A stretch of DNA of 64,000 bases from the NCBI GenBank assembly GCA_004369085.1, contig ML210160.1, forward strand, positions 78,989 through 142,988, in the 5' to 3' direction. The notes beneath the pieces were generated by a model that was given only the letters and a program-made list of their open reading frames with translations, did not search any database and had not been told where the DNA came from. This stretch comes from Coprinopsis marcescibilis (lineage: Eukaryota; Basidiomycota; Agaricomycetes; Agaricales; Psathyrellaceae). Numbering within the stretch: the first letter of the stretch is position 1; every line of letters starts with the position of its first letter. Shown piece by piece: positions 1-64,000 of this stretch. Made by a program: the position numbers and the translations under genes.

Positions 1-32
1 AGCACTCTGAGCCACTAACGCTTTTAATAATC

Positions 33-740
33 ATGAAGCTCCAACTTTCCGCCGCCTTTGCCCTCCTCGCAGGTGAGTACGTTTGGGAACAAAATTGCTC
101 TTCGCCGCTCAGAGAAAGAACATAGCGACTCTCTCCTCGACACTGGTCGCCGCTACGCCTTTGTCACCGGCCCCAGTTACACCCCCTTCAGCAGGTGTCG
201 CGGCAATGCAAGACTGGTTCCGCGACTTCATCCCAAGATTAGCGCCAAACAGTACCGACAACTGGCAAGCAGTATTCGCTGACGGAACCTTGGTCTCCAA
301 TATACATGCCACTCTCAACACCAACACGTTCAATGATGTCGACTCCATGAGGGTAAGGCATGTGATATAGACCCCTTCGTCTCAGCTAACCCTTCCGCAG
401 GCATACTGGGCGTTCCTTAACGCTCGTATCCTTGAGCGTATCGAGCGCTACGTCGTAGAGCCGACGCAAATCACTGCACATGTTACAGATGCAGAAGGGT
501 GGGCATCTTCACCTTATTGTATGTGTTCAATGTGCTAACGCGCATATTATCAGCCGAAATGGATGGGTGGTTACAACCGCCAAGTCCTGGCTGATTACAA
601 AACAAGGAGATCTCCATACTGGAGGAATTGCAGGGGCGTTCGCCGAGATCAAATGGGACCCTATTCTCCAAAAGCGAACTGTCACAGAGTTCAGGGAGGT
701 TAACACACCCCCAAACTGGCCGAACTATCCATGGGCTTAA
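33..740 (+). CDS. small secreted protein, NTF2-like (SnoaL-type) fold suspected
   Basis: Four exons (33-72, 126-352, 401-498, 554-740) sum to 552 nt, 183 aa. The start is the ATG at 33, which opens a typical signal peptide (MKLQLSAAFALLA) cut by a 53-nt intron. The mature part is rich in aromatic residues. A pattern of a helical N-terminal half (MQDWFRDFIPRL), then AYWAFLNARI, then beta-strand-like segments ending in RTVTEFREV resembles NTF2-like/SnoaL small-molecule-binding proteins that fungi secrete. No catalytic residues can be named. All introns are GT-AG and 48-55 nt. The gene starts close to the window edge, so its promoter is not visible. The gene model is well supported; the fold assignment is inference from strand pattern only, and an unrelated secreted effector-like protein is the alternative. 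Confidence 0.7.
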
Positions 741-2026
741 TCGGTTACCACTGCTCCGGTGAAAACGTCAAATTTGCCCTCTCCAAGCGGTACATACTAG
801 TACTGTCCATATAGATAGCTGCTATCACTCCAAACGCACACCAATAGATTTGTAATTAGCTCACCAGCGTATTATTCTCATAAAATGATACAGCGACATG
901 CAGAACAAACAAGCCTGCAATCGAGATGATGAGATGGCTCCGAACGCGACGGACATCGGCTGAGCTACTCTCCCTTGATAGCCACACGTACACAGCTAAT
1001 TATTGATGAGCGCTCAACCGATCGCGTTTTACTGTCTCTGGAGATTCGCTTTCTCCGCCGCGGAGTTTTGTTTAGTGCCTGTAGTTGCTTATCCGATGCT
1101 ATCATTAATTGCAAGATCGGGGAACTACAGGTACAATACACTCTCACGTCACACAGGCAGTCGATTTGTGACCTCCGACCCGATGGAGATATTAGTGAAG
1201 GGATTCAACGATGTAAGGGCAATTCAGTGCCGGAAATATCCCAAACAGTTGCACCTTGTACCGTCCGAGATCATCGCTATCCGCTAAGCAGATTGGACCA
1301 AACAACCTCCAGCTACTTAGCACGGGGCGCCACCATGGAAGTGTGATTACTGATTCAGTCTGGGCCTGATATCGCGATAAGCGCCTACCTTATCTCCGGT
1401 TTGACCGTCCACCGATCCAGTCACGGTGTACGTGCATAAGTGCTGAGTTTGTGGAGGCGAAAAACGTAGTGATTACTACGCGTTTCACCGAGACCGGTAC
1501 AGCCTTGAGGTTGTCCAATGTCGCATCCTGGCATGATCATCAAGCGCACAGCATCCATAGAGGCTTTTAAGCTCTGCCAGACGCCCGTCACAGTGGCGAA
1601 TATGTCTTGTGCATATCTCCTGTCACATTGAACGGCAGCGACAGGCATTTGGTGAATCACGTTTTGCACATGTACCAGCACGATTTCGACCCCAAAACAC
1701 ACCTCCATGACCTCAACTATTACTGCGTGATACAAATATAGAATCTGAAATCTGAACACGAGTTCGACGGCAATTCAAAAAGGAAATCTGAAGGGGCCAA
1801 ACAGAACAGATGAACATGACAACAACGATCGAGAGGCGAAATCGTTTCAATTGGGGATTAAGATCGATGGTGGGATTTTTGCCTCATGGAAAATGCCCGC
1901 TGAGAAAAGGACTGACGACGCATTGATTTCATCTCCCATTAATCCTGGTCCCAGGAGTTTTTAGTGGGTGGTTATAAATACCGGGCTCATCTCCGTCCCC
2001 TAAGTCTCTCGTTTCTCGATACTCGT
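741..2026. other. intergenic, no gene seen
   Basis: Short overlapping open frames only (up to 123 codons), none with a recognisable family or consistent splice sites. The right end holds the promoter of the downstream P450 gene (TATA at 1973-1980). Confidence 0.6.
1973..1980 (+). promoter_or_regulatory. TATA box of the P450 gene
   Basis: TATAAATA lies 47 nt upstream of the P450 start codon at 2027, leaving room for a short leader of about 15-25 nt. This is the only good TATA match in the upstream 200 bp. Confidence 0.55.
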
Positions 2027-4135
2027 ATGATGTCGCCCTCGTGCATTGTGCCAGGCCTCTGCTGCTTGGTGGTAGCCCTCCTCGTTTATCACACAACCCG
2101 ACTCGCCAACCGTCGGAGGCCACCTGGCCCGAAAGGGTACCCAATTGTTGGGAGCCTATTTAGCATCCCGAGTGAGAAGTCATGGACTATACACGACAGA
2201 TGGCTGGAGGAATACGGTATTTGAAGCTGTATTGATGATATGGTCACCCCTCACTGACGTATCCACTGCAGGCGATATCGTCTATTACGAAATTCTAGGA
2301 CAGCCCATCCTTGTACTAGGATCCGCGAAGCGGACTAATGATCTATTTGAGAAGCGATCAGGTGTCTATTCCTCGCGTCCCAGGATGCCCATGATCAATG
2401 AGCTGTGAGTCTTTTAAATAATCTCCGTGAGATCAAATGACTCACCGTGGAGTTTTATGTCAAGGATGAAATTCGATAACACTTTTGGTACCCAAAAGTA
2501 CGGTCCTCGATGGAAGCAGCTCCGACGGGCCTTCTCAGAAGTCTTCCATCCTTGCGTGTTACCAAACTATCATCCCACAATCACCGCACAGGCCCGGAAG
2601 GCATTGGCTCGAATGGTATCGACGCCTAAGCGTTGGGAGGACCACATTTGCTAGTAAGCTTGGGATTTTTTGGAATCACCACGCAGAAAGCTCACAAGTC
2701 CGCGGAATTGGTCCATCAGCCTATTTTCCGGCGCAATAATAGAGATGACGTACGGAATTGAGATCGACGACGTCGACAGCCCCTTGGTCACTAATGTACA
2801 ATGGGTTGTCAATGCCGTCGCAGAGTCTGCGGTCACGGTCAAATATCTCGTCGATATCTTCCCAGTCCTCAAATATGTGCCCGAGTGGTTTCCTGGAACT
2901 GGGTTCAAGAAGTTCGCAAAGGAATTCATTCGCATGAACGAATTGATCAAGAACGAGCCTTTCGACCGCGTGTTGGACGCAACAGTAGGTCTTTGTGTCA
3001 TTCGTTACCGTTTATCAGATTTCACTGACGAACAAATCAGAGGGGTAAAGGTACTCCTGTAAAGCCCTGCATTGCCACCAATATAATCGAAAGGCTATCT
3101 GAACAAGACTCCAATTCTCGGCCGGAGGAGGAAGAAGTTGCTCGTCTTATAACCGTTCAGGCATGTCTAGGTAAGGGTATATTGTATAAATCCTTGCCGA
3201 GGACTAACCAAATTTTGCGTTGTCTGAAGCCGGGTTCGAAACCGTAGGTCCTCTTTCTCCATCTTGTGTATACTTGCTGTAACCGTATTCCAGGTAATCA
3301 GTGCGGCAAGAGCGTTTGTCCTCGCGATGGTCATACATCCGGAAATTCAGAAGAAGGCCCAGGAAGAGATCAGAAACGTTGTTGGGGTTGATAGACTTCC
3401 GAGCTTCAGCGATCGAAATCAGCTGGTATACGTGAACGCTGTCATTGCAGAGGTGATGCGTTGGCATACCATTGCGCCGTTCGGTGAGTATCAAGGTTGC
3501 TTTTAAATCGATTTTGAGGTGACAATGATTAACCCGTTGAAATACCAGCCCTTCCTCACGCCACGACCGAGGATGATGTCTATGAAGACTATTTCATTCC
3601 GAAAGGAACTATCGTCATTGGGAATACATGGTGGGTCATACAGATATACTGCCCGTGAAATAGCCTCCAAACCAATAGTTCCAGGTCGGTGATGCACGAC
3701 CCTTGCCAGTTTCCGGAACCCGAAGTTTTCAGACCAGAGCGATGGCTGACTGGTAGATCAAGTCGAGAGATACTTGAAATGCCAATTTTTGGATATGGAA
3801 GGCGGTGAGTAGTTTGCGTACCACATACCTGTGCATCCGACTCACAGGAGTTGACACATTAGCATATGCCCAGGGAGGTATCTGAGCATGGACATGCTCT
3901 ACACGTTTGTGAGCTCGATGCTGGCTGTTTGCGACATAGAGGCGCCGAAGGATGAATTTAGGAAGCTTTTGACAGTCGTTCCTGAGTTCACAGATATGAT
4001 TCTGTCGTAAGTTATTTAATATCACGAGTTCAACGACGCTGATCTCAAGTCCTTCCCTCTACCAGTCAGCCTCAGAAGTTTGATTGCGTTATCACATGCC
4101 GCGCAGATATCGATTTTTCAATCCTAGACGTTTAA
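2027..4135 (+). CDS. cytochrome P450 monooxygenase (microsomal, fungal)
   Basis: Eleven exons: 2027-2216, 2272-2404, 2465-2653, 2720-2984, 3041-3170, 3230-3243, 3294-3483, 3549-3630, 3685-3804, 3863-4006, 4066-4135 (1527 nt, 508 aa, the usual family length). The N-terminus has a membrane anchor (residues about 5-25) followed by the proline hinge RRPPGPKGYP. The I-helix motif AGFET is at 303-307 (Thr307 for oxygen activation), ExxR is E360-R363 (EVMR), the PERW motif follows, and the haem-binding loop FGYGRRICPG carries the axial ligand Cys440. The protein is expected on the ER membrane, oxidising a hydrophobic substrate with electrons from CPR. The substrate cannot be told. No other biosynthetic genes flank it, so there is no sign of a metabolite cluster. 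Exon 6 is only 14 nt and encodes the oxygen-binding motif. All motifs are intact, so the gene is probably functional. Confidence 0.93.
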
Positions 4136-6903
4136 ACTGTATTTTCAATGGATTCCTTGATGGAAGAATAATTTGAGGGCTTACGACCATTAGAGGTGAA
4201 GCCCCGGCATGGCTGTCCATTATCACTTGATATCTATTTATTGTTTACACATTCTCTACTTACTCGCAATTTTCGCGCCCTGCAACTAGAGAGAGCAGTG
4301 CCTGTTGTATTTACATCGCTTAACTTACAGTATTTACTTATGTTATTAGTCTCATCGTTATTCTATTGTAGTTTATCACTCTTAACCTATATAATTCCTA
4401 ACCCCATACATTTACCACTATTACATTCAAGATTCAAGCACCGTATGCTCGAGACTACCGTATTCAGGTGAACTTGGATCCTAAAGAACCAGCTTGAAAA
4501 CTGAAAAGAACATCAACGCCATCGGCCCGGGAGTTCATGGTGGCCCGTGCGCAACACAGCATTAAGTTGAGCTGGATTCAAATAGTCGATTGCTGCTCGA
4601 AATCCTGGCCTGAGCTCTTCCTGAACCCTCTTCCTCGACCAATTGATTCGGAGAACATTGCAATTTTGCAACCTAAATGTACGCTGGTACGCTGGATCAT
4701 TTGAACCTCTCGCAATGCCGTTTTGACCTTCTGAAGTATTTTCGAGGACGATTCATCGGAACGTTCTGTAGTTAAATTTCACCTCTGGGGAACATCCACT
4801 CTATTTCTGATTCTGCAATAGTCGTTATCCTTCTGCTGAATGCGAGGAGCTGATCCAAGGCTGATCTGTGCTCTCTGGAAAGCTTTTGAACCTCAGGAAT
4901 AGTCTCTGGTTCAGTCCAGCGAAATCTGCTAAGCCTGAAAGGAACGAACAATCGGTTATCAATGTCGAAGGGGCTGCGCGAGAAATGGCTACGAACCAGC
5001 CTGTAATGGGATCTCAAACTTGTCCATGTGGCCCCTTGTTCCATGCTCGTCGGTAAGTCAAGTTATATAGGATAACCATCATAATTTTGATGAGTTCCAC
5101 TCGCAATTGCATAATTTAATAGGATCGTGGGCCATTCAAGTGTACAATGCCCTGCAAGAAAATGGGCTTTCACATATACCAAAGACAGACGGGCCTTATC
5201 TCAGACATACTACGTTATAACCGGGTTTATCTGGTACAGCATATCCTCGGAGGAACATCGATTGGGTACAGTGTTTCCACATGCTCTCAACGGTCAGCGA
5301 CAGGTACCCGCCGTTGCGTGTCAAAATGTTGCACACACATCAAAGCAGATTCTCGGAGAAGCTCCGGTCCCTCAGACCTCCTTAATCCTCTTTCCCTCCG
5401 GTGGATGAGCAAAATGCTCAGTAACATTCCTTCCCTTGGTGGTATGCAGTGACAGATTTGGCAACCTTTCGTATGCGATTTATTCGAGCTTCTGGAAGTC
5501 ATACTGGCAATTGACAGTATCTTTCGGCATTTGTTTGTGATCTCTCAGTAACAATTGCTTGCTGCGATGACCATGGATATCTTGCCAGGTGACAAATGTA
5601 CGTATGTCTACCTTATTCTTTGGAGAAAATCTGGTCTCATTTGGTCAGCTAAATATAGGAATGTCAGGGCTTGCGGTGATTACACGGTGATACGACGATT
5701 ACAGCGATACCCCCTGGCCTCTTGGTCTTCGAAGTTCAATGATTGACCAACCAACCCGAATCTTACGGAAAATCTAGAACCTCGATTCTCCTTCAAGTCG
5801 GCTGAGGGCTTGGAGGGCTGGCCTCGGTTTTACATCAGTATAAGGCTGATATTCTCATACTGACAATAATCTTGGCTCTGTGAAGTGTCATGAGATTTCC
5901 TTTTAGCAATGAGCGGGTTGCGCGGATGCGATAAGCCCTGATCATGAGTTGCGCAGCACGCTATCTGAACGACGTCCTCTGCCCATTAGCAAGGTAAATC
6001 ACTATGTCTTTTGGAGGTAGTTAACTGAGAGACGTAATAATTTCGCAGACCAGGTTACGATTACAAATGAAGGGCAGAGGGCGGGGCGCCACCTGGCGCC
6101 ACAGACCTGGGGAAAACGGCGCATGGCCGTACTAGGTGACATCATTCGGGCTCAAAACCTGCTCGATCATTGATCATCAGTCATGACTCAGTCTCGTGCC
6201 ACGCGTACTTGAATTGTCGAGCTCTAACCGACACCCTCGTCGCAAATTCAAATTTTGTCTGGACGCCCTCTCATATCTCCTCTTGCGTATCCTTGCGGTC
6301 TTCTTCGGAAGCGGCGATTAATGGCATGAACTGGGGCCCCGACATAACGCATTCGCATACCTCGCAACAATTCGGTGCTATTCGCTTCAAGTTCTGAATG
6401 TATAGATCCGAATGCCTGTCACCGGCAACTCTGGGAGGGTTGGCTTGAGCCCGAGCTCCCTCATACTCGAAGAACAGTTAGAAAGGTACTCTGTATAAAT
6501 GTCTATCGGTTCGCAAAGCCTGATTCAGGAGCACAGAGGGTTACAGGCACGATTCTAGAGGGAGATATAGCGACTTTTACATCGGGCAGTGGCGCAGACG
6601 AGAAGGGTATCTGCCTTATATCTGCCAACAATATGAAGATGCCTCTTTGGTAACTGGGCCGCCCCAGACTCCTGGTGCCGTCTGATATTTCAAACTAGAA
6701 GACCCGCCAGCTGCCAAATGGCATGATTGTTTACGCGACTTGTATGCCGTCCAAAATGGCCCCCTGACCCATGTGTCACCCAGTTTTTTTCGAGCGTTTA
6801 AAAAGGGCATTCCGACTTTGCGTGCCGACCCGGTTGTCCCTCTTGCTCTCCCCTGCTGCTCTGCTTGCCCATCCTCCTGAATCTTCCCTCCCATTCATCC
6901 AGG
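4136..6903. other. intergenic, no supported gene
   Basis: 2.8 kb without a frame I can assign. Open frames up to 101 codons occur (for example 5147-5452), and a splice-like pair (donor at about 5053, acceptor before 5124) could join 4868-5053 to the frame around 5130, but the product resembles nothing known. Near the right end is the promoter of the deacetylase gene. Confidence 0.5.
6797..6804 (+). promoter_or_regulatory. TATA-like element of the deacetylase gene
   Basis: TTTAAAAA about 100 nt upstream of the start codon at 6904, followed by a C/T-rich stretch typical of fungal transcription starts. Weak match to consensus. Confidence 0.3.
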
Positions 6904-8550
6904 ATGCGCACTTTCACCTTCTTGCTGTCGTTGATCTCCTTCGCCCTCGTGCAAGCGATCCCGACTCCCAGTGAGACCAAGGCAAGCAACAGCACCGTCG
7001 AGGACGTAACCAAGTCATTCAAGCTTCAAGCTCGTCAAGGAGGGCCACGGGCACAAGTATTTTCTCACTGCACTGTTCCCAATACAGTTGCGTTGACCTT
7101 TGTGAGTACCCTTTCCCCCTTCCCTTGGGTGGACCTCCACTCGTAACAGGATCGGTTGGTACCCTCTTCACAAACGCCACAGCCAGGCGGCCTTGTATTG
7201 TGATTTTCGCACCCGACACCACCGTTGCTGGACACGTTAGACCTAAATTTGGGCTGACAAGCATCATTCCCGACCGTTATCCCTGTCCTGTCTACATATT
7301 CGATGATGGAATTCTTTCTGACCCAGTTTCATTTCTATCAATAGGATGATGGCCCATACTTGTATACGTATGTGATTCTGCTACAACGGCGTTGGCCGTC
7401 CACTAAGAGATTCATAACAGTCGACGTGTGGCCGAAATCCTGAACGCTGCCGGCGCGAAAGGAACCTTTTTCGTCAGTGAGTATTCTCGTCAGGATCCCC
7501 ACATTTCAATGATGCTAATCTATATGGAAATTAGACGGCAACAACTGTACGTTAACTCACAGAAATAACCTCCTCTCTCCCACCTAATCCTGGAACGTGC
7601 AGGGGCTTGCATTTACAACCCGGACCTTTCCAGCCAGCTCAAGTTTGCCTACGATACTGGTCATCAGATTGCTTCGCATACTTGGGCCCACCAGAACTTG
7701 GCTACTTTGACCTGGGATCAGAGTACGTTACCTCAATCAGCTACCCGCACAGCTCTGTCTTACTATCTCTCTACCAGTCCATCATCAGATGTGGTTGGTT
7801 GAACGTACGTACCCGCAGTTAAAGTTTACCAGACAGACACCTTACCCCGAATCTAGAGGCGGTCCAGCGCATTACGGGTGCATCCGTTGCTTTCATGCGA
7901 CCACGTATGTCGAGTTCTACGCGCTTCCTCGCTTGAGCTAACAACCCTGTCACGAATCTAGCATACGGCAGCTACAACAACCTCGTTTTGGAAGCCTCCT
8001 ACATTCGTGGCCAGCATGTTGTCTACTGGGACTTTGAGTAAGTATTCCATTTGACATGTCTGTCAATCAGGCCGATTTCATTTCAGCCCAATTTGTAACG
8101 AGCGAAACTAACGTTTTTGTTCTCAGCTCGGGAGACAGCATGGGCGTGTCAGTCCCCGCTCAGATGGCCAGATACGACACCCTTGCGGCCACCCACCCTT
8201 CCACGGCCTTGAGTCTCCAACACGAAGTTCATTGTAAGTTTCATTTTACCCTTAGCAATGCAGTATCCTCATGCATCCAAATTTAGGGTCCTCCGTGTAT
8301 GTCCCCGACGATTAAATGTCGCCCGTTCCCATTTCTAACTAATACCCTATAGCGAGCAAGTTCTTCCCCATGCCATCAGCAGGCTCCAAACTGCTGGTTA
8401 CAACCTTGTCACCGTTGCCCAATGCCTCGGCCTGTCGCCCTACCGAAGCGTTGGATCTCCAGGAGTCCGAGATGTGAGCATCATGCGTTCGCCCGCACAT
8501 TTGCCGATATTGACGTCTATACCCTCTTTCAGCCCAGCTGGGCTTGCTAA
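6904..8550 (+). CDS. secreted polysaccharide deacetylase (chitin deacetylase, NodB/CE4 family)
   Basis: Twelve exons: 6904-7101, 7345-7367, 7421-7476, 7535-7546, 7603-7722, 7778-7804, 7857-7904, 7962-8037, 8127-8233, 8287-8296, 8353-8473, 8533-8550 (816 nt, 271 aa). A signal peptide (MRTFTFLLSLISFALVQA) leads to the NodB motifs. MT1 is TFDDGP with Asp67-Asp68 at the first intron junction. MT2 is SHTWAH with metal ligands His122 and His126. MT3 is RPPYG at 160-164. A late motif is LQHEVH at about 217-222. These are the catalytic base and Zn/Co ligands of CE4 enzymes, so activity is expected: removing acetyl groups from chitin in the cell wall or septum. No chitin-binding module or GPI signal is present; the protein ends soon after the catalytic domain in RDPSWAC. 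Two microexons (12 and 10 nt) and one 243-nt first intron are unusual. Confidence 0.92.
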
Positions 8551-9661
8551 GCGCGAGGCACCAGTATGGCCTCCCAACTCTGGCTTTCGCCGACCACGAT
8601 GCCTGAGCATCAGCCAAGGGACCTTCAGTGGTCCCAAGCGCTGCGTTTCAAACATTTTCTGAATATTTACGACCTGTTTACGAAATCTGGGACACTTGGT
8701 TACCTTTCTTTCAACCCGCCATTGAACGATACAACCCCCTCCGCGATTCCTTTCCAATTCGGACAATCCACGCTGTTCAATAGCGTCTTACGACCCCCTA
8801 TCTCCTTTCTTTCCTGCGTTTCCCACAACACTTTGATTCGGACTACTCTTTACTATTCGACAATTGCTACTTTTAGCACGAACGCGACGTATACCGTAGT
8901 TTACACTGTAATTTTCACGGTTTTGAGGATTATTAGTTCGCTCATTCCCTTTCGCTGCCCTTGCCAACCCCTTCACGTCCCCTTGCCTCGCCTTTGCCTC
9001 ACCTTTGCCTGCTCTCTAATAGTGGTGCCAAATTACAAATGGACACACACCCTTCGGATTTCGACGGACACCCTTATGGACTTGGATTACTTACTTACCC
9101 ATGATAACCACCTTTGAAAATAAAACCTAAACATGTTTCGACGATTGTCGAATACCTGTAAACTCGGTATATCGTATACCGACCTCCTCGTACCTTCTGC
9201 CCGGGCCGGAAACAAGGGATCAAAAACCAAAATGATATGGCACCAGTTGGCCAATAAACCAACAAACGTTTCATTGAAGGTTCGTTCAAGACATTCATAC
9301 GGCATTCATACAAGCACATTATAAAGAGTGAGTACAGTAATCATAAGATCATCATAACTACCCAACGAGCGATAGACATATGTAGACAGTACGAGAGAAT
9401 GGAGAACACCTAACGAGATAAACATCGATAACAAACTGAGAGTGTGACAGACACAGAGGGAGAGAGAGAGAGAGTCAGAGTGAAAGTGAAAGTGAGACAG
9501 AGAGAGAAAGAGAAAGAGAAAAACCACGCATCAGACCATAGGTATAATAGTACATACACAAGACAACCAAAATGAAGAGAGAAAGAAATTGTTAGACAAG
9601 GACATAATAAAACACCATAGAAGAGGGAACAAGATTAAGAGCGAGCCCTAAGGCTCCACGA
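8551..9661. other. convergent intergenic region
   Basis: Holds the 3' ends of the plus-strand deacetylase gene and the minus-strand areA-like gene. A 183-codon frame (8566-9117) right after the deacetylase stop has pyrimidine-rich, UTR-like composition and no family likeness. A GA-rich microsatellite sits at about 9452-9521. Confidence 0.55.
9452..9521. repeat. GA-rich microsatellite
   Basis: Imperfect (GA)n and (GAAA)n tract of about 70 bp. It lies in the probable 3' UTR of the minus-strand gene, where it would read as a CU-rich tract. Confidence 0.7.
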
Positions 9662-12600
9662 CTACCATCCACTGGTATGATAATTATTCGCCCAGCTCCT
9701 GTTCCGCGCCAACGCTCTCCTCCTCTGCTCCTCGATCGCTTCCGGTGGCAGCTGCTCACCCCTACCAGCTACAGCCCCATCCCCACTCGCCCTCCGATCC
9801 CTGTCCCCAGAACCCCTTGCATCACCCTGCGCGACAGCTCCACTCCCTCTCGCATGCAACTGCACCATGCTCGGAGTACTAGTCAGCGGCTTCAAATCCG
9901 ACAGCGCATTCAACCTCTTCGAAGCACCACCAGCCCCGCCATTGCCACCATTATCAACACCACCTGCAGACGACGTCGCCGTACTGCTCGCCGTCCTCCT
10001 GATAGGCGCAGCCTGCCGCCTTTCCCACAACAAATGCCTCCTAAAGCTCTCCGACATCTCCTGCTTCAACATCAGCACCCTCGTAGTCCTAGGCGTCGTC
10101 GGCGCAGCATGGGGCGGAAGGTTATACGGGTGCATCAACGGTATCGGGGTAGACGAGGGCGGCTGTACAGCCTGCAACCTCATATCAAACTCCCTCTGCC
10201 GCTGCTGCAAATGCTGTTGCTCCTCCGCCGACCGCTGTCGATGCTGTGGCTGTGCCTCCCTTGCCCAAGGCGGGATCGAGTCCTCATCCACCTGATCCAA
10301 AAGCGCACCACCCGCGCTCGACTGCCCACGACTCTGCTGGATACCTCGCCTATCGGCGAACAGCTTCAACTTTTCTCGTGCCACGCTGTTCGGAAACAGG
10401 TTGTCGCCCTCCCCATCGTCCTCGGTGTCGGTCTCCATCTCCTGACCTTGAGGAGGCCCCCGACTTCGCTGGCTCGACGATCCCGTTCCAGATGCTGATC
10501 CTACTTTTGACCTCGATCCACGCTGGACAGCCAAAGCATCGCCAGGTTTCGCACTCCCAACTTGCACCTGGGACGCAACAGGAACCGCAGCATTGCTCTT
10601 GCTCATCTGCAACCCCCGTCCTCCAAGCCCAAACCGTCTCGGCGCAGCCGAAGGCGTAGCCTGTCCAGACTGCAGCTGCGAGCTCTGGCCGCCTTGAGAC
10701 TTGGTAGACGAGTGGGATGTCTGTCGAGTGTGCTGCCGTGACTGTCCCGGTTGCTGTGACGGTGCTTGAGGTGGCGGTTGTGGTTGTGCTTGCGGTTGTG
10801 CTTCCGGCAGTTCAGGTTCTGGCACTGGTTGCGGTGCCTCTTGCGCTTGCGCTTCTTCAAGCTGTCGTTGAGCCTCCTGCTGCCGAAGGTGACCTTGTGG
10901 GTCACGCTGCCTAACCGGCTGAGCTTGCTGCTGCTGAGTAAACTGCAAAGGACTGATCTGAGGCCTCCTCTGCATTCCATCAGCAGGCTCAACAGGATGG
11001 ATGCTCGTCAACGGCGCAAACATCGGCCTAGGTCCCAACGCTCCAACCCTCGGAATCTCCGAACTGCTATACCCTCTCCTATACGGATGGTTCTCCGGGA
11101 AGATCGCCGGATCCGGGTTCATCAACTGCGTCAACAACCCAACGCTCATCGTCCTCCCCAGCCCTGCTCCCCCTGCTCCCCCTCCCCCTGCTCCCGCTCC
11201 AGGTCCCAAAGCATTAGCCAGATTCTGGAACGACGCAGTAGGCTTCTTGACAAACATCTCCCTCTTCCGTCTCTCCTCCTCCTCCTCCCTCTGCAACCTC
11301 GCAGTGGCACGCTCAATGTCCAACTGCGCCAACCTCTGCAGCTCGCGCTTGCTCGGCGGCTTCCCGCTGCTTCCAGTCGACTGTGTGCGGTAAAGACCAG
11401 GCCGACCATGTCCGTACCCATGTCCTAGTTGTTGTCCTTGCCGTTGCTGCTGAGCAGGCTGTCCGTGCTGTTGCTGCTGAGAATACTGTTGCTCCCGCTG
11501 GCGTTGCTGTTGTTGACGTTGCTGTTGCAGGAGGATCTGCTGTTGCTGTTGAAGCTGCATCTCGTACCGATGTCGCTCCGTCAACCCATCCTGTCGAGCA
11601 CCACCTTGTCCGGTCGCAGAGGTATGGGATCTTCCACCACCACCACCAGCATTGCTTCCCCCACCCTGCGACGGTCTTCGAGCGTGTTGCTGAGGAGCAA
11701 CAGGCCCTGCTTTTGCCGAAGCCGATCCACGAGTAGCCTGTGTCACTTGTGCTTGCGGAGATGCGGGTACAGGTGCGGGTGCTTGCACAGGTCCAGCGTT
11801 GCGCGACTAGAAAGAAATGCCAAAATCAGATAAATCCCCAAAAGAAAACAAAAAAAAAACCACCAACCTCATGCGCTTCTTCCTCACTAACCCACGAGCT
11901 CCCATCGCCATCGCCATCTTCTTCATCATCCTCCTGGCTCACATCATCATCCGTATCCTCATACTCTGAATCACTCCCACTCGTCGCCAACACAATCCTC
12001 CTCTTCGTCTGGGGCAACAACGGCGAGGACAACGCCCTCGCAATAGTCGTCCTGCTCCCATTCCCATTCCCACTACCCACATGCCTCGCATTCAACTCAT
12101 TCGCACGAGCAGCAGCAGCAGCAGCGAGCGCAAGGTTGGTCGTCGACCTTGAGTTGGCCCGGGCCGCAACAACCGGAGGAGGACCGGGAGGACCAGCAAG
12201 GGCAACACCCTCATCCCTCTCCTTGTCCTTCCCTTTCGCACTCCTCCTCTCCCGCTCAGCCTCAAACGCCAACGCGGCAGCCAACGCCTGTTGATCAACA
12301 GCCCCAGGTCTCTTCGCACCCATCACAACCCCTGCACCCGCAGCAGCAGCAGCCACCGCAACCGACGCCAAATTATTTCCAACACCACCACCACCACCAA
12401 CCCTCCCAACAGGCACAGCACCACCACCAGGTATACCAGGCATGACACCACCACCAGGCACAACAGCCCCACTTCCCACCGACACCCCATCCACATTGCT
12501 CATGCTCGCACTCAACCCCACACTCGCACTCCCATCATCCGAATGCGACGACCCCAGATTAAACTTGCCCCTCGCCCCTCCAGCACCACCCAACTGTGAA

Positions 12601-15600
12601 CGACGACCCTTCTGTCGCAGTCGTTGCTGCTGCAGGTGCAGTTGCTGATGGATCTGCTGCTGCTGTTGCAGCTGTCGCTGATAGAGCTGTGGTTGGGGCA
12701 GGGGTTGCTGCTGGGCGGGGTTCGGTAGCGGCGGCGCGACCGTCGGTGCGACTGGCAGTTGCATTTGCTGCTGTCCATTCTGAACTGGCGGTTGCTGATC
12801 CAGACCATTCTGAACCAACGGAACCACATGAGCCTGCTGCTTCAAAAGTACCCCACGCCCTGGCTGAATCAACTGCTGCACCTGCTGAACAGTTATCCGC
12901 TCCGGTAGGACCACCACTCCCTCTTGTTGCTTTTGCTTTTGCTTTTGTTGTTGAGGTTGCTGTTGCGGTTGCCGAGACAACACAACCTCACCCTCCCCAT
13001 CACTCCCCTCTTCTTCTTCTTCTTCCTCCTCATCTTCCTCCTCATCTTCATCCGTATCCCTCCCCCGACTCAAACTCCTCTTAAGAACAGCAACCCTCGT
13101 CCGCTTCCCCACCACCTTTCCCTTCCCTCTCGATCCAAAACCAACACCACCCGTCCTCGACCTGCTCCTCCCCCCACTCCCAACCGAGCTTGTCCGGCCA
13201 TGCACAACAGGGGGCGCAGACCGTAAAGGCGGCGATACAGCCGCTTGTGGCGGAGACACGCCAAGCCCCCTAGTCAGAGGCGCAAGGCGGGCCGCTCGGG
13301 GTGGCGAAGAAACAGCCTGCTGCGGCTGAGTAGAGGATACCCTGCTTGCTGTCGCGGCTGCCAATGCAGGAGGTGCAGCACGGGGAGGAGGAGCGGTTGC
13401 TGGGGGTTGCGTAGGAGCCGAGGGTACCGGTGTAGGCGCAACTGGTACAGGTGTAGGCGCAGGTAAAGCAACTACAGGCTTTTGAATCTCCTTCTCTTCC
13501 TCCTCGTTATCGTCCTCGTCCTCATCTTCACCTTCATCCACAGCCTTTCCAGACCCTCCAGCACCCAAAGGCCCCCTCACATTAGTCCTCACACCCATCT
13601 TGGCCCTCCCCACTCCCCTCCCACTCCCACCGCCAACTTTCCCTACACCCCCAACCTTGGACTTGACCCCACCCTTGCCAGCAGACCCAACAGACCTCAC
13701 CGACCTCGCAGACCTGGCAGACGAAACCGACCGCACAGAATGCACACTCAACACCGAGTTGGCCGAGGTCGACAGTTCAGGCTGGACGGTCTGCCCTTGC
13801 GTGGACGCAACCGTCGAGGTGGCGGACGGGGGTCCATCCAACGCAGGGGGCGGTAACATCATCGTCAATTCGCCTTGCGCTGGCCCCGCCTCCTTCGCTT
13901 CACTGCCCTCTTCCTCTTCCTCCTCCTCCTCCTCATCCAAATCAAAATCTTCATCCTCCTCACAGGTATACACGACCCTCACAACATTCGGTGTCAAAAA
14001 CCTCGGGCCTCCCCTCACCACCGCACCCGCACCACTAGCAAGCAAAAGCGGGGTAGCAGGCGGTGTAGGATGCGGTGTCGCACCCGGTGTCGGGTTCACA
14101 ATCACCAACCGAGGCGGTTCAGCCAACAGCGTCGAGGTGGAGGTCGAGGGTGCGACCGAGGTCGAAGTGGAGGTCGAGGGTGCGATAGTGGTGGAGATGG
14201 AGGGTGCTACAGAGGTGGAGATCGAGCTCGAAAAATCCCCATTAACAACCAGAACCACCCCATCCCCACTCTCCGGCCCAGGCGTCGGCAACCCCGCATA
14301 CCCAAATCCACCGCCAGGCCTAGACACCTCAACACTCGATCCTGATACGCCCAGTTCGGGCACAGGGAGCACTAAAGCCGGTAGCAGTGTTGGCAGATTC
14401 GCAGCGGGTGGGGGTGGCGTTGGCGTTGGCATTGGGACTGCGGAATGGGTATCGGCAGGCGTTGGCGTGGACGTATTGGCATGCATTGGCGTCGAGGTAT
14501 TGGCAGGCATTGGGACTCTGGTATGGGTATCGACAAGCGTTGGGGCTGAGGTACGGTCATTGGCAGGGTCCAAAGCGGGCGCAGAACCAACCACATCTTC
14601 CCCACCCATGCCCATCGGGGTCGGGATCGACACCACTGACAGCTCAGCCCCAAGGTCCTTATCGCGCACAGTCTCCATCTCTGCCGTCTCTACTGACTGA
14701 GCATCCACTGGTGCTGGTGCTGGTGCTGGTGCGGCCGCTATCGTTGACCCAGCAACACCCTCACCCCTCAACCCCAAATCACCCCCACCCTCGAGCACCC
14801 CACCGGGTCCACCTCCACCTCTCAACTGTCCCAAATCCTCTCCCGGCAACATCCCACAAATAATCCTCCCCAACCTCCCCCCTTCCAAAAAACTAGCCCG
14901 TCTCGCAGTTCGCGTACAGGTAACAGTCCGTACACGCCCCGTCGTCCTCGAACTACACGAACTACCTGTATATGGTTATGAATAGTAGCAGTCAGCGTGT
15001 GCGTTTTTGGAGTTTAGAGAGATAGAGTAGGAGGAGAATTGAAAAGGAGTTGCGGAACGAGTCAGAGAACGAGCCAGAGAACGAGTTGCAGAACGAGTTG
15101 CGGGATACGATGGAATGGATGGGATAGGATAGGAAATTACGAATAGAATCCACCCAAAGAAAGGAAGCAAAGAAGCGGACAAGAGTAGATAGCACCGTAA
15201 GAAGAACGTTCGAATAGGCAACGGAGGAGTTTATCGGGAGGAGTTTATCGCTCCAGTACCAGCACCATACCAGCACAATCATAAGCTAGAAGAACCACCA
15301 GTACCAGCACAGTCGCGAAGGAAGAACCCCCGGCACACACACACAATCACGAGAACGAAGAACCAACCAACAAACCAACGTGCTCATCGGATCCACACGC
15401 GTCATCCACCAACCCCACGTCAAAAGACAAATCCCGCCAAACGACGGAACACAACGGAACGCGGCAACAAGAAGCCAACGTAACGTAACAATATCGGGAC
15501 CGAACATGGTAGGTGGGGGTGATAGAGGGAACGACAGGGAACAAAAGGAACACCAGGAACGATAGGAACACCAGGAACACTGGGGATCCATGGGGAGTAG

Positions 15601-18245
15601 GCAAAAAACAAGAAACGCCAGATATCCCAGGAACGAAACACGCCCAAAACCAACCCTAACCCAAACCGACAAAAAAAACCAAACTCACCAGAAACAACCG
15701 AAAGCGCAGACCCACTCTGCGAACTAACAGCAGTAAAATTCGACCCGCTCGAAACCTCGCTCGAGCTGCTCGACGGCCGTCGTTTGGGGTTCAACCGTGG
15801 ACGAGTGGCTTTCGCTGCTGTTGAGGGTGTGGGTGCTGTCGACGTTGTAGCTGTTGAGGGTGCTGTTGACGCTGTAGCTGTTGACGTTGTAGCTGCTGTC
15901 GACGTTGAGGGTGCTGTTGAGGGCACTTTTGAGGATACTGTCGACGTTTCTCCAGTCGACGTAGGAAGCAAAGTCGAAGATACCCCCGTCACCCCACCCC
16001 CCACTAAAGCTTCCGCCAACTGCGAGGGTCCCGATAACACCATAGGCACACCCGCACTAGGCACACCCTCACTACCCACACTAGCCGCACTCGCACTAGC
16101 ACCAGCACGCACACCATCCACACCCCCCTCCTCGCTATCCACAAGTCGCACACGTTCCATAGACCGTATTCCACCGCCTAATCAAACCAAAATCAATCAG
16201 CACAACGTCCAAATCCCAATATCAACCCAACAAGGCTTCAAGAAACCAAAAACAAAAAATATAGAACGCCAAACGACAGCACAACAGCACAACAAGGCAA
16301 GTACACCAACGCAACACGAGTGACGAAGGAAAGCAACCACCCCTCCCCACGCATCCCCTCCCCACACACCTCGCATCAACACGCCACCCCCACACCCCAC
16401 ACACCCCCAAAAAGTCAAGCTTAATTCCAGATAGACCCAGATCTAACACACCACAGCACGCACGCATGACCCCAGGAGCCCAGGAACAGTAACGTACACC
16501 CAACAACCAATCCAACAGCATCCAACCCAACAAGCTCCTTCCGCCCTCCATGCCTGCATGCGTGGTCGGGTGGCATGACACATCCCGTCATTACACAGGA
16601 ACCCGCACGGAACGTTATCGATACCATCCATCCGTGTCGCATGCTTCGGTCATCGGTCACCGGTCACCAGACATCCAGACCATGTTGAACCACAGACATC
16701 TAGACCGTAGGCCCAAGGACCCCTAGGACCTCGAGGACCTCGAGGACGGACGGTCCGATCATCTCCATACAATCCATCCCACCCCCGAATGAACGGCCCG
16801 AACAACGATAAACGACACCACCCAACTAACCCATCCCCATCCACCCAATCAAAATGCACGGAAAACGAATCCGGAACAGGCAAAATCCGTGCATCCCAGC
16901 AACCAATCGCAACCATATCTCCAACATAGCATCTCCAAACATAGTATCTCCAAACATAGTACCCCAAACCGTATCCCCATATCTCCAGCCAACCGTATCT
17001 CCAACCAACCAACCCAACGCAAATCCCACTACCCCAACGCGCTCAACCCACGCACGCGCACACCCAAAATCAATAATACATCCACAACCAAAACGAGACC
17101 TCCGGCCATCCCGGAAAGGAACGACCAGGAACGGTGTTGCGGAAACCAGAAAGAAAGGTATAACCCAAAACCAGAATCCAAAACCAGGATCACCACAAAA
17201 CCAAAACCACGAATCCAAAACCACGAATCCAAAACCACCACAAATCCAAAACCACCACAAATCCAAAACCACCACAAATCCAAAACCACCACAAATCCAC
17301 GAATCCAACCCTCGCACCAACCCCCACGAAATCAAAACACAACCAAAACCACCACGACGAAACCACAAAAACCACAAAACCCCGAATCCAAAAACCGACA
17401 CCAAAAAAAAACACTAACCTCGATCAAGCACTCGACCATCCCTTTGCTGGCTTCTCGGACCTTGTTCTTCTCGCCGGTCCTGTTCTTCCTGCTTCTCTCT
17501 TGGCTGTTCTCGAAGTTCCTGCCGCTGTTCTTCTCGCTGGCCTTCCTGCGGTTCTTCCTGCTCTCGCCGCCGCTCTTGCCCTTCTCGCTCTCCTAGCTCC
17601 CGCTCCCGAGCAACAGACACAGACAAAACACCCCTCGAATACAGAGGAGGATCCACACCACCCTCCTCCTTCTCATCTGCATACGCATACCCCTCCTCCC
17701 CCTCCTCATCACCAAACCCCTCCTTCTCATTGGCATACCCCAACTCGTTCTCATACCCCTCCCCAAACCCCTCCTTCTCATCACCCCCCTCCTCCAAAAC
17801 CGGATACTGGTACTCGTAACAACACCCCTGCCCAGAGGCAAGCATCATCTCTCGATACCACAACCTCCACGAGATATTCTCGAGCCTTCGTCCATTCTCG
17901 ATCGACTCTTTGCATTTGCTGAATACTGTATTAAATAAAAAGGGTTAGCGTTGGTGTTTGTTTATGAGATGAATAGGGATAGGAATAGGGATAGGAATAT
18001 AAAATGATAAGAGCGAAAGAACGTAAGGGTATAGGGATCTGGGAATGTAAGAACAAACGCAGAGCCGAAATGGTGAAATGCTAAGGACAAAGGACACACA
18101 GGAAAAGAAACGCAGGAACGGAAACCAAGAACCCAACGAAAAACCACTTACGATTCCACAACCCCGAAAGCGCATCCCCGCCCTCGAGTTTCCGGACAGC
18201 ATCAGGCGTAACGGCCAACACAGACCTAGGCAACATCGGCGACAT
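9662..18245 (-). CDS. areA GATA-like (DUF1752) / DUF3295-like nitrogen-response regulator
   Basis: Five exons on the minus strand: 18245-18152, 17925-17419, 16177-15689, 14965-11868, 11806-9662 (6333 nt, 2110 aa). The fungal areA GATA-like domain is at residues 28-57: SGLWNLFSKCKESI, then RRLENISWRLWYRE, joined across the first intron. Near the C-terminus (about 1966-1994) TTPRTTRVLMLK followed by FRRHLLWERRQ matches the DUF3295 C-terminal box. In between is long disordered sequence: Q-rich, poly-E, Ser/Pro/Thr-rich. I see no CX2C-CX2C GATA finger, so it is probably not a DNA-binding GATA factor but a partner of the nitrogen/TOR response, as for other DUF1752-DUF3295 proteins; the exact role is inference. 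A TATA box lies 91-98 nt upstream. Introns of 226, 1241 and 723 nt are far longer than the others in this window. Further short exons inside them cannot be excluded, but phases already fit. Confidence 0.82.
17211..17306. repeat. minisatellite inside a long intron
   Basis: About four copies of a 17-nt unit (aaatccaaaaccaccac), preceded by shorter variants of the same motif. It lies within the 1241-nt second intron of the areA-like gene. A second small repeat (ctccaaacatagtat-like) is at about 16917-16965. Confidence 0.75.
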
Positions 18246-18335
18246 CCAGTAGATGTATATCGATTATCCTCCGTCTTCCGTCTTCTCGTTTGCTGCTCGT
18301 CGTGGCAGTGGTAGTACAATCCCAAACTGGTATTG

Positions 18336-18343
18336 CTTTTATA
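18336..18343 (-). promoter_or_regulatory. TATA box of the areA-like gene
   Basis: On the minus strand this reads TATAAAAG, 91-98 nt upstream of the ATG at 18245. It supports the chosen first exon. Confidence 0.6.
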
Positions 18344-21300
18344 GCCGCGGGTACTGGTGTGGTACTGGCCTGTCGTCCTAGCTGAGACTGCGCCAATCGT
18401 CCTCTACCGGAGGTCCGTAAAGCGGTAAAAAGGTATCGTATAATGAAAGTCGTAACAACCAGTCGTGCGTGATCAACGTCGTTGGGGTCTGTAGGTCCGG
18501 CGGGATGTGGGGTACGGGTGTGGGGTATGGGGCGTGGGGGCGAGGTTCGCAGTCGCAGTCGTCGTCACAGTCGCCGTCGTAGTCGCAGTAGCACCACACA
18601 GTCGCACCACACAGTCACAATCACAGGCACAGAACAGTCCCATCCCATTCGCAGCCGCAACAGTCACCAACACGCCAACACCCAACCGCACCACCCCACC
18701 AAAAAAGCACCAAAAAAAGCAATCCAAACGCCAATCAGCAACCGACCAACCCATCCATCGCATAAACAGTACCACTCACCCGTTGCTTATTTCTCTCTTT
18801 CTGTCGTTCTTTGATTCGTTCTTGGTCTTGGTTTTCGTAGCGGAGCAGGTCAGAAGGGTACCCCAGCACTCATCAACCCCGTGCTCGACCAATCCCAACG
18901 CTTATGCCTATCTCGCAGTAACCTAATCCCAGCCCAAATCTCCCCAGAAACAGAACACAATGGACGGAAAGCCCAAGTTCGGCCCAACAGCAACGGCGAA
19001 AAAAAAAGGTCGAGGATCAGACCATGCGCCGTTTAGCGGTAAGATCCAATGTCCGCGCTCGACTGTCGAATGGCGAGTGTCGAATGGCGAGTGTCGAATG
19101 TCAAGAGAAGAGAACAGGAGAAGAAAAGAAAAGAGAAAGGAGAGAGAGAGAGAGGAGGGGAGAGCGCGTGAAGCGGAACTGGGAATGTGGAATGAGGAGA
19201 AGAAGCAAAAGCACAACTCGCCGTGCCGTCCGCGCGAAGCCGTGTGTCAGTGCTAGTCGTAAGTGACAACTCTACTTAATAGCCCGGTCACGCATCATCA
19301 TCTTTTGTTCGCCGTGTCCTATTTATTCTACATATCCAAGTAAGTACATATCTTCTTGTTCGTCTCCGCCTTGTTCGTCAAGCGAAGCACTAGCAATCGG
19401 CGGTGCTCGGCCCTCGGTCCGTGCTAGGAACATACGCTGCACCAAAAAAAAAACAGACAGGCAGGGCAGGCAGCTCGCTCATTCGGTCGCAACGAGTCCG
19501 CCAACAACCCGCGGAAATCAAATCAAGCTCATCCCCATAATCAACAATCAGCTGAGCAGCTGAGCATATGTCATCTGCTCACAGCTCACAGCTCACACCC
19601 TTCCAACCCTCAAACAAGCGTCCTAGTACCATCCTCAATGCCCTCCACATATTGACACTACATACCACACATCCACTAGCACGTAATTCCATGCCTTTAG
19701 AGCCCAAACTCCAATCCACTCCCCTCCTCCTCCAAGTCCCTCCACCGCTCATCCGGCCCGCCAAACAATCAGCTGACAAACCCCATCATCCAAAAGGGTC
19801 CACCCCGGCTTCTATGTCCCTGTCTTCCTTCTACCGCACTACCGTTAGTACGCAATCACCTGCCAGTGAGCCACCACCCTTACTTACTTCTTATCCTAAT
19901 TTACGCACGGTGGGGTCGTCGCAGGCAGTCAGCGTCATGGAAGGGAAGGCTCAAAGGCTCAAAAGGGCAATAAATAAATAAAATATACAGGGCACAGTGA
20001 GTATAATTTATGCACCCCTAGGACCAACTAAACGACACCGAACCACGTTCCTCGGCGGAATTAACCTCGCAAACAGCGTCGGCGCTAGGCCACTCACCGA
20101 CCCCATACAGGAAGCGCGTGAGGGCCGCCGAACGATGTAAGTATGTACATAGTACGCTAACCATAACTAAAGTCTAACGTACGCGGTGGCCCTCGGTACC
20201 CGCTAGTACTCTGCACTACACCATCCTGATGAATATGGCGCAAACCACACCTCAAACTTGACTTAACAACGCCCAAGGCCCACAACGTGACTTTCCTCGA
20301 TACTTAGTACTTACCAGAAGACACTTAGCTACTAGTCTTACCGTTACCCCACTCCACGGCAACTCAGCGGTTTAACTACAAAGCACTCACCCGGTAACCT
20401 ACTTCAGCTGTTCTAATCCACGCAGGCAATCCACTCAAGTAAGTAATCGCACCCCACGCATTCAATCCGATCCCGTGAATGTCCTCCGGTTAGTCTTACA
20501 TAGTAACCCGCGAGCATCATCGTCAAGCTAGGTACTCCACCTCCACATATTTACCATACATAAAAGTACCACGGCCAAGCTGAGTACTAAAACCCCTCCA
20601 ACAGCATTAACCTCTCTCTCCGGCCAAGACTGTGACGACACCACCCACTTTCTTAGCATTCCACACGGAACCTTCAAGTTCCGTGACAACTCCCGCGATC
20701 CCCAACAGAACATAGCTTGCTCATGTTCGAGATGGCCCGGTCGGTCAACCAGACTAACCGACCCCACCCTACCCCTACCCCACCCATCATACACCCCACA
20801 CCTCCGGTTCCGCTCTCGCATCCTTCGACTCCAACTTCCAAGCTGCAAGCCCCGAATCCGGCCGCCCTATGTACGGCTACGTACCGTTACCTACCTCCAG
20901 CCCACCGCCAGCCTCCAGCACCTACCTACATACACTACACACAACCAACATCATTCAGTACCCATATAACACGTACCTACCTAACACCTAATGCCTACCT
21001 ACGCAACTGTCAAACAAAAGTGTGGTACAGGATGCAAAACGCCAGTCGTGAACTTTGCGTCTTAATGTACAGACCGGCCCCAAACATCAGCGTTGATACT
21101 ATTGAAATAATTTAGACTAACCAGGCTCTTTTCTGCCTTGAACTCGGAGGGGGTTCTGCACCCCAACTCTGATAAAAAGCTAGATAGCTAGATATAGAGT
21201 ACGGACCGCTTAACGCTAACCGACACCCACTGCATAATTACATCCCCGCTCCCCAATTTCGAAAACACGATCCACATCCACTCGCACTAAACTTCACAGC

Positions 21301-22299
21301 TCAAGTCAAACAACATAACCAAATCAACCAAAGGACGCAACCAAACCAGACCCAGCAACCCCAACCCCTAATTTTAATTCACCCCAACACCAAGTTGAAC
21401 TCCCGCCCAAAGCAAGCCACTGACACCTACGGACATAATAACAAGGACATTAGCACTTACACAAACCTCGGTCCTCGCCAGACATTTCCGCCTCCTAATG
21501 ATACAACAGCTCCACGTACATAAAGTTAAAACAGGTCACGCTCGGACATACACTGCGCAGTAAAAATTAGAAAATAGAACTACAGACAAGCGCCAGAGGG
21601 CACAGTAAACTTGCTCATGCATATATAGCACTCAACATCCTAAAGTACTTAAGAGAAAAAGTAAGAGTAAGAGTAGGGTCGTACCAACACCATGCGCACG
21701 AAGTTCTATCAACGGCGGAGTACATAGTATTAGTAAAGTTGGGAGGGTCCCCACAACTCAGGTCCCAGGTCCCATCACCATCAAGAGAACGTTGCGAGAC
21801 ACCCTTTTTTCTTACCCAGCAACGATCGGATCCCCAACCTCGAGGCACCAACCGCTACGTGCACGTACAACGCCCTTGTTAATATTTGCATACTTATTTA
21901 CATATGTCCGTGAGTCCCAGGTCCCAGGTCCCAACTCTTGAAACGATACGATCAAATAGACATAGTAGGAAATAGTGGATACATATATAGGGTGTAGAGG
22001 TTCAACGACTCGGATGAGGCCGACCGATCGATCGATCGCCTGCTGTACGTACATGAGTCACCTGTAGGACCCACTGCTTCAGGTTACAACGTATATCGGG
22101 GGACGACGCAGCACGGCCGCAGCAGTACACATGTGTGCCTGTAAATACTGGGGCTGGACCGGCCCAACGCTTGGATCCCACTTAATTTGTAGTGTTATGT
22201 ACATCTATGTACCAGTATGATCGGACTGCGGTGAAGGAGCCCGTCCGTACATATGTAATAGCCGAAGATCATCTTACTTTACCGAACCCTAAGTATCTA

Positions 22300-23510
22300 T
22301 AGCAGTAGTAGGAATCTGATATCAATCGGCGTCCTAACTAACAACTTGTGCGAGCAGGCTTTGAATTCAACCTTTCAATCCAATCCAAGCTCGTCAAGAA
22401 TCCGCCACATGGTCTAATACTAAGCGCTAAACGCCAAACGTCAAACGCTAAAGCAGACGACCTTTGCAACGCAATGGATGAGTCCTAGTCCTTGCAGCTG
22501 ATAAATTTGTAGGTAGGTCACGGATCCACCACGCCTTGCCAGAAAGGAGCTTTCAGCATAAGCTGGAGAATGAAGAGCAGTAAGCAATACATTTCAAAGA
22601 ACCCAGCACCCCAAAGTCGAAAGAACGAAGATTCGAAAAAGATCCTCCTCCTCATACTAACCCACATAGGCTCTCAACATTTAGGGTTCGGAACATACAA
22701 GTGTCGTTTATGGACTCAGTCTTCAACTCTGTACGAAACAACTTTGTCCGAGCAGGGTTTGACTTTAAACTTTTAATCCAATCAAAGCTCGTGAAGAATC
22801 CGCCACATGGTCTACTACTAAGCGCTAAACACCAAGCGCCAAAGCAGCAGCCATTCCGACCTTGCAACGCAACGGATGAGTCTTAGTCCATCATGCTGAA
22901 TAAATTTAGGTCACGAAGCCACTATTCCAAAGTACTAAAGAGTAGTATTGAAGTAATCTATTTCAAGGAACCCAACGCCCCAAAGTCGAAAACAGAAGAT
23001 TCGACAAAGATCCTCCTCCTCATACTAACCCATATAGGCCCTATATGTTGTACGAATCTGATATTAATCGGCGTCATAACTCGCCGATTTTTCACTGGTG
23101 TGTAGCATTATTGACTCTCCTTTACAGACTCGACTCTACAACTCTGTACGAAACAACTTGTGCGAGCAGGGTTTGAACTTTTCGTAGAATACAAGCTCAT
23201 GAAGTATCCACCACATGGTCGTACTAAGTGCTGAACGCCAAACGCTAAGCTACAGACCGACCTGTGAAACGATAGTCCTAGTCCTTCGTGCCGAGTAAAC
23301 AGGTCACGGAGTCACCACGCCTCGCCAGAAAGGATCCTCCGATGTACCGTACACTGGACAGTCAAATTTAAGTCTAGCACGCAATACAATCATTCAAACA
23401 GCCCCAACACACCCAAAGTCGAAGACGGAAGATTCGACAAAGATCCTCCTCCTCATACTAACGCAGATAGGCTATGAACATTTAGGGTTTGGGGCGTATC
23501 TTAAAGCCGA
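22300..23510. repeat. three diverged tandem copies of a ~400-bp unit
   Basis: Each copy begins near acaacttgtgcgagcagg (22341, 22738, 23152), contains a conserved core (gccacatggtc, then taagcgctaaac-like), and ends near gatcctcctcctcatactaa (about 22641, 23009, 23440). Spacing varies from about 370 to 430 bp because of indels. No frame stays open through the units. A gggtttgaac motif recalls a Pol III B box, but I see no convincing A box. Confidence 0.75.
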
Positions 23511-25648
23511 GAAGCAGACTATCATGCATGTACAACAGAACGGACGCTAGAACCTCTCCTATGTTTATTTTAACACCATAAGAATATTCTCACCCCAAGT
23601 TAGTCGCGCTTCCGCCAGTTTCTTCTACATACTTACGTACATACGTACATAGCAAGTGACGAGTGGGACTCATTATATTTATAAGTATACAAAGCCCGAG
23701 TGAGTCTCCTGCCCTTCGTTGCCTCGTCGCCCCTTGTGAGAGTCAGCGAGTGGGCGGTAAGCAACTTATAATCGCACACCTTGGACTCCCAAGGGTTAGC
23801 TATGTAACACGCTCAGGACATGGTCCCGAGAGCTGCAAGATCCGAAACGAACTTGATACTCACTAGTCAGTACGGTCTATATTTATAGTTACTCTAAAGA
23901 GACAATTTGACCGCCGCAATCAAGTTCCTGAAAACGACGTATGTCTGTACTATGTATACACCGTAGCTCCGATTACTTCCTCTACGTACATATCAGTATG
24001 TCGCAACCCATATCACATGTGGGTCCGACAGACGTCCATAAACCAAGTCTATTCAAAACCAACCACACCGTTGTCCAAGCTTCACTCCCACTGAGACTCG
24101 GAAGTACCACCGGTTTACACCCGCCGTTGTAAGTAGGTCCGACACGACACGAGGTCGGAGGCACTCAAATCTCAAGATACATCATCGAACTTGGCTGAAG
24201 ATCCGACGGATTTTATAGCATACGTGCTTTGGTTGGTTGATACATTGTACGCGACAATTCAGCGAGAGCCTGGCTTCGAACATGAAGTCGGCGTCTATAT
24301 ATACAGTCTGTACACGAATGAACGGCGCGACGAAAAGGAACACAAAAATGACGTACGCCGTTATACAACCAGACTCCAGTCTCAAACCACACAAGCCTCA
24401 ATAAGCGATAAATCGACCAAGGATAAGGTAAGAGATCCGAACACAACCAACTAACCGCTTCAAAAATGTACAATTAAGAATCACAACAAACCACATCGGG
24501 GCTATGTACAACACCCTACTTTTAGTACTTTTAAAATATACACTCGCCTCCCAAACTTTCTCGTGCCTCGGCTACAAGGTCTAAAAATATGCATGTACGG
24601 TACGAAAAGTAGTGATAGAATCGATGTTCTAAAACTTGAATGGAGCGAATGATGAATGTACAAAGATAAAGTACAGGAGAGAGAGAGAGAGGGAGAGACG
24701 AGGGTTTCGCAAAGCGGAACTAGGACCGAATATAATAAAGAATAAGTAACTCGACAACGTCCATACAACCCCGCCCACGACACTACCCAGGTGCACGGCC
24801 ACCACCCCTACCCGCCCCAGCCCTCAACCCCACTCCAACAACCTAAACCGACCGACCACCAAGATCCCCACCCCATGTTCAAGGGCACAGAAACCAAAGA
24901 CAAACCAACCACGCCCACCCTTCCTCCCACTCGGCTCCAACTTTCCAGGGTACAAACTCTCTTAAACTCTGGCTTGCACCCAATCACAATCGGAATCAAA
25001 TGAGAACGAGAAGCCACTGCATTCCAAAGCTTACCACCATCCTTCCTGCCTCGTGTCGCCAATTCCCAAATTCCAATTGATTCAGGAAGATTGGTCCCGA
25101 GGAAGAAGTCGAGTTGATAACAGTTGGGAAACGGTGGCCAGGAGGAGAGCAATCAAAGACTGGGTGCGCCATGAGGCTGGAATGTGGTGCCTACGAGAGT
25201 TTAGGCCTTGGGCCTGGGTGGATAGAATAGTGCTCATGCGCGATAGCACCCCGTATGTCCGCGATCGTGATAGAATTGTGGAGTTGGAGGGTTGAAATGA
25301 AATGAGGTGGCGTTGATCTACGCAAAAAGACAAAGACCCCGGAAAGGCAAAGCGAAACGAGGCGGTGGTGGTGGGGGATAAAATGGCAAGTTTTCGATTA
25401 GGTAACAGGCGACTTGCAATGCAATGCGCATGCTTCCGTTCAAAGCAAATTTCTTTCCCAGCGAACAATAAAGCGCGTCCAGGGCGATCAGAAAGGGGTG
25501 ATTTTGAGGTAATGGCAATAGAATTGCACGAGTGTTTTGCAGGGCGAGAATGAGTGATGTGCGTTAATGATCGAGCAACTGATGAAAGATCGCCTTGAGT
25601 ACCCAAAAAGACAGCAAACGAACGAGAAGAAACGTACGCCTATAGATG

Positions 25649-27815
25649 TTACAGCGACGAGGCAGATGAGGAAGTGAACGACCTCGAAAGGGGTAGATGC
25701 GACAACGGTGTGGTGGCGTCGAGTGCACGAGAAGGGACTGCCCCATCAGAGGTACCGTCAGTGAGCGAGGGCTTCGATGTCGGTGATGTTGATGTTAACC
25801 GCTCTGAAGGTATTGACGGTACCGAACCATCGCCAGAGTTCCCGGTGCCGACCGATTGGTCGCAAGTCGGGAGATTGGCGCCGCCTACAGGCGACGGTAG
25901 CTCTGTGGGCCCGTGAGTCTGGTGCCCGCTGGGACTACAAGATGGAGTGGCCGCCGGTGTTGAAATAAACGAATCTGATGTCGTTGAATGGGGGTAAAAC
26001 TCATAGTCTGGTTGAACGGCGGTGAGGTCGGTAGACGAAGCAAGAGGCTGTTGAGTGGTAGGACTTGAACTGGAAGCCAGTGGAAGAGAGTCGGTGCAAG
26101 GCGAATCTGGACTAGGCGCGGGTGGAACAATATTACAGGTTCCCTTCTCCAGATGGTACTTGAGACCATTCGGATTAAGATACGCCTGGAGAAAGAAATT
26201 AGAATTTGCTTCGATCAGAATGGCTCTAAACGCGTACCTTTATACAGCCAGGGTGCTAGAAGGCAAACTGGCGTAAGTTATCATCGAACGGCAGCTAAAA
26301 CCGACAACGACTTACCGGACACTTGAACGCCTTTTCGCGTTTACGACTGGTGGATGCCGTACTGGTACCAAAGAGAGGACCGGCAATTTTAGTGCGCTGC
26401 TTCGAGACCTTGCCACCATCGTTCGAAGGAGCAACTTCAGCGACAACGCTAGTCGCCCGACGCGATTTCGGCGACGACTTTCTTTTCACGTCCGGCGGAA
26501 CCGCACTCGGCGCCGGTTCCTCACTCGCTGCGACAGCCGAGTCCATTTCGTCTAGGACCGGCAGTTCCACAGCCTGTGCAACGTCCTCAACCGGGGACGG
26601 CGCCGCATACAGCAGCTCGTGCATCAACACCTGCTGCTGCTCCCATTCCAGCGCAACCTCGAGTTCCTTCCGCTGCTGCTCGGCAAAGGCTGACTCATAC
26701 GACGCGTAATCGCGAGAAAAGTCGTACTCGGGCCCGAAAGCGGAGATCACATCGATGCTGGCGCTGTAGGGGTACTGCGTGGTGGCTGCCTGCACCTGGG
26801 GAGCGTTCATCGCCAGGCCGAGGTATGGATTGTAGTCGATGAGCGGCGGCTGGTCGTGACTGACAATAGCGACGGAATCGACAGAGTTTGGTGGAGATAG
26901 TGGAGTATGGGGCGTGGGCGGTGATGAGACTACAGAAGAGGAGCGAGAGGAGGCTGGGGTGGAGGCTGTAGAGTCGGGAGTGGCGGAATAAAGTGACGGG
27001 AACGGGAGTACGGCAGTATTGATTTTGGGCGGGCTGTGCGGTCTTTGGTGCGATCCAGAAGAAGAGGCTCTCCGACGCGTGGTGTGTGGCGACCGCCTTG
27101 GACAGTGCTCATCCTCGTAGTGGCTGATCAGGGCGTGCAGGTCTACGAGTGGTATTTCGCAGCAGGAGAAACCGGAGCACTGTTAATATAAGGTGAGGAA
27201 ACATGGTTTGCGATCAAACAAGGCACATACGACTCGACGCTCCAGGTGGGTGATTCGATCGTCATACGGCTGTAACAGCAATGAGGGGTTGTGATCGGCC
27301 GATGTACCCAACATGATCGATTGTGAATAGTCCAAGGTTGCAGGGTGCGAGGATTTCAGCGGCGAGAGTTGGTCGAAGGAGGAGGGAAGAAATGAAGAGG
27401 AAGATGAAGCGTAGAAGCTATATGGAGATCCAATTAGCTCTGGCTGTCCAAACTGACCAGAGGGCGGGCAGGGATCTGAGATGGATTCAATGGATTGCCG
27501 GGGCGCTGGCAGGCTGGAGGTGTGGCTTATTTCTCCCAGTTCTTCCAACCATTGGCTGGACGAATTCGCGGGGCAGTTTCGCCTATTAAAGATACCAAGT
27601 CAGCAATTATGAACCACGCGCCGAGTTAATTTCCGTAAAGAAGAGCAGTTATCGATGGAGCTTCAAACGGATGGGAAACACGGATAGATGGCAACATGAT
27701 AAAATCTGAGCAGTGGCTCGTATTGGGAATAGAAGAACGAGGGTTTGGGGTTGGGCACCATAGTCGAGACTTACGAGAGAACATGTGGTTGGTCACATTG
27801 CGTTTGTGCGGCCAT
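25649..27815 (-). CDS. C2H2-type zinc finger transcription factor, Sfp1-like
   Basis: Five exons on the minus strand: 27815-27775, 27582-27231, 27179-26316, 26255-26238, 26185-25649 (1812 nt, 603 aa). Two separated fingers show the Sfp1 pattern. The first lies at about 132-157 and contains FSCCEIPLVDLHALISHYE. The second lies at 418-442: KCPHPGCIK, then AYLNPNGLKYHLEKGTC, with ligands Cys418, Cys423, His436 and a terminal Cys442 where His is common (C2HC). Between them are Ser/Pro/Thr-rich and Gln-rich stretches, and the C-terminus is Ser/Pro/Thr-rich. In yeast this type links nutrient/TOR signals to ribosome and cell-size genes; for this protein that role is inference. The second finger is assembled from three exons, the middle one an 18-nt microexon (26255-26238). 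The start ATG is chosen because its frame and the gtaagt donor fit exon 2. Confidence 0.82.
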
Positions 27816-30800
27816 AGTGATGGAGAACAGGGGCCTTGTGATATGTCGAACGAGCTCGAACCCTCGATAATGGCAGGGCAGTGGCGCAAAAAGGAAGCCG
27901 AGGGCGTTGGTATTTATCTGGGCGGACTCGGATGTGGATTTTCTTGGTGTGAAGCAGACGCGCGGTCGTCAAGTAGAGGTGACTACGGGAGGGGTGGGTG
28001 GTGGCAGCGGCGTGCTGGATTCCGTCTCGAATCTGCATGGTCAATAAGGCATTAGCGACCGCGAAGGAACATCAGAACGCTGAGAAATGATTCCGCAAGC
28101 GATAGTGACAAGTTTGGCATGAATGTTAGTAAACGAGATAGGGTAGAAGTGTATCAAACATTGGACATGGCGGACAGTAAGAAAGAAGTTTATGTCAACC
28201 CGTCGGAAGAAAGGTAGCAGGCAACGAGGCAAGGAAGAAATGTTGTTTGGCTCTTCTATTGATTGAGAGCACTCAAAAGGGTTGAAGACTCGCCTGCTAT
28301 GTAGTTATCAGCTATAAAGCTTATGGAGCAACCTCGATAGGCTAACTTGGTCAAGGGAGAACCAGGACAAGGAGACTGACTGTGGAAGAGAGGAAGCGGA
28401 AGGAGAGGATCAATAATACTCCGGAAGGGCAGGTACTTATCGCTCCAATTCTAGGGTCTGACCCGTGCACCCATGCTAAACAAGGCTTGTTTCGTGTTCA
28501 GCTCCATCATGGAAACTCCCAAGAAGAGATTAGCTGGCTGGGGTTACGAGAACCCAGTAAATTGTGGACAAGCAGCGTGCCCTGTTGCCCTGTGTGAAGA
28601 TCTCCGCAAGAATTGATTGGAAAAATTTCCACATCAATTTATGGGAAAACATTAGGAACGGTCTTCGGTTTATATGGTAGCGATGACGACCCTATTAGAC
28701 TCGCGTCTCATCGCTCATGGAGCATGTCTTGCGAGCAAGCTCAATCTAAAGAACGTAGATTTCAGAGCGCTCATGGAAACTTACAAGCTACAGCTCTCTC
28801 TGCGATCTGTGTGCAACAGTTCGCAGCCCTGAGTGAGATCCAAAGCATGTGCGTTCCTCGAGATTCGGAAATAGAGAGGTACTATCGGGAGCAATGCGTT
28901 ACGTACCGGATGACCTCCGGCGTTTATTATATCAGGCAAGCATCATGCTCCCAGCTGCGCTGTTCTCTCAGTGTTCCCCGCTGACCATACGACCTCGGAA
29001 ACGCCTCATACTGCCCTTCGTATGGCTGTAGGGCTAAACCATGAGCTCTCACACAGTTTTAAATGGGAGCAGGTGGAGGAACATGCAGAAAACGTGACCT
29101 GATTCGATAGGAACATGGAAGAGCGGAACGAAGAGGCGCTGGCACGAGGCTGCTGGTATGGACGGCACCTCCGGACCAAACTCGGCATCCGCTCCGGTAG
29201 TACCCACGCGCCCCTCTGCCGAAACCAATATCAAGTCGCCTGCCAAGGCTGAAATAAAGCCTTTTCAAAGCTATCCTCAGGTGTGGATAAGTACTACTCT
29301 ACTGCCACTCAGAAACAATAGCGACGATGCCATTCCCCCCAATACACCAGCATCGGACGTGTACACGACTGCAACCGCCACAAAGATTGAACGGTATGAC
29401 TCCAAAGTATATGAGGAAGGGGATATAATATGTCATCGAAATACCAGCCGAGATATGGGACCATCCCCGCATGCTGTCAGCGGCATTTCAAGAAATCCTG
29501 AGTCAGTGCGCTTGGGCGCTCGGCCTCCGGTGAGTTCAACTGATGGCCTTGCGCCCATGGGCCACGAGGTAAGATAGGGTTAATTAACCTTCGCGCCAGC
29601 CAGCGCTGCCACTTTCACTAGTAAGTACCTGGAGCCACTTAGTTCCTACTAACGCACCTCGAAATGAGGGGGTCGGGCTCTGCACAAAGTCCCTCAAACA
29701 ACCCATCCTGATTTGTACCTGGCCCTCCCACCAGATATGTATCACAACTCGTCAAAGTTTGGACCTGGTCGGTGTTCAAAATTGCTGTTATGTACGACAT
29801 TATAAATTGCGATCTCTCGTACAGCTGGGCCGCCCGTTCGTAAGCGAATGGCGGCTGAAACAACAGCTCGAGATTGCAGCAAAGATCCGACCGGCAGGTG
29901 AGTACCATTGCTTACGCTCCCTGGAGAGGCGAGTTGGAGCCTGGACTATGCGGGGGTTCCTTGAATTCGGGGCCTTGCTTGACTCTTGAAAGGATGAGTC
30001 GGGATGACCATAGCGCTCGGTGGCGCATAGACATACACCAACGATCGATCTTGATTCCAAGAATGCAGTAATCGCGTCTGTGTATACGTAGCCTATTTAC
30101 ATACTAATACCTCCCATCCTTTGAGGCTTCCTAATGGTAGTACGCGTGGAGCTCCTGGTCGCCAATGAGCTTGGTGACGGAGTGTTATTTATATCCCGTT
30201 GTTGCGTTCTCATTACTGGAACGATGGGGTGGTCTTGCGACTGTATACTTGGTGACGAAGTTGAACGCACCCGCCGACTGTCTCCAAGGTACACGAGCAG
30301 GGCACATCGGTGGAAGGTGGTGGAAGCGCAGTTGCGATCATCATAGCGAACCCAGCGTAACCCCCAGGGCGCAAAGTTTGCAATGCCTCAATTTAGCTAG
30401 CGCCCGCTGTTAATATTAATATTATGACATATATGCCCGGTGATTTAGAGGATCCGGGAGGAACGTATTCATTCAAGCAGGGCATTGACTCCTTATTAAT
30501 CTTCGTGTAGTAAGTACTTACGCACTGATATACACCTGAGTACCCGACGCTCGCACAGAGTACGTGGCGTTTGTTCGCCGCTGCTATCCAGAGTTTCGGC
30601 TGTCATGGTAAAGGCGGAGCATATACGCGGTGGGGTTCCGCCTCGTCGAGATCCACAAAGACGTGCTATGTCTCTGTCAAACCTCACGCTACCGGGATCT
30701 GGAGCGAACTGTTATCTAGTACCATCCCAAAAAATGTCCGAACGTTTGAGCTGTACGCACAGACACCACTCTTGGGTTCGACAACCGGTGGAGAGCTTGG

Positions 30801-31011
30801 TATGCACGAGGCTTTCCGAATGGTTGTCGTCCGGCGCCTAACAGCTGGTATCACATCCGCCAGTATGGTATGAAGCAGATAAACGTCTCTTGGTAATTGA
30901 GCTATGAAAGCGAGACAGCCCTGATGTTGAGGATGAGTCATTGAATATCAACGAGGCAGATATGGTGTTACAAGCATTGACTGAACAGTAACAGGATCCA
31001 GAAACTTTGGA
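27816..31011. other. intergenic, no supported gene
   Basis: 3.2 kb. A 139-codon frame at 29158-29577 begins with ATG and meets a donor-like gtaaga, but I recognise nothing in it and find no partner exon. Other frames are shorter. Confidence 0.5.
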
Positions 31012-31902
31012 TCACGTCCGTCGTCGCGGTACCAACGTTCCCAAGTCCACTTCCATCATCGCATCCTCAAGCTCCTCGTCCTTATCCACCAAACCCTTGC
31101 TCTCCTCAACAACCTGCCCACCCTTGCGCTTCACTTCACCAGCCCGACTCTGCAGAGATCCAACCACCTTCGCTTCCGCAGCATCATCAGCCTTCGCCTT
31201 CGCCTCAGCCTCACCATCCCCTTCACCCACAACCACCACCAGCTTCCTACACCACACCCTCTCCCTCACCGCCAAACTCGCCACCGTCGCCATAATCCCC
31301 AACTGCACGACCACCAACGCCCCAAGCACCGAACGATACATCAGCAGCTCCCGCTTCCACTCCAGCTCGCTGGCGGCATACGCCGCGTTCCTGTTCCCTC
31401 CCAGTCTGATCGAATCTTCCTTGAAGTTCCGGATGTCCCGCGCTTGGGCATATGCAATGAAAATTTGGTATGCGGCCGAGAGGGTCCAGACCACCACGAA
31501 CGCAAATGCCACAAGGATAGCGGGCAGGCGGGCGATTGCCGGTACACGCACTGGGTGATAGTAGTAGTCGCGATCGGTGTTTTTGAACGGGCTCGAGTGG
31601 AGGGTGCTGCCCCCGCTATCCTGTGCAGGCGCAAAAGCGAGGACTGCGGAGCGTTGGACCAGTTTGTTGCGCCGCTTGAGGTCCTTGTGCGTGAAGACGA
31701 CGAAGGTGGTGTTGAATATGACTGTGAATGTGGCGCCGAAGATCGTCGTCACGATGAGCGACACAAAGTCGGTGTATGGGAATACTGAGAGGACGAGGGT
31801 TGGGAGATAGATGATGATTGAGATGTAGAGGAGGACGAGGATGGGTTTTAGGAGACGCGTTGTGAGCTTCGGCGCGTCTGTCGGCAATTCTATGGCGGCC
31901 AT
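31012..31902 (-). CDS. four-TM membrane protein, paralogue 1
   Basis: Single exon, 296 aa, starting at the ATG at 31902 (MAAIELPTDAPK). Four hydrophobic segments lie at about residues 18-43, 46-72, 117-147 and 192-215, followed by a charged cytosolic tail rich in Glu/Lys/Ala. The segment FTHKDLKRRNKL after TM2 is shared with the next gene. Topology, with both termini probably cytosolic, is inferred. No transporter or enzyme motif is visible and the family has no name I can give. The neighbour at 32547-33461 is a tandem duplicate on the same strand, so recent local expansion is likely. Confidence 0.75.
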   Translation of the reverse strand: MAAIELPTDAPKLTTRLLKPILVLLYISIIIYLPTLVLSVFPYTDFVSLIVTTIFGATFTVIFNTTFVVFTHKDLKRRNKLVQRSAVLAFAPAQDSGGSTLHSSPFKNTDRDYYYHPVRVPAIARLPAILVAFAFVVVWTLSAAYQIFIAYAQARDIRNFKEDSIRLGGNRNAAYAASELEWKRELLMYRSVLGALVVVQLGIMATVASLAVRERVWCRKLVVVVGEGDGEAEAKAKADDAAEAKVVGSLQSRAGEVKRKGGQVVEESKGLVDKDEELEDAMMEVDLGTLVPRRRT

Positions 31903-32546
31903 TTCGTAAAGAGAGACAGCCCCCGGTTTGGGGGTAGTTGGAGATGAAGGAGTGGATAGGCCCACCCTGAGGGTGAGAGAAGGAGGCAAGTGAAGTGATG
32001 ACAGCGGGCATTGTTGTTGTGACCGATGCAAATGCGATGATGACAAATGCGCAAAGACACGGCAGCCGCCGGACACAATACCTATCTAATGGGAGGTTTT
32101 TGGCATCTGCAGTTGAATGCAAGGTCTAGAGACTGCAACGGTTGGGCTTGATAAGAGGCTTGAGTATCTGCAAAAAGCGACCTGGGATATGCACAATGAG
32201 CAAGACAAGTCTACCTCAACAATGTTCGTTAGAGATCGACGTCGGAAGATCCCTTCATTGCAAGAGTCATGGCAGTTACAGTAACTTGAAGTCCATAGTC
32301 GGCTAAGAGCAAGCTAATATTAATATGAGCGTGTGGCGCAAATGATCTGTGACAGAGACGTCATGTCTACTATAAATCAACCTTTCGGCGCTTAAAGCAG
32401 CAACGAGAATCCATCTATAATACTCTGCCTCCAAGGTCCTGGTGATATCCACGCGAATCATTGATTACTATGAACACTCTACGAATAAGTTAACATTACA
32501 AACAAATTACATACGTTTCCGGAGATCGCGAAGAGTTTTTCTGTGG
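31903..32546. other. spacer between the paired membrane-protein genes
   Basis: No gene seen. It contains the promoter of paralogue 1 and the 3' end of paralogue 2; frames here are shadows of the coding strand or random. Confidence 0.5.
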
Positions 32547-33461
32547 TCACCGTGGGGCGTTCTTAATCTCAACAACTACCATTTTATCATCTGTAGACAC
32601 GGAATCTTGAGGGGGTATACTGAGACTGGTATTTCGAGCTACTTCAACGATCTCCACGGGCTCGTGAGCAGGTATACTGGGACCAGCGTCTCGCGCTACT
32701 TCGACAATCTCGTTTGGCGCCGCCTGTGCTTCTGGAAGTCGAACCGATTCCGAAGGGACGTACGCAGGACCCTGGATAACGGCCACCATCTCAGGCACCG
32801 CCGCCGCAGGAGCCCCAGCTATCCGAACCACAGAGAACTTCGTACAATCCTTCCTCTCCACCGTAGCCAGACTTGCAGCCACAACAACCACAACGATATG
32901 CAAGATCACCAGCGCAGCGACCACCCCAGTTAGGATGATGTCGTTCTGGATGTATCCGCGATCGTAGTAGTCCCACTCGCCGCGAGACCCACTCCTCTGC
33001 CCCATCTGACTTAGGTAGCGCCCCAGCGCATAGGCCTTGAAAATTTCATAGGCGGCCGCGAGAGCCCAGAGGAATACGAAAATGAATGCGATGATGATCG
33101 ACGGTAGGCATGCAATGGCCGGTATGCGGGTCGGCTTGTAGTTTATTGGGAAATTTGGGTCGAGGGCGGCGTGCGCAGGTGTTTCGGGAAGGGGTCGGAG
33201 AGCTCCCGTGCGCAGAAGCTTGTTTCGACGGTTGAAGTCTTTATGGGTGAGGATGACGAGGGTCAAGTGGAATATAAAGGGAAGAGCGCCCCCTATCAGA
33301 GTGGTGAGGATAAACGAAAGAAAGTCTGTCTGCCGGGGAAAGATGGACAGGACAATGATAGGGACGGTCAGGGCGAGTGCGAGGTAGAGGAGGATGAGGA
33401 TGGGCTTCAATAGCCGTGTGGTAAGTTGACGTGCGTCGCTCGGCGTCTCGGTGTTTGGCAT
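32547..33461 (-). CDS. four-TM membrane protein, paralogue 2
   Basis: Single exon, 304 aa, ATG at 33461. It matches paralogue 1 along the membrane part: TTRLLKPIL at the start of TM1, TDFLSFILTT before TM2, THKDFNRRNKL after TM2, RIPAIACLPSI before TM3. TM4 is an Ile/Val-rich stretch. The C-terminal tail differs from its neighbour and contains an internal duplication: EIVEVARDAGPSIP and EIVEVARNTSLSIP, about 20 residues apart. Function unknown; a membrane scaffold or sensor is possible but not shown. Confidence 0.75.
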   Translation of the reverse strand: MPNTETPSDARQLTTRLLKPILILLYLALALTVPIIVLSIFPRQTDFLSFILTTLIGGALPFIFHLTLVILTHKDFNRRNKLLRTGALRPLPETPAHAALDPNFPINYKPTRIPAIACLPSIIIAFIFVFLWALAAAYEIFKAYALGRYLSQMGQRSGSRGEWDYYDRGYIQNDIILTGVVAALVILHIVVVVVAASLATVERKDCTKFSVVRIAGAPAAAVPEMVAVIQGPAYVPSESVRLPEAQAAPNEIVEVARDAGPSIPAHEPVEIVEVARNTSLSIPPQDSVSTDDKMVVVEIKNAPR

Positions 33462-33793
33462 GATTGTAAAGAGTGACGATCCCAGAAATGGGAGTTGGTT
33501 GAAGAAAAAGAGTGGACGGCAGGAATGCCTGGGGAGGGCGAACGTCTAACGAGTCAGAGGCGGTCAAAGGGTGATGGGATGAGAGAAACGGTGTTTCTGC
33601 AAATTCGTGCGGTGGCCGCCCACTATTGATGACAAATGTTGGGACCATGCGGCGGAACAAATAAAAAGGAGTCCGCAGTATCAACGTTGTGGAGGGCTTT
33701 AGGGGAACACAAAGTTTTGAATTTCGGAAAATCGGAACAGTGCAAAAGAGCCTCGAAGAACAAAGAACAAAGCTACTTACAGGCTCCTAGTAA
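33462..33793. other. short intergenic region
   Basis: 332 bp between the PhzF-like 3' end and the start of membrane paralogue 2. Nothing else seen. Confidence 0.5.
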
Positions 33794-34854
33794 TTAATAA
33801 TAGCATTCACCTTTCGCCAAAACCGCGGCGCTTCCGCGAATTTCAACGGTATCCGCTCCATCTTTGCTTGCAGCCTCCTTCCCACTGAGGGAAACGCGTA
33901 CTATCCCGCCTCTCGCGCTCACTGGATTAGCGACAACCTCGCGCCCTAACGCCAGCCCTTTTTTCTCGTACCAGTATGGGGCAAGGATGCACTGGGCAGA
34001 CCCACATACAGAATCCTCACCGCCTGGCAAATCTTGGCTGAACATGCGATAGATCCACTCCTCATCTATCGAGTTCGTATTCGCGGTCTTGGGTGGCGGC
34101 AGGGAGGTAACAATGTTCATGGAGTAACCTGTCTCCGCCTGGGAGAGGTCTGTCTGTCAATTGGCTGAGAACCTAAAGCCGAAAGGACGCACAAAAACGG
34201 AACGGTTCACATCAGTCTCAGCTAAACGGTCCTCGCTCGCAATTTCGACGATGATACCTACCACACGACAGAAAACATATAAATAAACAGCTCGTTTGAG
34301 AGGATTATATGTGACATACCATGCTTGAAATTCGGCCCGCCACTCTTCACATCTACAATGGAGATTTCACGCCCAAAAGCGTGAGCAACGATGGCAGAGA
34401 TACGTTCCCTTTCCTGATCATCGAAAGCCTCCGGCCTCCAAGCAGGAAGGCTCATCTCCAACAGCCCACCGCTGCCAACCTTTACAGGGACAGCTAGCTT
34501 GTCCACGTGGGTCACAAACTCCACGAGCCCCACGTTCAGGTCTCTAAACGAAGGCGATGAGATTATCGCGTGAGCAGCAGCGAGCGAAGCATGGCCACAC
34601 AAGCGTATATCAACGCCTGCGAAGGTAACGTATCGAATCCTTGTTCGAATCGTGATCGGCCCTTCGGTGGATGACGCTGGGGCTTCTGGCGGCTGCACAA
34701 AAGCCGTCATTGGCTGGTTGAAATTGGCCGAGATTCCTTTCAGCGTTTGGGGGGGTACTGAGTCGGGGTCGAGGAATACGACCACAGCTGGGTTTCCGCA
34801 GAAAACGTTTGAAGAGAACGCAGTGACCAGTTGGAACGGTGCTGAGGATACCAT
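33794..34854 (-). CDS. PhzF-family (phenazine biosynthesis-like) isomerase-fold protein
   Basis: Three exons on the minus strand: 34854-34320, 34257-34211, 34153-33794 (942 nt, 313 aa, normal for the family). Start ATG chosen because the conserved N-terminal strand follows at once: FQLVTAFSSNVFCGNPAVVVF. Other family marks are LCGHASLAAAHA (first half) and GGEDSVCGSAQCILAPYW (second half), the two related lobes of the diaminopimelate-epimerase-like fold. At the position where PhzF has its catalytic Glu (motif SETAF or SETTF), this protein reads QPMTAF, so Met49 replaces Glu. It may therefore not catalyse the classical isomerisation. Fungal members have no known phenazine role. The second splice could instead use a donor 18 nt downstream. 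Family membership is secure; activity is uncertain. Confidence 0.85.
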
Positions 34855-35469
34855 GTTGATTGGGTTGGTCGAGGATCTGGTGAAAGGCAGAAAACTCAAT
34901 GATTTATGTCGACCTCGGAAAGCGTGCGGAACAGATGAGTCAATGACCCTGCGATATACTTATGACTCAGAGTTAATGCAGGTGCCCACTTCTCGCTGCT
35001 TCCCACGCGGAGAGACTGATGTTACTGCCAGTGGGCCAAGAGCGGAAAGGATACCAACAATGCAATCCCAACTTCTTGATAAGCCCTGAGGTACATGCTC
35101 GGGCTACAAGCCAAGCCAGCCTTAAAACTTTCCTTACAATTCTCTACGGATAATAATAAGTGGCTTCTGAACCAGAGAGCTGGGCTTACTACGCGGCCAA
35201 AACAACCAAGTCGAGCTAAATTCTGTGGTAACTGGCTCGTGCACTCGTGCATTATCATGCTCTATACGCTTGGCCCAAGGTTTCTTAACATCCGATTGGC
35301 ATTTTGATGACATCGAAACAGGGAATGATGGTCTACGCTCTGGTAAGCAGGAATTAGTTGCAGTGAGTAATATTTGAGCGATATGTAGCCTGCGATATAC
35401 ATGGTAGAGTTTGAAGCCTCCTACGGACATAGTACTTAAGCTCTTGTCCCCATGTAGAGATATTGGCGC
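34855..35469. other. short intergenic region
   Basis: 615 bp between the start of the PhzF-like gene and the stop of the MYND gene (both on the minus strand). No gene or repeat seen. Confidence 0.5.
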
Positions 35470-38400
35470 CTAGTTCCATTCAAAGTGAACGCTGTACACC
35501 ATATTAGCAACCCATCCCAATCGAAAAAAGCCGTAAAGCACAGCTCACCCTCTAGCGGTAGTAGAAATGGGCTTAAAGTCCGTTCGGCCACTCTCGATGA
35601 AGTGGTTGAGAACGGCGAGCCAGTCTTCGCGCTCGTCCCAGGAGATCTTGGAGGGATGGTCGACTTCGACAGGCATAACCTGCGCAATATCCCTACATTG
35701 GAGAATGACGACCAGGGTACCAATGCCGCCGCTGTGTCTACATCGCTCTTCGCGGCGCTGGATGTCGTTGACGACGAGTGGATCACGTATGTAGGTGCGT
35801 GGCACGATATGCGTCGACACTATCGAAAATCTAGTAAAAAGCGATATATCAGTCTCAGCACACAGAATTCAACGAGACTAAAAAGATAGAGGGAGAGAGG
35901 AAGATGTACTGACCGCCGAAGCCATTCAGCGTGGTCGCGATAGCTGAGCTCGAGTAGGAGGGCGTTCCGTCTGACGTTGGAAGGTATGCGTTTGAGCTGG
36001 AGAGCTTGGAAGCCAGCCCATCCTAACAGAGCAGAATGCGCAGAGGTGAACTTTCGGAGAGTCTTTGTGATGTCGACTTCACCGACACTAGCAATCTTGG
36101 TAGCGGTCGATGCCTGCGCAGCTGTGTGCTGGCAGACGGCCTTGTGCGACGGCCAGTGCGCTTTCTGACAGTCTGGGGACTGGAGAACAACAAAAGCTTA
36201 GAAGCAGAACAGAATGAAGAGGTGAGAGACATACGCAATACCGTGTAGTTGCCTGAAGAAAGAAGAAGGTTGGTTAAGTGGAAGGGTTCGCATTCAAAAC
36301 AGAATACAGCACTTACGCAACCTCCGCAGAGTCTAAATTTGACGGACGGGCTCTCAATTGCGCCACATGAATCGCAGATAATAAGGTAGCCGCGCTGCAT
36401 TTTCTGGTCAAGTTGCGTTGGGTGAGTCTGGTAATAGGACTCAGAAGCGCGGGGGAGGGGCATGAGCTTAGGTTGAGCGTGGATTTCTGCGTATTTGGTG
36501 GGTGATTCGGGGAGGGTATCAAGATTTGCCGTATTATCTGTTCTACCTTGCCGAAGAGTTATTTGCCCTCTGCAGTCCTGCGCCGTGGGGTTGGAGTTTG
36601 TTTTAGGTAGCCCGGACTTAGACTTGATGGATAATACATCTGTTATCATGAACTCAATGCTTATCCAGGTATATGTGGTTCGCCCAATGAATGTAGACAC
36701 ACCTGGATATTCGCTGTCTAGATCCACCACTGTTTGTGCCTGAACAATGTTGGCACACTCATTTAACGCGTCCTGCCAGTCAACAATTATATCGTCGGTG
36801 TCAAGTTCTGGTTTGAGTTGCTCGGATAGTGGGCTCAGCCAAATGCTGTCGTGTATCAACGAGTATACGGGGCTCTTGGTGCCATCGGTGGCCTGAAATT
36901 GGATAAGTTGTCAAGAGAAGGAGAAGGATGACTAGGAGCCCACGATTGGGACTCACGTTCTTGGAAAGATCGCTCAAAGCGTTCTCAATTTGAGCGGATT
37001 TACAAGCGACTGAAGTGAGAAAGTTGCCAATCCATTGTCCGGGATCGGTCTGTGCGTAGTCCAATATTTGAGATAATATTAACATTTAACCTTGAATACA
37101 TAAGGCAACTTACTAAAGTTGAGATTTCAGCCTGCGGGAAGGCGCATAGGTATGGCGAAGAGGACCGATGTGTTTCTTGGCTCGCGGTTGCAGCTGTTCC
37201 TGTGGAAATTAACTGTGTACCACTGGTACTAGCTGCAGGCGTTGAAGCTAGATGGGGAGGCGAGCCGCCTTTTTCGTTAACAATGGTGCCGTTCGGACCA
37301 TCACGGTCGCAGACGTTGACTCCGGGATCGTCATGTCCATTCGCAGGTGCTGGATCTTCAAGCCTTCCGAGTCGATACCCACTGAGGAACAAGCACTGTG
37401 TTCGGGGATCAGAAGGCTGAGCGAGTGTTTCAGGACCGCAATGCGCCTCTGTCCCATCTGGCTTCGAGGTCCAGCGATAACAGAATTCAGGATTAGGTTC
37501 CAGGGATGTCGCCTTTGCGACGTTCTGTAGCACGATCGATCTGGAGGCTTGCTCATGCGCGTTGAAAAGGCCACGTTCTGGAGAAGTATACGCAGCCACC
37601 GCCCAGCTCGAGCTCTTCACGCACCCAGTGACAAAGTACATGTGCGCTCTACCAAGGGAACTTCGGAGACTTGCCAGCTTGTTTAACCGCTTGCAATTAT
37701 GCTTGATGAATCTCTCCAAAACTGTCCTATCGGCTAGCGACTCGTGTTTGGCCCCAAATGGGGTCATGAGGATAGCCCCCTGTCTCTGACTCCACAAGTA
37801 ATGAACGTCACAATACCTGGTGAGAATAAGCAAGATAATAGGAGAGGAGGTTATACGGCTGGCTGCACGGCTCACCGATAAGGCGACTCGGAATCAATCT
37901 TCTGCACTTCGTTCGCGCCCTTGACTATGGAATCCATGTCTGTGAGAATCGTTCCATGGTCTCTCAAGTCTCTTGGGGGCGGTGGAAGAAACTCCGTCTC
38001 GCCGTCTAAGGCTGACAGTACGTCTGCGTCCGCCCATATATTGAAGAGATAATCAAAAGCCCCGTTGGAGGTCAAAATGCCAACATCGCCCGGAATGACT
38101 CCTTCTGACTGGCGGTCTGGAGGAAGAGATATCGGTCTTGGGTTCCACAGCGGTATCCCAACAGCACCAATCATCATCCTATAGTAGATCTCCCGTCCTG
38201 GTACTCTACAGGCTTCCGACCGGGGACAGAGCAGATCGACATGCTCTGCATCCAATGGAATCTAAAACGCTTCCTTAGTGCAGCGCATCTGACCCAAAAG
38301 CAGTATCGAATATGCCAACGTACCACCTCTACCGACATCTTCTCATTCTTTACACCTGAGGCCCACAACCATGCACCAATCCAACCGAGGAGACGGACTA

Positions 38401-38587
38401 GCTTCGTCGTGGCAATCCACAGGAAGTCAGTGGCCTCCAAAACCGCCCGAACTGCTGCCTCTGGAACGAGAGCGTAGCTGGAGGAGCTGCTGACGCTCAA
38501 GTGAACTGTATTGCAGTGCCCGTTGACAGCTTTGACTTCGCTGTTGTTGAAAGTCGGATTGGAGCTGTATGCGAGAGCGTTGGCCAT
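35470..38587 (-). CDS. Agaricomycete protein of unknown function with C-terminal MYND zinc finger
   Basis: Ten exons on the minus strand: 38587-38324, 38261-37876, 37816-37114, 37049-36957, 36892-36703, 36639-36317, 36252-36235, 36179-35914, 35830-35549, 35491-35470 (2547 nt, 848 aa). The N-terminal 88 residues include a hydrophobic stretch (FLWIATTKLVRLLGWIGAWL). Then comes a region shared with the broken gene next door (LWNPRPISLP, GVIPGDVG, FDYLFNIW, YCDVHYLWSQ, VTGCVKSSSWAVAAY); I know this layout from mushroom-forming fungi, without a function. The C-terminal MYND finger spans Cys634-Cys675: CDSCGA, LCGGCATTRYCSPDCQ, HWPSHKAVC, all ligands present. After it, STHIVPRTYIRDPLVV and RTDFKPISTT belong to the usual tail of fungal MYND proteins. 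An 18-nt microexon (36252-36235) encodes ATTRYC inside the finger. MYND fingers bind proline-rich peptides, so a protein-binding role is likely. Confidence 0.78.
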
Positions 38588-39005
38588 GGAACTCGACGTC
38601 AACTAAGAAGCGATTCGGGAAAGACGTCGAAGTAGAAGACTGGGGGGTGATGTGTCCGAAATGAGTTTTATGCGCTGGTTATGAGTTGCGTGAGGGTGGA
38701 GCAGGTTTAACAGCCTTGGATAAGCTGCTAAATTGGTATCGGAGCTAATAGCGCAGGTGTTACCAAAGTCGTACACAATGACATCCCTGTCCTCAGTGGT
38801 ACCAGCATAATTGTGGCGTTTGATTTGGAATGCTGTTGAGATGCCCGCTTAACATTTGAAGCAGTGGTTTGCTTGCAAGATAAGTAAAACAGGACTGTCT
38901 CTCACCACGAATGAAGCAGATTAGAGGATCGCTGCACAGTCTCGCAGCGATTTCGCCTGTTCCTAGTATATCAAATACCGCAGCGCAACAGTAGATTGTG
39001 ATATG
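38588..39005. other. short intergenic region
   Basis: 418 bp between the start of the MYND gene and the 3' end of the next minus-strand gene. Nothing recognisable. Confidence 0.5.
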
Positions 39006-39872
39006 TTAAACAAAACTAGTGAACATAGACCTAGTCCCGTGCTTTACCCTGACTCTCCTTGCCAATTCTTCCACCCCCTTTGAGCTGCCGTCAAATTCAA
39101 GTCCATCAACCAACCCCGCCTTAGGAATCCGCTTCTGAATCTCCGCCATTTCGTTACGCATGCCATGCAGATGGGATTTAACCCCAGCAACGTTGAAGAA
39201 AGCATCGTCCCGATACTTCATCACATCCCGCAAAACCTTCATATCCCAATCGATCCTCTGGTTCCCAATAATGCCTTGTTCCAGCCTTTTTCTCACGAGA
39301 TCGTCCAAATCAGAAAGGCCGCTTTATGCCTCATTAAGAATGTCCTCCAGAAAATATGTTTCGGCCACCCTTTTCAAGGTTTCCCGGCTGACACCCATTC
39401 CCTCTAGGTATCTCAGCTTCCATGGAATAGGCAAATCCATGCATGCTCCAAGGCTTTGGAGAAATTTCTTGCCCTCGAGCACACTTAGACCCCATTTGTC
39501 CAGAGCGCTTATGTTAGATGTCTTTTGAGTCGGTTATACAGGTGGAGGAAGATATAGAACGTACCTGTCCAATTGCTGATTGATATTTTCTGACAACGTG
39601 AACAAGCGGTCAACAGCTCTTGCTGCATCCAGAACAAGCCCCTGAAGGTGCTGGGCCAAAGTGCTTCTCATCTCGAGCTCGTCGGCTCTCACAAGCACAA
39701 CAAACTCGGAGACCGTGGTCTGCAGCTTCGAAAATGCCGTGTTGTGAGCCCATTCCGAGTGCTGTTCCCCGGGGTTTTTCTCGTGAAGAACCGTCTGATG
39801 GTGTTCCGATTTAACGGGCACGTATAAGCCCACCCCGACAGCCGACAGACATTCTGATGTGTTCATATACAT
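39006..39872 (-). pseudogene. broken helical (coiled-coil type) gene, one in-frame TAA
   Basis: Minus strand. Starting at ATG 39872, a helix-rich frame (TTVSEFVVLVRADELEMRS, then LDAARAVDRLFTL) continues across a 57-nt intron into ALDKWGLSVLEGKKFLQSL and RYLEGMGVSRETLKRVAETYF. It then meets TAA at 39324-39326, after which the same frame stays open and family-like (SGLSDLDDLVRKRLEQG, FFNVAGVKSHLHGMRNEM, KHGTRSMFTSFV) to a stop at 39006. The single stop is the only defect I see. Its start overlaps the last codons of the upstream broken gene by about 10 nt, so the two may once have been one gene. Alternatives: a shorter functional protein ending at 39324, or a sequencing error. Function unknown. 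Confidence 0.55.
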
Positions 39873-42057
39873 TGTACGAGGTATTTGCAATAGCGATGAT
39901 AAAGATTGCCACAGCGAGGAGTAACTTCTATATTTGAGGCGGATGTAGGCGTAGGCCTGTGTCGGTGGGTTCCGACTCTCGAGCTTGTATATATGCCCGC
40001 AGCGCCTGTGACACTAACTCCACCGCCAGAGTCTCCGGAGCTGCAATCTGCCATTACATCCTCTTTGGGAACGTCTTGGTCTTGGTCCGTTTCGCGTGCG
40101 GAGTAACTTGTACCCTGGCTTCTACGTTCCACAGATATTACATCTATTGGAAAAATTCCGAGTCGTCAGCCAAACATTTCGCAAAGTGATGGCAGCGAGC
40201 TGTTCACCGTCATATTCACTGTTTACGGTAACTGTGATTTGCTCCCGGATGGTGGCCACACAGTCCTGCGGAGCTCTTTCCCACTCGAATTCCGACCTTT
40301 CAGGTATGTCGCGCACGTCTGGCATGAGCTTTTGCCATGCATCGAGCCAGACGCTGTCATCCATCAACGGGAATCTGATTGTCTTTGTATCACTTTCCTC
40401 GAGCTTTAGGCCACCCTGAAAGTGTGCGATGAATACATGAAGTGACGATAGGTGTAGGGATGCATCCTTACCTCGTCACCACAATGGGTCGTAGAATCAG
40501 GTTGCGAGAGATAAAACGATGTCAGGAATTCACAGATTTGCTGCCCTAGATCCATCTTAACGGAACGATCAAGGTCAGCTATCGCTTGCAAGAAAGTCCA
40601 GGAACGTATAACTAACTGTCGTGGTCGACTCTGGCGGAAACGGCTCGATGTTAACTGCAGGTTCCAGAGCCTCGCAGCCATGCCTAGCTACGTAGGTAGA
40701 GGGCCCTTCAGCAGGTCCTGTTGGTGCCTCGGCGTTGGAGGTGGCCCCAATCGACGATTTGCTATGGAGTGTGGCGTCCCGATTACTGGCAATCCACTGG
40801 ACTCTGGTATGTCGGCAACGCTGCCACGGCTCTGGTCTGATACTGGCGACGAATCCTCTGATATTTGGGTGAAGCGATAGCCCTGCATGAACAAGCATTG
40901 GTTCCTGTGATCGGATAGCGTCGAGTAAGATTCTGGGCCACAGACAGTGAGCATCGGTTCCGTTCGGCTTCGACTTCCACATGTAGCGAAACTGGGGTCC
41001 GCAGCGGCAGGGTAGTAGGGAGACTGGTATGCGGCTATCGCCCAAAAGGAGTTCTTCACGCAGCTAGTAACGATGCATCGTGGGTTGTTACCGGTTGAGC
41101 CTCTGTCCATTGCGGGTTTGTGCAGCCTCCTGATATTGTGCTGGATGAATGGCTTTAGGATCGATCCGCCCGTCAATGATCCGGAGTGAGCACCGAAAGG
41201 AGCCGCGAGTATCGCTCGCTCCATGCGGCTGCTTCTGGGACCAGGCAAAGTTGACATCGCAATAACTGGTGTTGCAATTAATATTGGTCTGGGTTGTTAA
41301 GGGATGTTCAAAGTGAGATTGACAAACGTACCACGAAGTGTGTCCCACCAGACCTTCCACATGCCATTCGTCCGCCCCCTTGACTGTTGAGCCCATATCT
41401 GTGTAAGCCATCTCTGCATCACGTAGGTCCCTCTCGGGCGGTGGACAAAAGGTCCTTCGGTCGCCTTCGATTGATCGCAAAGACTCCTGGTCGTCCCAGA
41501 TATTGTACAAATAACGGAACGCCGTCCCACCATCGATGAACTCTACGACGTCTCCAGGAACAACGCCTCCCGCTTTCCTCTCTGAAGGGAGGGAGCTGGG
41601 TCTCGGGTTCCACATGGGCAGCCCATGACGGCATATCATGAGACGTGGATAGATTTGCTGCGGCGACGGCTGGCAGCAGCTGGAAGGCGGGTACAAGGTG
41701 TCGAGGTCGGTAGCGTCCAAGGGTACCTATCGTGATGCGGCTTTCAGCGCCCAGACGATCCTATATGAGTGGGTGGAATGTACATACTACGATCTGTGGC
41801 AATGCGCCTCGCCCCAGCCTCAGTGTCGAGATCCAAAACATATACGTGAAGATCAAGTCTAACACTCGAGAGACCTGGGCCACAATTCTCCAGAGGCGAT
41901 GAAAGGTCGCGAAGATCGCCCGAAGAGCCTGAGCCCTCTCTGAAGGTGGGTAGCTGATTGAGGTTTCGACAGAGACCCGGACATTGTGCCCCCCGATAAT
42001 GTTGATTTCAGTATCGTAAAACTGCAGATTCGAAGCGTTGGATAGCATTTCTGGCAT
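39863..42057 (-). pseudogene. frameshifted tandem paralogue of the MYND-gene N-terminal region
   Basis: Minus strand from ATG 42057. It follows the intact neighbour block by block: PLDATDLDTLYP, MWNPRPSSLP, GVVPGDVV, FRYLYNIW, YCDVNFAWSQKQ, AILAAPFGAHSGSL, VTSCVKNSFWAIAAY, DLGQQICEFLTS, MDDSVWLDAW. Intron positions and phases match, including the intron after SEY. The frame is broken, however. About 10 extra nt follow WSQKQ near 41229, a -1/+4 pair surrounds GPQFRYMWKSKPNGTDAHC (about 40990 to 40930), and another change is needed before 40690 to reach the next exon. No MYND finger follows; the copy runs into the helical gene at 39872. A true pseudogene is most likely; clustered base-calling errors are the alternative. 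Confidence 0.65.
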
Positions 42058-43242
42058 GGTTACAGCAGTAGGGTGGAGTGTTGGTCAGAGAGAAAGACAG
42101 GCGGACGACGTCTGCTTCAACCCTGTCACAGCAAGTTGCGGTGTTGCGCCTCTTCACCTCACTTCAAATTCCATGTATGTATGGGCAGTGCTGTGAGATT
42201 ATGACTGTTTAGAAACAAAAGCTGATCAACTCACGTTCCAGGGACACCGCAAACGCCCGCGTTGGGATTGCGGGCTATATTAATACATAGAGACTGCTTT
42301 AGGGAGGTCGAATGCGAGAAATAGGTAGACCATATCTTCACTGAAAGCCTATCACCCAAGTTGTTGGTGTATATGTTATTTTCACCGCGTCACCGGGACC
42401 GGGCACATCCTGGTACTGATCCGGCGGTCGTAGTCGACCCAAAAAGTCCAGCAAGGGTCCAGGGATACGAATATCGAAAAATGATCAGTGGCGAGTGCGA
42501 TTGTTAACAGGAATCACCATTGAAATGTAAGGAGTGTCTGTAACATGAAGGTATGTATGTAACGTGGAGCACATGGGTATAGTGTTCAACCGACAAGAAC
42601 GAATTCGAGGAGGAATTAGAATATGCGTTTAGATATTAGACATTAAATATTCAGATGAGGGGTATGTACAAATAGAATGACAACAAACATGAGGGAAAGA
42701 ATGTGATTGACGTTGTGGCATGAGTGAAAGACAAGCAAAAAGGATTTGAACGAGTGAGTGAGTAAGGTAAGTGGGTTGACATGAATAGACAGGCGAACGG
42801 GCGGATAGTGCAATGTGTACAACAAGCATCGGTACAGCAGAAACAGCAACATGACGTTCGAATTAGTAGAAAAACAACAACGAGAAAGAAAAGAGAAAAG
42901 TCAAAACAAAACCAAGAAAGAAACAGAAATGCTCCACAGAGAACGATGTGAGAGTGCTAGGGTGGTCGAAGGAAGAATCATGATCATGATATATCATGTC
43001 GCTGTCGTATTTTGATTTGCTGTCGTATGTGTCGTATTCGTGTACCCGCGCATCTACGGTCCGATTTTTAAATCCAACAGGGAAGTAGGATGTAGGTTGA
43101 AGGCGGAGCTGGAGTCGGGATAGGTGGGATGCGTTGGGTGGGCCTTGTGTGGTGAGAAAGTCAGCGATGAGGCGGAATTTGGGTCGAGTCAGAGTGCATT
43201 GAATTCGAGGGTTGGGTGTGGTTCTCGGAGAACGTGCACGCG
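42058..43242. other. intergenic, no gene seen
   Basis: 1.2 kb between the start of the broken paralogue and the stop of the BEM46-like gene. Frames are below 80 codons on the strand not shadowed by genes. Nothing recognisable. Confidence 0.5.
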
Positions 43243-45219
43243 TCATGTCGAGGGCGCCGAGGTAGGGACCTGCGCTGAAGACGGTGCAGTCTCAGCACCC
43301 AATCCAGCAGATGTCGTAGTAGCGGTCACAGTCACAATCGCCGTTACAGGCGAGGACGATGCGACACTAGACAAAGGTCTACTATGCACCCCCGATGTTG
43401 ACGTTCTGGGCGTGGAAACGGCAGCAGCAGCAGCAGCAGCAGCAGAGGGCGCAGACGACCCCTTCCCACTGTCAGACGTCGGCAGCCCAAAGTTACTATC
43501 CAAGAACGCTCTAACCGTCGGCCAGTACTCGTGTCCGCGGCATGTGTTCACTGAAAACGAAGGGCCATTTATCAGTCAATGTTAACCTCAGAGCAAACAA
43601 CTCACCATGCGTCCTTCTTTCAAACAGTCTAAAGACATCCTTCCCGTTCCGCATATGCACGCTCCCATACTGCACCTCGAGGCCTTTCAAGATTTCAGTT
43701 GGCGGGCGCAGCTTGAGCTTGAGCTTCCCCTTCGACCCCGCGCCACCCTGCTGCCCGCTCCTCAGACTGCCCCTGAGACTCGCCATCGACGTCGACCTCG
43801 TAAGGTACGAGAAACAGCCAGGGGTGGCCTTCATGAGCCCATCATCGTCAATCGTACCATCCGACGTCGCACTGCTATAGTGGCTCGATCGTTTGTTATA
43901 CCGATGGTCGGGCCTGGCTTGTGCAGCGCCATCGCCGCTGTTCGCCGACGACGGTGACGGGGTCACGATCGTCTCCGATGCAACAGAGGAGCCAAGTCCT
44001 GGAAAGCACGCCGGAACCTCGCCATCCCCTAGTGCATTCTTCTCCGTCTCCGTCTCCCTTTCATCCTCCTCCACCACCAGATCCCCCAAACTGACCCGCT
44101 CCCTGGCTACAGCCCACAGCCCCTGCATGTGCCTTGGCCGCACCACCATATCCGCGTCCCCGCCCAGCATCAATATGGGTGTCTCCCTCGGGATCCATTG
44201 GATCCGTTCGACGCTCGGCCATTTCTGTGTGCAGAGGAAGGGGAAGCTGCGGAAGGGCGCCGGAAAGTCTTTGACGAGGATGGGAATGCTGAGGAAGGTG
44301 TTTTCGAGTATCAGGGCGGAGATCTGTCGATTGAAGGTATGTGGGCTGGCGAAAAGAAGAAGAGGATGACGTACCTTGCCGGGGTTCTTATACGCGAGAT
44401 CGGTGGCTACCGCGCCACCTAGTGATTGTCCATACAAAACCTGTGGTGTATAGTGAGACTACGAGTGAGGTGGGCTGAGAGATGCAACGTACAATAGGAA
44501 GCTTCGATAGCAGTTCGTGTTGCAGCAAGTGATTCAGCGTCGTCTGCGAGTCTATCCTCAGACCCGCTTCCGATGGTGTGCCCGTCGAGTTCCCATACCT
44601 GCGGCCAAAGACTTGTCAGTCCTCACAAAGGTATCAAAAGGATCGCTTCAGACTTGCCCGCGATAAGACATCGTGACGACGTTCAGCCCCATCTTCAGAA
44701 ATTCTTCGGCCAAATCCACATGCTCGCCGTGGTTCATTGCGTTTCCGTGGAACATCATCACTGTCCCCCTCCCGCTCTCGGGCCAGACATGCATACGCGT
44801 TAGCGAGGCGCGGTACCTGTTGGCCTCGGTTTTCTTGTCGCGGTAGAGTGAAAAAAGCATGAGGTGTGCATGGATTGTTACGCCATCGGGTGTAGGGAGC
44901 TCGAGAAGGGTGAACGGAATACCGTAGCGGGTTGGTTCGTCGACATCTATCAGTAGGAAGGCAGCAAAACAGCATTGAGCAAAGGGACAGCCAGAGAAGC
45001 AGCAGCGTGGGACGTACGTCGCGGATGGGGTAAGAACCCTGCGGGGTAGACAAAGAAGCTCTGTCCGTGTGCTAAAATCTGACAGAATAACATGCTGGTT
45101 AGCAAACCACAAACAGCTGGGGTGATCGAAAGCCGGCAGAACAGTGAACGTACAGAGCCTATTAGCCCCCATAGAGTGGGCACTGCATCCTCCAGCTCCG
45201 AGGCTGTTGTTTGTGACAT
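43243..45219 (-). CDS. BEM46-like alpha/beta hydrolase (ABHD12/13 type)
   Basis: Six exons on the minus strand: 45219-45018, 44946-44658, 44598-44493, 44440-44375, 44323-43606, 43550-43243 (1689 nt, 562 aa). A hydrophobic N-terminal anchor (about 30-45) precedes the hydrolase: MMFHGNAMNHGEH (oxyanion-hole HGN), VTMSYRGYGNSTGTPSE, nucleophile elbow GQSLG (Ser205), GGDAD (Asp277/Asp279), and THVNTC with His460. The catalytic triad is complete. BEM46 proteins sit in the ER or at the plasma membrane and act in polarity and lipid hydrolysis; the substrate here is not known. About 180 residues separate the acid and the His, roughly three times the usual spacing, filled with low-complexity Ser/Gly/Asp/Glu sequence. 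A further disordered Ala/Ser/Thr tail follows. The second intron starts with GC (gcaagt, donor at 44657), because only that splice restores YRGYGNS. Confidence 0.9.
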
Positions 45220-47280
45220 TGTGCACAGATCACCGGTGACTCGAAGTCAAAGGGTTAATGCTGAGGATATCAATGTCGCCCTTTGTTGTTCGTTCGTTGC
45301 AGAGGGATGGGTATGAGGATAGGAATCGCAAGTATTCGTCAATTGTCGTCAAAGATGAGTGTCGTGTCGCGCCACTCTGACTTGTGGTAGTATACAGCAG
45401 TTGCTGTGCGTTGGATCGCAGCAAAAAGCTAATAGTAAACATGCCCATAAGTTTCACCAGCGTAATGAAAGTCAAAGAAACATCGAATTCACTCACGCGT
45501 CGCGTGAAAGACAAAAACACCTCAAGAACGTTGACCAGCCTGGCCAGGAAATGCGTTGGAGAGTCGCAGAAGAGTAGAAACACAGGTAGCAGCTGGAAAA
45601 CGGACGAAACCACAAGAGAAGACGCAAAGACCCTGATCAACAATCGACCACCATGACCGCAGCCGCGAAGAAGTAAAAGCAGCACCGAGTCGTGTCTGGC
45701 GATCAGAGAAGTGCCAAAGAAGGACAACGACCTCGCCACCCAGCAATTCGCTCTCAATCTACCGAAATGACAAATTCTATGTCCCTCGTGGCGACCGTTG
45801 TTGGGTGCCATCACGACATTGGAGCACCGATCGTGATGACGTTGCAACCTACATAATCTATCTTGTCCAAGATAAGATTAGATTGGAAAGCAATTTGTTC
45901 GTAATTCAAAACCTCAGTCAAAATCGCTTTGACTCTTCCGAATAACTCACGACGAAGACTGTGAGAGTTATATAGGAGCTCTCGGCCAACGTAAATCGTA
46001 GACACGAGGGAAACTTGTGGCCTGAGAGGCCAAGCAGCAGTAGTCGGCGAGACAGCCAGAGGGCACTGTTGAGAATTTATTGAAGATCAGAAAGCAGAGG
46101 ACATCTCCAGAATCGAAAATCTCGACCTTTATAGCCTACTAGCTGGTCCGTGCACATAGCTAAGCCCAAAGCCCGTAATGTGATCGCTAAATTGGCAGAT
46201 GTTAAAAGATATGTGCAACAAATCCGAGGACATAAGCCACATAAACGACAGTGATAGAGAGGTCTGAGCGGGAGGTGGGTATCTGCATCCCCTTTCTGGA
46301 ATTTGAGCTGAGTTAGAAAATGTTAATACAAACAAGGGCGCAAGAAGATGGTAGTACTGTGTAGGTCACCAATCTTTAAAGTGCATTACTACGCACAGGT
46401 CGTGCGCTGACAGTGATAGTGATAGTGCTGTCCAGCTCGCGAGAAGCGCCTGAGTCAAGGTTGCATAATTATTTGAGTATATCCCGAGAACAGAAACCTC
46501 GGCTACAGCGAGAGCACGTTATCACTCTGTATCTAGCAGGCACTTACTCGACTCATGAATTGGCCTAACAGATTTGAAATTGCGACAGCGCCCATTCCAA
46601 CCTCACCCACGGGTAAGTCTCTGTCTCACGTTCCCTGTACAACTGCCCTTACTGTCTGGTTCCGTCTCGAGTAGTAGGTATGGGCGCTGTCAGTACCGTT
46701 TAACAAAAATCAGTGATAAGGGAGCTATTATGTACCTGTGTTCAAACCAATCCCGGCATGATCTGGACATTCGTTCGCTATCAAAGCCCATATGTTCCTT
46801 CCGGAATATTCCTACAGCGCTTAACCTCAAGATATGGTGTGTCATGTCTCGATGTTGATTGGAAGCCGCAAAACATGAGTCCTGGGATGTCACATAAAAA
46901 TATGGAGGTGTCTATGTCATGAGGGCTCCAGACCGGAAACATTACTTGCTGAACGCTCTCTGCAGGGAAACGCTCACTCAACGCCGGTCTCACATTGGAG
47001 GGACTCGGCCGAGTCCTGAATTCTTGCAACATGCGCGCAATGCTGGGAATGGAAGCATGACAGGAGTGTGTTGATGAGTATCACTGCTCAACAGTGCAAA
47101 CAATCTCCGCGCTAACCACGATTTACCCGTAGTGAGACCTTGGGAACAGAAGCATGATAGCAAAGTGTCGATAGGAGTCCTGTGCCGTCGAGACTTGAAC
47201 GACTGTTCTGCCAGTACCCACTACCACTTACTAGTTACATCGTTTCGTTTTTTCCCCCATCCAATTCTTTCGCTCCAGCT
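45220..47280. other. intergenic region upstream of the DUF2235-WD40 gene
   Basis: 2.1 kb. A 205-codon minus-strand frame (45230-45847) ends just before the BEM46 start but resembles nothing and may be chance. From about 46970 rightward the sequence is duplicated at about 51490 (see the repeat entry), so the promoter of the WD40 gene was copied too. Confidence 0.5.
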
Positions 47281-48404
47281 ATGGATAGGGTAGCTGAGCC
47301 TGACGGTACCGAAGAATTTCAGGGTAAGGATTTGTACTCTTGGAAGTATATCACTTCCTCAACAATGCTTCAGCCACTGTCACGAACGATAATGAAATCA
47401 CCGTCGAGGCTCGTACCAAGGTAGCCCCAAAGGTTGAGAACGCAAAGGAGCAGCACTGTGGCGGGTGTTGCTTGTGTATAAAGGTTGCTCCCAAAGTCGA
47501 GATCGTGATCGATACCTGCGGCTCTCATGTCAAGAAAGGCCGCAACCTCATCATCTGCATCGATGGCACTGCTAACCAGTTTGGCAATCAGGTGAGGTCG
47601 ACGCCCTGTAACACTTGAATGTCACTCACCCCATATGCATGTTTGTAGAATACGAACGTCATCGAATTATACAATCTACTTTTGAAGGATCCTGAAGATG
47701 AACAGCTCACCTGGTACAACAGCGGGATCGGCACGTACGCTGAACCGCATTGGAGGTCCCTGAGATATTGGCTTCAGGTTCTGCTCCACAAAATCGATCT
47801 AGCCATCGCTTGGTTCGTTCCATTTCTGCTGCCCTTTCTCGCTCCTTTTTGACGCTTACTTACCTAGGAACTTCGACAAGACTATACTCGGTGCCTATGG
47901 ATGGCTGGCAGAGAACTATAGGAAAGGGGACTGCATCTATCTCTTTGGTGAGTTGACTCGATGGCCCGTTGGATGTCCTTTCACTCACCGTCGACGCCAT
48001 GACAGGTTTCTCAAGAGGAGCCTTTCAAGTTCGCGCGCTTTCTGCCATGATCGACCAGGTGAGACTCCAGATTGTACGTTACTGGCAAATGTATTTATTA
48101 TTTCATCACCTAGATCGGCCTTATCCACAAGGGAAACGAGATGCAGATTCCTTTGTGCGTACAAGTTATATCTGCTTATGAACGGTGATCGATTGACTCC
48201 AATATTGCAGCGCCTACCAGCTTTACGCTCGATCCGGAGATGCAGCCCAGCGGGTCAAGAAAGTTGGCACCAGCGAGCATGTTTCCAAAACCGAGAGGTT
48301 CAAGAAAGCATTCTCTCGTGAAGTGAAGGTTCATTTCGTAGGAGCATGGTAAGTTAAGGCCTCCAGCTAGTGATCGAGGTTTATATACATTTTAATACCC
48401 TCAG
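46970..48404 (+). repeat. segmental duplication, copy 1 (promoter and 5' half of the DUF2235 gene)
   Basis: Matches 51490-52950 in the same orientation, from the upstream block ctcacattggagggac, through tgatgagtatcactgctcaa and the shared start region, to the intron after exon 7. Identity looks high (about 75-85 per cent by eye) but is broken by indels. Confidence 0.75.
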
Positions 48405-50718
48405 GGACACCGTCTCCTCCATCGGTACCGCTCGGGGAAAGCACACGCTTCCAGGTACCACCGAGGGCATGCAGCACGTGTGTTACTTTCGCCATGCACT
48501 GGCGTTGGATGAGCGGAGGGTCAAGTTCCTTCCTGAATATGCATGGGGAGGGTCGGCTGTCGACAGGAGCAGTAACGATGCCACCGCTAACCAGAGCAGA
48601 AATTTGTGCGTATTATCTTTCTCATATTGGCTAGGATGATCAGCTGACTCTTTGTTGGACAGAAGGGGTGAGACAAAGGAGTCTGACGGTGGACCACCGC
48701 ACACGGTTGAGACATGGTTCCCTGGGACTCACTCGGATATGTGAGCGCATATCCAATATCATCGAGACTTGTTGCTGATCAGACACCTCATAGTGGCGGC
48801 GGCAACCGACAGAACGAGGGGATGGATCGCAGTAGGCCTCCCCTGCGATGGATGGTATCCGAGGCGAGGGCAGCGGGCCTTCGCACGCGAGAATTTGATC
48901 GCGAGCTTTTGGCTAAGGAACATATAGAGATCCAAGAGTCACTGACTGGGGTGTGGCACTTGTTCGAGCTGCTCCCATTTTTGCGTCTAACGTACACTGT
49001 ACGGCCGGAGGGCAGTTCTGTTAGAACCCTAACTCGAAGGTTCGTTATCTGTCTTCTGTAACTTGGATAAGGACTCTTTTCATATTGTCTATGATAGGCC
49101 ACACTGCTGGGCAAGCAGAAAGATACATCATGGCCAGAAGATCCACCCTGCCGTCCTTGTGGAGGAGATGAGGGAGAGTTACCTTCCTCAGGCACGTCTG
49201 GCTTTACAGGGTCCTCGGTCGTTGCTCGCCAGGCTTCGGAGTGACAAACATGGCCGCGAGATGTTCTGGGATACAATTCGAAAGGATGGTCTCAATAACG
49301 CCGACGGCTGGCTTCTAGGGGACCTGTCATCATCTGCTCGGGTTGCAGTGCGGCATTTGGTCAAGAGGGATGACAAGTCACTCATTGAGCAAATCATGGG
49401 CTTTAGTATGTATTTACCTGTAGTCTAAGCGCAGCCGTGCTAATTGCTTGATCCTCCACAGAGAACGGACCACAGGCTCTAACTGGGGCTTTCGTCGAGG
49501 TTCTAGAGGAGGATAGCCACCAGGGAGATGACCAATCAACCACTCGGCCATCTATCTGCCAGATATCTGATGACAATAAATGTGACCTTTTGGGTCGAGT
49601 GCTGCAATCCACTCACACCAGCTGCGATGGAACTTATGTGCCCATGAAAGTGATCAAACCTTTTGTTGACAGCCTTCTCACTCAAGGTACGGAGGAACAC
49701 AAAAGAGTGGCGCGCAAATTCTTGCAACTTTTCAGTGACAGTAAGTGCTACCATCCCCATCTACAAAGCCCAGGCTAAGTCAGGAACATCGACAGTGTGC
49801 ATTCTGCAGCTCAAAGGACACACACTCTATGTCACATCAGTTGCTTTCACACCTGATTGCAAACATGTTGTTTCCGGCTCATGGGACAACACCATTCGGA
49901 TCTGGGATGCAGCGACCGGACAGGGAGTGCGGGAGCCGCTGAGAGGGCACAACGGTTGGATTTGGTCCGTTGCAGTTTCAGCTGACAGCCAGCGAATAGT
50001 ATCCGGCTCAGATGACCACACGGTCCGGATTTGGGACGCACGGACGAGACAAGAGGTAGCACCTTCGCCGTTGAGAGGGAGCACATACCCTTTATCGGTT
50101 GCAATTTCTCCCGATGGGTCGCGAATCGTTGCTGGGTCCGCGGATGGAATGATCCATGTTTGGGATGCGGAGACCGGGGAATCCACTATTCCACCACTGA
50201 AAGGGCATGAAGACTGGGTGCGATCGGTGGTGATATCCCCTGATGGGAATCGGATTGTATCCGGCTCTCATGACTGTACTGTTCGTGTCTGGGATATCCG
50301 GTCAGGGGCAGAGGTCAAGAGGATGACAGGAAACATGAGGTTGGTCAGGAGCGTAGCCATCTCCCCGGATGGGTCGAAGATAGTGTCGGGGTCGGCGGAT
50401 GAGACAGTGCGCATTTGGGATGCAAAGACAGGGCAGCAAGTTGGGAAACCATTGCTTGGCCACACATACGATGTCAATTCCGTGGTGTTTTCACCTGATG
50501 GCAGGCAAATCGTGTCTGGATCAGATGACAGAACCATCAGAATTTGGGACGTGGAGACGGGGAAGCAGGTGGGGAAGCCGCTGAAGGGACACACTTACTC
50601 TGTTAAGTCCGTGGCAATTTCATCGGATGGCAAGTTGATTGCATCTGGGTCGGGTGACAACACCATCCGGATCTGGGATGGCGAGCTAGCTCTTTCCGCT
50701 GATTTGGTAGAGGATTGA
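47281..50718 (+). CDS. DUF2235 (Tle1-like) hydrolase fused to a seven-blade WD40 propeller
   Basis: Thirteen exons: 47281-47323, 47374-47591, 47649-47812, 47868-47947, 48006-48058, 48114-48154, 48211-48348, 48405-48605, 48663-48740, 48794-49039, 49098-49405, 49462-49740, 49796-50718 (2772 nt, 923 aa). A Cys-rich leader (CGGCCLC) precedes the DUF2235 domain, residues about 70-440: GRNLIICIDGTANQFG, nucleophile elbow GFSRG with Ser171, WDTVSSIG with Asp247, YFRHALALDERR with His276, then ETWFPGTHSDIGGG. This is the Ser-Asp-His set of Tle1-like phospholipases. A helical linker (about 440-616) leads to seven WD repeats beginning near 622, 665, 709, 751, 793, 836 and 879, most ending in IRIWD or a close variant: one closed propeller. 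No NACHT or NB-ARC domain is present. An effector-plus-sensor role, possibly in self/non-self recognition, is inference. The fusion rests on the 55-nt intron at 49741-49795. Confidence 0.88.
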
Positions 50719-51047
50719 TACATTATCGATGCTGTAGAATTACAAAGATGCAAATCAAACTCTTTGGACCTAGACCGTTTGTCGAAGCACCTACAATCTG
50801 GGAAGAGAGAAAGGTAAGTAAGATTTCTGTTCTCTCTGAGACCCAGAGGCATTAGTCGATGCGTTGTGGGGGAAACCCGTCAGGGTTTTCACTCTGTTCA
50901 GTTAAGCTGAACCCGGGTTTGAGAAGACCTGCGAATCCCATATCTGTGTAGGAGTCTTGCGACGATTGGGGCAATTCTCGAACCCCCCACAATGCTAGGA
51001 GCAAGGGACTACTCACTGGAGATGCTGGCCGCGATCCGGGGCTAGCT
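50719..51047. other. short intergenic region
   Basis: 329 bp holding the 3' end of the DUF2235-WD40 gene. No gene or repeat seen. Confidence 0.5.
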
Positions 51048-51496
51048 TCACTGTCTTTGCACGCCAGGCATGACTATGTGGATGAACTCCTCATTCTGTG
51101 CTGGGTGGGCCTGCATATACGGCGCAAGTATCTGGGCATGCTTCCGCAGATACTCAAGAGTTGCACCAATAAGAATACTGTGCCCTTTTGAAGCTTCCAT
51201 CCCTCCCACTCTTGCTAACTCATTGATGACCTCCAGGAACTTGTTCCGGGTGAGCGCCCTGTACATTGTCCTCGGTATCTTCTTGCCCTTGGTGAGGTAG
51301 GTGTACCTGTATGCAGAGAAGGGCCAGCTTCTGGTGGGTTATTTACGCGCATGTGTGCTTCAAGCGCAGCTTCTGGGCCGGGGATGCCATCCTGCCTTGA
51401 CACCACGGCAAATACAGGCCATGTGTATCGAGTTCGAGACTGAGAACAGTGAGAGTTCGAATGACGACGGCACATGCAGTACATCCAGGCGCTCAC
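51048..51496 (-). pseudogene. relic of an Agaricomycete tyrosine recombinase (Crypton/integrase type)
   Basis: Minus strand. The frame DGIPGPEAALEAHMRVNNPP is followed, after a frameshift, by PFSAYRYTYLTKGKKIP, RALTRNKFLEVINELARV, GHSILIGATLEY and LRKHAQILAPYMQ. This is the C-terminal catalytic half of the fungal tyrosine recombinase-like family. Two lesions kill it. The HxxR box reads GHSILIG (Leu for the catalytic Arg). About 25 residues expected between TLEY and LRKHAQ, which carry the GRW region, are missing. The N-terminal half is absent. It lies just left of the second DUF2235 copy. Confidence 0.65.
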
Positions 51497-52950
51497 TCAT
51501 CCCCAGCCTCACATTGGAGGGACAAGTCCCGAGTCTGCAACATGCGCACAATGTACAGACATCGAGAATGGAAGAATGGCAGGACCATGTTGATGAGTAT
51601 CACTGCTCAACAATAACAATCTCCGCGCTACTAATCACAATTTACCCATACATAGTGTCATAGACCTTGGGAACAAACACATGGTGGAAACGTGTTGATA
51701 TTTCTCAACAGGCTGAGTAGTCTGTGCCGTCGAGGCATGACTTTTGTGCCATTACCCACTACCACCTGCCAGTTACATTGTTCTGTTCTTTCCCGTCTCC
51801 AACCAACTCTTTCGCTCCGGCTATGGACAGGGCAGCTGAAGCTCACGACGCCCAAGGACGTCATGGTAAGACTTTACACTCTTAAACCTATATTACCACC
51901 TCAACAGTTGCGCCGGCGCAGCCTGGGCCATGGACGATGACGATGGTGGGATTACCGTCGAGCCTCGTGTAAAGGCAGCGCCCAAGGCCGAGAATGCAAG
52001 GGAGCACTGCGCCGGTTGCTACTGCGCGAAAGAGCCCCCTAAGCTCGAGATTGTCATCGATATCTGTGGCACTCATCATAAGAACGGCCGCAATCTCATC
52101 ATCTGCATCGATGGCACTGCCAACCAGTTTGGCGACCAGGTATGAGAGCTTGAAATCGTAACGTTCCATTTCACTGATCCTAAGTTGCCTCTAGAACACA
52201 AATGTCATCGAGTTATACAACCTACTTCTGAAGGGGCCCAAAGACTGACAGCTCACCTGGTACAACAGCGGGATGGGCACATATGCTGAGCCACATTGGA
52301 GGTCGTTGGAGTACTGGCTTCAAGTCCTCTATCACAAGATAGATCTTGCCATCGCTTGGTACGTGTTGTGTTCCTGTTGTACTTTCCCGCTCGCATTCGA
52401 AGACTTCTTTGGTTAGGAACTTTGAAACTTTGACAAAACCATACTAGCAGCCTATTGATGGCTGGCTGACAAGTACAAAGAAGGAGACCATATCTTTTTG
52501 TTTGGTGAGTCGATTCAATGGCCGGTGAACTCTAGAGGACTCCCTTGCCCATTATTGACATGGCAACAGGTTTCTCGAGAGGAGCCTTTCAAGTTCGTGC
52601 TCTTTCCGCTATGATCGACAAGGTTGGACTTCATCCAATGCATAAATTTTCGGTGTATTTATCTTTTCTTCAACCAGGTTGGCCTTATCTACGAAGGAAA
52701 CGAAGTGCAAATTCCGTTGTGCGTAGAACTGACCTCCGATCGCGTTGACAGTGGCTCACAATAAACATTTGCAGTGCATACCAGCTCTACGCTCGATCTG
52801 GATCCGGTAACACCGAGGCCCAGCCAGTCAGGGTCACTGGCACGGCGAGCAAGCCCGTGCGAGTCTCAAAGACTGAAAGGTTCAAGAAGGCATTCTCGCG
52901 TGACGTCAAGGTTCATTTTGTTGGAGCGTGGTAAGCTGTACATGTAATGT
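51490..52950 (+). repeat. segmental duplication, copy 2
   Basis: Direct-orientation copy of 46970-48404 with promoter, start codon region and exons 1-7 of the DUF2235 gene. The copy stops at the transposon at 52951 and resumes at 60142. Confidence 0.75.
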
Positions 52951-53041
52951 CTTGTCTCGTACCCATCCATTTTCGGTCAGTGGCGTGTGGTATTTTAGTG
53001 CCGCAGGCACTTAGCCACCCCTAGAACGTCTGGTGCATTTG
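52951..53041 (+). repeat. left terminal inverted repeat
   Basis: Begins CTTGTCTCGTACCCATCC; inner match agaacgtctggtgca. Pairs with 60051-60141. Confidence 0.8.
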
Positions 53042-53665
53042 GCGACCTGATCCATACATTGTGTCACATGTCACGTCACAGCCACCCAGCTGCCCTTGGA
53101 AGGTGGCTGGCCTGGGCCTCCTTGTACCTACTAGGGGCAGTGGGCCACCGCATTTGCGTGGCAGTATGAGGGTTTACTGTTGTAAATCTTAACAGCAGAC
53201 TCCGATTACTACTATTACTAGCCTACATACCTTCCATACTCTTCGCGGTGTTGGGATCAAGAGGTAGCAGATTCTCCGATCCTGCAAATACTTCCCACAC
53301 AAACAGTGCCCGCCTTGATGGCCCATGTACCACGGCATCAGTCGGCTTGGGCATTTTGCGGACATTTGTCAGCCACAGCAACGAGACGGCACCATCCAGC
53401 AAGAGCAGGGGAAATCGTAGAGAATCATCGCTAAATCGTAGCTAATCACAAATTTTAACTTGAGAAAAAGCCTCTGTCAGTGTACACTAAGGGTATTCCA
53501 TCTGGTTCAAGTTGGCTGCCAGTGTAACGCCTATGAGAGTTGGCATGGGAACCGGCAGGCGGAGCTTTAAACCCCTGATGGACTCATGTGGTACACGACT
53601 GGGGGGGGTTGATCAGGATTGGTCGGACTGTGCCCCCTTGCCCAGGCCCTAGCAGACCGGAGCAT

Positions 53666-53801
53666 GGGACCACAGACACACGTGGCATTACAGTGTAGAG
53701 CTCAGAATCTTGGCAAAAAGGTTGCTCAAGATCCTAGGGGAATGAGCCTGGGAACGTAGACACATGACATCACAGTGGAGAGCTCAGAATCTTGGCAACA
53801 A
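53666..53801 (+). repeat. subterminal direct repeat of the element
   Basis: Two copies of about 52 bp, 53666-53719 and 53750-53801, sharing gagctcagaatcttggca. Subterminal repeats of this kind often bind transposase; that role here is inference. Confidence 0.65.
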
Positions 53802-54298
53802 AATTGGCGGGCGGCATTGGGAATAAGAATGCTGCTTTACTTCGTAAACCCTCGTAACATCTATATAGCTTTAACCTGGTTTGCACACCTTGGACATCTG
53901 TAGGTCATGGTACAATCTGTTAGAGTAAAAAATAGAACCTTTATTGAATGAGAATACCAAAATCGGGACATTATTCAGCCATGGAATCTGCCTGTCTCAA
54001 TTTTAATCCACTGCAAGACACCCTGTTTCATTGCAGAAAGCTACTTCACACTATACAGCTGTTGAACTTAGAACGATCGACTACACTTATGTCAGATACG
54101 TGACTAAGTGAATATGCTCATGTCATATACATGACTAAAAGTATTACAAACCATGACACATTCACTTCGCGTCATTATTACTCATACCAACTCATACCTG
54201 AGTCTAGACTATGCTGGAACATTCTAGCAAAGTCTATTTATATATTTACTTATCACATGTAGCATGTAACCTGTTTACTAATATGCTTGTAGAATAGG

Positions 54299-54306
54299 TA
54301 TATAAG
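54299..54306 (+). promoter_or_regulatory. TATA box of the DUF6589 gene
   Basis: TATATAAG, 176 nt upstream of the ATG at 54482. Moderate match; the leader length is plausible. Confidence 0.4.
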
Positions 54307-54481
54307 GGCTGTAGTTTAGCCCTATACAAAATATCTCTCTTGCCTCTTAACTACCACCTGCTAAGCTATAAGCAACTCTAACTACCTCATACTACAAGGT
54401 AAATATGTCCTACCCAGTCGTATACATTGGCCTCCTGCTTGCCTGCGCATTTGCTGCACTCTCTGGCTTTCAAAAACAGCT

Positions 54482-57284
54482 ATGGCCACTATTACCAACC
54501 ACTTCTCTGCTATCCAAAATACCACCTTTGCCTCTGAATTCACAGACGATGAAGGCTCAACAGCATCGTCTGAGTCAGCCTCCGACATTTCAGACATGGA
54601 AGGCTTCATCTCAGCAGCTAGCAATCCAGCCAAGTCTGGCAGCAACGAGGAACCCATCAACAACATATTCCACAGAACAACCGCATCCAAGAGAACCCAC
54701 CTTACAGAACAGAGCAAGTTTGAAGCAGTCCATGACACTTGCAAATTTCTTGAGTCCTGCAGAATCAGGGATATTGGAATGCTGGCAAAAACCTCCCTGC
54801 GCTTCTTTGTCAATGAAGCGGCCAGCAGGGGCAGCCAAGGTGATGAAGACGCTTGCTGTCAACACTGTCAGCAACATGATTCACAAGGAGCTCAAAACCC
54901 TCGGGCCTCTCTTGTGACTCCCTTCCGGCAACGACACCAATACTGCAAATCTGATGGAACTATCAATTGATGATATGAAGATGATGATGAAGCAGAAAGG
55001 CCCCGTGCTATGGAGGTTCCTCAAACATTCATTGACAACAAAGGGGCAGAAAAAGCGGAACACTGTAAAGGATCCTTCCAAGGTGAGCTGCCAACCACTA
55101 GCATACATCAACAATTCAAGCTTACCTGTCTACGCAGACAATCTTTACCATCATCTCAATGATGGTATACTCACAGTCCCACCACCACAACCGTCTCCAG
55201 AAACTCCTTGCAATCTACCTCAAGTTCCGCGGAATATCAGCTAAGGGGTTCAATACACTCCATAGTATGGGACTCACCATGAGTCACAAATGGGCATGCA
55301 ACATAGTGGAATCAATGTCAAGGCAGGCTGGCGAAGAAATGCTGAAGAAAATGGAAGAATTCATGTGGGTTTCCTCATACAACAACGTTAACATACCTTT
55401 CCGGGTCTTCTCTCAATGTCTTGACAACCAAAGGGAGCTAGGGACCGGCACTGCAGCAACCATATACATCAAACGTGATGCACCCAAGCTCTCGGATACA
55501 TTAAACCAATTGCTGAAGGAACAGCAGGCATGCGGAATAAAGAACCCACTCACCGAAGCGGACATCCTCAACCTTGATTCCAAGGACTACCCAAAGGTGC
55601 ATGCACAAATGAAACATGCCGTACTCCAGATTCTCCTTGACAGCCCCGAGTTCGAATTATCCACCTATTTAGAAAGGACATCAGACAAGCTCAAGTCACC
55701 CCTACCCATCAATCCACTTCCTGTTGGGCATGAGCATGCAACCCTCCAGTATCTTCTTGGGACAGTTGATATCCCTGAGGCCAGCTATGAGGATCACAGC
55801 CGGCTCCTTACAGCCTGGTTTGAACAGCTTGGCTTCAAGACCACTGCAGAGAAGATCCAGTTAGCAATAAAGAATATTATCACATGGATAGGCAACCAAC
55901 TCACTGTCAACTGCCTCCGCCACCTGTTCACTTTCCGTGCCAATGACGACAACTCATTCGACTGCTTGGACTTCTTGGTCTTCATTTTCGGATGGCTGCA
56001 TCTTCAAATGGCTTTTGCCAAATCCCTACATGCACAATACCTTGGAACCAGCAAAGGTCAGGGATTAGGGCAGGCATTTGAACTGTTAAACAAGAAAGGC
56101 CTGTTCTCAACAAAGACACAAGGGCCATTCCACCATGATCTTGAGGAGGTCATCTACCACATTGCCATTGCGCATATCTGAGAAGACTGGCTCCATATCG
56201 CACAGGTTGAAACCCTTGACAAGCTTCAAGACTGACCAGCATCCAAGCTGAAAGCACTTGCATCCAACCTTGTCAAGAAATATGCTTCAAGTGATGCACT
56301 TGAAAACAATCCCACTGTTCAACCAGATCAGCAACGGCGGCAAGTGACGATGTGGAACTGGGATGCACTTCAATATATTGTACTTGATCAGGCGATCAAA
56401 ACTGGTGATGTTGGTCTTATGGAGGCAATGCTGCCATCCCTTCTCTTCCAATTTCTTGGAGGTGGGAATGGCAAGTATGCGGTTGAGGTCCTTGAGTTGC
56501 TCCAAGGGCTCCATCGCGAATGGCCTGATGAACTGGCATAAGCAACCTTGTCAAAATGAGGGGATTGAATATTTACCCAATGATTAGCACCTTTGTATGC
56601 CAACATTGTTGGCTGGTTAACTCAACAGGGGCCCCTGGGAAATGGTGTCCCATTGACAAGGCACAGGAGATGAATATCAAAGACATCAAAGTAATGTACT
56701 GTTCTGAAGGGCCCAACATCAAGTGGGCCTACCTCAAAAAACTCCACCCAGCCATACCAACGATCAGGACAGTTATCGATTTCATGGAATGCCAATTTGG
56801 TACTTTAACACAAGGGAAAAAGCATTTGGTACCAAGTGTGGAGAAAGACATTGAAAAGCTGCGGAAGAGTTATGCAAGTTCAAAGATTCATGAGGAGCAA
56901 CCTGGACATACCATTCATGTAAAAGCAGACTGAGCAAAGGATGTGGTGACCAAAGGTGCTCAAAAGCTCCAAAACGGTCAAGTACTGGCCAAATGGCATG
57001 ATAACCATGCATTTGAAAGGTCGTTGGAAGAGGATTGGGCTGAATCGGAGGATGAAGATGCTGACAAGGAGAGAGGTGTTGACATGGCAGATGGATCCAA
57101 ACGAGGAGAGGGCAATGGAAGCAATGGAGCAATGGTGGCCGAAAATGGTGATAGCGATGACAGCACCAGGATAGACAAAAACAGCGATAACAATGACAGC
57201 ACCAGCAGCAAGGCCACCTCTGAAGCTAGTGTTCCAGATGAGGCTGATGAGGATGCGGCAGAAGCAGCATTCTGGTTGCTTTGA
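54482..57284 (+). pseudogene. decayed DUF6589 gene (putative transposase of the element)
   Basis: The frame begins at ATG 54482 with an acidic N-terminus, shifts frame near 54830 (MKTLAVNTVSNMIHKEL is in another frame), and uses an intron at 55083-55137 to reach MMVYSQSHHHNRLQKLL. The DUF6589 core is clear: KFRGISAKGFNTLHSMGL, YNNVNIPFRVFSQCLDNQ, QYLLGTVDIPEASYED, WIGNQLTVNCLRHLF, FGWLHLQMAFAKSLHAQYL, GPFHHDLEE. The frame is then stopped at 56179-56181, again near 56233, at 56539-56541 and at 56931-56933, while family likeness continues (VLDQAIKTGDVGLMEAML, GGGNGKYAVEVLELLQG, CQHCWLVNSTG). The C-terminus is acidic. Intact family members are about 900-1100 aa; this copy cannot make one. Confidence 0.85.
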
Positions 57285-57680
57285 TTAGGCTTCTTTCGCA
57301 GTCGAGGTCGTGGCCAAGGCCATGCTTCCTGAGGTTGAGATGGAGGCAGGGATGGCAAGTGTGGTGGAAGCATATTTTCTTTGCCTGCTATAGGGTTCAT
57401 GGTGATTTTAGCAACCTTTCATTTGCAAACAGAAGGTGTCTGCTGGCCCATATGCATGCTGGCCATGTTGAGTTGGAACGAGAGATAGTAGTTTGTCAGT
57501 ACTTAGTATATAAGCATATATCACACATACCGAATGAGAAAATGTTGGTGTTGGCATGGGTGTGAGATATGCAAATGGTGACAATGAATGCAACGATGAA
57601 GCTACAGCTGGTGTTACCGAGAAAATGTTCTGCATGTGAAGGGGGGTATCCCCAGGCTCAATCTGCAAAAGGTGATTCAA

Positions 57681-59910
57681 TCATTCAGCAGCCTTCAGAA
57701 TATCTTGCTGCTTTTTCTGCTCCTCCACCAGTATACTTGCTTCCTGGGCAGCCTCCCTCCGTTCCTGGCATAGCAATTCTTTCTCAAGCTGCTCCCGAGC
57801 CTGCTTGGCATCAGCCGCAAGCTTCTTCTGCCGCTGCTTCTCAATTTTGCGAGCTTTGAATTCCTTGTCAACACCCATCACGATTGCCAACACATCCTCA
57901 AAATGCCGCTGGCCAAGAATCCAGCGTGCATTCACCTTCTTTTCCAATGCTATCAATGACCGAATTTCAAGATTCGAAGCCAGAGAGGTGAGAAAGCGAT
58001 CAGGGGCAATAGCTTCAGAGGTGAATGAACTGGGCGAGTAATGTGTCATCTTGAGTTGTGTTTGCCAGGTTTGGAGAGCTGACCGAACTGCCTTGATGTG
58101 TTCGCCATATCATCAAGAGGGATCCTTGCGCAGCGTTATGACAGGTTGTAAAGGTGAGGCGAGTGGAAGCATTGGACGCTTTCCATGCTTGTTGGGGCTT
58201 TGAGAAGGCATAGACTGTGCACTAGTTGGTTGCAACTGTTGGTCAGGTGTTTGTGGCCATGTCAACACCAGGGTTTCCACATCTGTGGGCCAGTCCATGG
58301 GCATAAGAGGTCGCTGCTCAGGCAGTTCCAGGCAGTTGTCACAGCAGGCATACAATGAACCTGAAGCAGAAAAGGGAGAATTGGTCAAAATGAAATATAC
58401 AGTGATGCGTGAGCAATGTACCTGTCAGTCATGGTGGGTTTGCAAAGTGCTCATCCACAATGTCACGTCGACACTCTCACATTTCAATCCATGCTTGCAA
58501 TGCCTCTTCAACCTTCTTGACCCACTCCATCTTGCCATCCAACACTTCAGGCAGGTTGTCGTCTTCACTGTCTGACTCCAATGAACTGTTGTCGTCGGTG
58601 GCACCCTTCTTCCGCCTCTTCTGTTGCTGAAACCCAGACTTCTCCACCAGGAGAATAGCCCAAGCACAGGTGTGGGGTGAACGCCCTGCCCTGCCTGCCC
58701 GTTGAATCCAGACTGAGAGAGAGCTTGGAACTCCCAGCTGAATTACTTGTTGAATTTCAGGGATATCAGCACCCTGTTAACCTGGTTAGGACCCATGAAA
58801 CAATGGAAAGAACAAATGGACTCACCATGCCAGCAGCTTCGGTTGCGACTAGTACCATTGTATCCCCTGTTTTGAGATTCCGCATTACCTGCTTCTTCAC
58901 ACGACATGTACGTTGTGCATGGAGAACGTCAACAAACTTCCGGAGATGAAGAGAAAGCTTTGACTTGATGTAACAGGCGCACTTCTGGGCATCAGCAATC
59001 GAATTGATGAAGACTATTGTCTTGTGCAAAACCTGTTTGATGATTGGGAGTGTGCCGTCGCAAGTGAGAAGTGGGATAAGCGCCTCAAAATCACGGCCTG
59101 ACTTGACTGTTTGTGTTGACATCATAATATTTGGGCAGTCATTTCCAAGGTTGAGGAAGAAGGCATCACTGATGTCGAAGTTGAGGCTGCGCTGGATGTT
59201 TTGAAGAACAGAGGGTGACATGGTGGCGGATGTGATGAGGAATGGGACATGGCTTGGGAAGAAAACACGAAGTTTGTCAAGCTGCGGGTATTCCTTCCGA
59301 AAATTGCCACCCCACTGTGAAATGCAATGTGCTTTGTCAATTACAACCATCGCAACCTGCTCTGAAACAACTGCATCACTGAGAAACTCCCGAAATTGAG
59401 GGTGCGTGAGGCACATCTCGGGCAAAGTGAGTATGGCACTGTATGCACCAGCCTTGAGCTCCTGCAAAAGCTTGTTAGGTGTAACACGGAAATCTTGTCA
59501 AGAAAGCTTACCTTTTCGAGTCTGGGACACCAAGTATCCCCATTCACTGCTGCTGCAGTTATTCCCATGGCCCTGAACCGTGCAACCTGGTCGAGCTGCA
59601 AGACCTTGAGAGGCGAGATGATGACAGCTTTCTTGCTGCTATCATTGAGCAATGGCATCATGAAAGGCATTGTTTTCCCACATCCTGTCCCTGCAATGAC
59701 TACAGAGTCCAGTCCCACCAGCAACGCCTCCGTCACATCCATCTGCCAGTCATATGGCGGCTTTTCGAACCAAGCCTCGAATACTTGCTGAATCCTTGCT
59801 CGAGTTGCAGCTGAATCGAAGTTACTGGACTTCTCTGCAGTTCTACAGGCAGTGTAGAGGTTCTCATAGCTTTGCGCTTTTGAGCGCTCATGAGATTTGC
59901 AGGATGTCAT
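57681..59910 (-). pseudogene. decayed RecQ-like ATP-dependent DNA helicase
   Basis: Minus strand from ATG 59910. Motifs in order: AGTGCGKT (Walker A, about 59672-59695), SPLKVLQLDQ (Ia), IDKAHCISQWGG (motif II, about 59327-59340, reading DKAH instead of DEAH), LITSATMS (III), VFINSIADAQK (IV), then across an intron AAGMGADIPEIQQVIQLG and VWIQRAGRAGR (VI, about 58682-58704). A family-like ECRRDIVDEHF box follows a TGA at 58477-58479, and CCDNC of the RecQ zinc-binding region lies near 58340. A charged coiled-coil tail (KARKIEKQRQKKLAADAKQ) ends at 57681. The Glu-to-Lys change in motif II would abolish ATP hydrolysis, and the TGA truncates the protein. It runs convergent with the DUF6589 gene inside the same TIRs, so it travelled with the element. 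Confidence 0.82.
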
Positions 59911-60050
59911 GAGAAAACAATGTTTATTCAAGGAGGTAGGGAGTGGAGTAGAACAGGAAACCAATCAACAAGGCCCAAGGGCGCGTTGTCGCAGTCACCT
60001 GTCACGCTCACGTGTTGAGGTGGCTGTGTCTATGTAGGGACCCTCTATGA

Positions 60051-60141
60051 CAACTGCACCAGACATTCTGGACAAGGTAAGCACATCAAAAGCAATCTCC
60101 CACAGAGTACCTCTACCCAAAACGGATGGGTACGAGACAAG
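60051..60141 (-). repeat. right terminal inverted repeat
   Basis: Inverse complement of 52951-53041. Ends ggatgggtacgagacaag at 60141. Confidence 0.8.
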
Positions 60142-60345
60142 TAATATCCATCTGTATCAATGTTTTCATTGTGTTCCAATACCGCTAGGGACACCGTCTC
60201 ATCCATCAGGACCACACATGGAAAACACACGCTTCCTGGAACCACCAAGGGTATGCAGCACATGTGCTACTTTCGCCATGCACTGGCGTTGGATGAGCGG
60301 AGGGTCAAGTTCCTTCCTGAATATGCATGGGGTGTCGCAAATTTC

Positions 60346-61015
60346 CCAGGGGCTTGATCTACCCAATTGGGCCAGCCGAGCAAGAACCACTAGATCATGA
60401 ACACAAGTGCACTTGATCAAGGCCGACTCTGGCTTAATCAAGCCATGCCACTTGATAAGGACACTGCTGCTTGATCAAGTGGTACCCCTTGATTGTGATA
60501 TTCCCACCTGACCAAGGGGTCGGTGATTGATCCAGAAGGTACCTGCAAGATTATAAAAGATAATGTAGATTGAGAGTTCATATGATAGAAGAGATACAAA
60601 CTTAATCAATCAGCCTACTGAATGTTATCTACATCAGCCTTATCTATCTATATCAGCCACGCCATACCTTATTATTTACTTCTGACTTTACCGGGAGTCG
60701 AACACTAGATCTTGAGGAGATTACTCACTTATTGACAGGAGCAGCGTTACCGCTATACCACATGGGTCTTATTTGAGTGCAGCACTAACCAGAATATATG
60801 CCCTACACTTTGGACTTAAAGAATATAAAACAAATAGCCAAGCGCAGCCAGGACTACAAGTGGTGACTAAAAATGGTGGGGACATAACTATTAAATATGT
60901 AATGCTTAATGTAGAATGCAACTCCAGGGAGGGGATAAGAGCAATAGAGCAACAAATGACCAGGGCATTCAGGTCCAGGTCCCAGTGGATTGAAACCCAC
61001 CATTGGATTCACATG
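60346..61015. other. non-coding stretch beyond the hydrolase relic
   Basis: Contains several cttgatcaag palindromes, an A/T-rich part with tataaaag, and the tRNA-like sequence at 60686-60769. It could be a solo LTR or SINE remnant; no matching second copy lies in this window. Confidence 0.4.
60686..60769 (-). repeat. tRNA-like Pol III promoter pair (SINE or tRNA relic)
   Basis: On the minus strand, TGGTATAGCGG (A-box-like, 60750-60760) is followed about 45 nt later by GTGTTCGACTC (B-box-like, 60695-60705), the usual tRNA spacing. Acceptor and T stems do not pair properly, so it is not a working tRNA. A tRNA-derived SINE head or a tRNA pseudogene fits. Confidence 0.4.
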
Positions 61016-62393
61016 TCATACCATCAGCAAATTCATAACCAGATTATCCGAGATTGTCTTTTTCACAGCTGTAAATGTCAGTCAGACGCTCTCTGTATCC
61101 ATAGCCTGCATCAAACTGGCACAATCACTAATATTAGCATCCGTGTGCCTGTCACAGCCCAAACAATTCAAGGACACTTACTGAGGATACACATTCAATT
61201 TGGCACGATTTGCCTGCCTGAACCTCCACAGGATATACTTGGCAGCCTTTTTGATGTCTGCACCACCTGTGTACTTGGGAAAGTAGTGTTCGAGAGGTAA
61301 CTAGACTGTTATCAGCCTGTCGCATCAGCACCCTGATCAGTACGTCGAAGCTCACCTTTGGAGGCTTATCCGTAAACACATCAATCTTATTCAGGAATAG
61401 GATTATTGATGTGTAAAGGAACCACCTCAAGTTGATCACTGATTCGAAGAGAATGAGGGATTCAGCCATCCAGTTCTGGAGGTTATGGGAGTGGTTAGTG
61501 AGAGGGATGATGGGCAGCAGCCAGTGCTTACCTGAGACCTCTCCTCTCGTAGCACCTGGCTGTACTTGCTCAGTGCTGCGCAAAAATAACGGACATCACC
61601 AGTTCAAAACAGCATATCCACTCCTTGTATTCTGACCATTGACCGCCCAGCGCCGATGTTGACCATGTGTATTCTACGGCACGGATGAGGGTGACCAGAA
61701 CAGAAGAAAGGCAATGGACATACAATAGCTGGTTGGGCTGGCCTATCCACAATATTTCACTGAAGAAGCTGAAAAGGGTGTGTGAGCTGACAGCAGGAGG
61801 GACAATGGAATTAGCCTTGCTCACTATCCAGCCAAATCCATTAGGTAGAATTTGCTTGAGTGCTCACCCATGATCTTGGGTATAATTGGGTCCTTCCACA
61901 GCTGGTCAATAGCTTCTGTGATTTCAAGCGAGAATACAGTTGTTTGGGGTCAAGTTTGTATTCCAGAACCTTCTCCACAAGCCTAGAGTCCAGTCAGCCT
62001 ACTGAAGTATATATGCCAATGAAACTTGTAGACACACCTTGTTGACGTACTCGACGCACTCCAAGCCAGCCCTGATTGTGTAGACGACAATGTGCTGTGA
62101 TGATTTGAGCACATTCTTGTAGATTACAGGCCAATATTCTGCCAGTTCCTGGCCTGACTTGCCTAAACCTGGTGGACATTGGTGTTGATTAGCTTGTGAG
62201 CTGGGTTGCCGAATGAGCAACCCATGACCTCAATCGTCACGTTGCATTGTGCCAAAACATGTTGCATCCATTGGGGTCTCATGAAGCGAAATTAAAATAG
62301 ATAACATGCACCTAAAAGGAGAACCTTACAGTCCAGGTTCTCTGTCAACCTTCCTGCAGATTCATCAGATGATACTGAGCAGCACAGGCCCAT
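61016..62393 (-). pseudogene. decayed heterotrimeric G-protein alpha subunit gene
   Basis: Minus strand from ATG 62393. The N-terminus MGLCCSVSSDES has the Gly2 myristoylation site and CKVLLLGA leads toward the P-loop, but GESGKST itself is missing. Further on: QELAEYWPVIYKNVL, EITEAIDQLWKDPII, LGGQWSEYKEWICCFE (the switch II DVGGQRSERKKW region, altered), [32 protein letters not shown] (the NKxD motif), [19 protein letters not shown] and MQAMDTESV followed by TGA. Several frameshifts separate these blocks. Introns are still present, so it is a DNA-level copy, not a retrocopy. It cannot bind GTP. Confidence 0.75.
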
Positions 62394-62787
62394 TGTGTCT
62401 GTTTGTATGTCGAAAGTGGAGGACACGGAAGGCATTGATGCTCTTGAGCACGAAAACAGACTGGAATGGAGTGTGGCTTGAGCAAGCCTACAAGGGCTGC
62501 CAAACAGCCAGCGGAACTGTGTGCACTTGCAGAAGGGCAAAGAGATAGCGTTGAAAGTGTTTGTATGCCGTTTCAATGTGGGGGTGATGGATGGTTGGAT
62601 GGTGGTGATGTATCATTGGGGACACTGATTCCAAATACAAAGTTGTCAACATTAAATTAGTATCACATATCAATTTAAATGAATAGCAAGCAAAGTGAAG
62701 TACAAAGACCGGAGCTCAAGCAGTCAAGACAAATAACTACGGACCACTACAGCATGGAATGAAAAAGGTGGAAGGTTACATCTAACC
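62394..62787. other. short intergenic region
   Basis: 394 bp between the G-alpha relic and the next gene fragment. Nothing recognisable. Confidence 0.45.
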
Positions 62788-63674
62788 TTAAGCCTGTTTG
62801 TTCCTTGCCCTCTTTGGAGCCTTTGAACTATTTACTCTTTCTGCAATGGCTTCCCCTGGACCTTGGACCTGGTTATCTGAAGTGATGGTGGTGGCAACTG
62901 CATTGGTTGCAGCCAATCTGGTCGTTCGACGTCTGTTGGCACCTTGGGGCTCCAATGGGGCATCCACAGTGCTGGAGCCTCCGGTAACTGGAGAGACACG
63001 GGCATTTGCATCCAAGTTGATGGTCAATGTATTAGTATGAGTGAGACTGATCTGTGCTCCAGAGATGTTGGATGAAGGCAGAGGATGGTTGGCGAGCTGG
63101 CAAGCAGAGATATACATGGAAGATGAGGATGAGATGGTGGGCCCGGATGAAGGGTCGATGTTCAGATCACTGTCTGGAGCGGGTTCAAAGCGGACGGCTG
63201 ACACTGGACAAGATTGGCCACGGTTCTGTTGGGGTTCTTCATTGTCTTCTGTGTCTGGAGAGTTGAAATCAAACTCGTGAGCTCGGAGGTTTATCTCCGC
63301 CAGCCCTTGCATGATGGCTTCTTTTTCATCCGAGTCGTTGGTGTTCTGTTGAGATGCTGGTATGGGTTCACTGAGGGATGGCGGAGAGGTAGCAGCATTG
63401 GGAAATAGCATACCATCCAAATACTCGAAAAGACTCTGAGTCGCCAGATAATCCCAGGTGGTTATTAAAACCTTGCAATACTTCTCATGATCAGTGATGT
63501 ACAAAACTTTGGACTCACACCCAACTCCACCACTCAAAAACTTGCTGTTGTTTGAGAGGATGAACCGAACCTTCAGAATCAAAAGTTAGATGCCCTGGTT
63601 CACCATCTTATAAGTGGGGCGAACACATACCAGAATAGCAGAGTTGCCTATAATGCCAGGTGAGGTCAAAAGGT
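62788..63674 (-). CDS. 3' part of an unrecognised gene
   Basis: Minus strand. A 783-nt terminal exon (63570-62788) follows an intron (donor at 63630) and a 44-nt exon (63674-63631, encoding LLTSPGIIGNSAIL). The exon begins VRFILSNNSKFLSGGVG and KVLYITDHEKYCKVLITTWDYL, then turns Ser/Pro/Thr- and Asn-rich, and ends in a basic stretch (KAPKRARNKQA) that could be a nuclear localisation signal. Upstream exons are not resolved and may lie beyond the window. I do not recognise the family. Its position among relics makes a transposon-associated or decayed gene possible, though this exon is open. Confidence 0.4.
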
Positions 63675-64000
63675 CTGGAATAGTGCTCAGAGGATTTTGG
63701 GAACAGAAAGAGAGAGAGCTAGCCAGGAAATTGACACTTTTGTTACGACGCAAGGCGAGTAGTACGCCTTAGTCGCCGAATGATAGTTTGACGAAAGAGT
63801 CAAGACGATGGATCGTCGAGATGAACGAGTTGGTCGAGAGAGTCAAGACGAACTAATGTCAAGATGATGAGTTTCTAGTACTTCGAGTAGGACGATCCGT
63901 CGACGAGAAGACTAACAAAAGTCTTATTCGAAAACTATCGAGTGACAAGTGGGAAACAAGATCAAAACTAATGTACAACTACCTATTTAGGTAAGTATAT
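63675..64000. other. window end, nothing assigned
   Basis: 326 bp with GA-rich and gtcaaga/gacgaa-rich simple sequence. No exon of the upstream gene could be placed here. Confidence 0.4.

Follow-up and report, generated by a model that had tools for sequence, protein, structure and literature searches.

The window, a 64,000-nucleotide stretch of Coprinopsis marcescibilis DNA, carries what we regard, with a probability of about four in five, as a defective cut-and-paste DNA transposon, with DUF6589 as its transposase and a RecQ-type helicase as its second gene, AcademH-like but with 8-bp target-site duplications (TSDs). As the initial annotation had suggested, DUF6589 appears transposase-like, and sequence comparison and structure modelling give good support to its assignment as a putative DDE transposase that has a RecQ-type helicase as its partner. 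Labelling PF20231 in this way, with its triad and helicase partner, would allow these genes to be removed from host gene counts and would make the role of the helicase in transposition testable.

Borders, interrupted host gene and nested repeat

The element (Table 1) has 27-nt inverted ends that are 93% complementary (52951-52977 and 60115-60141), it is flanked by an 8-bp TSD, and a sister copy displays a perfect TSD, which confirms that it is bounded by terminal inverted repeats (TIRs). The TIRs had been described as about 91 nt long; the matching inverted ends were indeed recovered, while the match resolves into an outer block of about 26 nt and an inner block of 19 nt with an unmatched stretch between them, 49 positions matching across the 91 nt. 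The termini of the window family are of the TTGTCTCG type, with TTG ends and 8-bp TSDs in two insertions. As a control for the TSDs, 42 cross-element comparisons of flanks among seven elements (C65 left out) gave a match of 62.5% at most.

Table 1. Positions of the element, its genes and its surroundings in the window
Feature	Position	Strand	Remarks
Element	52952-60140		7189 bp; best joint TIR and TSD border; ends TTGTCTCGTACCC...
Left TIR, outer block	52952-52977	+	same end at C282:16016 and C218:9030
Right TIR, outer block	60115-60140	-	
Left inner inverted block	53023-53041	+	19 nt, in register with the right end
Right inner inverted block	60051-60069	-	89% match to left inner block
Left TSD	52944-52951		GTAATGTC; 7/8 against right copy
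Right TSD	60141-60148		GTAATATC; 7/8 against left copy
DUF6589 gene, homology stretch	55096-57026	+	broken by stop codons
RecQ-type helicase gene	57681-59964	-	helicase core 58766-59964
Host intron of PF09994 Tle1-like gene, split by element	52931-60188	+	
Nested repeated DNA, foreign to original element	53131-53856		about 725 bp, TA at both edges

The intron said to be disrupted by the element could be reconstructed. By our own reading of its splice sites, it measures about 61 nt once the element is removed, the preceding exon ending in ...VHFVGAW and the coding sequence resuming with DTVSS..., and the exons joined in this way match PF09994, the Tle1-like catalytic domain, with an E-value of 8.5e-15. 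The cargo had been reported as exactly two convergent genes; DUF6589 and the helicase do converge, and the nested repeat of about 725 bp also lies inside. Since this repeat is missing from the sister copy on C282 and is present elsewhere in the genome, we consider it a later nested insertion. Concomitantly, 11 of the 14 genome matches of the query 52951-53250 start at its left edge or inside it (query position 176 or higher). Its ends display a weak similarity (C-AGGG), and it is perhaps a TA-inserting MITE.

Related insertions in the genome

The C. marcescibilis genome searched comprises 36.3 Mb in 448 contigs, the window being located on C15 (306,531 bases). The sister copy at C282:16016-18957 (2942 bp, on a contig of 30,213 bases) shares the ends of the window copy, its 8-bp TSD is perfect, and it is internally deleted: about 3.2 kb are missing, a stretch that takes in the 3' part of DUF6589 and the bulk of the helicase gene. 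Where the two copies align, block identity is 93-99%, with 124 transitions and 15 transversions across 2843 aligned bases. A lone left end was observed at C218:9030, and single ends on C89 and C289 had no convincing partner. The end-pattern search yielded 42 hits against 20 in the backward control, so that many of the 42 are chance matches.

DUF6589 matches were found at ten loci (C15, C282, C140, C272, C336, C205, C155, C407, C174 and C323). Those on C140 (5544 bp) and C272 (5830 bp) each carry both genes between CAG... ends, and their TSDs match at 9/9 positions. End searches also revealed insertions with CAG ends on C105 (1202 bp, TSD 9/9) and C427 (1035 bp, TSD 8/9), and an insertion of 160 bp with C140-type ends at C436:10511-10670 (TSD 9/9), so elements with such ends seem to generate MITEs; on C65, where the ends alone were read, they are of the CAG type with a 9/9 TSD. 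Altogether, TSDs could be read for eight insertions: both of those with TTG ends have 8-bp duplications, and the six with CAG ends have 9-bp ones (five perfect and one 8/9). The occurrence of TIRs and TSDs at several insertion sites (n = 8) is as expected of DDE cut-and-paste transposition. TIR scans, which covered the DUF6589 loci with C407 and C323 left out, gave a TIR-like pair without a clean TSD on C336 and no usable pair at C205 and C155, while the best hits on C174 fall inside a palindrome.

This palindrome (C174:1773-3652; L010, L030) consists of two inverted DUF6589 copies near the contig start. The C140 element lies inside a second inverted repeat (L070, L071; C140:31256 and 39175; 19/20 matches), as if it had inserted into another TIR element. 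Besides, the C. marcescibilis proteins P0001 and P0121 match the C140 pair with identities of 98% and 93%, respectively, and are placed on a contig of 82,480 bases, compared to 62,835 for C140; they represent either a second copy of that pair or another assembly.

The predicted transposase and its helicase partner

PF20231 (DUF6589), a 'family of unknown function' in Pfam that is present in many mushroom species among the homologues listed, matches two ORFs of the window (E 9.8e-47 and 6e-23). Both checks proposed for a transposase, predicted structure and conserved acidic residues, came out in its favour. Two DUF6589 structure models, 22% identical, have Hermes (4d1q) and the P element (6p5a) as top fold matches, both DDE transposases, in a comparison where a family missing among the matches is not thereby excluded. 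Across the aligned homologues (95 rows of the best 120 of 192 in alignment A1; 76 rows of the best 120 of 296 in A3), the residues of a D, D, E triad hardly vary, which together with the models points to a DDE fold of the RNase H type holding three conserved acidic residues. The window copy has other residues at two of the three predicted catalytic positions, its protein (P0241) being the sole exception at both aspartate positions in its own alignment; the C282 sister protein (P0247) keeps both aspartates and lacks the third triad position. Because of its stop codons and the loss of two of the three triad residues, the window copy is dead, a fossil. At E-values up to 1, Pfam detected no hAT dimerisation domain in nine window ORFs and seven homologues, and no P-element domain in window ORFs and homologues. 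Searches for DUF6589 relatives in viral and prokaryote genome contigs gave 17 and 37 pattern hits, respectively, none of them confirmed, and the top match of a viral fold search, a pandoravirus hAT-domain protein (E 0.043), was too weak for use.

We propose that the RNase H-like DDE domain of DUF6589 would be interrupted by a long helical insertion, like that of the hAT and P-element enzymes, and that the protein would bind the TIRs and excise the element. The excised element would then be joined to target strands with a stagger of 8 bp in the window family and of 9 bp in the sister families, and repair of the staggered gaps would give rise to the TSD. For the RecQ-type helicase, the conserved second gene, we infer a role in transposition, likely the unwinding of cut ends or of the gapped target for repair of the join.

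The window helicase displays DEAD and Helicase_C domain matches, its nearest solved structures are RecQ, WRN and BLM, and the best NCBIfam matches of its core are RecQ models, with scores below the NCBIfam cut-offs. No RecQ zinc-binding, RQC or HRDC domain was detected in six helicase homologues at E-values up to 0.01, and three of the six have a CCHC zinc knuckle near the C terminus, one of them above the Pfam cut-off. When a single RecQ homologue served as the root, the helicase tree grouped the element helicases into one clade (support 0.942) that excludes six further RecQ homologues and one host match, the homologues examined being the best 120 of 306 and rows covering fewer than 120 of the 209 columns being left out (including C282, C407, P0210, P0219 and a second host match). 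The clade holds six helicases from the DUF6589 loci of this genome and 91 of the 92 best listed rows (P0121-P0212), which were assumed by their score to be element-type.

The proposed partnership of the two genes was recovered both in this genome, at eight of the ten loci, and in named mushroom records, with at least 16 same-contig pairs. Local searches, using helicase profiles built from five of the loci tested, placed a helicase next to DUF6589 on C15, C282, C140, C272, C205, C336, C155 (i-E 4e-27) and C407, where the N-terminal piece gave an i-E of 1.1e-8 and the core one of 0.011, and none within C174:1-9000 and C323:1500-12800. By tblastn with the C140 and window queries only, the helicase was found on C282, C140, C272, C205, C336, C15 and, weakly, C155, while that of C407 was missed. 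Seven pairs are convergent and the C336 pair is divergent. In the reverse search, each of two helicase cores listed eight places genome-wide, and the pooled matches comprise the DUF6589 loci C140, C272, C15, C336, C205, C155 and C282 plus C357 and C93; searching with the N-terminal piece gave weak hits also on C126, C166 and C43. An element-type helicase piece is located at C357:3839-4051, a contig for which no DUF6589 match is listed.

Among the species-named matches listed (77 DUF6589 and 85 helicase rows), 16 DUF6589 rows share a contig with a helicase row, as judged by the same species and an equal-sized contig, one of these pairs being that of C. marcescibilis itself. DUF6589 rows from species that are also in the helicase list number 39 of the 77, and no equal-size match occurred across different species. 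Eight of the 16 shared contigs are shorter than 50 kb, sharing of a multi-Mb contig being weak evidence, and three pairs have gene numbers at most 3 apart (for example NP233_g9638 and NP233_g9639). Within the genome the protein distances of the two partners correlate across six loci (r 0.69, reached by 17 of 720 permutations), mainly owing to C140-C272, which are 38% identical in both proteins; the other locus pairs are 20-24% identical in DUF6589 and 18-31% in the helicase. The same comparison for the 16 contig-sharing pairs gives r 0.85 (0 of 20,000 permutations), a value that species history alone could give. The pair is old, since both proteins have diverged by about 70-80% from one family to another in most cases (62% for C140-C272) and yet stay together.

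Classification among known transposons

The lineage is best read as AcademH-like, judged by helicase and TSD length, with the window family as an 8-bp variant. The initial annotation knew of no standard superfamily defined by DUF6589; that no standard lineage fits is not supported, given the helicase-bearing AcademH transposons with 9-10 bp TSDs published in 2020; this lineage of Academ DNA transposons was reportedly described by Kojima (Mob DNA 11:15). As in AcademH, we observe a fungal DNA transposon with few copies and a DEAD/Helicase_C helicase beside the putative transposase, and the TSDs of six sister insertions (C140, C272, C105, C436, C65 and C427) are 9 bp long, while the window family differs with 8 bp in both insertions (C15 7/8, C282 8/8). 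Because 8 bp falls outside the range of 9-10 bp, the window family is filed as AcademH-like and not as a member; the 8- versus 9-bp stagger inside one gene pair provides a natural comparison for the determinants of TSD length. An excerpt of PMC10045372 gives TSDs of 9 or 10 bp for AcademH and 3 or 4 bp for AcademX and links these lengths to the encoded helicase and nuclease, and an excerpt of PMC10799480 names AcademH, KolobokH and Helitron as fungal helicase sources and describes low-copy AcademH elements from Basidiomycota, Ascomycota and Mucoromycota.

The 8-bp TSDs of the window family, and the fact that within one open-access literature library we found no paper naming DUF6589, would fit a transposase superfamily of its own, with a RecQ helicase and a DDE fold of the hAT/P type, which resembles AcademH in its helicase and 9-bp TSDs only. 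We consider this unlikely, as six sister insertions have 9-bp TSDs and AcademH, among the fungal helicase transposons named in these excerpts (PMC10045372, PMC10799480), has the matching TSD of 9-10 bp. A rather unlikely extension is that DUF6589 and its own short-RecQ clade constitute a separate two-gene DDE superfamily, with a co-evolved helicase and a shift between 8- and 9-bp stagger, AcademH being either convergent or part of it. With hAT and P elements, whose TSD is 8 bp, the window family shares this length, and DUF6589 shares a predicted DDE domain with a helical insertion, Hermes (4d1q) and the P element (6p5a) being its closest solved folds. However, the sisters' TSDs are 9 bp, we know of no hAT or P-element family with a helicase gene, and membership was rejected on the missing Pfam domain.

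Returning to the AcademH-like reading, its remaining competitors are far weaker. Kolobok elements duplicate TTAA, whereas none of the eight TSDs is TTAA and their length is 8-9 bp, which contradicts KolobokH, a second TIR lineage of fungi that carries a RecQ helicase, and makes such an assignment very improbable; it was therefore rejected. What the two have in common is a fungal DDE transposon with a RecQ helicase, an excerpt of PMC9587614 describing KolobokH as encoding this helicase and as found only in fungi. A reading of DUF6589 and the helicase as ordinary host genes, adjacent by chance between chance inverted repeats, might be entertained for the window copy alone, with its one TSD mismatch and broken frames; it is scarcely credible given the C282 sister at another site with a perfect TSD, the sister elements, the pairing at eight of the ten loci and the interrupted intron, which contradict it, and the sister copies likewise rule out a chance inverted repeat. 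Helitrons are also fungal transposons with a helicase, in their case PIF1-type, and to our knowledge have neither TIRs nor TSDs; they are ruled out by the presence of both in the element, which encodes a RecQ-type helicase.
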